Assembly (NCBI GenBank): GCA_010365215.1
Contig: JAAFGT010000031.1
Span: forward strand, 1 to 40,765
Length of the DNA stretch: 40,765 nucleotides
Direction: 5' to 3'
From: Acidipila sp.
GTDB lineage: Bacteria; Acidobacteriota; Terriglobia; Acidiferrales; UBA7541
A model generated the notes under the pieces. That model did not search any database. It saw nothing but the letters and a program-made list of their open reading frames with translations, and had not been told where the DNA came from. The position numbers were made by a program, and so were the translations under genes. This document shows, piece by piece, positions 1 to 40,765 of this stretch (its first letter is position 1; the number at the start of each line of letters is the position of its first letter).

Positions 1-146
1 GTGCCGTAATAAGGCTTGGAGGGATCGTGCGGCTTGGGCTGGCCCTGCGGAGTTGGCGTCGGGCCGGTATGGGGAGGTGCGCTGGGAACGGCGCTAGCCG
101 CTCGGCCGGGAAGCGCGCTGGGATCCGTGTTCGAAACTGTGCTCAA
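1..146 (-). CDS. rpsI: 30S ribosomal protein S9, 5' end only
   Basis: This is the start of ribosomal protein S9, a small-subunit protein whose C-terminal tail reaches the P site; the rest lies beyond the left edge. The visible 48 residues are a Pro/Ala/Ser-rich extension running into PYYGT, which matches the start of the conserved S9 fold (YYGTGRRK in homologues). Most S9 proteins begin only a few residues before this motif, so the extension of about 44 residues is unusual. I chose TTG at 146 because AAGGAGG ends a few bases before it. An in-frame ATG at 167 lacks a ribosome binding site and is the alternative. The gene follows rplM by about 145 bases in the usual rplM-rpsI order. Recognition rests on the order and a short conserved stretch. 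Confidence 0.8.
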   Translation of the reverse strand, partial: MSTVSNTDPSALPGRAASAVPSAPPHTGPTPTPQGQPKPHDPSKPYYG

Positions 147-290
147 AACTCCTCCTTCGACATACATCCCGCAACTAACATCCATCCCTCGAAATTATTC
201 CTGCCGCGATTATCCCCGCCGCGGCAGTTCAACGACGCTCGCGCGGAGGGGCTCCGGCCACCAGGGCCGGATCACTTCGGGAAATTGCCC

Positions 291-740
291 TTACAGCGGG
301 AGCGGCTGGGGGTTCTGCGCCACGTGGCGCTCGAGACCCTTGGCATCCAGATACACGCGAAGCTTCTTGGCGCGGTGCGCGCGAAGCTTATTCTTCGGCA
401 GCATGCCGATGATGGCATCGCGGATGACGAGGTCAGGCCGCGTTTCCATGCGGCGCTTCACGGGAACTTCCTTTAGACCACCGGGGAAACCGCTGTGATG
501 CTGGTAGACCTTCTGCTCGATTTTGCGGCCGGTCAGCTCCACTTTCGCCGCGTTGATGATCACCACATGGTCGCCGCAATCGATATGCGGGGTAAATTGG
601 GGCTTATCCTTGCCGATCAACACCCGTGCCACTCGCGTAGCCAGACGCCCCAGCACCTGCCCGGCGGCGTCGACTACGACCCAATTGTTTCCTGCATGAA
701 GCGCTACGGCCTCCCGGCCGGCTGGCATATACGTCCGCAT
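291..740 (-). CDS. rplM: 50S ribosomal protein L13
   Basis: Ribosomal protein L13, an early-assembly protein of the large subunit that binds 23S rRNA. The 149-residue product has the family features: WVVVDAAGQVLGRLAT near the N-terminus, YTPH-like FTPHIDCGDHVVIINA, the VYQHHSGFPGGLKE segment, and GMLPKNKLRAHRAKKLRVY near the C-terminus. The length is normal (about 140-150). The frame is open to a TTG at 773, but the promoter at 780-808 would place the transcript start almost at that TTG. ATG at 740, starting MRTYMP, fits both the family N-terminus and a normal leader. rpsI follows in the same direction and is probably co-transcribed. Confidence 0.95.
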   Translation of the reverse strand: MRTYMPAGREAVALHAGNNWVVVDAAGQVLGRLATRVARVLIGKDKPQFTPHIDCGDHVVIINAAKVELTGRKIEQKVYQHHSGFPGGLKEVPVKRRMETRPDLVIRDAIIGMLPKNKLRAHRAKKLRVYLDAKGLERHVAQNPQPLPL

Positions 741-779
741 CGCGTTCAGTCGCACCTTTCCCTTGAGAGACAATCGCTA

Positions 780-808
780 AGAATATCGGAACGGTGCACT
801 TCTGTCAA
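780..808 (-). promoter_or_regulatory. sigma-70-type promoter of rplM-rpsI
   Basis: On the minus strand TTGACA (808-803) is followed after exactly 17 bases by TATTCT (785-780). This is close to the housekeeping consensus and lies about 40 bases upstream of the rplM ATG at 740. A perfect 12-base palindrome, TGGAACGTTCCA (840-851), sits about 32 bases upstream of the -35 box and might be an operator; that part is speculation. Confidence 0.7.
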
Positions 809-894
809 TCAGAAGCTCTTTTGACCGCGGAGTGGCCCATGGAACGTTCCAGGAGTGCCCAGAAGTGCGCTGAAACCAAGCGTACTCCGTACAC

Positions 895-2472
895 TCAGTG
901 GATGACGATCGGTCCGGCCTGGTGCCTGGGCTTGCGCATCAAGAAGACCAGGGGCAACAACAACATGAACAGGATCATCAGCACACGGAAAACGTCATTG
1001 TACGACATGATGGCCGCCTGCTGCCGGACCATCCCGGAGACTGCCGCATACGCCTGCTGATTCGCCGTCGCCGAATCCACTCCCCGCGCGATCAAACCGG
1101 CGCGGATACCCTGCAAGGTATTTTGAGCAACCGGATTAAAGCGCGTAATGTGCTCGCCCAGTATGTTGGTATGCATCTGCTGTTTGCGGGTCAAGAGCGT
1201 GGTGACCGTGGCAATCCCGATGCTGGCACCCACGTTGCGCATCAAGTTAAAAAGACTGGTGGCGTTTCCCATCTCTTCTTTGGGCACCGGGTCGTTGGTG
1301 ATCGTAGTCAACGGTATGAATACCAGGCCGACGGCCGCACCCTGCAGGATGAGCGGCCAAAAGAAATTCCAGTAGCCGAAATCCAGGCTTAAATGAGTGA
1401 AGCTGTAATAGCTCAAACTGGAGAATACGATTCCCGCCATCAGCAGGCGTCGCGATTCGATTTTGCTCATCATCAGTCCGACCATGGGCATGGCTATGAA
1501 GGACCCCAGCCCGCGCGGCAGCATGGCTACTCCGGCTTGCAACGCGGGGTAGCCGAGCACCGTTTGCAAAAGCAGCGGGATGAGCACGGTGCTGCCGTAA
1601 AGGACGAAACCGAGAACGGTCATCAGGAACACGCCGGTGGCATAGGTGCGGATGCGGAACACACGCAGGTCCACGATGGGATGATCGGTCTGGAGTTCGC
1701 GGATGACAAACGCAATCAAACCCACGCCGGTCAGCACCGCGAGTGTGATCACGAACCGCGACGCGAACCAGTCCTCTTCCTGGCCTTTGTCGAGCATGAT
1801 CTGCAATGCGCCGATCCCGATCACCAGGAATCCCATACCGAAATAATCGATTTTTTGGGACTTGCGTCCGATATAGGAGGGATCGAACACAAACAGGGAG
1901 ATCATGATCAGGGCAGCGATGCCGATGGGTATGTTGATGTAGAAAATCCAACGCCAACTGTAACTGTCGGTGAGCCATCCGCCGAGCACAGGACCGATCA
2001 GCGGCGCGACCACAATGCCCAGCGCCCAGAACGCCATGGCCTTGCCGCGCTCAGCGGGGGGGAAAACCTCCAGCAGAATTGCCTGGGAAAGCGGCTGCAG
2101 GCCTCCGCCCGCGGCGCCCTGAATGACCCGAAAAATGATAAGCAGCGGCAGGTTGGGAGCGAATCCGCAGAAGAAGGACGCCACGGTAAATCCGGTGACC
2201 GAGGCCATCAGCAGGCGCTTGCGTCCAAAATAATTCGCCAGCCATCCGGTCATCGGCAGAATAATCGCATTGGCTACCAGATAGGAGGTTAACGCCCAGG
2301 TCGCTTCCTCAGGAGTGGCGGAAAGGTTTCCGGCGATATGCGGCAGGGACACGTTGACTACGGTGGTGTCCAGCACTTCCATGAACGTTGCCGCCATGAC
2401 GGCAACCGCGATCATCCACTTGTTGATCGCGATCGCCGCCGGAGGAGCGACGACGTTGGTCACCGCCGGCAT
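895..2472 (-). CDS. emrB: DHA2-family MFS drug:proton antiporter (EmrB type)
   Basis: Inner-membrane component of a tripartite efflux pump, exporting toxic compounds by proton antiport. The 525-residue product has the length and hydrophobic pattern of 14-helix DHA2 transporters. The first helix carries MEVLDTTVVNVSLPHIAG, the typical DHA2 motif with a membrane-embedded Asp. The loop motif GRKRL follows helix 2, and antiporter motif C is visible as APLIGPVLGGW. ATG at 2472 directly follows an in-frame GTG at 2475, and either could be used. It is the last gene of tetR-tolC-emrA-emrB and starts within 11 bases of the end of emrA, which implies translational coupling. The substrate cannot be read from sequence. 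Confidence 0.9.
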   Translation of the reverse strand: MPAVTNVVAPPAAIAINKWMIAVAVMAATFMEVLDTTVVNVSLPHIAGNLSATPEEATWALTSYLVANAIILPMTGWLANYFGRKRLLMASVTGFTVASFFCGFAPNLPLLIIFRVIQGAAGGGLQPLSQAILLEVFPPAERGKAMAFWALGIVVAPLIGPVLGGWLTDSYSWRWIFYINIPIGIAALIMISLFVFDPSYIGRKSQKIDYFGMGFLVIGIGALQIMLDKGQEEDWFASRFVITLAVLTGVGLIAFVIRELQTDHPIVDLRVFRIRTYATGVFLMTVLGFVLYGSTVLIPLLLQTVLGYPALQAGVAMLPRGLGSFIAMPMVGLMMSKIESRRLLMAGIVFSSLSYYSFTHLSLDFGYWNFFWPLILQGAAVGLVFIPLTTITNDPVPKEEMGNATSLFNLMRNVGASIGIATVTTLLTRKQQMHTNILGEHITRFNPVAQNTLQGIRAGLIARGVDSATANQQAYAAVSGMVRQQAAIMSYNDVFRVLMILFMLLLPLVFLMRKPRHQAGPIVIH

Positions 2473-2482
2473 CACCGCGCGC

Positions 2483-3691
2483 TCACTTGGTCATGACGGT
2501 CGGAGCGACCGACATGCCGGGGCGCAACAGATGCTGCGGATCCTGCCCCTTTTCAAATACCAGCTTCACCGGCACGCGCTGCACCACCTTGACGTAGTTG
2601 CCGGTGGCATTTTCGGGAGGAAGCAGGCTGAAGCGCGCCCCGGTAGCAGCGCCAATGCTGTCCACGTGGGCGCGATAGTCGCGGTTGTAAGCGTCCACGT
2701 GGATCGTCGCGGGCTGGCCGGGGTGCATGTTCTTCAGTTGATTTTCCTTGAAGTTGACGGTGACCCAGATGTCATCCAATGGCACGATTGCCATAAGAGG
2801 TTGGCCGGGCTGCACGATTTGCCCTAGCTGAACATTCTCTTTTTTGCTGATCACGCCGCTCACCGCGGCCCTGATGACGGTGTACTCGAGGTTGAGCTGG
2901 GCCTGGCGCACCGCTGCTTCGGCCTCCTGGACGGCCGCGCCTGCGCCGCTGGCGCGCGCCTCGGTAACCGCCACCTGCTGCGGAGCCGTTTGCGCGGCAC
3001 TCACCTGCGATTCGGCTTGGGTGACGCGGCTCTGCGCGACGGCTACCCCCGCCTGGCGCGATGCGACCGCGGCACGCGCGGCCTTCTCGGCGGCCACCGC
3101 CGCGTCGTACTGCTGCCGCGGAATCTCGTCGTTCTTAACCAGTTCCGCGTAACGCCGCACGTCGGCGGCGGCCTTCTCGTAGTTGGCCTCGGCTTCGGCC
3201 TGCCGCGCGCGGGCATCCGCGACTTCTGTGGAAGCTGCCTGTGCCGCAGCTTTTACATTGCCCAACTGGCTCGCGGTATTGGTAGTGGTAATCGGCACGG
3301 CGGCGCGCGCAGCATGGGCCGTGGCCCGCGCGTCAGCCAGTTGCGCCTCGGCCTTCTGCAAGGCCACCTGGTAATCGCGCGGGTCCAGCTCCACCAGGAC
3401 GGCGCCTGCTTCCACCTGCTGGTTATCCTGAGCATTGATCTTTATTACCGTTCCTGAAACGCGCGAGCCTGCAGGAACGATGTTGCCGTCAATCTGGGCA
3501 TCGTCAGTCGATTCACGAGTGGCGTAATGCTTGCGGAGAAAATACGCCGCTACCGCAAGAGCGACGACCAGGAATAGCAAGGCCCATTTCGCCTGAGGAT
3601 GCTCCTGGAAATAGGACCGTGCCGGTTCGGGTTCGGAGCGGCGCTGCTCCTCCCCTTTTTGCTGTGCCGGTAGGATCTCTTGTTCCGCCAT
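2483..3691 (-). CDS. emrA: HlyD/EmrA-family periplasmic adaptor
   Basis: Membrane-fusion protein that links the MFS pump to the outer-membrane channel. The 402 residues comprise a cytoplasmic tail, one membrane anchor (about residues 36-52), a lipoyl-like half starting near TDDAQIDGNIVPAGSRVSGTV, and a long Ala/Gln/Glu-rich coiled-coil hairpin (about 110-270). The second lipoyl half (YTVIRAAVSGVISKKENVQLGQ region) and a beta-barrel containing VTVNFKENQLKNMHPGQPATI follow. These are typical EmrA features. The ATG follows the tolC stop codon within 2 bases, with GGAGG upstream, so the two genes are coupled. Confidence 0.92.
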   Translation of the reverse strand: MAEQEILPAQQKGEEQRRSEPEPARSYFQEHPQAKWALLFLVVALAVAAYFLRKHYATRESTDDAQIDGNIVPAGSRVSGTVIKINAQDNQQVEAGAVLVELDPRDYQVALQKAEAQLADARATAHAARAAVPITTTNTASQLGNVKAAAQAASTEVADARARQAEAEANYEKAAADVRRYAELVKNDEIPRQQYDAAVAAEKAARAAVASRQAGVAVAQSRVTQAESQVSAAQTAPQQVAVTEARASGAGAAVQEAEAAVRQAQLNLEYTVIRAAVSGVISKKENVQLGQIVQPGQPLMAIVPLDDIWVTVNFKENQLKNMHPGQPATIHVDAYNRDYRAHVDSIGAATGARFSLLPPENATGNYVKVVQRVPVKLVFEKGQDPQHLLRPGMSVAPTVMTK

Positions 3692-3693
3692 GA

Positions 3694-5181
3694 TTACTTC
3701 CCTCCGAAAAATTGCTTGATGGTCTGTTCGGCGATGCCGGCGGCGCGTGCCAGCGTAGCTTTGGCCACGTTATGCGCATAGACGCTGGTGATGTAGGTAT
3801 CCGTCGCGTTAGCCACCGCCTCCTGCGCCTGCACTACCTCTAAGGTATTTGCCACTCCCGCCATCAGGCGGTGGCGCGCCTGTTTCAGTTGCTCGTTGGC
3901 AAGGTTCACCGTGCTCTCTGCCACTTGCACCCGTTGGGACGCGGTATTCAGATCGAGGAGCGCGGTGCGGAGATCGCTTTCGATGTCGCTGCGCAGGGCC
4001 CCGAGCTGCGCATTGCGCTGCTGCAGCAGGGAGTCGGCTTGCAGTATGTCGGCGCGGGCGCGCCCCCCTTGAAAAATGGGAACCATAAGCGAGGCAGAGG
4101 CCGTGAAGGTTCCGTGAGAATTGCCGGGCTTCGGCCCGATGTCGCCGTAGTCGCCGTTGAGCCGGACGGTAGGCAATCTCTCCGCTTGCGCGGCTTTCTT
4201 GGCCAGTTCGGCGGCGCGCACCAGGGCCTGAAGCTGTTGGTAGTCCGCGCGATTGCGGAAGGACTCCTCCAAAACCGCCTCCAACTTTACGGCAGGCGCT
4301 TGGTGATAGGGAACCGTGTCCGTGGCCACGAAGGACTGCCCCAAGGGCAACCCGATGGCGCGGGCCAATGCCAACTTTTGCTTCTCCAGGTCGTTTTCCA
4401 CCGCCAGCAACCGTTGCTGTTGTACCTGCATTTCCACTTGCGCGCGCAGCACATCAATGCCCGCAGCAACTCCGGCTTTGTCCAAGTCAATCGCCTGGCG
4501 GTAGACGGCATCGGCGCCGGCGAGCTGCGCGCGAGCGGCATCCGCGCGGGACTTATCCGCGACGATTTGCAAATAGAAATTGGTGACCACGAGCACTACC
4601 ATTTCGCGAGCATCCTGGTAGGAATATTCGGCAGCTTTGACAGCCTCACCGGCGGCGCGGGTATTCTGCACTGCCTTCCAATCCACCAGGACCTGCGAAT
4701 AGAACAGACGCGCGTCGAACAGCGCAAAGGGCCCGACAATCGAGCGTGTGTTCGGAAAGCTGCCGGGCGAGAATCCAAACGCCGCCAGATTGACTTGCTG
4801 CGCTGTTTCCGAAACGTCCCCTTTGAGATTGGGCAGCAAGTCGCTTAAATACCGCAAACGCTCCGCGCGGGCGGCCCGGGTTCCCTGCCCTCCCAGTAGC
4901 AAGGCCAGGTTCTGCCGCAGGCCCCGGTCGAGGGCGTCGGGCAAAGAGAGCTGCAGTGTTTCAGGCGCGGCCTTCCCCACGGGGACGGCGCTCAGCAGAG
5001 CGCCTTGCGCCTGCGGAGTCCCGGGAATCTGCCCTGGCAGCATTGCCGTGGTTTCGCCTGCGGGTTCGGTTACCGGGGATCCCGAGAACGGCTTGGTTTG
5101 TGCCGAGGCGGTACTTATTGCAATCAAACTCCACCAGAAAATGCACGCTGGGCAAAGAAGCCGATTCCAAGCGGTCGTCAC
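3694..5181 (-). CDS. TolC-family outer-membrane efflux channel
   Basis: Outer-membrane factor of the tripartite pump. The 495-residue protein begins with a signal peptide, probably cut after STASA at residue 27. Two similar outer-membrane-efflux halves follow, with long Ala/Gln/Leu-rich helices; segments such as ARAEL/AAQAERLPTVRLNGDYG and ANEQLKQARHRLMAGVANTLEVVQAQ are typical of the second half. The start is GTG at 5181, which overlaps the tetR stop by four bases (GTGA). Its place between the repressor gene and the adaptor gene means this organism carries a dedicated TolC for this pump. Confidence 0.9.
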   Translation of the reverse strand: MTTAWNRLLCPACIFWWSLIAISTASAQTKPFSGSPVTEPAGETTAMLPGQIPGTPQAQGALLSAVPVGKAAPETLQLSLPDALDRGLRQNLALLLGGQGTRAARAERLRYLSDLLPNLKGDVSETAQQVNLAAFGFSPGSFPNTRSIVGPFALFDARLFYSQVLVDWKAVQNTRAAGEAVKAAEYSYQDAREMVVLVVTNFYLQIVADKSRADAARAQLAGADAVYRQAIDLDKAGVAAGIDVLRAQVEMQVQQQRLLAVENDLEKQKLALARAIGLPLGQSFVATDTVPYHQAPAVKLEAVLEESFRNRADYQQLQALVRAAELAKKAAQAERLPTVRLNGDYGDIGPKPGNSHGTFTASASLMVPIFQGGRARADILQADSLLQQRNAQLGALRSDIESDLRTALLDLNTASQRVQVAESTVNLANEQLKQARHRLMAGVANTLEVVQAQEAVANATDTYITSVYAHNVAKATLARAAGIAEQTIKQFFGGK

Positions 5182-5879
5182 TGAACTGTCCCCCTTCGTA
5201 GACTTGCCCTTCGCCCCTTTGCGGTGAACAGGGCCGCGCCGATCGTTTCCAGCACAGCTTTTCGCCTCGCCGCGACACGCTGCGAACTCAGGGGATCGTA
5301 GCCATTGACTGCCTCGATGTATGCGCTGCTGGTGAAGTACATGACGATAACGGCGGATATGGTCAGTATGAAATCCGGGCTCACTTTGCGGAATTGCCCG
5401 GTCTTGTGACCTTCCTCGAGCAGCTGCAGGAGCGCCCGATGGACCGGTCGAGCGTAGGTGGTGGCCAGACGCTTAAACGAAGCGGAGCCCAGATGCCCGA
5501 GTTGCATCATTTCCTGTTGCACCAGCCGGGGACGAACGGGCAGTTCGGCGACGAAGTCGAAAAAGTTTTCCAGGTAGTTGCGCAACCTGCGGGCCGGGGC
5601 GTCCGCTGCACCCATGCCCAGCGAGACGCGCCGCGCCCATTCCGCAAAAACCTGCTCCAGTACTGCCTCGTAAAGCCTCTCTTTGGTCTTAAAATAGTAA
5701 TAAAGAAGCGCAATATTTACCCTGGCGGCTCGCGCGATGGCTTTCGTGCGCGCACCAGCAAATCCCAGCCGGGCAAATTCCAGAGTGGCGGCTTGCAAGA
5801 TGGCATCCCGGGCCTCGATTTCGGCAACCTGGCTACCCTGGCGCTGTTCCCCTGGCCGGCTTATCGTTTTCGCAATCAC
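5178..5879 (-). CDS. TetR/AcrR-family transcriptional repressor
   Basis: Likely the ligand-responsive repressor of the efflux operon, of which it is the first gene. The N-terminal helix-turn-helix (about residues 26-68) is clear: AILQAATLEFARLGFAG, then TKAIARAARVNIALLYYYFKTKERLY. The C-terminal part (about 80-220) is a variable ligand-binding domain, here with a TetR_C-type region beginning FAEWARR. The start is GTG at 5879, preceded by a purine-rich stretch. The adjacent promoter carries a palindrome over its -10 region (5955-5970), which fits self-repression that also controls the three pump genes. The inducer is unknown. Confidence 0.9.
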   Translation of the reverse strand: MIAKTISRPGEQRQGSQVAEIEARDAILQAATLEFARLGFAGARTKAIARAARVNIALLYYYFKTKERLYEAVLEQVFAEWARRVSLGMGAADAPARRLRNYLENFFDFVAELPVRPRLVQQEMMQLGHLGSASFKRLATTYARPVHRALLQLLEEGHKTGQFRKVSPDFILTISAVIVMYFTSSAYIEAVNGYDPLSSQRVAARRKAVLETIGAALFTAKGRRASLRRGTVQ

Positions 5880-5954
5880 GATTCAAAACCTCTTCCCCAG
5901 GAGAGCTGGCAAGCGACGTGCGGGCTAGCCCTCGCACCGCACTTTCCTCATCCT

Positions 5955-5995
5955 AAGTAAGTACTTAATTTAAACTATTCGAGACTAGGAGTCAA
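5955..5995 (-). promoter_or_regulatory. promoter and TetR-type operator of the efflux operon
   Basis: On the minus strand TTGACT (5995-5990) and TAAATT (5972-5967) are separated by 17 bases and form a promoter. A perfect 10-base palindrome, TAAGTACTTA (5958-5967), overlaps the end of the -10 box. It extends to 16 bases with one mismatched pair (5955-5970). This is where a TetR-family dimer would block transcription of its own operon. The promoter is read from sequence; binding by the adjacent TetR is inferred. Confidence 0.65.
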
Positions 5996-6019
5996 ATCAG
6001 CGCCCTGGGGAGCACAGAA

Positions 6020-6373
6020 TTACTTTCCAGACCGGTAGAAAATCACGCGAACCTTTTCGAGAGTGACCAGTCCTCCGCCCAGCATCACGTCCAGCTTGGG
6101 AAGCATGGCCTCGATGCGCGCGGCATCTTCCACCACCTCAATGACGATAGGGAGATCCTGCGAGAGCCGCAGCAGCTTATCGGTGTGATAAATGCTTGAC
6201 GACCCGTAGCCCCCGACGCCCTTCAGAACGGTGGCGCCGGAAAACCCTTCTCGCCGGAACATCTCGATGATGACCTGGTAGAGCGGCCGGCCTTCGCAGC
6301 GGTCCGATTCGCCGATATGGATGCGCATCAGCGTGCGCTCTCCTTCGAAACGTTGTGTTTCTTTGGTTTCCAT
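6020..6373 (-). CDS. DUF190-family protein linked to CrcB
   Basis: A small cytosolic protein of 117 residues in the DUF190 family, whose fold resembles PII signal proteins. Visible family features are LMRIHIGESDRCEGRPLYQVIIEMFRREG, a glycine-rich turn GATVLKGVGGYG, and LPIVIEVVEDAARIEAMLPKLD. DUF190 genes often lie beside crcB, as here: the ATG follows the crcB stop by 9 bases with GGAGG in front. It is therefore under the same fluoride riboswitch. A role in fluoride response or in regulating the channel is inferred from this linkage; no biochemical activity can be read from the sequence. Confidence 0.85.
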   Translation of the reverse strand: METKETQRFEGERTLMRIHIGESDRCEGRPLYQVIIEMFRREGFSGATVLKGVGGYGSSSIYHTDKLLRLSQDLPIVIEVVEDAARIEAMLPKLDVMLGGGLVTLEKVRVIFYRSGK

Positions 6374-6382
6374 GATGCCCTC

Positions 6383-6754
6383 CTACATCCGGTTGGCCAG
6401 GCGGATCCCCGCCCAGGTCAATAGCAGGCCCACGCTGACGCTCAGCGCCACGTACACCGTGGCGCGCTGCCACTCGCCATCCTCCAGCATTTTTATCGTT
6501 TCCCAACCGAAACTCGAAAATGTGGTGAACCCGCCGAAGAAACCGATTGTGATGGCCATTCGCCAGTCGGGAGAAATCACCAGATGATTTAAAGTAAACT
6601 GGCCGATCAGTCCCACAAACAGACAGCCGGATAGATTTACCGCCAGCGTGCCGGTCGGAAACGTACCGGGCGTGCGGAACTGCACCAGACCCTGCAGGCC
6701 GTAACGCGCCAGCGTTCCGATCGCCCCGAAAGCCATGATCCAAAAGATGCGCAC
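6383..6754 (-). CDS. crcB: CrcB/Fluc fluoride channel
   Basis: Fluoride exporter of the inner membrane (Fluc/CrcB), which works as an antiparallel dimer to let fluoride leak out. The 123 residues form four hydrophobic segments. Signatures are GAIGTLARYGLQ, the PTGTLAVNLSGCLFVGLI stretch with the conserved Asn, and GFFGGFTTFSSFGWET, which holds the conserved Phe and Thr/Ser residues lining the pore. The start is GTG at 6754 with AAGGACGG upstream. Regulation is explicit in the sequence: a fluoride riboswitch and terminator lie between 6922 and 6810. The DUF190 gene is next in the operon. Confidence 0.95.
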   Translation of the reverse strand: MRIFWIMAFGAIGTLARYGLQGLVQFRTPGTFPTGTLAVNLSGCLFVGLIGQFTLNHLVISPDWRMAITIGFFGGFTTFSSFGWETIKMLEDGEWQRATVYVALSVSVGLLLTWAGIRLANRM

Positions 6755-6809
6755 GATAATTCCGTCCTTTCGGAAACTCCCTGAAATATTTCAAGAAGCT
6801 ACTGACGCC

Positions 6810-6846
6810 AAAAAAAACTCCTGGATGCCCAATGGCAGCCAGGAGT
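6810..6846 (-). terminator. intrinsic terminator of the fluoride riboswitch
   Basis: The minus strand carries ACTCCTGG and CCAGGAGT, a perfect 8-base stem (6846-6839 with 6824-6817), followed by an 8-T run. The ascending arm overlaps the ATGACTCCT 3' end of the riboswitch aptamer. Fluoride binding would therefore be expected to prevent terminator formation and allow crcB transcription. Confidence 0.85.
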
Positions 6847-6922
6847 CATCAGCTTGTCCCGCCCGGGTCCCTCAGCACCCCGGGCAAGACGCGCATTCTG
6901 GGTGAACCCCATCACCCTTAAG
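6843..6922 (-). promoter_or_regulatory. fluoride riboswitch (crcB motif)
   Basis: Read on the minus strand, the leader contains GGGTGATGGGGTTCACCC (6917-6900), which matches the fluoride aptamer's GGNGATGGNGTTCNCC block. A G/C-rich stem with arms GCCCGGG and CCCGGGC and the 3' segment CTGATGACTCCT (about 6853-6842) follow. This is the conserved order of the crcB RNA motif. It lies about 90 bases upstream of crcB and directly before an intrinsic terminator. The outer boundaries are approximate. Identification is from consensus elements, without a covariance search. Confidence 0.9.
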
Positions 6923-6970
6923 TTGTGTGCCGGACCAGGCGGTCGAAATCGCCACCCGGCGGCGCGTCCG

Positions 6971-7510
6971 CTAGCCTACGCGAGCGGTGCGCGCCTTGTC
7001 GGTCTCGCCTTCACGGGTAATCTCGATGGACCCTTTGAAGTAGGCGCCATCCTCGATCATAATCCGCGCGGTGGAAAGATCGCCGATCACCGAGCCATCC
7101 TTCTTGATCTCGATGCGATCACGGGCGCGCAGATTTCCCTTCACGCTCCCATAGATGATGATCTCGCGCGCGGCCAGGTCCGCGCTGACCTTGGCGGTGG
7201 GGCCGACGGTAAGCTTGCGCTCTTCCAGATTGACCGTGCCTTCCACCGTGCCGTGCAGTTCCAGATCTTCGTTGCCGGTGATCTCTCCCTTGATGTGCAG
7301 GCTCGGGCCCACACGCGCCATGCCGCCCGGCGCGGTGACGGCTGGCCGGTTCGCTTCTACGGTATTAATGCTCATGATGGTCTCCTCGGGTTCTGCCGGC
7401 GCCGGACGCTCGGCGATCGCTGTGGCCGTTGCTGTTCCTGTAGCCGCACCGCTTGTCGATGGCCGCGCTGGCAGTGGCGGCGTTTCCTGCTTCTTATTTT
7501 CTCCCCACAT
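6971..7510 (-). CDS. bactofilin (polymer-forming cytoskeletal protein)
   Basis: Bactofilins polymerise without nucleotides into filaments that place cell-wall enzymes or other proteins. The 179-residue product has a disordered Pro/Ala/Thr-rich N-terminus (1-66), the bactofilin right-handed beta-helix (about 68-165), and a short charged tail. The core shows repeated turns such as LHIKGEITGNEDLELHGTVEG, GPTAKVSADLAAREI and YGSVKGNLRARDRIEI. The frame is open to 7603, but I chose ATG at 7510 because AGGAGG lies 4 bases upstream and MWGENKK is a normal bactofilin start. It stands alone; no M23 peptidase is adjacent, although one lies 8 kb away. Confidence 0.88.
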   Translation of the reverse strand: MWGENKKQETPPLPARPSTSGAATGTATATAIAERPAPAEPEETIMSINTVEANRPAVTAPGGMARVGPSLHIKGEITGNEDLELHGTVEGTVNLEERKLTVGPTAKVSADLAAREIIIYGSVKGNLRARDRIEIKKDGSVIGDLSTARIMIEDGAYFKGSIEITREGETDKARTARVG

Positions 7511-7684
7511 GATGCCTCCTGTTGTGAAAAACGCACGACTACAGGCTGAGCGGGGCTGGGGTGTTCCAGAGGGTATGACGAGGCGAGGTCCCGGAGCAAG
7601 CAAAAACAGATAAAAGGTGTTACGCGATTGGTGACACGGGGGGATGCGTCAAAACGTCTGGAAACTGCCAGCCGCCAGATGCCG

Positions 7685-8308
7685 CTAGTATTTCCGCAGC
7701 ACGCCGAGTACGCGTCCCTGAATCTTCAGGTCGCTGGCGGCCACCAGGATGGGGGCCATTTCCGAATTTGCCGGCTGCAGGCGAATCTTGCCGGCGGGCT
7801 CGCGATAAAACCGCTTGAGCGTGGCCTCTTCCCCGCCCACCAGGGCCACTACAATCTCGCCATTATTGGCCACCTGGGTGGGCTCCACGACGATGAAGTC
7901 GCCATCGAGGATGTGGTCGTCGCGCATCGACTCGCCCTTAACCTGAAGCACGAAGGCATTTTTTGAGCGCGTGAAATCGGAAAGCGAAATGGTTTCGCGG
8001 TCTTCGACTGATTCCAGCGGCTTGCCGGCGGCAATGCGTCCCATCAGCGGCAACTCGTTCACCGCGCGATCAATCACTTCGGTGCGCACCGAGCGCGGGA
8101 GCTGAATCACCTCAATCGACCGGCTCTGATTGTAGCCGCGGCGAATAAATCCTTTGCGCTCGAGTGTGCCGACATGTTTATGCACCGTGGCCAGCGAAGC
8201 CAGATCCAGCGCCTGGGCAATCTCCTCGTAGCTCGGGGAGTATTTATTTTTATTGTGGAAGCCGACCAGGTAATCCAGAACCTGCTTCTGCCGCTTGGTT
8301 AGGGTCAT
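7685..8308 (-). CDS. lexA: LexA SOS repressor/autoprotease
   Basis: Repressor of DNA-damage genes that cleaves itself when it meets a RecA filament. The 207 residues contain an N-terminal winged helix-turn-helix (about 1-65: SPSYEEIAQALDLASLATVHKHV) and a C-terminal S24 peptidase domain. The cleavage site is Ala94-Gly95 in RIAAGKP, the nucleophile is Ser127 in KGESM, and the general base is Lys165 in ATLKRF. All are intact, so the protein should be active. ATG at 8308 has GGGAGAG upstream. The promoter carries a direct-repeat element that also occurs in front of recA, which suggests self-regulation. Confidence 0.97.
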   Translation of the reverse strand: MTLTKRQKQVLDYLVGFHNKNKYSPSYEEIAQALDLASLATVHKHVGTLERKGFIRRGYNQSRSIEVIQLPRSVRTEVIDRAVNELPLMGRIAAGKPLESVEDRETISLSDFTRSKNAFVLQVKGESMRDDHILDGDFIVVEPTQVANNGEIVVALVGGEEATLKRFYREPAGKIRLQPANSEMAPILVAASDLKIQGRVLGVLRKY

Positions 8309-8346
8309 CGCACTCTCCCGGACCGGAATGCTTCAGTCTTGGATCG

Positions 8347-8375
8347 AGCGTAGGCGAATAACAAGCGAAAGTCAA
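8347..8375 (-). promoter_or_regulatory. lexA promoter with candidate SOS box in its spacer
   Basis: On the minus strand TTGACT (8375-8370) and TACGCT (8352-8347) are 17 bases apart. The spacer contains the direct repeat TTCGC-N6-TTCGC (8369-8354). A near-identical element stands upstream of recA at 21507-21527. A repressor bound here would cover both promoter boxes. The promoter is seen in sequence; LexA binding is inferred from the shared element. Confidence 0.6.
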
Positions 8376-8435
8376 GCAGGGCGTCAAGTGGCCAATACAA
8401 ACCGGCTGCGGACCATCAGCCTTACTTCTGCTGGC

Positions 8436-8702
8436 CTACTTCTGCTGGTCTTTCAGTTTCAGGCTGCCCTTGTTTTCTTCGAGGTAAGTGCGCAATCCCT
8501 CGGCGGCTTCCAGCAGGCGGATCCATTGTTCGTAATACAAAGTGACCGGGAAGCGGCCCAACCCATAGACGCTAACGCCACCTTTTTCGCCGACCCTGAA
8601 CTCCAGCCCGGTCCGCTTCTTCGCGCCGGCCTGCTTTTCCAGCTCGGCGATGCGCGCCATCAACTCTTCTTTGCTCTGGCTTGCTTTATTTTCGTCAGCC
8701 AT
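8436..8702 (-). CDS. small conserved-looking protein downstream of sucA
   Basis: I do not recognise this 88-residue protein. It has a charged N-terminal helix (KEELMARIAELEKQAG), then FRVGEKGGVSVYGLGRFPVTLYYEQWIRLLEAAEGLRTYLEENK. There is no signal peptide or membrane segment, so it is probably cytosolic. The ATG has GGAG 7 bases upstream and starts 31 bases after the sucA stop on the same strand, so co-transcription with sucA is likely. The mixed beta/alpha pattern and the clear ribosome binding site argue for a real gene. A 14-base near-duplication (TACTTCTGCTGG twice) lies at its stop codon. Confidence 0.7.
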   Translation of the reverse strand: MADENKASQSKEELMARIAELEKQAGAKKRTGLEFRVGEKGGVSVYGLGRFPVTLYYEQWIRLLEAAEGLRTYLEENKGSLKLKDQQK

Positions 8703-8733
8703 TCATTTCTCCAGTGGAACCACTACGCTGCCT

Positions 8734-11199
8734 TCACGACTTGCCGGTGGCAAACGCCACCGAGAGCAGCGCCTGCTGCTCGAGCTCATGCGCTTTGCCG
8801 GAGCCGGTGGCCGGGCTGGCGCTGGCGGAGCGCTTCACCGAACGCACCGGGATGCCGCGAGCCAGCCGCTGCAATCGCGGAAACATAAAAAACAGCGCGC
8901 CCATGTTGGCGGGCTCTTCCTGCACCCAGACAATGTCATGCGCGCCGGGATGCGCGGCCAGCGCGGTGACCAACTCCTCTTCCGGAAAAGGGTACATCTG
9001 CTCGACGAAAATGATCGCCGTGGTGGTGTTGCCGATGCGCTTGCGCTCGCGGCGCAGATCGTGCCCGATCTTGCCGGTGCACACCAGGACGCGCTGCGCG
9101 CCCTGCACTTCGGCGTCGCGCAGCACGCTGCGGAAATGCGAGCGGGAAAACGCCTCGATGGGCGACGCCGAATCCGGATGCCGCAGCATGCTCTTGGGAG
9201 TAAACACCACCAGCGGCTTGCGCCACTTGCGCAGCGCCTGCCGCCGCAGCAGATGGAAATACTGCGCCGCGTCGGAGGGCTGGCAGATCTGAAAATTATC
9301 CCGCGCCGCGAGGTGCAAATAACGTTCGATGCGCGCGCTGGAATGTTCCGGCCCCTGTCCTTCGTAACCGTGGGGCAGCAGCATCACCAGGCCGGAGAGC
9401 AGTCCCCATTTGTCTTCCGCGGCGGCGATGAACTGGTCGATGATCACCTGCGCGCCGTTGGCGAAATCGCCGAACTGGGCCTCCCAAAGCACCAGCGCCT
9501 CGGGGTAGTCGCGGCTGAAGCCGTACTCAAATCCCAGCACGCCGGCTTCGGAGAGCGAGGTGTTATAAATCTCGCAACGCGCCTGCGCCGGATCCACGTG
9601 CTGCAGCGGCACAAATTCCTGCTCCGTTTCCGTATCCACCAGCGCGGCGTGGCGATGGTTGAACGTGCCGCGGCGCGTATCCTGCCCGGTCAGGCGCAGG
9701 GGAATTCCCTGCCGCAGCAGCGAGCCAAAGGCCAGCGCTTCGGCCATGCCGTAATCCACCATGCGGTCGCCGCGCAGCATTTCCATGCGCTGCTCCAGCA
9801 GTTTTTTCGCCTTGGGGTGAATCGCAAAGCCGGGCGGATAGCTGGTAATCGCACCGGTGATGGCGCGCAGGGTTTCCGCGGGCACGCCGGTGGGAACCTC
9901 GTACTCCGGCTTGTACTTGCCACCAAAAAATTCATCCCAGTAGGGGGGGAGCCGCCGCAAAGTGGGATTCTTCTGAAACTGTTCAGCGGATTTCTGCGCC
10001 GCGTCGAGCCCTTCGCGGATTCGCGCGAGGATGGCGGCGGAATCGATCTGCGTTTTTTCCGCATATCCGCGCCACACCGGCGGATGATCCTTGATCCTGC
10101 GATAGAGCACCGGCTGGGTGATCGTCGGATCATCCACTTCGCTATGGCCGTGACGCCGGTAGCCGATCAGGTCCACCACGACGTCGCTGCCAAAAGTGGC
10201 GCGATATTCTCCGGCCATGCGTCCCACGCGCGCTACCGCGTCGGGATCTTCTCCGTTCACGTGAAAAATGGGGATGGCCGCGCGCTTGGCCAAGTCCGAG
10301 GCGAATGCCGTGGACTGTAGTTCCCACGGCGGCGTGGTAAAGGCGATGAGGTTATTGATGATCACGTGGATCGTCCCGCCCACGTTGTAGCCTTGCAGGC
10401 TTCCCAGGTTGAGCGTCTCGGCCCAGATGCCCTGGCCGGCGAAGGCTCCGTCGCCATGCATCACAATGGGCAGCACCTGCTTGGCGCCGAATGCTCCGCG
10501 GCGAATCTGCTTGGCATAGGCGCGGCCGGCAACGACCGGGTCCACCGCTTCCAAGTGGCTGGGATTCGAGACCAGATGAATATGGACTCTCGCGCCGCTA
10601 CGCGTGGTGAAGAAGCCGGTTGCGCCGCGATGATATTTCACGTCCCCGCCGCCCATCAGGCTGCGCGGGTCCACATCTTCAAAGCCCGCGAAAAGCTCCG
10701 CGGCCTCGCGACCGACGATGTGATACATCACGTTGAGCCGCCCGCGATGGCTCATTCCGAGGATGGCTTCTTCGGCGCCGTGCTCGGCGGCGGATTCCAG
10801 GACTTCGTCGAGCAGCGGCACCAGCGACACCGTGCCTTCCAACGAAAATCGCTTCATGCCCGGATAGCGCGCCTGCATGAACTGCTCGAAAGTTTCCGCG
10901 GAGATCAGCCGCTCGAGAATGCGCTCGCGCTCCGGCGCCGTGGGGATTGGCGCGGGATCGACCTCCATGCGCGACTCGATCCAGCGCCGCCGCTCGGGGT
11001 CGGGAATGTGCGCAAACTCCGCAGACACGGTGCCGCAATAAAATTTTCGCGCCGCCTCGGCGTCCTCGCCCTTGTGGTCCAGGTCTGGATGCGGATGCCG
11101 CGGCAGCCAGCCGAGCGGATCGAGATCCGCTTCCAGATAACCCCAGCGGCGAAACGCTTCGAGGATTTGCGCTTTTTGTTCGGTGACCGTCGGCGTCAT
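8734..11199 (-). CDS. sucA: 2-oxoglutarate dehydrogenase E1 component
   Basis: Thiamine-diphosphate-dependent E1 of the 2-oxoglutarate dehydrogenase complex, which decarboxylates 2-oxoglutarate and passes the succinyl group to E2 in the TCA cycle. The 821-residue product shows GMSHRGRLNVMYHIVG, the ThDP/Mg motif HGDGAFAGQGIWAETLNL followed by INN, and the transketolase C-terminal half (GQDTRRGTFNHRHAALVD, LLPHGYEGQGPEHSSARIERYL). It is about 110 residues shorter than E. coli SucA, so most of the N-terminal region is missing. The frame is open to 11280; ATG at 11199 was chosen because MTPTVTEQK begins the plausible protein. No E2 or E3 gene is adjacent. Confidence 0.93.
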   Translation of the reverse strand: MTPTVTEQKAQILEAFRRWGYLEADLDPLGWLPRHPHPDLDHKGEDAEAARKFYCGTVSAEFAHIPDPERRRWIESRMEVDPAPIPTAPERERILERLISAETFEQFMQARYPGMKRFSLEGTVSLVPLLDEVLESAAEHGAEEAILGMSHRGRLNVMYHIVGREAAELFAGFEDVDPRSLMGGGDVKYHRGATGFFTTRSGARVHIHLVSNPSHLEAVDPVVAGRAYAKQIRRGAFGAKQVLPIVMHGDGAFAGQGIWAETLNLGSLQGYNVGGTIHVIINNLIAFTTPPWELQSTAFASDLAKRAAIPIFHVNGEDPDAVARVGRMAGEYRATFGSDVVVDLIGYRRHGHSEVDDPTITQPVLYRRIKDHPPVWRGYAEKTQIDSAAILARIREGLDAAQKSAEQFQKNPTLRRLPPYWDEFFGGKYKPEYEVPTGVPAETLRAITGAITSYPPGFAIHPKAKKLLEQRMEMLRGDRMVDYGMAEALAFGSLLRQGIPLRLTGQDTRRGTFNHRHAALVDTETEQEFVPLQHVDPAQARCEIYNTSLSEAGVLGFEYGFSRDYPEALVLWEAQFGDFANGAQVIIDQFIAAAEDKWGLLSGLVMLLPHGYEGQGPEHSSARIERYLHLAARDNFQICQPSDAAQYFHLLRRQALRKWRKPLVVFTPKSMLRHPDSASPIEAFSRSHFRSVLRDAEVQGAQRVLVCTGKIGHDLRRERKRIGNTTTAIIFVEQMYPFPEEELVTALAAHPGAHDIVWVQEEPANMGALFFMFPRLQRLARGIPVRSVKRSASASPATGSGKAHELEQQALLSVAFATGKS

Positions 11200-11315
11200 G
11201 TTCTTTCTGGTGGCGCGAGTTGCGCCAAAACATATTTTGCCATAAATCCGCCGCCGCCGCGCGGCCGGGTGGACGCGCAATGGGCGAGCGGGGCACTTTC
11301 GCCGGCAAAAGCGAC

Positions 11316-11321
11316 TATAAT
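11316..11321 (+). promoter_or_regulatory. possible -10 box for the ABC permease gene
   Basis: A perfect TATAAT lies 18 bases before the ATG at 11340, in the divergent gap between sucA and this gene. No convincing -35 box is seen at the right distance. The leader would be only about 12 bases and would hold AAGGACGGG as ribosome binding site. Confidence 0.35.
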
Positions 11322-11339
11322 CATTCCGAAGGACGGGCC

Positions 11340-12557
11340 ATGGATTTTGCAGGAGTGATTCGGCTGGCTTTTCAAGCGCTGCGCCGCAACATGATGCGCA
11401 CGGCGCTGACCATGCTGGGCATCACCATCGGCATTACCGCGGTGATCTGCACGGTGGCCATCGGCCAGGGAGGCTCGAGCGAAATCCAGGACCAGATGCT
11501 CAGCCTCGGGGACAATTTGGTATGGGCGGAGGCTGGCGGCCGCAACGTCAATGGCGTGCGTACCGGGAGCGGGCAGACCAGCAGCCTGACGCTCGGCGAC
11601 ATGCGCGCCATGCGCGATACCATTCCGCTGCTTAAGAGCTGCTCGCCACAGGTGGACGGCCACGTCCAAGTGGTTTACGGCAATCAAAACTGGAGTACCG
11701 GATTTCGCGGCGTCTCGCCCGAGTATCTGCAAATCCGGCGCTGGTTCGTGGCGCAGGGATCGGTGTTTTCGCAGGAGGATCTCGACGCGGCCTCCAACGT
11801 AGCGCTGATCGGGCAGACCATAGCGCAGTATCTATTTGCCGAAGAGAACCCCATCGGCAAGACCATGCGCATGCGCGACATCCCCTTCAAAGTGATCGGC
11901 GTACTGGCGCCCAAGGGGCTGGCCGCGAACGGTAACGACCAGGACGACTTCGTGCTTATTCCCTACACCACGGCCATGCACAAAGTGAAAGGCGCAGACT
12001 GGCTCGACGACATCATGTGCTCGGCTGTTTCACCCGAGGCGGTGAAGCCGTCACAGGATCAGATCGGGCTGCTGCTGCGCGAACGCCATCACATCTTCGC
12101 TACGCAAACGGACGACTTCAATATCCGCAGCCCCGAAGAAATTCTGAAGGCGCGCGAGGACGCCAGTAACACGCTGACCATCATGCTGGCCAGCGTGGCG
12201 TCGGTGTCGCTGCTGGTGGGCGGCATCGGCATCATGAATATCATGCTGGTTTCGGTCACGGAGCGCACCCGCGAAATCGGCGTGCGCATGGCCGTGGGCG
12301 CTACCGAAAGCGATGTGCAGTGGCAGTTTCTAACCGAGGCTGCTGTCTTAAGCGTGCTGGGGGGCGCTTTCGGCGTGCTGACGGGCATTTTTGCGGTGCA
12401 GATTCTCTCCAGCCTGCTCGGCTGGCCGACTATTCTTTCCCTGCAAACGATCCTCATCGCGGTGATTTTCTCCGTCGGCACAGGCATCTTCTTCGGCTAC
12501 TATCCGGCGGTGAAAGCATCGCGCCTCGACCCCATCGAAGCCCTGCGCTACGAGTAA
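11340..12557 (+). CDS. MacB/FtsX-type ABC transporter permease
   Basis: Inner-membrane permease of the MacB/LolC/FtsX superfamily, which uses ATP hydrolysis in the cytosol to work on substrates in the periplasm. The 405 residues are an N-terminal membrane helix (LTMLGITIGITAVICTVAIGQG), a periplasmic MacB-PCD domain (about 50-260), and three C-terminal helices of the FtsX domain. ERTREIGVRMAVGATESDVQWQFLTEA is the typical coupling segment, and the protein ends in ASRLDPIEALRYE, the usual MacB C-terminus. ATG at 11340 has AAGGACGG upstream. No ATPase or adaptor gene is adjacent, so its partners must be encoded elsewhere. The substrate is unknown. Confidence 0.9.
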   Translation: MDFAGVIRLAFQALRRNMMRTALTMLGITIGITAVICTVAIGQGGSSEIQDQMLSLGDNLVWAEAGGRNVNGVRTGSGQTSSLTLGDMRAMRDTIPLLKSCSPQVDGHVQVVYGNQNWSTGFRGVSPEYLQIRRWFVAQGSVFSQEDLDAASNVALIGQTIAQYLFAEENPIGKTMRMRDIPFKVIGVLAPKGLAANGNDQDDFVLIPYTTAMHKVKGADWLDDIMCSAVSPEAVKPSQDQIGLLLRERHHIFATQTDDFNIRSPEEILKAREDASNTLTIMLASVASVSLLVGGIGIMNIMLVSVTERTREIGVRMAVGATESDVQWQFLTEAAVLSVLGGAFGVLTGIFAVQILSSLLGWPTILSLQTILIAVIFSVGTGIFFGYYPAVKASRLDPIEALRYE

Positions 12558-12574
12558 CCGCGTTCGCGCGCAGC

Positions 12575-12613
12575 GAAAATAAAAACGGCGCCAGGACGGT
12601 GGTCCCAGCGCCG
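12575..12613 (-). terminator. terminator between convergent permease and korB genes
   Basis: A G/C-rich hairpin with outer arms CGGCGC and GCGCCG and inner arms GGAC and GTCC spans 12586-12613. On the minus strand it is followed by TTTTTATTTT (12585-12576), a good intrinsic terminator for korB. In the plus direction the tail is ATTCATTTT, so it may also serve the permease gene. Confidence 0.75.
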
Positions 12614-12652
12614 ATTCATTTTCCCGAATCAGATGATGAAGTAAAACCGACC

Positions 12653-13696
12653 CTACTTCACCTCCCAGGTATCGCCGGCTTGCAGTAGTGCGTTCAGGTC
12701 GCCAGGCCCGCGCTTGGCGATTACGTCTTTAATCTGCTGGTTCATCAGGTCTTCGTAGCGCGGCAACTCGTCCCAGGCGCGGAAGAGCCCGATAGGCGTG
12801 GGGAATCCCGGGCGATGCTCCATGTGCGAGAGCATGAACGCATAGGAGGGACGCAGGTGGTGCGCGTCGTGCACGATGAGGTCGGACGCGCTGATGCCGT
12901 CGCCCAGCTGCACCACTTCAATATCCCAATCGGATTTGCGGCGGATGCCTTTGTCGCGATTCTTGCCGAAGATCAGCGGTTTGCCATGCTCCAGCATCAG
13001 CACGTTCTCGCTGCGCGCTTCCTTTTCGGTGACTCCAAACCACGCGCCGTCATTGAAGATATTGCAGTTCTGCAAAATTTCCACGAAGGCCGAGCCCCGG
13101 TGCTTAGCCGCCTGGCGCAGCGTGTCCTTCAAATGTCCCTGGAAAACGTCCACGGAGCGCGCCACGAATGTAGCTTCCGCGCCAATCGCCAAGGAAACAG
13201 GATTAAACGGGCGATCGATGGAACCGAACGGCGTGGACTTTGACTTCTTGTTGATCTCCGAGGTTGGCGAAAACTGTCCCTTGGTGAGCCCGTAAATCTT
13301 GTTATTGAACAGCAAGACTTTGATGCCCACGTTGCGCCGCAGCATGTGGATGGTGTGGTTGCCGCCGATGGAGAGCGCGTCGCCATCACCGGTGGCCACC
13401 CACACTTCGAGGTCGGGGCGAATCGCTTTGATTCCCGTAGCCACAGCCGGCGCGCGGCCGTGAATGGTGTGGAAGCCGTACGTATTCATGTAGTACGGAA
13501 AACGGCTGGAGCAGCCGATACCCGATACCACCACGAAATTTTCCCGCGGAATGCCCAGCTCCGGAAAAACCGCCTGCACGGCGGCAAGAATGGCGTAATC
13601 TCCGCAGCCCGGACACCAGCGCACTTCCTGGTCGGTCTGAAAATCTTTTCTGGTCAGCGGCGGCAGTGGCGGCAGCACAGCGGTGGTCATAGCCAT
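12653..13696 (-). CDS. korB: 2-oxoacid:ferredoxin oxidoreductase, beta subunit
   Basis: Catalytic ThDP and iron-sulfur subunit of a 2-oxoacid:ferredoxin oxidoreductase, probably the 2-oxoglutarate enzyme (KorB). It reversibly converts 2-oxoacid plus CoA to acyl-CoA, CO2 and reduced ferredoxin. The 347 residues contain WCPGCGDYAIL (Cys28, Cys31), GIGCSSRFPYYM (Cys62), the ThDP motif GDGDALSIGGNH ending with NN, and QNCNIFNDG (Cys211). These four cysteines are the expected ligands of one [4Fe-4S] cluster. The ATG overlaps the korA stop by one base (TAATG). The subunit pattern favours 2-oxoglutarate over pyruvate, but specificity is inferred. Confidence 0.92.
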   Translation of the reverse strand: MAMTTAVLPPLPPLTRKDFQTDQEVRWCPGCGDYAILAAVQAVFPELGIPRENFVVVSGIGCSSRFPYYMNTYGFHTIHGRAPAVATGIKAIRPDLEVWVATGDGDALSIGGNHTIHMLRRNVGIKVLLFNNKIYGLTKGQFSPTSEINKKSKSTPFGSIDRPFNPVSLAIGAEATFVARSVDVFQGHLKDTLRQAAKHRGSAFVEILQNCNIFNDGAWFGVTEKEARSENVLMLEHGKPLIFGKNRDKGIRRKSDWDIEVVQLGDGISASDLIVHDAHHLRPSYAFMLSHMEHRPGFPTPIGLFRAWDELPRYEDLMNQQIKDVIAKRGPGDLNALLQAGDTWEVK

Positions 13697-15561
13697 TACT
13701 CCTGGATTTCCAGCATCTCTTCTATTTTCTGCTCCAGCTCAATCTGCGAGAAGGGCCGGCCCTGAATCTTGTTGAGGCCGGCAGCATCCACCAGGAACTT
13801 GGCGCGCAACACCCACAGCAGTTGGCCCATGTTGAGCTCGGGCACCAGAACTTTTTTGAAGCGCTTGATCACCTCGCCGAGATTGGCCGGCAGCGGATTC
13901 AGATATCGCAGATGCACGTGTCCGATTTTGTGGCCCTTGGCGCGCTCCGTTTTCACCGCTTCGGTGATGGAGCCGGCCGTAGAACCCCACGCGATAATCA
14001 GCAAATCGCCTGCCCGATCACCATCGGGCACGGAATCCGGAATGTCCTGAACGATGGCGGCCACCTTGGCGGCGCGGATGCGCACCATGTTCTCGTGGTT
14101 CAGCGGCTCGTAATTTATATTGCCGGTCACGTCCTGTTTTTCCAGGCCGCCGACGCGGTGCTCGAGGCCGGGCGTGCCGGGCAGCGCCCAGGGCCGCGCC
14201 AGCGTTTGCGGATCACGCTTGTAGGGCAGGTATGTGGCAGGGTCAGTTGCAAAGGTCACCGGTATCGCCGGGATCTCTTCTGCCTTCGGAATCCGCCACG
14301 GCTCAGCGCCGTTCGCCAGGTATCCATCCGAGAGAAGGATCACCGGCACCATATATTTGAGGGCGATGCGACTGGCTTCCAGAGCCACCCAGAAACAGTC
14401 CGCGGGAGTCGAGGCGGCCAAAACCGGTATCGGCGCCTCGGAGTTACGGCCGAAGAGCGCCTGCAGCAAGTCCGCCTGTTCGGTTTTTGTCGGCAAGCCG
14501 GTGGATGGGCCGCCGCGCTGGATGTCGCAAATCACCAGGGGAAGTTCTACGGCGATAGCCAGGCCCATGGCTTCGGTCTTAAGCGCCATGCCCGGACCTG
14601 AAGTGGTGGTGATGGCCAGAGCACCGGCATAGGCCGCGCCGATGGTCGAAGTGATCGCGGCGATTTCGTCTTCGGCCTGAAAAGTCATTACACCGAAATC
14701 TTTGTATTGCGAAAGCTCGTGAAGGATGTCGGACGCGGGCGTAATCGGATAGCTGCCCTGAAAGAGCGTGAGCCCCGCTTTTTGCGCCGCGGTGACGAAG
14801 CCCAACGCCAGCGCCTGGTTGCCGCTCATGCTGCGGTAGAGGCCGGGCGCAAGCTGCGCGGGCGGAATTTCGTAACTGACCTGGAACGCTTCGGTCGCCT
14901 CGCAGTAGGAGTAGCCGCCCTTCAGCGCGAGCTTGTTGGCTTCCACCAGCAGCGGCTTATTTTTGAACTTGTCTTCAATCCAGCGGTTGGTCGGCTCGGC
15001 GGAGCGGTTGTAAAGCCAGAAGCACATGCCCAGCGCGAAAAAGTTTTTGCAGCGGTTTACCGACTTGGCGTCGAGTCCTAGGTGCTCCAGGGCGCGCCCG
15101 GTCAGCCGCTCCAGCTCCACCGGAAACACGCGGTACTTATCAAGCGAGTGATCCTCGAGAGGATTCACTTTCACCTGCGCCTTGCGCAGGTCGGTTTCCT
15201 TGAAGCTGTCGGAATTGACGATGAGGATGCCGTTGGGCTTGAGGTCGGCAATATTGACCTTGAGCGCCGCGGGATTCATGGCGATCAAAACGTCGATGGC
15301 ATCGCCCGGCGTGTACACCTCTTTCGAAGAAAAATGCAGCTGGAATCCGCTCACCCCGGGAATGGTTCCCGCCGGCGCGCGAATTTCCGCAGGATAGTCG
15401 GGGAAGGTGGCGATGTCGTTGCCAAAAAGCGCCACCGTATTGGTGAACTGGTTCCCGACAATCTGCATTCCGTCGCCGGAGTCCCCGGCAAACCGTATGA
15501 CGGCATGATCGATAACAGAATGTTTGGCTCTAGATGGCGGAGTTTCGATAAGAGTGGACAC
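13696..15561 (-). CDS. korA: 2-oxoacid:ferredoxin oxidoreductase, fused gamma-alpha subunit
   Basis: Partner of KorB. The 621 residues fuse an N-terminal gamma domain (about 1-195: VIRFAGDSGDGMQIVGNQF, IAMNPAALKVNIADLKPNG) to the alpha pyrimidine-binding domain (from about 225: FQGSYPITPASDILHELS, AIAAAYAGALA-like IGAAYAGALAITTTSGPGMALK). A C-terminal transketolase-like domain follows (about 500-600). This gamma-alpha fusion with a separate beta subunit is typical of KorAB in aerobic bacteria. The start is GTG at 15561 with GGGAG upstream. There is no gene for a ferredoxin-type delta subunit nearby. With sucA 2.5 kb away, the cell appears to have two routes from 2-oxoglutarate to succinyl-CoA. 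Confidence 0.92.
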   Translation of the reverse strand: MSTLIETPPSRAKHSVIDHAVIRFAGDSGDGMQIVGNQFTNTVALFGNDIATFPDYPAEIRAPAGTIPGVSGFQLHFSSKEVYTPGDAIDVLIAMNPAALKVNIADLKPNGILIVNSDSFKETDLRKAQVKVNPLEDHSLDKYRVFPVELERLTGRALEHLGLDAKSVNRCKNFFALGMCFWLYNRSAEPTNRWIEDKFKNKPLLVEANKLALKGGYSYCEATEAFQVSYEIPPAQLAPGLYRSMSGNQALALGFVTAAQKAGLTLFQGSYPITPASDILHELSQYKDFGVMTFQAEDEIAAITSTIGAAYAGALAITTTSGPGMALKTEAMGLAIAVELPLVICDIQRGGPSTGLPTKTEQADLLQALFGRNSEAPIPVLAASTPADCFWVALEASRIALKYMVPVILLSDGYLANGAEPWRIPKAEEIPAIPVTFATDPATYLPYKRDPQTLARPWALPGTPGLEHRVGGLEKQDVTGNINYEPLNHENMVRIRAAKVAAIVQDIPDSVPDGDRAGDLLIIAWGSTAGSITEAVKTERAKGHKIGHVHLRYLNPLPANLGEVIKRFKKVLVPELNMGQLLWVLRAKFLVDAAGLNKIQGRPFSQIELEQKIEEMLEIQE

Positions 15562-15779
15562 TGTAGCGCTTTTCTCCCTGTGGTACTTGCCCCTGAAAAC
15601 TATCGGCGCTCAGGGGAGGGGTTCGGTCATTTCTTACATAGCCAAGACTCAGCTACCGCTAAAGCCGGCCCCAAGAATTGCGTGAAACTTAAGGATACCA
15701 CACCGCGCTGCGCACGGCAGGCCGTGTGCCTGTCAGCCAACACTCCTTGAAGTCTCTGGAATTTCGATTTATTTTCGGA

Positions 15780-17078
15780 TCAAGGCGTGACCGGCTGTGG
15801 AACCGCGCCCGTAACCGCCGCGGGGCTCAAAGCCTTAGCGAGCTGAGCATTGAGGTCAGGCATGAGGGCGATCCATTTGTCGCGCGAAGCGGAAAATTCG
15901 CCCATCTGATGTTTCGCCACCGGCTCGGCGGGCGGCAGCTTGAGCGCTTCAAAATTGCGGAAGGTGCCTTGTTGCTTGATGCGGAAATCGAGGTGCGGCC
16001 CGGTGGCGAGGCCGGTATGGCCCACCAGGCCGATGCGCTGCCCTTGACCTACTTCCTGGCCTCCGCGAACGAGAATGCGCGAGAGATGCAGGTACATGGT
16101 TTCGTAGCCGTTGGAATGGCGCACATGAACCATATTTCCGTCGCCGCCCTTGCGTCCCGCGAAGAGCACGCGCCCCGAGCCAATGGACTGTACCGGCGAG
16201 CCTTCCGGCGCGCCGTAGTCGATCCCCAGGTGCGCACGGTGAACTTTCAAGATGGGATGGAAACGGTTCAGGCTGAAGTGCGAAGTAATCGGCGCGGCGA
16301 ACTGCAGCGGCGAACGGAGAAAGGCTTTCTTCATAGCTTTGCCGTCGGTGCCGTAGTAGGCGGTGTGCCCGGCGGCGTCGTGAAAGAGGACCGCGCGGAA
16401 ATGCCGGCTGCCGGTGTTGTATTCCGCGGCCAGGACGCGACCGTAAGCAGCGGTCTGCCCGCTGGCATAGCGCTTTTTCTCGACGACCACGCGGAAGGTG
16501 TCGCCGGGACGAGTGTCGGTGTTGAAATCGAGATCCCAGCCAAAGATTTCCGCGAGCGACATAGCCAACTCAGGCTTTTCACCCGCGTCGGTGACCGCGT
16601 TGAAGAGCGAATCTTCCACACGCCCAGCCGCCCCGACAGCCTCGGTGGTCACCGGGATGGACTTAATCTCCGCGTGGAACTGATCTCCGCTCGGAGCTAC
16701 CCACAGCTCGCGCTCCGCATCGATGCGATAGCGCACCGCACGCAGCTCGCCCAGCACCGAGCGGCCAACGGCCATCTGGTTCCCTGCGCGCACGTGCCGG
16801 AAGTCGAACACCGCACCCGCTGCGGAAATGATCCCGGCGATGCTGGCCTGCTCCACGCCCATGCGCGTCAGCGCGTCACCAAACAACAGCCCCGACGGCA
16901 CTTTGCGCTCGGTGAACATAACCACGGTGGCGTGGATATGGTCCGCGACATCGCGCGCCAGTTGCGCTTCACGCGCAAACTGAGCTTCAAACATCTGCTT
17001 TTGCTGGAATGACCACACCAGAAAACCGCCAGCCGCCAGTAAAAATAAAAAAGACAGAATCCTTCCCATCCGGATCAC
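15780..17078 (-). CDS. membrane-anchored M23 peptidase (peptidoglycan hydrolase)
   Basis: A periplasmic zinc endopeptidase likely to cut peptidoglycan cross-links. The 432 residues have one N-terminal membrane anchor (about 7-23), a LysM-like/OapA region (about 50-250), and a C-terminal M23 domain (about 265-370). The metal motif HLGIDYG (His283, Asp287) and His331 in MYLHLS are present. The usual final HxH is HLD here (His362, Asp364), so the last zinc ligand is Asp rather than His. The start is GTG at 17078 with GGAGG 5 bases upstream. The penicillin-binding gene lies upstream on the same strand, separated by about 300 bases. Confidence 0.88.
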   Translation of the reverse strand: MIRMGRILSFLFLLAAGGFLVWSFQQKQMFEAQFAREAQLARDVADHIHATVVMFTERKVPSGLLFGDALTRMGVEQASIAGIISAAGAVFDFRHVRAGNQMAVGRSVLGELRAVRYRIDAERELWVAPSGDQFHAEIKSIPVTTEAVGAAGRVEDSLFNAVTDAGEKPELAMSLAEIFGWDLDFNTDTRPGDTFRVVVEKKRYASGQTAAYGRVLAAEYNTGSRHFRAVLFHDAAGHTAYYGTDGKAMKKAFLRSPLQFAAPITSHFSLNRFHPILKVHRAHLGIDYGAPEGSPVQSIGSGRVLFAGRKGGDGNMVHVRHSNGYETMYLHLSRILVRGGQEVGQGQRIGLVGHTGLATGPHLDFRIKQQGTFRNFEALKLPPAEPVAKHQMGEFSASRDKWIALMPDLNAQLAKALSPAAVTGAVPQPVTP

Positions 17079-17384
17079 GGTGCCTCCAAAAAGTAAGACG
17101 GTGGCCTGTTTACGGAGCCGCGCTCGTTCTAGAATGCCGGGAGTCTAACGTAAGCCGTAGACTCCGTTCAAGGCCGCGTTGTGACAGTTGAATGATTCGG
17201 GACCGCAGCGCTGGGCAGCGCCGGCTCCTCAGATAAATGACCCCGCCAAAAAAGCTTGTCGCCCTACAAAAATAGAGTGTCCGGAGGGTTTTGCCAACTT
17301 CTAATCGATTTGCGCGATACCAGAGGGTAATCGGCGGCTAAATCACTGAGTTGTTTGGAGAAAGGCCAAGCAAGACGGAGCAAA
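17079..17384 (-). promoter_or_regulatory. intergenic region with a possible promoter for the M23 gene
   Basis: About 306 bases lie between the stop of the penicillin-binding gene and the start of the M23 peptidase gene. On the minus strand TTGAAC (17171-17166) and TTAGAC (17148-17143) are 17 bases apart and could be the M23 promoter. I see no open frame with a credible start, no RNA gene, and no clear terminator in the rest. Confidence 0.4.
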
Positions 17385-18530
17385 TCAACGGGCGGAGGCT
17401 ACTTCCGGGTGGAGCACCGGGGTCACCGCGCCGGAAAAAAAATTCTGTTCGCGCAGGCGGTGGTAAATCCTTCCCGCGATTTCGCTGGCGGCGGGGCCGC
17501 TCACGCGATGGCGATACCCGCGCAGCAACACCACGACCACCAACCGGGGATGCTCGGCATTGAGGTAAGAATAAAACCATCCGATGCGCGTGCCCTGTTC
17601 CGAGCAGGTGCCGGTCTTTCCCAGAATCTGCTCGCCATCCGGATCGTAGCTGTGCTTCGCGGTGCCATAAAGAACCGCGGCCAGCATGCCCTCGCGGATG
17701 TCCGGCAGCAGCGAAGCAATTTCCAGTTTGCGCTTCACCAGCGGAGCAAAGTCGCGCCGTTCCTGAGTGCTGCGCGGGTACTGCAGGTAATAAAGCGTCC
17801 CGCCATTGGCCAGCGTAGTGGCCACCGCGGCCAGCTGCAGCGGCGTAATTTCAATCCCCTCTCCGAAGCTGGACATGCGCGCCACGCCGCCGTGTTCAGG
17901 CGGCAGGTGCGGCAGCGTTCCAGGATGCTCCTCGAGAATGTTCCGGCCCGCCAGTTCGCCCAGTCCCAACTGCTTGGCGTAGCGCGCCACCGTGGAGAAC
18001 CCCATCTGGCTGCCCAGCGATTCAAAAAATGCGTTATTCGAGTGCGCCAGAGCTTCGGTGAGGTTCATGTAATGACGGCGCGAAACCTTGAGCATGCTGT
18101 CGCGATTGATCACGCCCTCTTCGAGCGCAGCCACAGCAATCACCGGCTTGATCGTGGAGCAGGGGATAAAACCGGAAGAGAAAACCAGCTTCTGGTTTAC
18201 CGCGGTGAGGATGCGCCCGGTGTTCGGGTCCACGGCCAGCACGGCGCCGTCGCGATGCCCCAAAGCCTCGATGGCGGAAGCCCGCAGGACGGCATCGTCA
18301 AACTCAGAAATGTCATCTTTGGCAGGGTCAACTTCAGGGCCGAGCCTGCGTGAATACCTCGACGCTGCATACCTTTTGGAAACATGTCTAACCGGATGGC
18401 GCTTGGAGGAGGTGCGGTGAGTGCGGGCCTGTGCCGGTAAACCCAGCCCCAGCAATAACATCAGCAGCGAAACGGTACTGAGCGTGACTTTAGACAGGGG
18501 AGCACGTTTCCCGCCTGGGCTGGAGGCCAT
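17385..18530 (-). CDS. penicillin-binding transpeptidase domain protein
   Basis: A serine acyl-enzyme of the penicillin-binding family, likely a periplasmic peptidoglycan transpeptidase. All three motifs are present in the 381 residues: SxxK as Ser125-Lys128 in PCSTIKP, SxN as Ser164-Asn166 in AHSNNAFF, and KTG as Lys305-Gly307 in LGKTGTC. An N-terminal signal or anchor (about 13-35) is followed by a very basic stretch rich in Arg, His, Lys and Ser (36-63). There is no transglycosylase domain and no room for the usual class B pedestal domain. A beta-lactamase-like relative is the alternative, but the STIKP and GRNILEEHPG context fits transpeptidases better. Confidence 0.87.
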   Translation of the reverse strand: MASSPGGKRAPLSKVTLSTVSLLMLLLGLGLPAQARTHRTSSKRHPVRHVSKRYAASRYSRRLGPEVDPAKDDISEFDDAVLRASAIEALGHRDGAVLAVDPNTGRILTAVNQKLVFSSGFIPCSTIKPVIAVAALEEGVINRDSMLKVSRRHYMNLTEALAHSNNAFFESLGSQMGFSTVARYAKQLGLGELAGRNILEEHPGTLPHLPPEHGGVARMSSFGEGIEITPLQLAAVATTLANGGTLYYLQYPRSTQERRDFAPLVKRKLEIASLLPDIREGMLAAVLYGTAKHSYDPDGEQILGKTGTCSEQGTRIGWFYSYLNAEHPRLVVVVLLRGYRHRVSGPAASEIAGRIYHRLREQNFFSGAVTPVLHPEVASAR

Positions 18531-18657
18531 GTCTCATTCTGCACAGAAGCCGCTCGTCCCGCAAGGAATAATGTGAACGGGGGTTTACTACCTCGGTCCA
18601 TGACCCCTGAAGGTTAAGGATGGAAGGAGCGCAACTCGAAATCTGGCTTCTGGAATA

Positions 18658-18703
18658 GCACAGGCACTGTGGCCTGCGCCGCACAGTGAAGAGTGGCTGT
18701 GCC
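18658..18703. repeat. imperfect 23-bp tandem repeat with inverted arms
   Basis: Two adjacent 23-base units, each starting GCACAG and ending GCC, occupy the gap between the divergent penicillin-binding and four-repeat genes. The block can also fold: GCACAG (18658) pairs with CTGTGC near 18696, and ACTGTG pairs with CACAGT inside it. It lies in the expected 5' leader of the gene at 18752, so it may be a structured leader, or a dispersed intergenic repeat. Confidence 0.5.
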
Positions 18704-18751
18704 ACAAAAACCCTGAATGAATTAACACCCAATTTCGGCGATGGAGGAAAA

Positions 18752-20068
18752 ATGACGAAGACAGTAAGCAGCGCAAGGAAAACCGCTTGGCTTCTGACGC
18801 TGGTGGCGACATTTCTGTTCGCTTTCGCGGGCAGCGCCAAGGCCCAGAGCGGACAGCTCATCAGCGCGGACTATGGCACGGGGGTCAACCGTGTGGATGT
18901 CACATCCCGCCTGCAGTCCATGTCGCAGAACGGATACATAAATTTTCAGGTCAGCAATGACAACCTGGGTGGCGACCCGGTGCCCAACCAGCCCAAGGAA
19001 CTTCGCGTCCGCCTTCGCGACAATAGCGGCCGTACGCGCGATTACCGGTTCCACGAAGGCGACACCGTCAGCCTCACTTTCGATACCGGCGGCTACAACC
19101 CCGGCTACAACCAGGGCTCCAATCAGGGCTACGATCCCAACGGTAACCGCGGAACCTACGGTCAATCGAATGGCCGCTCTCGCAACGCCCGCGTCCGGAT
19201 CATTAGCGCCCGCTACGGCGCCGGAAATTCGTGGAGAAACGTCACCAGCAGAGTGCAGCGTCTGGTCCGCAGTAACAACACCAGTGTGAAAGTCAACAAC
19301 ACCAACCTGGGCGGTGATCCCGCCGAGGGCCGGAACAAGTGGCTGGAAGTGGTGTACGAATCTCGAGGCCAGCGCCAGGACGCCCGCTTCGCCGAAGGCG
19401 ATTACATTAATTTTACCAGCCTCAACGGCGGCACAGGCGGCTACCGGAACGGCGATCAGGACCGAGACCACGACAGAGACCGCAATACCGGTGGTGGCTA
19501 CAACCGCGGCGGTTACTCCGGCCTGCGCATTACCAGCGCGCGATACGGCGCCGGCAACAGGTGGATGGATGTAACCGGCATCGTGCAGAGCCAGATTACC
19601 GGCAACAGCATCAACATCAAAGTGAACAACACCAACATGGGCGGCGACCCGGCCGAGAACCAGCCCAAGTGGCTGGAAGTGGAGTGGGACTCCAGCACCG
19701 GACACCAGAGCACGCGCATTCAGGAAGGTGGTTACCTGAATCTTTCCGATACCGGCGCGAACAACTCGGGAGGCTACGGCAATAACCCTGGAACTTACGG
19801 GAATCCTGGAACCTATGGCGGCGGGTATGCGGGTCTTCGTATCATCAGTGCCCGTTACGGCGCCGGAAATCAATGGATGGATGTGACCAACACGCTGCAG
19901 AATTTCGTCAGCGGCGGCAGCATCAACGTCAAGGTCAACAACACCAACATGGGTGGAGATCCCGCCGCGGAACAGCACAAAGTGCTGGAAGTGCAGTACC
20001 AGTCGCAGTCCGGCATCCAAACCACCACCATCGCCGAGGGAGATTACCTCAACCTCTCGCCTCGATAA
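18752..20068 (+). CDS. secreted protein with four DUF3395-like repeats
   Basis: The function is not known. The 438-residue protein has a signal peptide (cut near AKAQ, residue 32) and four copies of a domain of about 75 residues: roughly 35-110, 148-222, 258-332 and 362-436. Each copy has the pattern ISARYGAGN-x-W-x-DVT, then a VNNTNMGGDP core, then K-x-LEV and EGDYLNL. The pattern resembles DUF3395, known from the C-terminus of DnaJC11-type proteins. Linkers are rich in Gly, Tyr, Asn and Pro. Copies 2-4 are much more alike than copy 1, which suggests recent internal duplication. ATG at 18752 has GGAGG 5 bases upstream. It is probably periplasmic or extracellular. Confidence 0.82.
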   Translation: MTKTVSSARKTAWLLTLVATFLFAFAGSAKAQSGQLISADYGTGVNRVDVTSRLQSMSQNGYINFQVSNDNLGGDPVPNQPKELRVRLRDNSGRTRDYRFHEGDTVSLTFDTGGYNPGYNQGSNQGYDPNGNRGTYGQSNGRSRNARVRIISARYGAGNSWRNVTSRVQRLVRSNNTSVKVNNTNLGGDPAEGRNKWLEVVYESRGQRQDARFAEGDYINFTSLNGGTGGYRNGDQDRDHDRDRNTGGGYNRGGYSGLRITSARYGAGNRWMDVTGIVQSQITGNSINIKVNNTNMGGDPAENQPKWLEVEWDSSTGHQSTRIQEGGYLNLSDTGANNSGGYGNNPGTYGNPGTYGGGYAGLRIISARYGAGNQWMDVTNTLQNFVSGGSINVKVNNTNMGGDPAAEQHKVLEVQYQSQSGIQTTTIAEGDYLNLSPR

Positions 20069-20149
20069 TGGCGGCTACTTAAACGCGGCGTGCTGCTGGC
20101 CGTAGGCGACTCACACATCGGCAGAGCTGGAAACGAAAAAAAAAGTTGA

Positions 20150-20181
20150 AGGCCGCACGAACTTCGTGCGGCCTTTGTCTT
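20150..20181. terminator. bidirectional terminator between the repeat protein and recA
   Basis: A perfect 12-base inverted repeat, AGGCCGCACGAA / TTCGTGCGGCCT (20150-20174), is followed by TTTGTCTT in the plus direction. In the minus direction a 9-T run follows after a few bases. The genes on both sides converge here, so it can end both transcripts. Confidence 0.8.
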
Positions 20182-20294
20182 ATCTCACAGCATCCGGAAT
20201 TGCGGCGGGGAAGGTTGTTTGATTGCGCGCTTCCCTGCCTCAGGAGTACGCTGCCGGCAGGTCACAGACGCTAAACTCATCGAGGAATCTCCTG

Positions 20295-21386
20295 CTACCG
20301 CGCGGTTTTGGATTTGGCCGCTGCCGCCGGATTCGGCACCGCGGCTAGAGTTGGCGCGGGGGCGGCCGCGGCGGCGGGAGCCGGCGTGGCAAACCCTGCG
20401 ATCGCCAGCGTCTTGCGCAGTTGGTTTTCCAGCTTATCGGCGATGTCTTTATTCTCCCGCAGGAACAGCCGGGCCTGCTCGCGGCCCTGTCCCAGACGCT
20501 CGCCGCCGAACGAGATCCACGTGCCGCTCTTCTCCAGGACGTTCTTATCCACACCGACGTCGATCAGGTCGGTCTCTCGGGAAATACCCTCGCCATAAAT
20601 AATATCGAACTCGGCTTCGCGGAACGGCGCGGACACTTTATTCTTCACAATTTTCGCGCGCGTGCGCGAGCCTACCACCTTATCGCCCTCCTTGATGGCC
20701 TGGATGCGGCGAATATCCACGCGAATGGTGGAATAAAACTTCAACGCGCGCCCCCCGGTGGTGGTTTCCGGGTTGCCGAACATCACGCCGATTTTCTCGC
20801 GGATCTGGTTGATGAAGATCAGGCAGGTCTTGGACTTGGAGACGAACGCGGTCAGCTTGCGCAGCGCCTGCGACATCAGCCGCGCCTGCAGTCCCATGGT
20901 GGGCTCGCCCATATCGCCTTCCAACTCCGCTTTGGGTACCAGCGCCGCCACCGAATCGATCACAATTACGTCCACGCCGCCGGTGCGGATTAAAGTCTCG
21001 GTAATTTCGAGCGCCTGCTCGCCGTTGTCCGGCTGCGAGACCAGCAGGTTATCCACGTCCACTCCCAGCCGGCGCGCGTAGGTCGGGTCCAGGGCATGCT
21101 CGGCGTCGATAAACGCCGCCTGGCCGCCGAGCTTTTGCGCCTGCGCGATGACCTGAAGCGCGAGCGTGGTTTTGCCGCCCGATTCCGGCCCGTAAATTTC
21201 GATCACGCGGCCGCGTGGAAACCCTCCGACACCCAGCGCCAGATCGATGGATATCGATCCCGTGGGGATCACGCTGACCGGCACGAACACGTCTTTGCTG
21301 CCCAGGCGCATGATCGAGCCTTTGCCGTATTGTTTCTCGATCTGGGAAATCGCCGCCTCGAGCATCTTGGTCTTTTCGTCGGACAT
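20295..21386 (-). CDS. recA: RecA recombinase
   Basis: ATP-dependent strand-exchange protein and co-protease for LexA. The 363 residues have the normal core: Walker A GPESGGKT (66-73), Walker B-type [14 protein letters not shown], the L1/L2 region with [19 protein letters not shown] and [20 protein letters not shown], and the C-terminal domain to about 332. The last 31 residues are an Ala/Pro-rich tail ending KSKTAR, whereas E. coli RecA ends in an acidic tail. ATG at 21386 has AGGAG upstream. The element at 21507-21527 matches the one in the lexA promoter, so damage-inducible control by LexA is likely. Confidence 0.98.
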
Positions 21387-21506
21387 CGCTGGCGCTCCTG
21401 TGTACTACTAAGGTAAGTCCCAAGCCAAATGGTTTCCGCAGTGTACACCCGCCGGGGCCCCCCGGAAGGATGAATCTGGCCAGGTCCCAATTTGGCCATC
21501 CTAGCC

Positions 21507-21527
21507 CATAGGCGAACAAAAAGCAAA
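21507..21527 (-). promoter_or_regulatory. candidate SOS (LexA) box upstream of recA
   Basis: On the minus strand this reads TTTGC-N6-TTCGCCTATG. Aligned with the lexA promoter element (8349-8369) it is identical at 17 of 21 positions, including the block TTCGCCTA and both half-sites at the same 11-base spacing. It lies about 120 bases before the recA ATG. No strong -35/-10 pair is evident around it. Confidence 0.55.
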
Positions 21528-21630
21528 GGATATTAAGGTTCCTTCGCTGCGGGGCTGGAGCTGCGATCGGGGCAGGGGCGGAGACATCCAACTTTATTAA
21601 AGCGTGAGAAATGACGGGATCGTCTGCTCC

Positions 21631-22494
21631 TCACCGATCGTATTGATAGAACCCCTTCCCGGATTTGCGCCCCAACCAACCCGCGGCCACGTACTTTCTG
21701 AGCAAAGGACAAGCGCGGTATTTCGGATCACCAAATCCTTTGTACAGCACTTCGAGAATATCCAGGCATACGTCGAGGCCAATAAAATCCGCCAATTCCA
21801 GCGGCCCCATCGGATGGTTCATGCCCATTTTCATCACCGCATCCACGGATTCCGGTGTGGCTACGCCTTCCATCACCGCGAAAATCGCCTCATTGATCAT
21901 GGGCAGCAGCACGCGGTTGGAGACAAATCCCGGCGCATCGTTCACCGCCACAGGCTTTTTTTCCAGGCGCTGGCACAGCGCGATGGTGGTGGCAAAAGTT
22001 TCATCGCTGGTCTGCAGCCCGCGGATGACCTCCACAAGCTGCATCACCGGCACAGGATTCATGAAGTGCATGCCCACAAACCTTTCCGGCCGCGAAGTGA
22101 GCGCCGCAAGCGCGGTGATGGAAATCGAGGACGTGTTGCTGGCCAGAATAACACCTGGCCGCAGCGCGGAATCCGCCTCGCACAACACGCGCGTCTTGAT
22201 CTCCAGCGACTCCGGCACGGCCTCGACGGCGAAATCCGCCTCGGCCAAAGCGGTCATCTCCGTGACCATTTTCACGCGTCCGAGGATCGCAGCACGATCC
22301 GCCTCGGCTACTTTGCCCTTTTTAATTTCGCGCTCCAAGTTCTTGCCGATGGTTTCGAGCGCGCGGTCGAGGAAGCGCTGCTCCACGTCGCGGAGGATCA
22401 CGCGAAAGCCGCTGCGCGCGAAGACGTGGGCAATGCCGTTGCCCATGGTCCCCGCACCCAGCACGGCTACGGTCTTGATGTTTTCGATGCTCAC
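21631..22494 (-). CDS. 3-hydroxybutyryl-CoA / 3-hydroxyacyl-CoA dehydrogenase
   Basis: Oxidises (S)-3-hydroxyacyl-CoA to 3-ketoacyl-CoA with NAD+ (or the reverse). The 287 residues contain the Rossmann motif GAGTMG (13-18), a VEAVPESLEIK segment, SNTSSISIT, and the catalytic dyad His143 in GMHFMNPVP with Glu155. The C-terminal helical domain ends LGRKSGKGFYQY. The size matches single-domain enzymes such as Hbd or PaaH rather than the large FadB fusion. The start is GTG at 22494 with GAGGA upstream. The thiolase gene lies directly upstream on the same strand, so the pair can run beta-oxidation or acetoacetyl-CoA chemistry together. Confidence 0.93.
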   Translation of the reverse strand: MSIENIKTVAVLGAGTMGNGIAHVFARSGFRVILRDVEQRFLDRALETIGKNLEREIKKGKVAEADRAAILGRVKMVTEMTALAEADFAVEAVPESLEIKTRVLCEADSALRPGVILASNTSSISITALAALTSRPERFVGMHFMNPVPVMQLVEVIRGLQTSDETFATTIALCQRLEKKPVAVNDAPGFVSNRVLLPMINEAIFAVMEGVATPESVDAVMKMGMNHPMGPLELADFIGLDVCLDILEVLYKGFGDPKYRACPLLRKYVAAGWLGRKSGKGFYQYDR

Positions 22495-22513
22495 AGTTGC
22501 TGTCCTCGTAGGA

Positions 22514-22529
22514 GCGGGGCTCGCCCCGC
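22514..22529. repeat. small G/C-rich palindrome, REP-like
   Basis: GCGGGG-CTCG-CCCCGC, within GTAGGAGCGGGGCTCGCC, forms a compact hairpin 20 bases before the hydroxyacyl-CoA dehydrogenase start, between it and the thiolase gene. The form resembles bacterial REP elements. Only one copy is seen in this window, so its repetitive nature is not shown. Confidence 0.4.
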
Positions 22530-22602
22530 CCTGCTCAGCATTGACGCGAGGTGGCCCTGCAAAATTGGCAGTTACAAGAAAAACTTCTGCAACATTGGGC
22601 CT

Positions 22603-23784
22603 TTACCGCTCGACGGCCAGGGCCACAGCGTTGCCGCCGCCCAGGCAAAGCGCGGCAATCCCGCGATGGACGTCGCGGCGCTGCATCTCGTAGAGCAGCG
22701 TCACCAGCACGCGCGCGCCCGACGCGCCGATGGGATGCCCTAAGGCTACTGCGCCGCCATTTACGTTTACTTTTTCCGGGTTGAGGCGCGTTTCGCGCAT
22801 CACCGCGATGGCCTGCACGGCGAACGCTTCGTTCAGTTCATAGAGATCCACGTCGCGGTCGCGGTCCCATCCCGTCTTGCGCAGAATTTTCTCAATGGCC
22901 TCCACCGGCGCCATCATCACCCATTTCGGATCAACCCCGCTCACCGACTGAGCGACGATACGCGCCATGGGCGTTTTGCCCAGGCTTGCCGCCAGTCGCT
23001 GGCTGGTTACAATGACCGCCGCGGCGCCGTCATTTGTGCCCGGGGCGTTGCCCGCGGTGACCGTGCCATCCTTCTTGAATGCCGGCTTCAATCGCGCCAG
23101 AGTTTCCAGAGTCGTGTCCGGGCGCGGCGACTCGTCCTTCGTCATCACCAGCGGCGCGCCCTTTTTTTGGGGCACCTCTACGGGCAACACTTGCGCCTCG
23201 AAGAAGCAGGACTGCATCGCGTGCAGCGCCTTGCGGTGACTTTCGACAGCGTAGTGGTCCTGCTCTTCCCGGGTGATGTGATATTTCTCCGCCACCAGCT
23301 CGCCGGTCATGCCCATGTGAAAATCGTTATACACGTCCCACAGCCCGTCCTGGATCATCGAGTCGACGATCTGTCCGTTGCCCAGCCGGTAGCCGGTGCG
23401 CGCCTGCGGAAGCAAGTACGGGCAGTTGGACATGGATTCCATGCCGCCGGCCAGCACGATTTCCGATTCGCCGAGCTGCACGGCCTGCGCGCCCAGCGCC
23501 ACGGCTTTCAAGCCTGAGCCGCAAACCTTATTGATGGTCATGGCCGCCACGCGGTTATCGAGGCCGCCGCGCAGGCCGGCCTGCCGCGCCGGATTCTGCC
23601 CCAGCCCGGCTGAGACCACATTCCCCATGATGATCTCGTCCACCTGGTTGGGCTGGATGCCTGCGCGGCGGACCACTTCGGTGACCACCTTTGCGCCCAA
23701 CTCGACGGCCGTAAACGATGACAAGCCACCCTGGAACTTACCTACCGGCGTGCGCACTGCACTCAGAATTACAGGCGTGTCCAT
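22603..23784 (-). CDS. acetyl-CoA acetyltransferase (thiolase)
   Basis: Condenses two acetyl-CoA to acetoacetyl-CoA or cleaves 3-ketoacyl-CoA. The 393 residues hold the acyl-accepting Cys88 in [11 protein letters not shown], His350 in [12 protein letters not shown], and the second active Cys380 in ALCLGGGNA. The N-terminus ([15 protein letters not shown]) and length are typical of biosynthetic-type thiolases (AtoB/PhaA-like). ATG at 23784 has AGGAG 8 bases upstream. The hydroxyacyl-CoA dehydrogenase gene follows after about 110 bases. Whether the pair serves degradation or synthesis is not visible here. Confidence 0.94.
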
Positions 23785-23814
23785 ATTTATATCTCCTGCG
23801 TCCTATTATCTTTC

Positions 23815-24642
23815 TTATGGGGCGCCGGAATCCAGCACCCGGGTGAATTCAGCGCCAAATAGAAAAATCATCGACGAGTAGTAGACCCACACGATTACCG
23901 CGACCAGCGAGCCGGCAGCCCCATACGCGGAGCCGACGGCCACCTTGCCCAGATACAGCCCAATCAGGAACTGCCCGATCGTAAACAGCAACGCGGTGAC
24001 ACCCGCTCCAATCCAAATACTCTTCCAAGCGATATTCGCTCCGGGCACGTATCGAAAGACCAGCGCGAACAGCACCGCCACGCCGATCAAAGACGCCAGG
24101 AAGCTAATCACGCTCATCGTGGATGGCGGCATAGGCAGGGAGCGGCCAGCGAGTTTACCGAGTGCCGCCAGCGCGGTGCTGATCACCACGGAAACGAGTA
24201 AAAGCGATCCAATGGCCAGGACCATGCCGAAGGATAAGAAGCGTTGTTTGATGGCCCCCAAAATCCCGGGCGTGCTCTCGGGCCGAACGTCCCATATCTT
24301 ATCCAGCGCGGATCTCAGCTCGTTGAATACGGCGGAAGCTCCAAACAGCAGCGTGATCACGCCGATGAAGGATGCGAACGTCCTGGATCCATGTCTTTGG
24401 GCATGCGTGATCATTCCGTTCACGACCTGCGATCCCTGATGGCCTATCGTATTTTCGACAGCGGTAAGCAAGTCCTTGCGCGCCTCGGAGTGTCCAAAAA
24501 TTAATGCGAAGACGGCGATTGCCAGAATAACCAGAGGCGCCAGCGACAATAGCGCGTAAAAAGCGAGCGCGGCGCCCAAGCGCCTGGCTTCATGCCGGTT
24601 CCACTCGGAGAACGTGCGCTTCAGCATCATCCAAAAGGTCAC
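23815..24642 (-). CDS. YihY/BrkB-family inner-membrane protein
   Basis: An integral membrane protein of the YihY family (older names BrkB and 'ribonuclease BN', the latter now known to be a misassignment). The 275 residues have about six hydrophobic helices and the family segments RRLGAALAFYALLSLAPLVILAIAVFALIFG, ASFIGVITLLFGASAVFNELRSALDKIWDV, and YSSMIFLFGAEFTRV at the C-terminus. The start is GTG at 24642, with a weak ribosome binding site; ATG at 24630 or 24627 is possible. Its function is not established; a role in the envelope or transport is only inferred. Confidence 0.88.
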   Translation of the reverse strand: MTFWMMLKRTFSEWNRHEARRLGAALAFYALLSLAPLVILAIAVFALIFGHSEARKDLLTAVENTIGHQGSQVVNGMITHAQRHGSRTFASFIGVITLLFGASAVFNELRSALDKIWDVRPESTPGILGAIKQRFLSFGMVLAIGSLLLVSVVISTALAALGKLAGRSLPMPPSTMSVISFLASLIGVAVLFALVFRYVPGANIAWKSIWIGAGVTALLFTIGQFLIGLYLGKVAVGSAYGAAGSLVAVIVWVYYSSMIFLFGAEFTRVLDSGAP

Positions 24643-24783
24643 GAAATATTACCGCCTTGCCTGGAGGATAGGGGCATCCGCACAACCCTAACTTATCAAG
24701 CATATCGTTCTGAAAGGAAATTGTAATCCAAAGAACAGTGTACTTTCCCAATCGAGGTTCCCTTTCGAGAGGCCGACTGCCGT

Positions 24784-25251
24784 TCACGCGGTGAGCTGAC
24801 TTAAAAAGGGACGGAGGAGCCAAATTAGAATGACCAGCGGAATCACCACGGCGGCCACGACGGCGAGTAAAATGACGGCCAGGAACATCCAATCGCTACG
24901 GGTATTTGCGCCCGGCTCCTCGCGCTCGCGGAGCAGTAGCCGGTAGTTGCGTCGATTCGCCTTCCAAAAGATATGGAAGGCGTCGCCCGCTAACGGTATC
25001 GCTCCTACGGTTGTTTCCAGCAGCACGTTGGAGATCATGCGAACCAGGGTGATCGGCTTCACGCCGCGCCGCCACGCCGCGAACACAATTAAAAAAGATG
25101 CTGTAGCCGCCAGGGCATCTCCCACCCCGGGCACCCAGCCAATCAAGGCATCGAGACCGAAGCGAATCTTGGTTCCCGGGATCCGCAACATATCGTCCAG
25201 GAGCGTGGCGATGTAGTCGAGGTGTTCGTTTGATGTAAGTAGGCCAGGCAT
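24784..25251 (-). CDS. DUF4112 membrane protein
   Basis: A 155-residue protein with the DUF4112 pattern: IPGTKIRFGLDALIGWVPGVGDALAA, then VRMISNVLLETTVGAIPLAGDAFHIFWKANRRNYRLL. Two weakly hydrophobic segments lie in the domain, and a strong C-terminal membrane helix (about 122-147) follows a hydrophilic linker. The paired P-G-V-G-D and P-L-A-G-D turns are the conserved core. Its function is unknown. It stands alone, with about 140 bases to the YihY gene. ATG at 25251 lacks a strong ribosome binding site. Confidence 0.82.
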   Translation of the reverse strand: MPGLLTSNEHLDYIATLLDDMLRIPGTKIRFGLDALIGWVPGVGDALAATASFLIVFAAWRRGVKPITLVRMISNVLLETTVGAIPLAGDAFHIFWKANRRNYRLLLREREEPGANTRSDWMFLAVILLAVVAAVVIPLVILIWLLRPFLSQLTA

Positions 25252-25438
25252 CGAGTTATTCCACCACCACTATACAGACCTACGCAAACCGGGCTGTTGC
25301 CTGGTAGCGGGTTGAGGCGTGTGGCGATCCGTAGAGTAGGCCCCGCAGCGCAAACTGGCAAAACCTTGTATACTCCCCGGCGTTGTCGGAGTCTAAAGGG
25401 AAATCCCCGGGGGAAAGAATTTCTTGAGAGGAGATCAC

Positions 25439-25900
25439 ATGAAAATTAGAACTAGTCTGCTCACTGTTGCCGCGCTGTTCGTCGGCGTTCTGGTTTGCTT
25501 CGCCTCCCCGCATATGGGGACCTGGAAGTTGAATGATGCCAAGTCCAAGTTGAGCGCCGGAGCCTCGAAAAATACTGACGTCGTCTACGCGGCCGCGGGA
25601 GACAGCATTAAAGTCACCGTGGACGGCACCGACGCCGCCGGCAAGGCCATCCATAACGAATGGACGGGAAAATTTGACGGCAAAGATTACCCTGTGACTG
25701 GAGATACGTCGTCTGACTCGCGGGCGTATAAGCAGGTCAACGATCACACTTTGGCCATGACCATCAAGAAAGACGGCAAGGTTACTATGACCGGCCATAT
25801 CGTCGTCTCCGCCGACGGCAAAAGCCGCACCGTCACCGTCACCGGAACTGACGCCAAGGGAAAAAAGACCACCAGCACTTCGGTCTACGACAAGCAGTAG
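25439..25900 (+). CDS. small secreted protein, lipocalin-like pattern
   Basis: I do not recognise the family by name. The 153-residue product has a signal peptide (about 1-23, ending VCFAS), then HMGTWKLNDAKSKL, a start seen in many secreted proteins of soil bacteria. Alternating strands follow (IKVTVDGTDAAGKAIHNEWTGKFDGKDY, LAMTIKKDGKVTMTGHIVVSADGKSRTVTVTG), giving a likely beta-barrel or beta-sandwich of about 125 residues. ATG at 25439 has GAGAGGAG upstream; the frame also opens at 25424. TATACT at 25369 may be its -10 box. A strong terminator follows, so it is a single-gene transcript. Confidence 0.78.
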   Translation: MKIRTSLLTVAALFVGVLVCFASPHMGTWKLNDAKSKLSAGASKNTDVVYAAAGDSIKVTVDGTDAAGKAIHNEWTGKFDGKDYPVTGDTSSDSRAYKQVNDHTLAMTIKKDGKVTMTGHIVVSADGKSRTVTVTGTDAKGKKTTSTSVYDKQ

Positions 25901-25924
25901 CCGACAGACTCGCTAATTGTGGAG

Positions 25925-25955
25925 GGGCCGCGGATTCCCGCGGCCCTTTTTATTT
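25925..25955 (+). terminator. intrinsic terminator of the small secreted protein gene
   Basis: A perfect 9-base stem GGGCCGCGG / CCGCGGCCC with a 4-base loop (25925-25946) is followed by TTTTTATTTT. It stands 25 bases after the stop codon. Confidence 0.9.
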
Positions 25956-26244
25956 TGCCTGGCCGTCGCAGCGTAGGGCGGCCACCGGGACTAGCCGCTT
26001 TTTTATTTGCTGGTAATAGCGCGAAATAGCTTGGAATTGCGTGAATAGTGTGAGGGCCGCTGCGTCCCGCGCCGCGCGCTGAAAATGGACGGCCAGGTAG
26101 GAGACAATCGAACGCAACCTGACATTACCGGCGCCGCCACAGGTGAGGCGACGCCGGCACGCCATCGGTTCACTCAAATTTTATCTCTCCGCGAACCGCC
26201 AGGCAGCGGCGCTTCACGAAGCAGATCGAGGGCCCAGCCTCTGT
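25956..26244. other. intergenic stretch between convergent genes, nothing recognised
   Basis: About 290 bases separate the terminator at 25925-25955 from the stop codon of the amidase gene. The open frames here overlap each other without credible ribosome binding sites or family resemblance. I see no hairpin with a T-run for the amidase transcript. Confidence 0.5.
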
Positions 26245-28113
26245 CTATAGGTGATGCGCCCGCCGGCGCTCCAGAGTTTTCCTCAACGTGCGAGGCTTCG
26301 CGCCCCCCGGTACCAGCTGAATGCCCGGAGGCAAGGTGTTGCGAGAGTGCGGTGGCTTCAAAGTAGAGCCCGCGATGTGATCGAACGGCACAGTTCGTGC
26401 GAACGTCGGCAGATTGTGCGCGCGCACTTGCGTGACGGCCTCAAACCCCGAGGCCAGCTTGATCAGCTTAGGCTCGCTGAACGCGGTACCGAAGAAGCTG
26501 ACTCCCAGCGGCACGCCCGACACGATGCCTGCGGGCACTTGCACGATTGGATAGCCCGGCCCTGCGGCGAGTCCCGACGTTCCAAAAATAAAGTGATCGC
26601 CGTAAAGCAGGTCGGTAGACCAGGCCGGATTGTCCGTTGCGCTGACCACCGCATCGAGCGAGAACTGGCTGATGGCGGTGTCCATGCTGACGCCCGCCAA
26701 CTGGTCGGCATCCAGCGCCTGGTTGTAGGTCAGGCCGCCGAAGACCGGCTGCGGGTCATCAACGCCGGGGGCCAGCGAGTCGGCCAGATCAAAAATATCC
26801 TGGTTGAAGTAGGGCATCTCGATGGCGGCGTTGGCGTTGTCGAAGGCGATGGCGTCGGTCAACGTCTTGCCGGCCATGGGAACGCCCACGCGCGTGGCAA
26901 AATAATTCTGCACTTCCCGCCTGAAGTCAAAAAGAAGAACCAGAAATTCGCCGCTGGCCGGCGCGAAAGTAAAACCGGCCGCGTCGAGGTCAACAATGGT
27001 GGCGCCGTTTGCCTGCATGGCGGTGATCGCGGCCTCGAATTGCGCCAGCACAGCGGGTGGCGTCGGCACGTTGGGGTCGAATCCATTTAATCCCACGCGG
27101 GTGACGCCGAGGCGCGCGCCCTGTAGGCCGTTGGCATCCAGAAACTGCGTGTAATCCGTGGGAATGTTGGACGGCCTCGGGAAACGATTCCTCCATCCCA
27201 GCGGCACGCCGCCCGTGGCAGCATCGCGGCCATCAAAACTGCGGCTCTGGATGACGCCCAGCGTCACCGCGGCATCCGCCACGGTGCGGGCATGAATTCC
27301 TACAGTGTCTTGGACATGCGTTATCGGCACCACGCCCGCGCGGCTAGTGAGTCCTACCGTAGGCTTAAGTCCTACTACGCCGTTTGCGTTGGCCGGGCAC
27401 ACGACGCTGCCGTCGGTCTCTGTTCCCAGCGACACTGCGCTGAAATTCGCCGATGCGGCAGCCCCTGAACCCGAGCTGGAACCACACGGATTGCGCGCGA
27501 TGCCATAAGGATTATTGGTCTGTCCGCCGCGCCCCGACCATCCGCTGATGGATTCGAACGAACGGAAATTGGCCCATTCCGACAGGTTGGTCTTTCCCAG
27601 GATCACCGCGCCGCCCGCGCGCAGTTTGCCGGCCACCGTGGAATCCTGAACCGCGGGAACTCCGACGAGCGCGAACGACCCTGCGCTGGTCTGCATTTTG
27701 TCTCCGGTATCGATGTTGTCTTTGAGCAGCACGGGAATGCCATGCAGCGGCCCTAAGACGTGGCCTGCCCTGCGCAGCTCGTCGGCCTCTCGCGCCATGG
27801 CCAGCGCGTCGGGGTTCAATTCGATCACCGCGTTAACGCCGGGGCCATCCTGGTCCAGCGCGATGATGCGCGCGATGTATTCCTTGGTCAGCTGCACGGA
27901 AGTCAGCTGCCCGCTGGTCATCTCTGCCTGTAACTCCGCCACCGTGGCTTCATTATGCTTCGTCGGGACGTTCTCGTCAGTGGCGTTGTTGACTGGAGCC
28001 TGAGCGCCGTCCGCTGCTGCCGCCACTGGAGAGAGCAGTAGTGCCGAAAGGCATCCCGCAAAAAAGGCTGGAAGAAATCCCGGAAAAATCTTGCGAATCT
28101 GAGAAATTGCCAT
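26245..28113 (-). CDS. secreted amidase-signature hydrolase
   Basis: An amidase-signature enzyme that hydrolyses a carboxamide, exported from the cytosol. The 622 residues begin with a signal peptide (cut near residue 34). The Ser-cisSer-Lys triad region is intact: Lys131 in PVLLKDNID, the Ser-rich GSSSGSGAA loop (211-219), and the nucleophile Ser236 in [11 protein letters not shown]. The sequence [19 protein letters not shown] and the [18 protein letters not shown] segment are typical of the subgroup often annotated as peptide amidases. It is longer than cytosolic GatA-like members because of the export signal and a basic C-terminal tail (about 590-622). ATG at 28113 has GGGAGG upstream. The substrate is unknown. 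Confidence 0.92.
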
Positions 28114-28405
28114 AATGTCCTCCCGCTGATATCGATCGCTTATACCGGCAAAATGTAGAGAGATATTCCAGGCTAGCTAACCCTATTCTGTTGGCCTTCC
28201 CCGCCGGCTTTCGCGGAGCATACACCCGTTCCGGCAAACCTGCCAGCGCCTCGGCTGATTTTTCACGTGGCCGCACCCCGTCGTCGCCGCACCCCGTTCT
28301 CCGCACCATGACACCTTTTCTAGTTTCACACGTCAAATCAGGTAGTCGATGGTGAATGCCGCTTCGGGGGACCACAGCGCAATCGCCGCGAGGGGAGGCA
28401 ACACT

Positions 28406-28930
28406 ATGCAATTCATAATGGCGATCACGGCTTTCGCGCTGCTTTTGAGTCCAGGCGCGCGACAGGATAAACCGGCGGAGAAGCCAACTCAGAATAACGA
28501 CCAGCACTCCCACGATGTGGACGCCCGCGGAGACCACGTCATGGGTTTCTCGCACGAGAAAGCCACGCATCATTTCCGGCTCTACCCGGACGGCGGCGCC
28601 ATCGAAATTACCTCCAACGACCCGCAAGACGCCGCCACGCGGGATGAAATCCGCCGCCACCTGGGCCACATCCTGGGAATGTTCTCCGCCGGAAATTTTC
28701 GCGCGCCCATGCTGATCCACGCCGTCGATCCGCCAGGCGCCGCGACGATGAAGCAGTTGCGCAGCGAAATCGCCTACAAGTTTGAGAATCTCGATCACGG
28801 CGGCCGCGTCACCATCGTTACCCACAATCCTGAGGCCCTGAAATCTGTACACAAATTTCTGCGATTTCAAATCAAGGACCACAAAACGGGAGATGGGCTG
28901 GAGGTGGTCAAAAATAGACTTCCACTTTAG
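28406..28930 (+). CDS. exported protein of unknown function (His-rich core)
   Basis: I do not recognise a named family. The 174 residues start with a signal peptide (about 1-17), a short polar linker, then a compact domain (about 45-165) with HVMGFSHEKATHHFRLYPDGGAIEI, RDEIRRHLGHILGMFSAGNF, and VDPPGAATMKQLRSEIAYKFENLDHGGRVTIVTH. Regularly placed His residues (SHEKATHHF, RRHLGHI, LIHAVDPPG) could bind metal or haem; that is speculation. ATG at 28406 has GGGGAGG upstream. The gene meets the YceI gene tail to tail with only 3 bases between. Confidence 0.75.
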   Translation: MQFIMAITAFALLLSPGARQDKPAEKPTQNNDQHSHDVDARGDHVMGFSHEKATHHFRLYPDGGAIEITSNDPQDAATRDEIRRHLGHILGMFSAGNFRAPMLIHAVDPPGAATMKQLRSEIAYKFENLDHGGRVTIVTHNPEALKSVHKFLRFQIKDHKTGDGLEVVKNRLPL

Positions 28931-28933
28931 AAG

Positions 28934-29671
28934 CTACTGTGCTGCCTGCACTTCGCCGGACATCTCCATTTCCACATTCACCACCGGCTTTACTTTGAGT
29001 AGAAAATTGCCCGGGTTCTTCATACCCCACTGCACATACGGCACTTCGAACTTGGCTGTTCCCGTCCAGCGATCTCCCCTGAAATCAACCGTAACCAGCG
29101 CGGTGAGCTCGTGCTCCGACCCGTGAATAATAAACATGCCGTCCAACTTCACCTGAGATGCCCCAGCCAGCGCCACTTTACCTTCCTCATGTGTCGGCCG
29201 GAAAACCGCCTCAGGATATTTGGCCGTCTCCAAAATCTCCTTTTGCATGCGCGCGTCGCGTGATTTATTCCCGCTTTCGCCGCTTGCTGCGGAAACCACA
29301 ATCTCCCCGCCAGCCGTCCCTGTTTTCGGGTTGAAATGCACCGTTCCGCTCTTCACGGCGAACGTGCCGTGCACCGTGTGCAAGGAGCTGTCTAATGTCC
29401 AATGCACTTTCGATTGTGCCGGGTCGAGTATCAGGACAATTTCAGAAGTGGCTGCCCTGGTGGACGCCACTCTGCTCGCCCCGCTGGTGGCCTGACGGGG
29501 CGCCTGTCCGGCTAACCGTGCGGCCAACGGACTGGCTTGCCGTGGTGATGGAATCGCCGGGGCGGAAAGGCAGAGTGCTAGACCAAGGATAGCCAGCGCC
29601 CTGACGGTTGAAGACGTCACCGCCTGAGCGCTCTTTGCGAGTCCAGGGACAACTTCGCGGCAATCATTCAT
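28934..29671 (-). CDS. YceI-family periplasmic protein
   Basis: YceI proteins are periplasmic lipocalin-like barrels that bind a long isoprenoid or similar lipid. The 245 residues have an N-terminal signal segment (about 22-40), an Ala/Arg-rich spacer, and the YceI domain (about 77-245). The core shows LDPAQSKVHWTLDSSLHTVHGTF, SGESGNKSRDARMQKEILETAKYPEAVF, and GSEHELTALVTVDF. ATG at 29671 was chosen over the longer frame (to 29728) because it begins a credible signal peptide after a G-rich stretch. The ligand cannot be read from sequence. Confidence 0.87.
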   Translation of the reverse strand: MNDCREVVPGLAKSAQAVTSSTVRALAILGLALCLSAPAIPSPRQASPLAARLAGQAPRQATSGASRVASTRAATSEIVLILDPAQSKVHWTLDSSLHTVHGTFAVKSGTVHFNPKTGTAGGEIVVSAASGESGNKSRDARMQKEILETAKYPEAVFRPTHEEGKVALAGASQVKLDGMFIIHGSEHELTALVTVDFRGDRWTGTAKFEVPYVQWGMKNPGNFLLKVKPVVNVEMEMSGEVQAAQ

Positions 29672-29934
29672 CGAGGTCCCCGTCCCTTTCTTCTCGCGGG
29701 ATGCACACCTGCTTCTCCTGCGATGCACACCCGTTATACCTGGGATGCCCTCGCTGCGGCGAGCTGGGGCCAGAAATCACCACGAATTTACAACCGGCCA
29801 GATAAATCACCAGCAGGAAACACTGTTATACAGCGTTATAGAGCGGGGAGTCAGTACGAGGAGTTAAGTCTGGTCTCCGGCCGCCCCGGTGCCGCGCAAA
29901 TTCCTTGCCGGCGCCGGGGCGGTGGAAACCAAAA

Positions 29935-30372
29935 TTAGGACTTCAATTTATTTTGGGCCTTGGTAAATTCTTCCTTGAAGCCGGGAAGCAGGTCTTCAAT
30001 AAATCCGCCGAGTTTCGTGCTGGCTACGCCCAGCAGTGCGCCAGTGAGCGCGTCCCAGGTCCGCAAAGTGTGGCTCTTGGTCAGCCCAAATGCAGAGCGG
30101 CCGGTGCTGGATGCCTCCCGGGTTTCCCGTTCTGTGGGCCCGGTCCAACGAGATGAGGAACTCTTGCGCGAAGAGCCTACGGAGGGCAGAAGAGCGGAAA
30201 GCAATACGCCTCCGCCGAACGCCAAAGCCAACACCGTGCCGGGGCGCTCTTCCAACTGCGTCCGCCAGTCCACCGCAGACTTCACTTTCTCTTCCAGCTC
30301 GCTGAAATTGTAGCTGAGGTCGTGCCGTGTTGCCTCGATGTGCCGCTCTATTTGATTTGTTGTTTCGCCCAT
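29935..30372 (-). CDS. DUF3618-like membrane-associated protein
   Basis: A 145-residue protein with an N-terminal DUF3618-like helix (TTNQIERHIEATRHDLSYNFSELEEKVKSAVDWR), one hydrophobic helix (about 46-65), a polar Ser/Arg-rich linker, and a second hydrophobic segment with an amphipathic C-terminus. ATG at 30372 has GGAGGAG upstream and lies inside the preceding gene, overlapping it by 25 bases. It is the last of three genes that resemble the enterobacterial yqjD-yqjE-yqjK stress cluster. A role in the membrane under stress is inferred from that gene order. Confidence 0.78.
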   Translation of the reverse strand: MGETTNQIERHIEATRHDLSYNFSELEEKVKSAVDWRTQLEERPGTVLALAFGGGVLLSALLPSVGSSRKSSSSRWTGPTERETREASSTGRSAFGLTKSHTLRTWDALTGALLGVASTKLGGFIEDLLPGFKEEFTKAQNKLKS

Positions 30373-30740
30373 TGGACATTCTCCTCCAAATTTTTAATGG
30401 TTTTCTCGGGAACAGGATTCGCGAGCTTCAATTTCTTGCCGCTGGAGCTCACCAGCGCCATAGCCACCACCGTGAGCACAGCGCCGACGATCAGCGCCGC
30501 CATCCAGCCGGCGATGACCATGGACAGCGCGTAAACCGCTGTCAAAAGGAGGAATCCAGCTCCATAAAAGCCAAGGACCAGGCCCACTCCAAACGTGGCA
30601 GCGGGCCTGGCCGCTTTGGCGGCTTCTTCTTTCAACTCGGTCTTCGCCAGCCGAAATTCGGACCGGATGATTTCCTGCAAATTTCCTACGATGTCCTGCA
30701 GGACCTCGGGGAACGAGCGTTGCATGTGTGGCGTAGCCAT
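30348..30740 (-). CDS. holin-like DUF1469 (YqjE-type) membrane protein
   Basis: A 130-residue protein of the DUF1469 / 'phage holin family' type. It has an amphipathic N-terminus (SFPEVLQDIVGNLQEIIRSEFRLAKTELKEEAAKAARPA), two membrane helices (about 47-66 and 74-97), and a charged tail. The name 'holin' reflects similarity only; no phage genes are near. The segment LIRSEFRLAKTEL is the family hallmark. ATG at 30740 has GGAGG upstream. It overlaps the next gene and follows the previous one by 25 bases, so the three are an operon. Confidence 0.85.
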   Translation of the reverse strand: MATPHMQRSFPEVLQDIVGNLQEIIRSEFRLAKTELKEEAAKAARPAATFGVGLVLGFYGAGFLLLTAVYALSMVIAGWMAALIVGAVLTVVAMALVSSSGKKLKLANPVPEKTIKNLEENVQWAKQQIK

Positions 30741-30765
30741 ATAGGAGGTCCTCCGGGACTGAGAA

Positions 30766-31254
30766 TTAATCGTTGCTGCGCAGACCGCGCGCGACCAGGA
30801 AGCCCAACACAGCCGCTGCTGCCAGCGCCTGGCTGGGATAACGCTTCACCAGCTCCTGCACGTCTTCCGACATGCCTTTCAAGTCGGTCCGGCGGACGTA
30901 ATCAGCCGTTGCTTGAATTTTGTCGGCGGCGGAGTGGGCCACGCCGGACAGTTTGTCGCCGCTCGAATGCAGCGAAGACGCTGTCTGCTCCAGAGCGCCG
31001 GCGGCGGATCCACGCGAATCGTCGATCTTGTCGGCGGCTTTGCGGCCGAATTCAGACACTTTCTCTTTTACTTCGGTGGCCTTCTCGGAGATCTGTTCTT
31101 TCGCGCGAGCGGCCGTTCCAGCAGCCGTGGCAGCGGCTGTGCCTGTTCCCGACGGCGTGCCATAAGAAGACTGGCCAGACTGGCCGAATTGCCCGGACTG
31201 GCCAGACTGCCCGGTCTTTCCAGAGTTCCCCGACTGCTTATTGAAATCGTCCAT
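30766..31254 (-). CDS. DUF883/YqjD-like protein with C-terminal membrane anchor
   Basis: A 162-residue protein. The N-terminus (1-45) is a low-complexity Gly/Ser/Gln stretch with repeated SGQ and GQSGQ units. A long charged helical region follows (about 50-135: AKEQISEKATEVKEKVSEFGRKAADKIDDSRG). It ends in RYPSQALAAAAVLGFLVARGLRS, the typical single anchor of ElaB/YqjD-type proteins, which tie ribosomes or other partners to the membrane in E. coli. ATG at 31254 has GGGGAG upstream; the longer frame to 31326 is unlikely. It is first of the three-gene stress cluster. Confidence 0.8.
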   Translation of the reverse strand: MDDFNKQSGNSGKTGQSGQSGQFGQSGQSSYGTPSGTGTAAATAAGTAARAKEQISEKATEVKEKVSEFGRKAADKIDDSRGSAAGALEQTASSLHSSGDKLSGVAHSAADKIQATADYVRRTDLKGMSEDVQELVKRYPSQALAAAAVLGFLVARGLRSND

Positions 31255-31367
31255 TTGTGTTCTCCCCTTTTTTTTATGATGCAACCTTCGCCATACAGCT
31301 AACAACTTCCGCGCACGGCGCGCCATACGGACAAATAAGTAGGAGTTGACGATGAAACCTGTAGAGG

Positions 31368-31397
31368 CTGGAGCTGTTGAATGGTCAACAGCTCCAG
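31368..31397. terminator. strong hairpin downstream of the GlsB-type gene
   Basis: A perfect 13-base stem CTGGAGCTGTTGA / TCAACAGCTCCAG with a 4-base loop lies about 70 bases after the GlsB-type stop codon (minus strand). There is no T-run on either side, so it may be a processing or RNA-stabilising hairpin instead of a classic terminator. Confidence 0.5.
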
Positions 31398-31465
31398 GGG
31401 CACGAATTTACAAGCCGCGCTGATGAAGAGGAACGACCTATTTAATCCCGGTCATTTAATCCCGA

Positions 31466-31717
31466 TCAGGCCGCTCCACGAAGTGCGTGATAGACGACCA
31501 GAACCACTACCGCGCCAACCACCGCCACCAGGAGGCTGTAGAGATTCAGGCCTGTCACGCCAGCCGACCCGAAGGTGTTGAATAGCCATCCGCCCACCAC
31601 CGCCCCCACAATTCCCAGGACTATATCAAGCAGAACCCCTTCTCCCCGCTTGTTCACGATCTTGCTGCCGATGAAACCCGCAACCAAACCCAACACAATC
31701 CAGGCTACAAAAGACAT
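31466..31717 (-). CDS. GlsB/YeaQ/YmgE-family stress membrane protein
   Basis: A small inner-membrane protein of 83 residues in the transglycosylase-associated family. It has three hydrophobic segments with glycine zippers: VAWIVLGLVAGFIGSKIV, ILGIVGAVVGGWLFNTFG-like DIVLGIVGAVVGGWLFNTFG, and YSLLVAVVGAVVVLVVYHAL. Length and pattern match the family closely. ATG at 31717 has AAGGAGGG 4 bases upstream. Members are usually induced by general stress; here it sits just upstream of the DUF883-like operon on the same strand, which supports a shared envelope-stress role. Confidence 0.9.
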   Translation of the reverse strand: MSFVAWIVLGLVAGFIGSKIVNKRGEGVLLDIVLGIVGAVVGGWLFNTFGSAGVTGLNLYSLLVAVVGAVVVLVVYHALRGAA

Positions 31718-31942
31718 TTGACCCTCCTTTTACGTCTCAATATTCTGGCCGGATTTCTTTTTTCAGGTCCCCGTTACTGTCACAACTTGCGCCATGCTAC
31801 CAGCAGTAAGCACGATGTCTGTGCAATTCGGAACACGCGACCCTTGCCCGCAAGGTCCCGACCGCAGCCTGGCGTGGAGGCCAGCCAAAACCATTTCTTC
31901 GGCGTGCCGCCGCGCTCGACAGCTCGCCGGATATTCCGCTAC

Positions 31943-31948
31943 TATGAT
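31943..31948 (+). promoter_or_regulatory. -10 box suggesting a leaderless transcript
   Basis: TATGAT lies only 5 bases before the ATG at 31954, and there is no Shine-Dalgarno sequence. Transcription from this box would begin at or next to the start codon. No clear -35 box is visible, so the call is tentative. Confidence 0.35.
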
Positions 31949-31953
31949 CGGCG

Positions 31954-32730
31954 ATGAAACATTTCGTCTTCCTGCTTTTCTTTGCGGCGCTTTGCGCGCT
32001 CCCAGCCCAGGCTCAGGATAACTACGAAATTCAGGTCTATGGCGCGGAAACCATCCCTCCCGGCACCACCATGGTCGAGGTGCACAGCAACTTCACGTTT
32101 CAGGGCTCGAAACAGATGGTGAATGGGGTGCGCCCCACCAATCACGCCCTGCACGAGACGCTGGAAATCACCCACGGCTGGAACTCCTGGTTCGAAACCG
32201 GCTTTTATGTTTTTAGCAGCGCCACGCCCGCTAACGGATGGCAGTGGGTAGGCGATCACATCCGCCCGCGCGTGCGCGCACCGGAAGCCTGGCACTGGCC
32301 GGTCGGCGTGAGCCTTTCCGTAGAGTTCGGCTACCAGCGCCCCGCCTACTCCGGTGACACGTGGACCATTGAGCTGCGTCCGATCATCGACAAACAGATC
32401 GGCCGCTGGTATCTGGCTTTTAATCCAGCGCTGGGGCGTTCCTTCCGCGGCCCGGGGCAGAAGCGCGGCTTCGAGTTTTCACCGGCCTTCAAGGCCGGCT
32501 TCGACATCACGAAGAAAATAAACGCCGGCCTGGAATACTACGGCGCGCTGGGTCCGCTGTCAGGCATCGACCCGGTGAGCGACCAGCAGCAGCAGATCGT
32601 CCCCACCATCGACCTGAACCTCAGCCCGCGCTGGGAATTTAATTTTGGCGTCGGCGTGGGAGTCACGCACAGCACCGATCACCTGATCGTCAAGATGATT
32701 CTTGGCCGGCGCTTCGGCGGCGCGAAGTAG
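31954..32730 (+). CDS. outer-membrane beta-barrel protein
   Basis: A 258-residue exported protein with a signal peptide cut after ALPAQA (about residue 20). The mature part is made of alternating amphipathic strands with aromatic girdles (MVEVHSNFTFQG, ETLEITHGWNSWFETGFYVF, WPVGVSLSVEFGYQRP, WTIELRPIIDKQIGRWYLAFNPAL, INAGLEYYGALG). It ends in a strand near WEFNFGVGVGVTH followed by DHLIVKMILGRRF. This is the pattern of outer-membrane barrels of 10-12 strands. The function is unknown. The helicase gene follows about 100 bases downstream but is unlikely to be related. Confidence 0.8.
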   Translation: MKHFVFLLFFAALCALPAQAQDNYEIQVYGAETIPPGTTMVEVHSNFTFQGSKQMVNGVRPTNHALHETLEITHGWNSWFETGFYVFSSATPANGWQWVGDHIRPRVRAPEAWHWPVGVSLSVEFGYQRPAYSGDTWTIELRPIIDKQIGRWYLAFNPALGRSFRGPGQKRGFEFSPAFKAGFDITKKINAGLEYYGALGPLSGIDPVSDQQQQIVPTIDLNLSPRWEFNFGVGVGVTHSTDHLIVKMILGRRFGGAK

Positions 32731-32828
32731 CACGAGCAAAAATTCCAAGCGCTTTTTAAAATGGCTCGCCGCGCCTCACTCGACCGCGGCGGCGCATTCG
32801 GCTAACATCTATAAACCAGAGAATAAAC

Positions 32829-35800
32829 ATGGGCACACTTTTCGACATGACGCCGGAATTCCCGCGCCCTGGCGCAGGCGACGACGGCCTCAACGCCCAA
32901 CAGCGCGCCGCCGTCAAGCACGGCGATGGTCCGCTGGTGGTGGTAGCCGGCGCAGGCACCGGAAAAACCCGCGTGATCACGCAGCGCGTGGTGCGCCTGC
33001 TCGAAACTAACGCCGACCTGGCCGGCGGCCAGATCCTCGCACTCACCTACACCGACAAAGCCGCCGGCGAAATGCGCGCCCGGATCTCGCGCGCCGCAGG
33101 AGAACGCGCCGAGGGACTCACCGTCAGCACTTTTCACGCTTTCTGTTTGTCGCTCTTGCAGGAAATCAATCCGGCGCTGCAACCCATTGACGACGTGGAT
33201 CACTGGATCCTCCTGCGCCGCAACATCGCCAAGCTGCGATTGGAACGGTACCGCCGCCTGGCCGAGCCGGGGCAGTTCCTGGGCGACTTCGTGACATTTT
33301 TCTCGCGCTGTCAGGACGAGCTGGTCACGCCCGAGGATTACCAGCGCTACGCGGACACGCTCGCCGCCGCCGTCGCTGCAGAGCCGGAACTTCCCGCGGA
33401 CGAAATCACCGAGGAGCTCACCGAAGCGCGCGCCCTGCGCCAGGAAAAAGCCGCGCAACAGCAGGAAATTGCTCGTGCCTTCCTGGCCAGCGACCTGCTC
33501 CTGCGCGAGCGCAAGCTGCTCACCTTCGGCGCGTCGATGCAGGAAGCGGTGCACCTGCTGCAGACCGACTCCGCGCTGCTGGAGCGGCAGCGCGCGCGGT
33601 TTCGTTTTATTCTGGTGGACGAATTCCAGGACACAAACTTCGCGCAGCTCGTGCTGCTCGAGCTGCTCGCGGGACCGGCGCGCAACCTCTTCGTGGTCGG
33701 CGACGACGATCAAGCCATCTACCGTTTTCGAGGCGCTTCGTTCGCCAATTTCAATCTGTTCCGCAACAAATTCGTGCTGGCCGGAGATTCCCATGCCAAC
33801 GCTCGCCCCATCGAAGTGGTGCTCAACCAGAACTACCGCTCTTCGCAGCGCATCTTGCGCATCGCCGAAGCCTCCATCCGGCAAAATGGAGCGCAAAATC
33901 GCTATCGCCCCGACAAAAACCTGCACACCGAAAACCCCCAGGGCGAAAAAATTGTGCTGGCGGAGTTTTCACGCCCCCAGGAAGAAGCTCACTGGATCGC
34001 GGAACAGATTTACGAGCAGCATCGCCGCGGCCGTGCCTGGTGCGAATTCGCCGTGCTGTATCGCGCGCACCTCCACCGCGAGCATTTAATTGGCGAGCTG
34101 CGCCGGCGGCAAATTCCCTTCATCATCCGCAAGCTTTCCATTCTAACCAGTCCGCTAGTGCGCGATCTGCTGGCCTACCTGCGCCTGATCGATTCTCCGC
34201 ACGATAACGTGGCCTGCGCACGAGTGCTGGGCATGCCCGCGTGGGGCCTGACCCCAACCGACTTGGTGCGCCTGGCCGAGCGCGCCAAAAAAGGCCGAGG
34301 CATTTCGCTGTGGGACGCCTATTCCACCCAGGCAGACACCCCCGACGCAATCGGTGGCGAAGCAATCCCTCGCGAAGCAATCGGCGACGCGGCCGCTCGC
34401 CAAGCGCTGGTAAAACTTATCCTCCATCTGCATTCGCAGGCGCGCCGCATCTCCGCGCTCGAGGTCTTCGACGAACTGGCCGGCGAGATTGGCCTGCTCC
34501 CCTTCCCTTCCGCGGACGATGGCAAGCTCGCGCACCAGCTCGCGCGCTTCCTGCGCGGATGGGAACTCAAGAGCGACACGCGCTCGCTGCGCGAATTCTG
34601 CGAATACTTCCGCTACTTCGAGGAAGGCGGCGGGCAAATCAACCGGGACGAAGAAGACTCCGGCCAGGATGCCGTCGAGCTCATGACCGTCCACGCCGCC
34701 AAAGGCCTCGAGTTCGATCACGTTTTTGTCATCCGTCTGAGCCGCGGCGCTTTTCCCGCGCGGCCTCACAAACCCGTTCTGGAATTTCCTCTCGAATTGA
34801 TGAAGGAGGAGCGTCCCTCGGGCGATTTCCACGTGCAGGAAGAGCGCCGGCTGTTTTACGTGGCGCTGACGCGCGCGCGCAAACGGCTGACGCTGACCAC
34901 GGTGATAAATAGACGCACCAAACCTTCGCCGTTCCTCGACGATTTCCTGAGCGAGCCGGCCATCGCGCGCGCGGATGTTACCCAGGTGGCCCCCAAAGTG
35001 GAATTGCCGCCGCCCGGCGCTTCTGCGCGAACCGAGCCTGACGGCGCTCCTCTGCTTTTCCCGCAGGACGGCAAGGCCGGCCGCACCGGCTCGCGCATCG
35101 CGCGCTGGGCTTGCGGCTATCGGCCACCGGTCTTTGAGCCGCTGGAACTGAGCGCCTCGGCGGTGGATAACTATGGGATGTGCCCGCAGAAATTTCTGTT
35201 CGCTTCGCGCTGGAGCATTCGTGGCGGCGCCCATGGCACGCTCACCTTCGGGAACGTCATGCACCTGACGGTCAACGAATTTCTGAAAGGGTTGAAACTC
35301 AAACCCAAATTTCCTTTCGATGAGGTTGCGCTGGTCTACCGCCGGGAGTGGAGCTCCTCCGGATTTCAGGACGAATACCAGGAGGAGCAGTACAAAAAAG
35401 AGGGCTTGGAACAGTTGCGCGCATTTCACGGCACCACGCTGGCCGCGCCGCCCGATGTGCTCACGCAGGAAAAAAGATTTGAGCTGCCCATGGCCGGGAA
35501 TATCGTGGTCACCGGGCGCATCGATCAGGTCAATCGCCTGGCCAGCGGCGACGCGGAGATTGTCGATTACAAAACCGGGCGGCCGCGCACCACGGACCAC
35601 GCCAGAAAGAGCTTGCAGTTGAGTCTATATGCCATTGCCGCGCGCGAAGTGCTGGAGGTGGAGCCCGCGCGCATGGTGTTTTACAACCTGGCTACCAATG
35701 AAGCGGTGGCCACCACGCGCACGGAGAAACAGCTCGAAGAAACGCGAACGCAGGTTGCCGAAGCTGCCGCGAATATTCGCGCCGGAAACTTTACCGCTAC

Positions 35801-35939
35801 GCCCGGCTTTCATTGCCGCAGTTGCGATTACCGGCCCATCTGCCCCGCACAGGAGCAACTCGCCGATCAAGCGATCGTAGCTTTTGCGAACCCCGACGCG
35901 GTTCTTGGTTCAACCGACGCCGGCGAACCCATTTACTAG
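32829..35939 (+). CDS. UvrD-type helicase fused to RecB/AddB-like Fe-S nuclease
   Basis: A DNA repair or recombination enzyme of 1036 residues. The N-terminal superfamily-1 helicase has Walker A AGAGTGKT (40-47), VDEFQD (263-268), GDDDQAIYRFRGA, and VHAAKGLEFDHVFV. The C-terminal PD-(D/E)XK nuclease (about 770-1010) has the GRIDQVNR segment and VDYKTG (912-917). Four cysteines, Cys785 and Cys996-x2-Cys999-x5-Cys1005, match the iron-sulfur staple of AddB-type nucleases. The layout resembles AdnA/AdnB, which work as a pair, yet no second subunit is adjacent. A spacer around residues 500-520 has repeated EAI units. ATG at 32829 has a weak ribosome binding site; ATG at 32847 is possible. Confidence 0.9.
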   Translation: MGTLFDMTPEFPRPGAGDDGLNAQQRAAVKHGDGPLVVVAGAGTGKTRVITQRVVRLLETNADLAGGQILALTYTDKAAGEMRARISRAAGERAEGLTVSTFHAFCLSLLQEINPALQPIDDVDHWILLRRNIAKLRLERYRRLAEPGQFLGDFVTFFSRCQDELVTPEDYQRYADTLAAAVAAEPELPADEITEELTEARALRQEKAAQQQEIARAFLASDLLLRERKLLTFGASMQEAVHLLQTDSALLERQRARFRFILVDEFQDTNFAQLVLLELLAGPARNLFVVGDDDQAIYRFRGASFANFNLFRNKFVLAGDSHANARPIEVVLNQNYRSSQRILRIAEASIRQNGAQNRYRPDKNLHTENPQGEKIVLAEFSRPQEEAHWIAEQIYEQHRRGRAWCEFAVLYRAHLHREHLIGELRRRQIPFIIRKLSILTSPLVRDLLAYLRLIDSPHDNVACARVLGMPAWGLTPTDLVRLAERAKKGRGISLWDAYSTQADTPDAIGGEAIPREAIGDAAARQALVKLILHLHSQARRISALEVFDELAGEIGLLPFPSADDGKLAHQLARFLRGWELKSDTRSLREFCEYFRYFEEGGGQINRDEEDSGQDAVELMTVHAAKGLEFDHVFVIRLSRGAFPARPHKPVLEFPLELMKEERPSGDFHVQEERRLFYVALTRARKRLTLTTVINRRTKPSPFLDDFLSEPAIARADVTQVAPKVELPPPGASARTEPDGAPLLFPQDGKAGRTGSRIARWACGYRPPVFEPLELSASAVDNYGMCPQKFLFASRWSIRGGAHGTLTFGNVMHLTVNEFLKGLKLKPKFPFDEVALVYRREWSSSGFQDEYQEEQYKKEGLEQLRAFHGTTLAAPPDVLTQEKRFELPMAGNIVVTGRIDQVNRLASGDAEIVDYKTGRPRTTDHARKSLQLSLYAIAAREVLEVEPARMVFYNLATNEAVATTRTEKQLEETRTQVAEAAANIRAGNFTATPGFHCRSCDYRPICPAQEQLADQAIVAFANPDAVLGSTDAGEPIY

Positions 35940-35943
35940 CGCC

Positions 35944-35960
35944 GCGAGGAATCCGCTCCC
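35944..35960. repeat. copy of a dispersed intergenic repeat
   Basis: GCGAGGAATCCGCTCCC directly after the helicase stop matches 15 of 17 bases of GCGAGGGATCTGCTCCC at 39184-39200. Both copies are intergenic. The form resembles short dispersed repeats I associate with Acidobacteria genomes. Confidence 0.45.
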
Positions 35961-36001
35961 TGCCCAGCCGTCATTTCGGGCCGCTGGCGCGACTGCCTGC
36001 A

Positions 36002-36400
36002 CTACCCCATGGTATTCACAGCATCCGGCGCGATTTTATAAATCACTCGCACCTCCGTGGCGCTGCGAAACGGATATTTTTCCTTGCCCATGTATTTCAT
36101 GGCCAGCTTGTCGATGTGCTGGTCGGCGCCCTGCTCGGTGATGTCCACCACGCGCCCTCGAATTTGAAGATAGCGATACGGGTTCGCCGGATCGGCGATG
36201 GCCAACGCCACGCGAGCGTCGCGCCGCATATTGCGATCCTTCACGCGGCCCTTGGCGGTGTTTACGCGAATCGAATCGCCGTCCCGATCTACCCATACCG
36301 GCGTTACTTGCGGGCTGCCATCCGGCATCAGGGTAGCCAGGCTGGCAAACGCGGGCTTCTCCAGCAGATCTGCGAATTCTTTCGGTATCGAATTTTTCAT
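36002..36400 (-). CDS. PPOX-class (pyridoxamine 5'-phosphate oxidase-like) flavoprotein
   Basis: A 132-residue split-barrel protein of the PPOX class, which binds FMN or F420 and reduces or oxidises small substrates. Visible signatures are FASLATLMPDGSPQVTPVWVDRDGDSIRVNT, GRVKDRNMRRDARVALAIADPANPYRYLQIRGRV, and the C-terminal YKIAPD. The NMRRD and YLQIRG segments are typical of the 'PPOX class F420-dependent' group. I chose ATG at 36400 because GGGAG lies 6 bases upstream; ATG at 36412 gives four extra residues. The cofactor (FMN or F420) cannot be told from the sequence. Confidence 0.85.
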   Translation of the reverse strand: MKNSIPKEFADLLEKPAFASLATLMPDGSPQVTPVWVDRDGDSIRVNTAKGRVKDRNMRRDARVALAIADPANPYRYLQIRGRVVDITEQGADQHIDKLAMKYMGKEKYPFRSATEVRVIYKIAPDAVNTMG

Positions 36401-36596
36401 AGCCTCTCCCATCCGGCTTTTTCTCCAGTGGCGCCGGTGCCGCGCAAATCTCTCCTGCTCACTCCAAATCTAACACACCATGCCGATCAGCCGCAGCGCT
36501 CACGAATGTTTGGAGCGCGGCTTCCAGCCCAGCTATTTTCCGCCAGCGAACATTTTTGGACTCGCGCGCCCTTCCCTCCGCATCACCTGGCCCAGG

Positions 36597-36631
36597 AAAT
36601 AAAAAAGGGGCGCCAATACTGCAGGCGCCCC
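36597..36631 (-). terminator. strong intrinsic terminator of the tiny lysine-rich ORF
   Basis: On the minus strand an 8-base stem GGGGCGCC / GGCGCCCC with a 9-base loop (36631-36607) is followed by TTTTTTATTT. It stands 21 bases after the stop codon of the tiny ORF at 36652-36699. The neighbouring PPOX gene starts further on and runs away from it, so it cannot serve that gene. Confidence 0.9.
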
Positions 36632-36651
36632 GCATAACCAACTACAAAAAG

Positions 36652-36699
36652 TTACTTCCCTTTCTTCTTGGCTTTCTTTTTTGCTTTTTTCATGCGCAT
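36652..36699 (-). CDS. 15-codon Lys/Ala micro-ORF with its own transcription signals
   Basis: The frame codes for MRMKKAKKKAKKKGK: 15 residues, of which nine are Lys and one Arg. A second in-frame ATG at 36693 would give 13 residues. AAGGAG stands 3 bases before the first ATG and 9 before the second; the second has the better spacing. A promoter (36764-36792) and a strong terminator (36597-36631) frame it, giving a transcript of about 160 bases. No longer in-frame start exists between promoter and ATG. The peptide resembles the lysine/alanine tails of histone-H1-like and nucleic-acid-binding proteins. It may be a micro-protein, or the transcript may act as a small RNA. I know of no described family. 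Confidence 0.55.
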   Translation of the reverse strand: MRMKKAKKKAKKKGK

Positions 36700-36763
36700 T
36701 GGCTCCTTGGGTTTCCCCTCGCGCGCGTTCCCTCTCCGGATCGCGTCGCATTTTTCTACTTCA

Positions 36764-36792
36764 TCTATACGAGCGCGGTATTTCTAAGTCAA
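36764..36792 (-). promoter_or_regulatory. sigma-70-type promoter of the micro-ORF
   Basis: On the minus strand TTGACT (36792-36787) and TATAGA (36769-36764) are separated by exactly 17 bases. Both boxes are close to consensus. It begins 48 bases after the stop of the VWFA-related gene and leads to a leader of about 58 bases before the micro-ORF. Confidence 0.7.
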
Positions 36793-36839
36793 GAAGAAAC
36801 TTGCACATCCAAAAATATTTCCAGCAGAGCGATAGCGCG

Positions 36840-37970
36840 CTATTTCGGCGCAACGGAAAAATATCCGTCGCGAGTCAGGATCTCGAGTCCCGCGCGCGCC
36901 ACGCGCACCTCGATGGCGTGATATTCGCGCGAGCGATCGGTGCCGCGCGGCGAATAGGCCAGCGTGAATTGATTGCGCGCCTGCTCGAAGGCGCGCCCGT
37001 AAAGATTCTCCAGGTCCCCGCGCGTCGGCGCATAGAATGCATCGCCGCCGGTAGCGTGCGCGTATTTTGCCAGCGCGCTGGTGCCGCGGTTGAGCACCGC
37101 TTCGCTGACCCCGATGGCGTATACGGAAATATCGGCCGAGAGCAGCACGCGCATGGCGTCCGCGTATTTGGCCGTGTTGTTGCGCGAATTCTTTCCGTCG
37201 GAGACGATCACGATAATCTTGCGCCGGTCGCGTCCGCGGGAACGCAGCAGGTCGCCCGCGGCCAGCACCGCGTCGTCCAGATTTTTTGAGCCGCTGCTGC
37301 GCACGCGCGCCGACTGCGGCACGCCGTTTTCAACCGGCGCGGTATTGAGGCGCGGCGGCGAGGTCATGGCTGCCGAGCCTTGTCCCGGCGCGTGATGCTG
37401 CAAATCCAGGCGTTTCAATTGTTCGTGCAGCTTGTCGTTGTCGGAGGTGAACTCGATCACCGTGCGCGGGAACTGTTCGAAGAGCATCACCGCCGCTTCG
37501 TCGAGCGGCCCCAAGCCTCCGGTCAGCGAAGCTGCGCTGGAATCCACGAAAGCCGCGGTGCGCGTGGGCAGGTCGTCGTCGAGCAGCACCACCATGGAAA
37601 GAGGAAAGGCCTCGGCGGAGAAGACGGCAATCTGCTGCTCCACGTCATCCTCGAAAATCCGGAAATCTTTCCGGCCCAGCCCGGCCACGGTGGTGCCGCT
37701 GCGGTCTTTGACGGTCACCGGCACCACCACCAGCTCGCCGACGACGCGAATTCGCGTGCGCGGATCCTCTTCGCGCTGCGGCGCCGCTGCCGCTGGAGTC
37801 TGCGCCCCAGCCGGAGCCGATGCTGGAGCCGCTGCTGGAGCCTGCGGCGCGGGCTTATCGGATGGTTGTTGCGTCCCGTTCGGGGGCTCCTGTCGTGCGT
37901 TACCGGGAGTCGCCGTCGTAAAAGCCAGCGTGGTCAGAAGCACCACGGCAGGTAGTAGGTGTCGAGTCAT
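36840..37970 (-). CDS. VWFA-related secreted protein with degenerate metal site
   Basis: One of three members in this window of the acidobacterial VWFA-related family. The 376 residues have a signal peptide (about 1-25), a long Pro/Ala-rich linker (26-65), and the conserved core (about 72-370). Family landmarks are VPVTVKDRSGTTVAGLGRKDFRIFEDDVEQQI, SGSKNLDDAVLAAGDLLRSRGRDRRKIIVIVSDGKNS and the C-terminal LTRDGYFSV. The metal motif, normally DxSxS, is LLDDDLPT here, so divalent-ion binding is doubtful. The partner is unknown; such domains usually mediate protein adhesion. The micro-ORF unit follows directly. Confidence 0.88.
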   Translation of the reverse strand: MTRHLLPAVVLLTTLAFTTATPGNARQEPPNGTQQPSDKPAPQAPAAAPASAPAGAQTPAAAAPQREEDPRTRIRVVGELVVVPVTVKDRSGTTVAGLGRKDFRIFEDDVEQQIAVFSAEAFPLSMVVLLDDDLPTRTAAFVDSSAASLTGGLGPLDEAAVMLFEQFPRTVIEFTSDNDKLHEQLKRLDLQHHAPGQGSAAMTSPPRLNTAPVENGVPQSARVRSSGSKNLDDAVLAAGDLLRSRGRDRRKIIVIVSDGKNSRNNTAKYADAMRVLLSADISVYAIGVSEAVLNRGTSALAKYAHATGGDAFYAPTRGDLENLYGRAFEQARNQFTLAYSPRGTDRSREYHAIEVRVARAGLEILTRDGYFSVAPK

Positions 37971-38154
37971 CGAGTTCTCGTTTTCCTTTGGCGCGTGCTA
38001 AAAACCGTCCACGCATGCGATGCAGGCAGCCGCCCGTGCGCTGCTCGCATCGTAACTCCTTCAAGCAGTTTGGCTACTAAGCAGATTTGCTACCAAGCAG
38101 TCTTGCTGCAAGTGGGTCGAAGTCGCTGTGCAAACCGTCGAAGGGGATTATACA

Positions 38155-39150
38155 ATGCCGAAGCGCATGATTCGCCGCACACTCTTTTTGGCCGTCTGGA
38201 TTGCCGCGCTGCTGATTCCCGCGGCGCTGCCGCGCGCTATCGCGCAGCAGACGCAAACTCCCCAGGAGTCTTCCCAGACTCTCAAGGTCCAGGTCAACCT
38301 GGTCAACGTATACGCTACCGTGCGCGACAAGCATCACGCCATTGTGCCCGACCTGAAAAAAGAAGATTTCCACGTCTTTGAAGACGGCGTCGAGCAGAAG
38401 GTGGATTCGGTCGCGCTGGAAACCGAGCTGCCCCTGACCTTCGCCATCCTGGTCGACACCAGCGGCAGCGTCGAGCGCCTGTTGGGCGCCGAGCAGTCCA
38501 CCGCCTCGCGATTCCTCGAGCGCGTCATGCGTAAGACCGATCTGGCCATGCTGATCAGCTTCGACCTTAGCGCCGACGAGCTCCAGGGCTTTACCAGCAG
38601 CGTCGCCGAGCTCGAACGCGGCATCAATCGCGCGCGTATCAATACCGGCGGATCGGCGCGAGTGACTCCGGATACGTTTCCCACGAACCGCAACATTGGG
38701 ACGGTGCTCTACGACGCCGTCTATCTCGCCTGCCGCGAAAAGCTCGCGGGCGAAGCAGGACGCAAAGCGATCATCATCCTCACCGATGCCGAGGACAACG
38801 GCAGCAAGGTATCTCTCGAAGAGTCCATCGAGGCCGCGCAACGCTCCGATACGGTAATCCACATTCTCCTTCAGTCCGAGAGCAGCTTTGGTGGATTTGG
38901 CGGGAGCGGTGGAGGCGTAGCTCGAAAAATGACCAATGAGACCGGCGGGCGCCTGGTGGCAGTGCGCAGCGAAAAAGATCTTCAAAAAGCGTTCGACCAG
39001 ATTTCAGAGGAGCTGCGTGGCCAGTACCGGCTCAGCTACTATCCGGCCAATCCCGCGCGCGACGGGAAATTCCGCCGTATCCGCGTCGAGTCCACGCGCC
39101 CCGATACCAAAATCACCGCCCGCCAGGGCTACTACGCCCCGCGCCACTAG
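38155..39150 (+). CDS. VWFA-related secreted protein, intact metal site
   Basis: Second of the three VWFA-related proteins. The 331 residues start with a signal peptide (about 1-30, ending RAIAQ). The core shows VNLVNVYATVRDKHHAIVPDLKKEDFHVFEDGVEQKV, the metal motif DTSGS in FAILVDTSGSVERLL, and AIIILTDAEDNGSKVS. It ends QYRLSYYPANPARDGKFRRIRVE and ARQGYYAPRH. ATG at 38155 with GAAGGGG upstream was preferred to a GTG at 38128. It is divergent from the first VWFA gene and convergent with the third. The DTSGS motif is the main difference from the first copy. Confidence 0.9.
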   Translation: MPKRMIRRTLFLAVWIAALLIPAALPRAIAQQTQTPQESSQTLKVQVNLVNVYATVRDKHHAIVPDLKKEDFHVFEDGVEQKVDSVALETELPLTFAILVDTSGSVERLLGAEQSTASRFLERVMRKTDLAMLISFDLSADELQGFTSSVAELERGINRARINTGGSARVTPDTFPTNRNIGTVLYDAVYLACREKLAGEAGRKAIIILTDAEDNGSKVSLEESIEAAQRSDTVIHILLQSESSFGGFGGSGGGVARKMTNETGGRLVAVRSEKDLQKAFDQISEELRGQYRLSYYPANPARDGKFRRIRVESTRPDTKITARQGYYAPRH

Positions 39151-39169
39151 CACGCGGGCCCAACACCTG

Positions 39170-39200
39170 TAATCCCGAGCGCAGCGAGGGATCTGCTCCC
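39170..39200. repeat. copy of a dispersed intergenic repeat
   Basis: The gap between two convergent VWFA genes holds TAATCCCGAGCGCAGCGAGG followed by GATCTGCTCCC. Its right part matches the element at 35944-35960. The TCCCGAGCGCAGCGAGGGA core is imperfectly palindromic. Similar phrases are, to my knowledge, scattered widely in Acidobacteria intergenic DNA. Confidence 0.5.
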
Positions 39201-39226
39201 AGGCCGGCTCTTTCGCGCCCTCAAAT

Positions 39227-40312
39227 CTAATTCGGTCTTTGCGCGCCGCCCGGCGAGCCATTGGCCGCCCGCGTAGCGAAGTAGCCTTTTCGCGCGCGCA
39301 CGCTCAGCCCCTTGCGCTCGACCTCCACGCGAATGCGCCGGAATTTCCCGTCGAACGATTTATTGGAGGGCGCGTAGGCCAGTTGGTACTGGCTGCGGAG
39401 CTCATCGCCAATATCCTGAAACGAAGCCGCCAGGTCATCCAGTTTGTACGGAAAAAAAACCCGCCCGCCGGTCTCGTCGGCGAACTGCTGCAGCACTTCA
39501 TCATTCTCAGTCTTGTGCAGCTTGCGGTCGGAGCGCTTCGAGGCATCGCTGGTCTGCGAAGAGGAAACCCAGTCGGTGCTGCTGCTGATGCAGTACACCG
39601 CCACTTCCCCGCGCTGCGCACTCTCCACCGATTCGCTGCGCGAATGGCCGCTTAGATTGTCGTCGCCATCGCTGATCACCACCAGCACACGGCGCACCGC
39701 ATCGTTGCCCGCGCCTGCCGGCAGCTTGGCTTCGGCCAGCTTGCGCGAAGCGATTTCCACCGCGTCGTAAAGCGCCGTGCCGCCGCCGGCGCGCTGCTTC
39801 TGGATGGCTTCGGTCAGCGTGCTCACGTCGTCGGTGAAATCCTGCACGATCGACGGCTCGTTATCGAAAATCATAAGGAAGGCCTGGTCTTTCTGCCTGC
39901 GGATAGTGTTATGCAGAAAATCGATGGCCGCTTCCTGCTCGAACTTCAGCCTCTCGCGGATGCTGTTGGAGGTGTCCAGCAGCAGCCCCACGCGCAGCGG
40001 CAGATCCGTCTCGCGGCTGAAGAACAGGATGTCCTGCAGCTTTCCGTCCTCGGTAAGGTGGAAGTCGGTCTTGTTGAGGTCGGTGACAAACTTCTGGCGG
40101 CGGTTGAGCACCGTGCTGATTACGTTCACCAGATCCACGCGGCTGACGATGCTCTGCCCCTCCGGCGGTTTTTGTGCTGCGACCTTCGCGGGCGGCTCTT
40201 GTGCCGGCGCCGTAGCCGTTGAGATTGCCAGGCCCGCAAGAAATACCGACAGAAAAATAACCATAACCGAGGGATGCAAGATTTTCATAGCAGGCGTTAT
40301 CGTGGAACGCAT
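39227..40312 (-). CDS. VWFA-related secreted protein, intact metal site
   Basis: Third VWFA-related protein. From ATG at 40312 the product has 361 residues with a signal peptide (about 10-38, ending TAPAQ). It shows RVDLVNVISTVLNRRQKFVTDLNKTDFHLTEDGKLQDI, the metal motif DTSNS in VGLLLDTSNSIRERL, GGTALYDAVEIASRKL, and VLVVISDGDDNLSG. The end is QYQLAYAPSNKSFDGKFRRIRVEVERKGLSVRARKGYFA. An Asp/Ser/Lys-rich insertion near SSQTSDASKRSDRKLHKTENDE lies before the last part. GTG at 40336 or ATG at 40288 are other possible starts; none has a strong ribosome binding site. Confidence 0.88.
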   Translation of the reverse strand: MRSTITPAMKILHPSVMVIFLSVFLAGLAISTATAPAQEPPAKVAAQKPPEGQSIVSRVDLVNVISTVLNRRQKFVTDLNKTDFHLTEDGKLQDILFFSRETDLPLRVGLLLDTSNSIRERLKFEQEAAIDFLHNTIRRQKDQAFLMIFDNEPSIVQDFTDDVSTLTEAIQKQRAGGGTALYDAVEIASRKLAEAKLPAGAGNDAVRRVLVVISDGDDNLSGHSRSESVESAQRGEVAVYCISSSTDWVSSSQTSDASKRSDRKLHKTENDEVLQQFADETGGRVFFPYKLDDLAASFQDIGDELRSQYQLAYAPSNKSFDGKFRRIRVEVERKGLSVRARKGYFATRAANGSPGGAQRPN

Positions 40313-40356
40313 AGTCGTAAAGACCTCATCCACCAACTAAAGTTTGAATTATAAGC

Positions 40357-40765
40357 TCAATACTTCCGCAAAACCGCATCCACCTCGCGGGCCCCGGAGC
40401 CCGACGCTGCGGTCAAGCTTGCCAGCCACTCGCGCAATTGAGCCGGCAGCGGCGCGCGCACCTCCACCGCTTCCTGCTTCACCGGATGCGTAAACACGAT
40501 GCGCGCCGCATGCAGAAAATTTCGCCCCAGAGGCTCGAGCGACAGGCGTCCGGCATGTGGCGTCTGCGGCGCGCCATAAAGCGTATCGCCCACCACGGCG
40601 TGTCCCAGCGCCGAAAAATGGACGCGGATCTGGTGCGTGCGCCCGGTGTGCAGGTTCACTTCCACCAGCGTGTAACCCTCCAGCCGCGCCAGCACGCGCC
40701 AGTCCGTGCGCGCGGTGCGGCCGTCGCGCCGCCGCGTCGTCATGCGCGTGCGATGGTGCAGATCG
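40357..40765 (-). CDS. RluA-family pseudouridine synthase, C-terminal part
   Basis: The frame is open to the right edge, so the N-terminal S4 and catalytic Asp region lies outside. The visible residues contain LVEVNLHTGRTHQIRVHFSALGHAVVGDTLYG, the conserved RluA/RluD C-terminal signature that contacts RNA. It is followed by RNFLHAARIVFTHPVKQEAVEVRAPLP, as in RluD. An internal ATG at 40743 should not be taken as the start, because the upstream codons continue the family pattern. It would modify uridines in 23S rRNA; which position cannot be told. It stands directly upstream of the third VWFA gene on the same strand. Confidence 0.88.
   Translation of the reverse strand, partial: DLHHRTRMTTRRRDGRTARTDWRVLARLEGYTLVEVNLHTGRTHQIRVHFSALGHAVVGDTLYGAPQTPHAGRLSLEPLGRNFLHAARIVFTHPVKQEAVEVRAPLPAQLREWLASLTAASGSGAREVDAVLRKY

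Follow-up and report, generated by a model that had tools for sequence, protein, structure and literature searches.

A predicted lysine/alanine micro-protein gene behind a VWA gene of Acidipila sp. resembles free-standing units found widely in Acidobacteriota

Lysine-rich, low-complexity protein segments are familiar in bacteria from the histone-H1-like and HU C-terminal tails of AlgP, Hc2 and HupB/HupS, and the protamines of animal sperm are further small basic proteins. Dual-function small RNAs such as SgrS and RNAIII also encode a small protein, the leader peptides of the trpL and hisL type serve amino-acid attenuators, and bTHX, bS22 and bL37 exemplify small basic ribosomal proteins. Genes of 11-32 codons rich in Lys and Ala are shorter than annotation normally accepts, disappear under low-complexity masking, and encode products that trypsin shreds; a widespread gene can therefore stay invisible through its small size, low-complexity masking and trypsin cleavage. 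Among the titles and abstract beginnings of the literature matches listed, we found no description of such a peptide gene.

The window analyzed here is the whole 40,765-nucleotide stretch of contig JAAFGT010000031.1 from Acidipila sp. Comparison with relatives shows that one of its intervals holds what is predicted to be a monocistronic gene: promoter and terminator signals of its own flank it, and its predicted product is a Lys/Ala micro-protein of 13 residues with net charge +9. Its composition would assign the product to the small basic nucleic-acid-binding proteins, a known kind. The promoter, Shine-Dalgarno sequence, open reading frame, stop codon and terminator that a first-pass annotation had listed were all recovered, in the order given there and on the minus strand (Table 1). 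The promoter part shares 76% DNA identity with genus g7, and the terminator stem GGGGCGCC/GGCGCCCC at 36631-36607 is followed on the minus strand by TTTTTTATTT. The upstream VWA gene is one of three adjacent TIGR03436 VWA genes at 36840-40336. No tRNA or tmRNA was found in the window.

Table 1. Features of the micro-protein unit and its neighbors in the window.
Feature	Position	Strand	Basis
VWA gene (TIGR03436), upstream; syntenic anchor in the window's family and f2	36840..37970	-	
Promoter TTGACT-N17-TATAGA	36764..36792	-	sequence; TTGACT 36792-36787, 17 nt, TATAGA 36769-36764
Inferred transcript, ~157 nt	36601..36757	-	transcription start predicted from the -10 box
Shine-Dalgarno AAGGAG	36703..36708	-	sequence
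ATGCGC (contains the first ATG), directly before the start	36694..36699	-	sequence and family comparison
Alternative start, adding MR to MKKAKKKAKKKGK	36699		
Micro-ORF MKKAKKKAKKKGK, 13 aa, with stop (probable start)	36652..36693	-	sequence, synteny, codon tests
Stop codon TAA	36654-36652	-	sequence
Intrinsic terminator: GC stem of 8 bp, then T run	36601..36631	-	sequence
F420/PPOX oxidoreductase gene, downstream, same strand as the unit	36002..36412	-	
UvrD-like helicase gene, convergent, behind the unit	32829..35939	+	

Two in-frame ATG codons could open the reading frame in the window, at 36699 and 36693, lying 3 and 9 nt from the GGAG, respectively. In all 26 units of the window's family that carry a Lys-rich micro-ORF (K-ORF), the GGAG ends 5-10 nt upstream of the start; because this spacing aligns with the second ATG, the start is probably there, and the product MKKAKKKAKKKGK is likelier than MRMKKAKKKAKKKGK. 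The 15-residue frame read at first pass, MRMKKAKKKAKKKGK, is thus present, and the product is probably its 13-residue part. The motif ATGCGCG precedes the K-ORF start in genera g2, g11 and g13 and is absent before it in g6. Since f8 peptides (L175, L163) start with MKCATKK, encoded by ATGAAATGCGCAAC, the ATGCGC of the window's family may descend from an old N-terminal coding segment.

Within the window's family, the VWA protein was matched in 80 of 89 genomes (source genome included) at E values up to 1e-40, and a K-ORF occupies the place behind it at 26 loci in 26 of the 89 genomes. These micro-ORFs comprise 13-18 codons, start 113-260 nt downstream of the VWA stop, and encode peptides such as MKKKAKKDEKKGPKKGK, MKNKPKKEAKKQPKKKGK, MKKVPKKEKKKGK, MKKATKKAPKKGKKG and MAKKAKKAAKTAKKGSKC. 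The terminator stem begins 17-32 nt past the stop; a terminator was demanded by the definition of a unit, and all 26 loci flagged for a K-ORF had one. L073, L081, L096 and L112 had been removed as false before counting. A script detected the TTGAC...TA promoter in 23 of the 26; at L054 it picked a wrong site, the promoter itself being present. One alignment, A2, was poor near the start codon and yielded no model. Away from the VWA place, K-ORFs occur in g6 (L154, ~6 kb from a VWA match, and L127, on a contig from a genome in which the VWA protein was not matched) and, with AGGAG, in two g12 genomes (L318 by script, L319 by eye); a doubtful case lies elsewhere in one g9 genome (L309). A small ORF of another kind, MAKKALKKGKKLAGTKNLSAPGVI, lies at locus L315 (G006:C241), preceded by a GGAGG Shine-Dalgarno and followed by a GC stem and T run.

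Whether these frames are translated can be judged from how their codons differ. In seven sister pairs chosen by hand, 22 of 29 differences fall on third positions, with pS 0.367 against pN 0.030 (Fisher 5e-12); the unfiltered set gave pS 0.696 and pN 0.174. Reading the same pairs in frame +1 reverses the relation (pS 0.014, pN 0.115, p 0.008), and frame +2 shows no synonymous excess (pS 0.069, pN 0.097). The pair L041/L042 has accumulated five synonymous changes and zero non-synonymous ones. Pooled pN/pS values were 0.149 in f1 (48 pairs), 0.097 in f11 (26 pairs) and 0.172 in the pattern-scan set described below (243 pairs); the pairs are not independent, L345, L228, L232, L240 and L290 were omitted, and pN in the pooled set is lowered because pairs had to reach 70% peptide identity. 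The reading frame is thus kept under purifying selection: the first-pass annotation had proposed a real gene overlooked by annotation and had named synonymous versus nonsynonymous changes between relatives as a check, with loss of the frame among them as grounds for rejection, and its proposal holds through both the orthologous place and the codons. Because the unit recurs at that place and its codons are under purifying selection, it exceeds what chance would produce, and we regard the reality of the gene as almost certain.

To follow the unit further, we built a covariance model from the 26 units and searched 399 genomes in the class and 396 in the phylum with it. Because this model also matches the Lys-rich ends of long proteins, matched loci were read individually. 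In the class, free-standing micro-ORFs were present in 13 of 20 regions read (long-protein ends in 7) and in 8 of 11 further regions (long-protein ends in 3), and 19 of these 21 loci have a promoter-type site 84-137 nt upstream of the start, that of L182 being GTGACA rather than TTGAC. The phylum search gave 30 loci, from which the window (L141), the long-protein end L207, and L209 were excluded, the latter two having been read earlier; 23 of the remaining 27 are free-standing micro-ORFs and 4 are long-protein ends. Similarly, at least 9 of 20 weaker matches elsewhere in the family genomes are ends of long proteins, and the source genome has one strong match to the unit and, by score alone, three further model matches (E 6e-4 to 2.5e-3). 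Many micro-ORFs sit inside longer open frames, where the start rests on the Shine-Dalgarno sequence and similarity, most of all in f93, whose sole case (L195) counts as a micro-ORF depending on the start chosen. Longer ORFs with long, H1-tail-like Lys/Ala ends, mostly with a GC stem behind, were seen in the phylum at L153, L168, L169, L172, L310, L322, L323 and L324.

Micro-ORFs were found under the family labels f1, f2, f4, f5, f6, f7, f8, f11, f12 and f15 within the class and f28, f37, f59, f75, f78, f91 and f93 outside it; 16 labels besides that of the window thus hold similar free-standing units, with peptides such as MATKKAAKK..., MKNATKK... and MAKKAKGGKKKAGKKR. For f11, 50 of the 80 genomes gave a DNA match at E values up to 0.001, and 26 of 30 loci (query included) are micro-ORFs, all 26 with a TTGAC promoter and GGGAGAA and 21 with a detected terminator. 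A pattern scan of genome contigs (MAKKA...KKR-stop), with 80 of 83 stretches analyzed, found such ORFs in 64 of the 80 listed loci: 55 bear Acidobacteriota titles, Luteitalea among them and with two genus names checked, 5 bear odd titles in Acidobacteriota gene neighborhoods, 3 bear other titles without such neighbors, and 1 is a long-protein end. In these listed loci, MAKKAKGGKKKAGKKR occurs 23 times in 10 DNA versions. Genes of this type range far wider than close relatives, and the window gene resembles a wide Acidobacteriota group of free-standing micro-protein genes. At L228, L232 and L290, the micro-ORFs MAKKAKKAAPKKKR, MAKKAKKAAKKKKKR and MAKKAKKAAKKKKR come with a Shine-Dalgarno sequence and terminator under record titles of Dehalococcoidia, Proteobacteria and FCPU426; they look like units of this kind and have no neighbors in common with the Acidobacteriota loci; with taxonomy taken from these titles, a spread beyond the phylum is possible.

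Tandem copies occur in at least 8 of the 23 phylum micro-ORF loci (L193, L196, L198, L200, L211, L212, L214, L219), the genes being often paired outside the class. Pairs were also seen in the pattern scan (L226, L234, L243, L246, L251, L267, L271, L272, L274, L280, L282, L295), where the Shine-Dalgarno is of AGGAG type before the first ORF and of G-run or GGGAGGG type before the second; starts of tandem pairs lie about 160-280 nt apart. An f2 unit stands at the same place between VWA and helicase genes and an f6 unit near such genes, which suggests that the gene is older than the window's family. Neighbors differ among five other loci examined, as expected for a stand-alone product. Only the units at the VWA place (f1, f2) are clearly orthologous; a shared origin for every unit across the phylum is plausible and less certain, because low-complexity Lys/Ala sequence can arise repeatedly.

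The 102 distinct peptides measure 11-32 residues, consist of 55% Lys and 28% Ala, carry a net charge of +7 to +15, lack Phe, Tyr, Trp, Ile and Leu altogether, and end in Lys or Arg in 97 cases; they derive from 155 micro-ORFs, a set in which typed lists and L228, L232 and L290 are included and some genomes may be represented twice. By composition, they have the Lys/Ala-rich repeat segment of H1-like proteins and HU tails. Such a peptide would remain unstructured in the cytoplasm and, judging from its charge alone, would bind polyanions (DNA, RNA or polyphosphate) in the manner of a detached histone-H1/HU tail, helping to compact or condense nucleic acid. We give this composition-based mechanism, a polycation resembling a detached histone-H1 tail and acting on DNA, RNA or polyphosphate, an even chance of being correct.

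The window's family adds a further layer, since the unit often persists there without its peptide. In 28 relatives, the sister genus included (g3, g4, g5, g7, g8, g9 and G013 of g2), the corresponding place holds (A)TGCGCG and no K-ORF. Of these 28, 26 have a detected TTGAC promoter and 26 a terminator, the set comprising 26 complete units plus L062 and L068, whose contigs end before the terminator; the motif reads ATGCGCG in 26 and ATTGCGCG in 2, and in G013 a stop codon directly follows the corresponding ATG. In a tree of 31 VWA proteins, from which g3, g10, g11 and g12 were left out, the two g7 sequences form the sister group of the window (99/98), while G013 falls together with two g2 genomes that carry the K-ORF (100/100); the presence or absence of the K-ORF demands 5 changes on this tree, at least 4 of them by well-supported branches. 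The peptide is therefore dispensable in places. We rejected another peptide in the K-ORF-less units: by-eye reading of the frames that open at ATGCGCG in g4, g5 and g8 led us to treat them as non-coding, because their length and end are unconserved and 2 of 6 g5 units have ATTGCGCG.

Such scattered losses from units that keep promoter, motif and terminator favor an alternative already raised at first pass, namely that the locus is primarily a small regulatory RNA and its Lys-rich frame secondary. Eight g4 transcripts point the same way, having an invariant core and helices in common, in which 20 cells show changes on both sides versus 9.0 in shuffles. However, the terminator and the hairpin preceding it account for 18 of these 20 double-change cells; pairing reaches 75% in the first helix and only 70% in that hairpin, and additional pair types show no excess over shuffles (167 of 500). 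The pattern would fit an RNA role in the window's family. Set against a primarily regulatory RNA are also the third-position bias and constant peptide type wherever the ORF is present, and the lack of (A)TGCGCG before the start in g6, so that we hold this reading unlikely. The first-pass alternative may nevertheless be partly right: in the window's family alone, the transcript would have a second, RNA-level role that has outlived the peptide in several genera.

Gene order bears on another reading, in which the Lys codons form the leader peptide of a transcription attenuator. A run of Lys codons does stand shortly upstream of an intrinsic terminator, and a sense PPOX gene follows in the window and in both g7 genomes. 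That gene lies behind only 3 of 52 units (26 with a K-ORF and 26 complete without), so a regulated sense gene directly downstream is generally missing, and the two g7 units that have it carry no Lys ORF; a search limited to helicase and PPOX found a convergent helicase behind 47 of the 52, and neighbors vary in other lineages. A classical attenuator is accordingly disfavored by the convergent helicase, less so for the window taken alone, and we consider it highly improbable. In one genome (G024, L009 1721-2418), the stretch between unit and helicase contains two small genes on the strand of the unit that by eye resemble RelE/HigB and HigA. An additional basic ribosomal protein, in place of a nucleoid or RNA polycation, would suit a short, basic product with a good Shine-Dalgarno sequence and promoter, whereas plain Lys/Ala repeats of varying length seem ill-suited to one rRNA site and the gene is missing from many relatives; we rate it as improbable, if somewhat less so than the attenuator. 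Each promoter-, Shine-Dalgarno- and terminator-like element is common by itself, but their alignment by chance is refuted by the orthologous units and codon selection, leaving it a negligible prospect. The best explanation overall, which we consider moderately probable, is a micro-protein gene with a polyanion-binding role like that of H1/HU tails, together with the RNA-level second role in the window's family.

Rfam returned no matches in the window or in 20 related loci and, in 17 family loci, 4 matches with E values up to 2, all under the gathering score; a known RNA was accordingly rejected, no Rfam family reaching that score in any of the three sets. None of 3 peptides matched NCBIfam.

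More broadly, and only tentatively, the units could represent a phylum-wide, hitherto unnoticed gene for a Lys/Ala polycation that stands by itself and would be the smallest protein to condense chromatin or RNA in bacteria, encoded as a stand-alone unit and duplicated in tandem in some classes, with the mRNA of one family turned into a regulatory RNA that outlives the peptide. If this is true, several lineages offer a natural series of mRNA-to-sRNA conversions. Lineages with the unit but no peptide allow a direct test of the step from messenger to non-coding RNA. If the peptide proves to be abundant as a polycation, one of the commonest soil phyla would possess a minimal nucleoid or RNA-condensing protein.

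Compared with known systems, the micro-protein is akin to the tails of AlgP, Hc2, HupB and HupS, which are strongly positive, built of (A/P/T)AKK-type repeats and composed mainly of Lys, Ala, Thr, Gly and Pro; it differs in being the tail alone, 11-32 residues with its own transcription signals and no globular domain. Protamines are likewise very short, basic and of low complexity, whereas the micro-protein is bacterial and rich in Lys/Ala instead of Arg. The leader peptides of the trpL and hisL type also repeat the codons of a single amino acid close to a terminator, whereas a convergent helicase follows 47 of the 52 family units. SgrS and RNAIII similarly combine a short transcript with a Shine-Dalgarno sequence, a small ORF and a terminator, and in the window's family features of the unit persist where the ORF is gone; here, in contrast, the encoded product is a basic repeat peptide, and its ORF is missing in many relatives.
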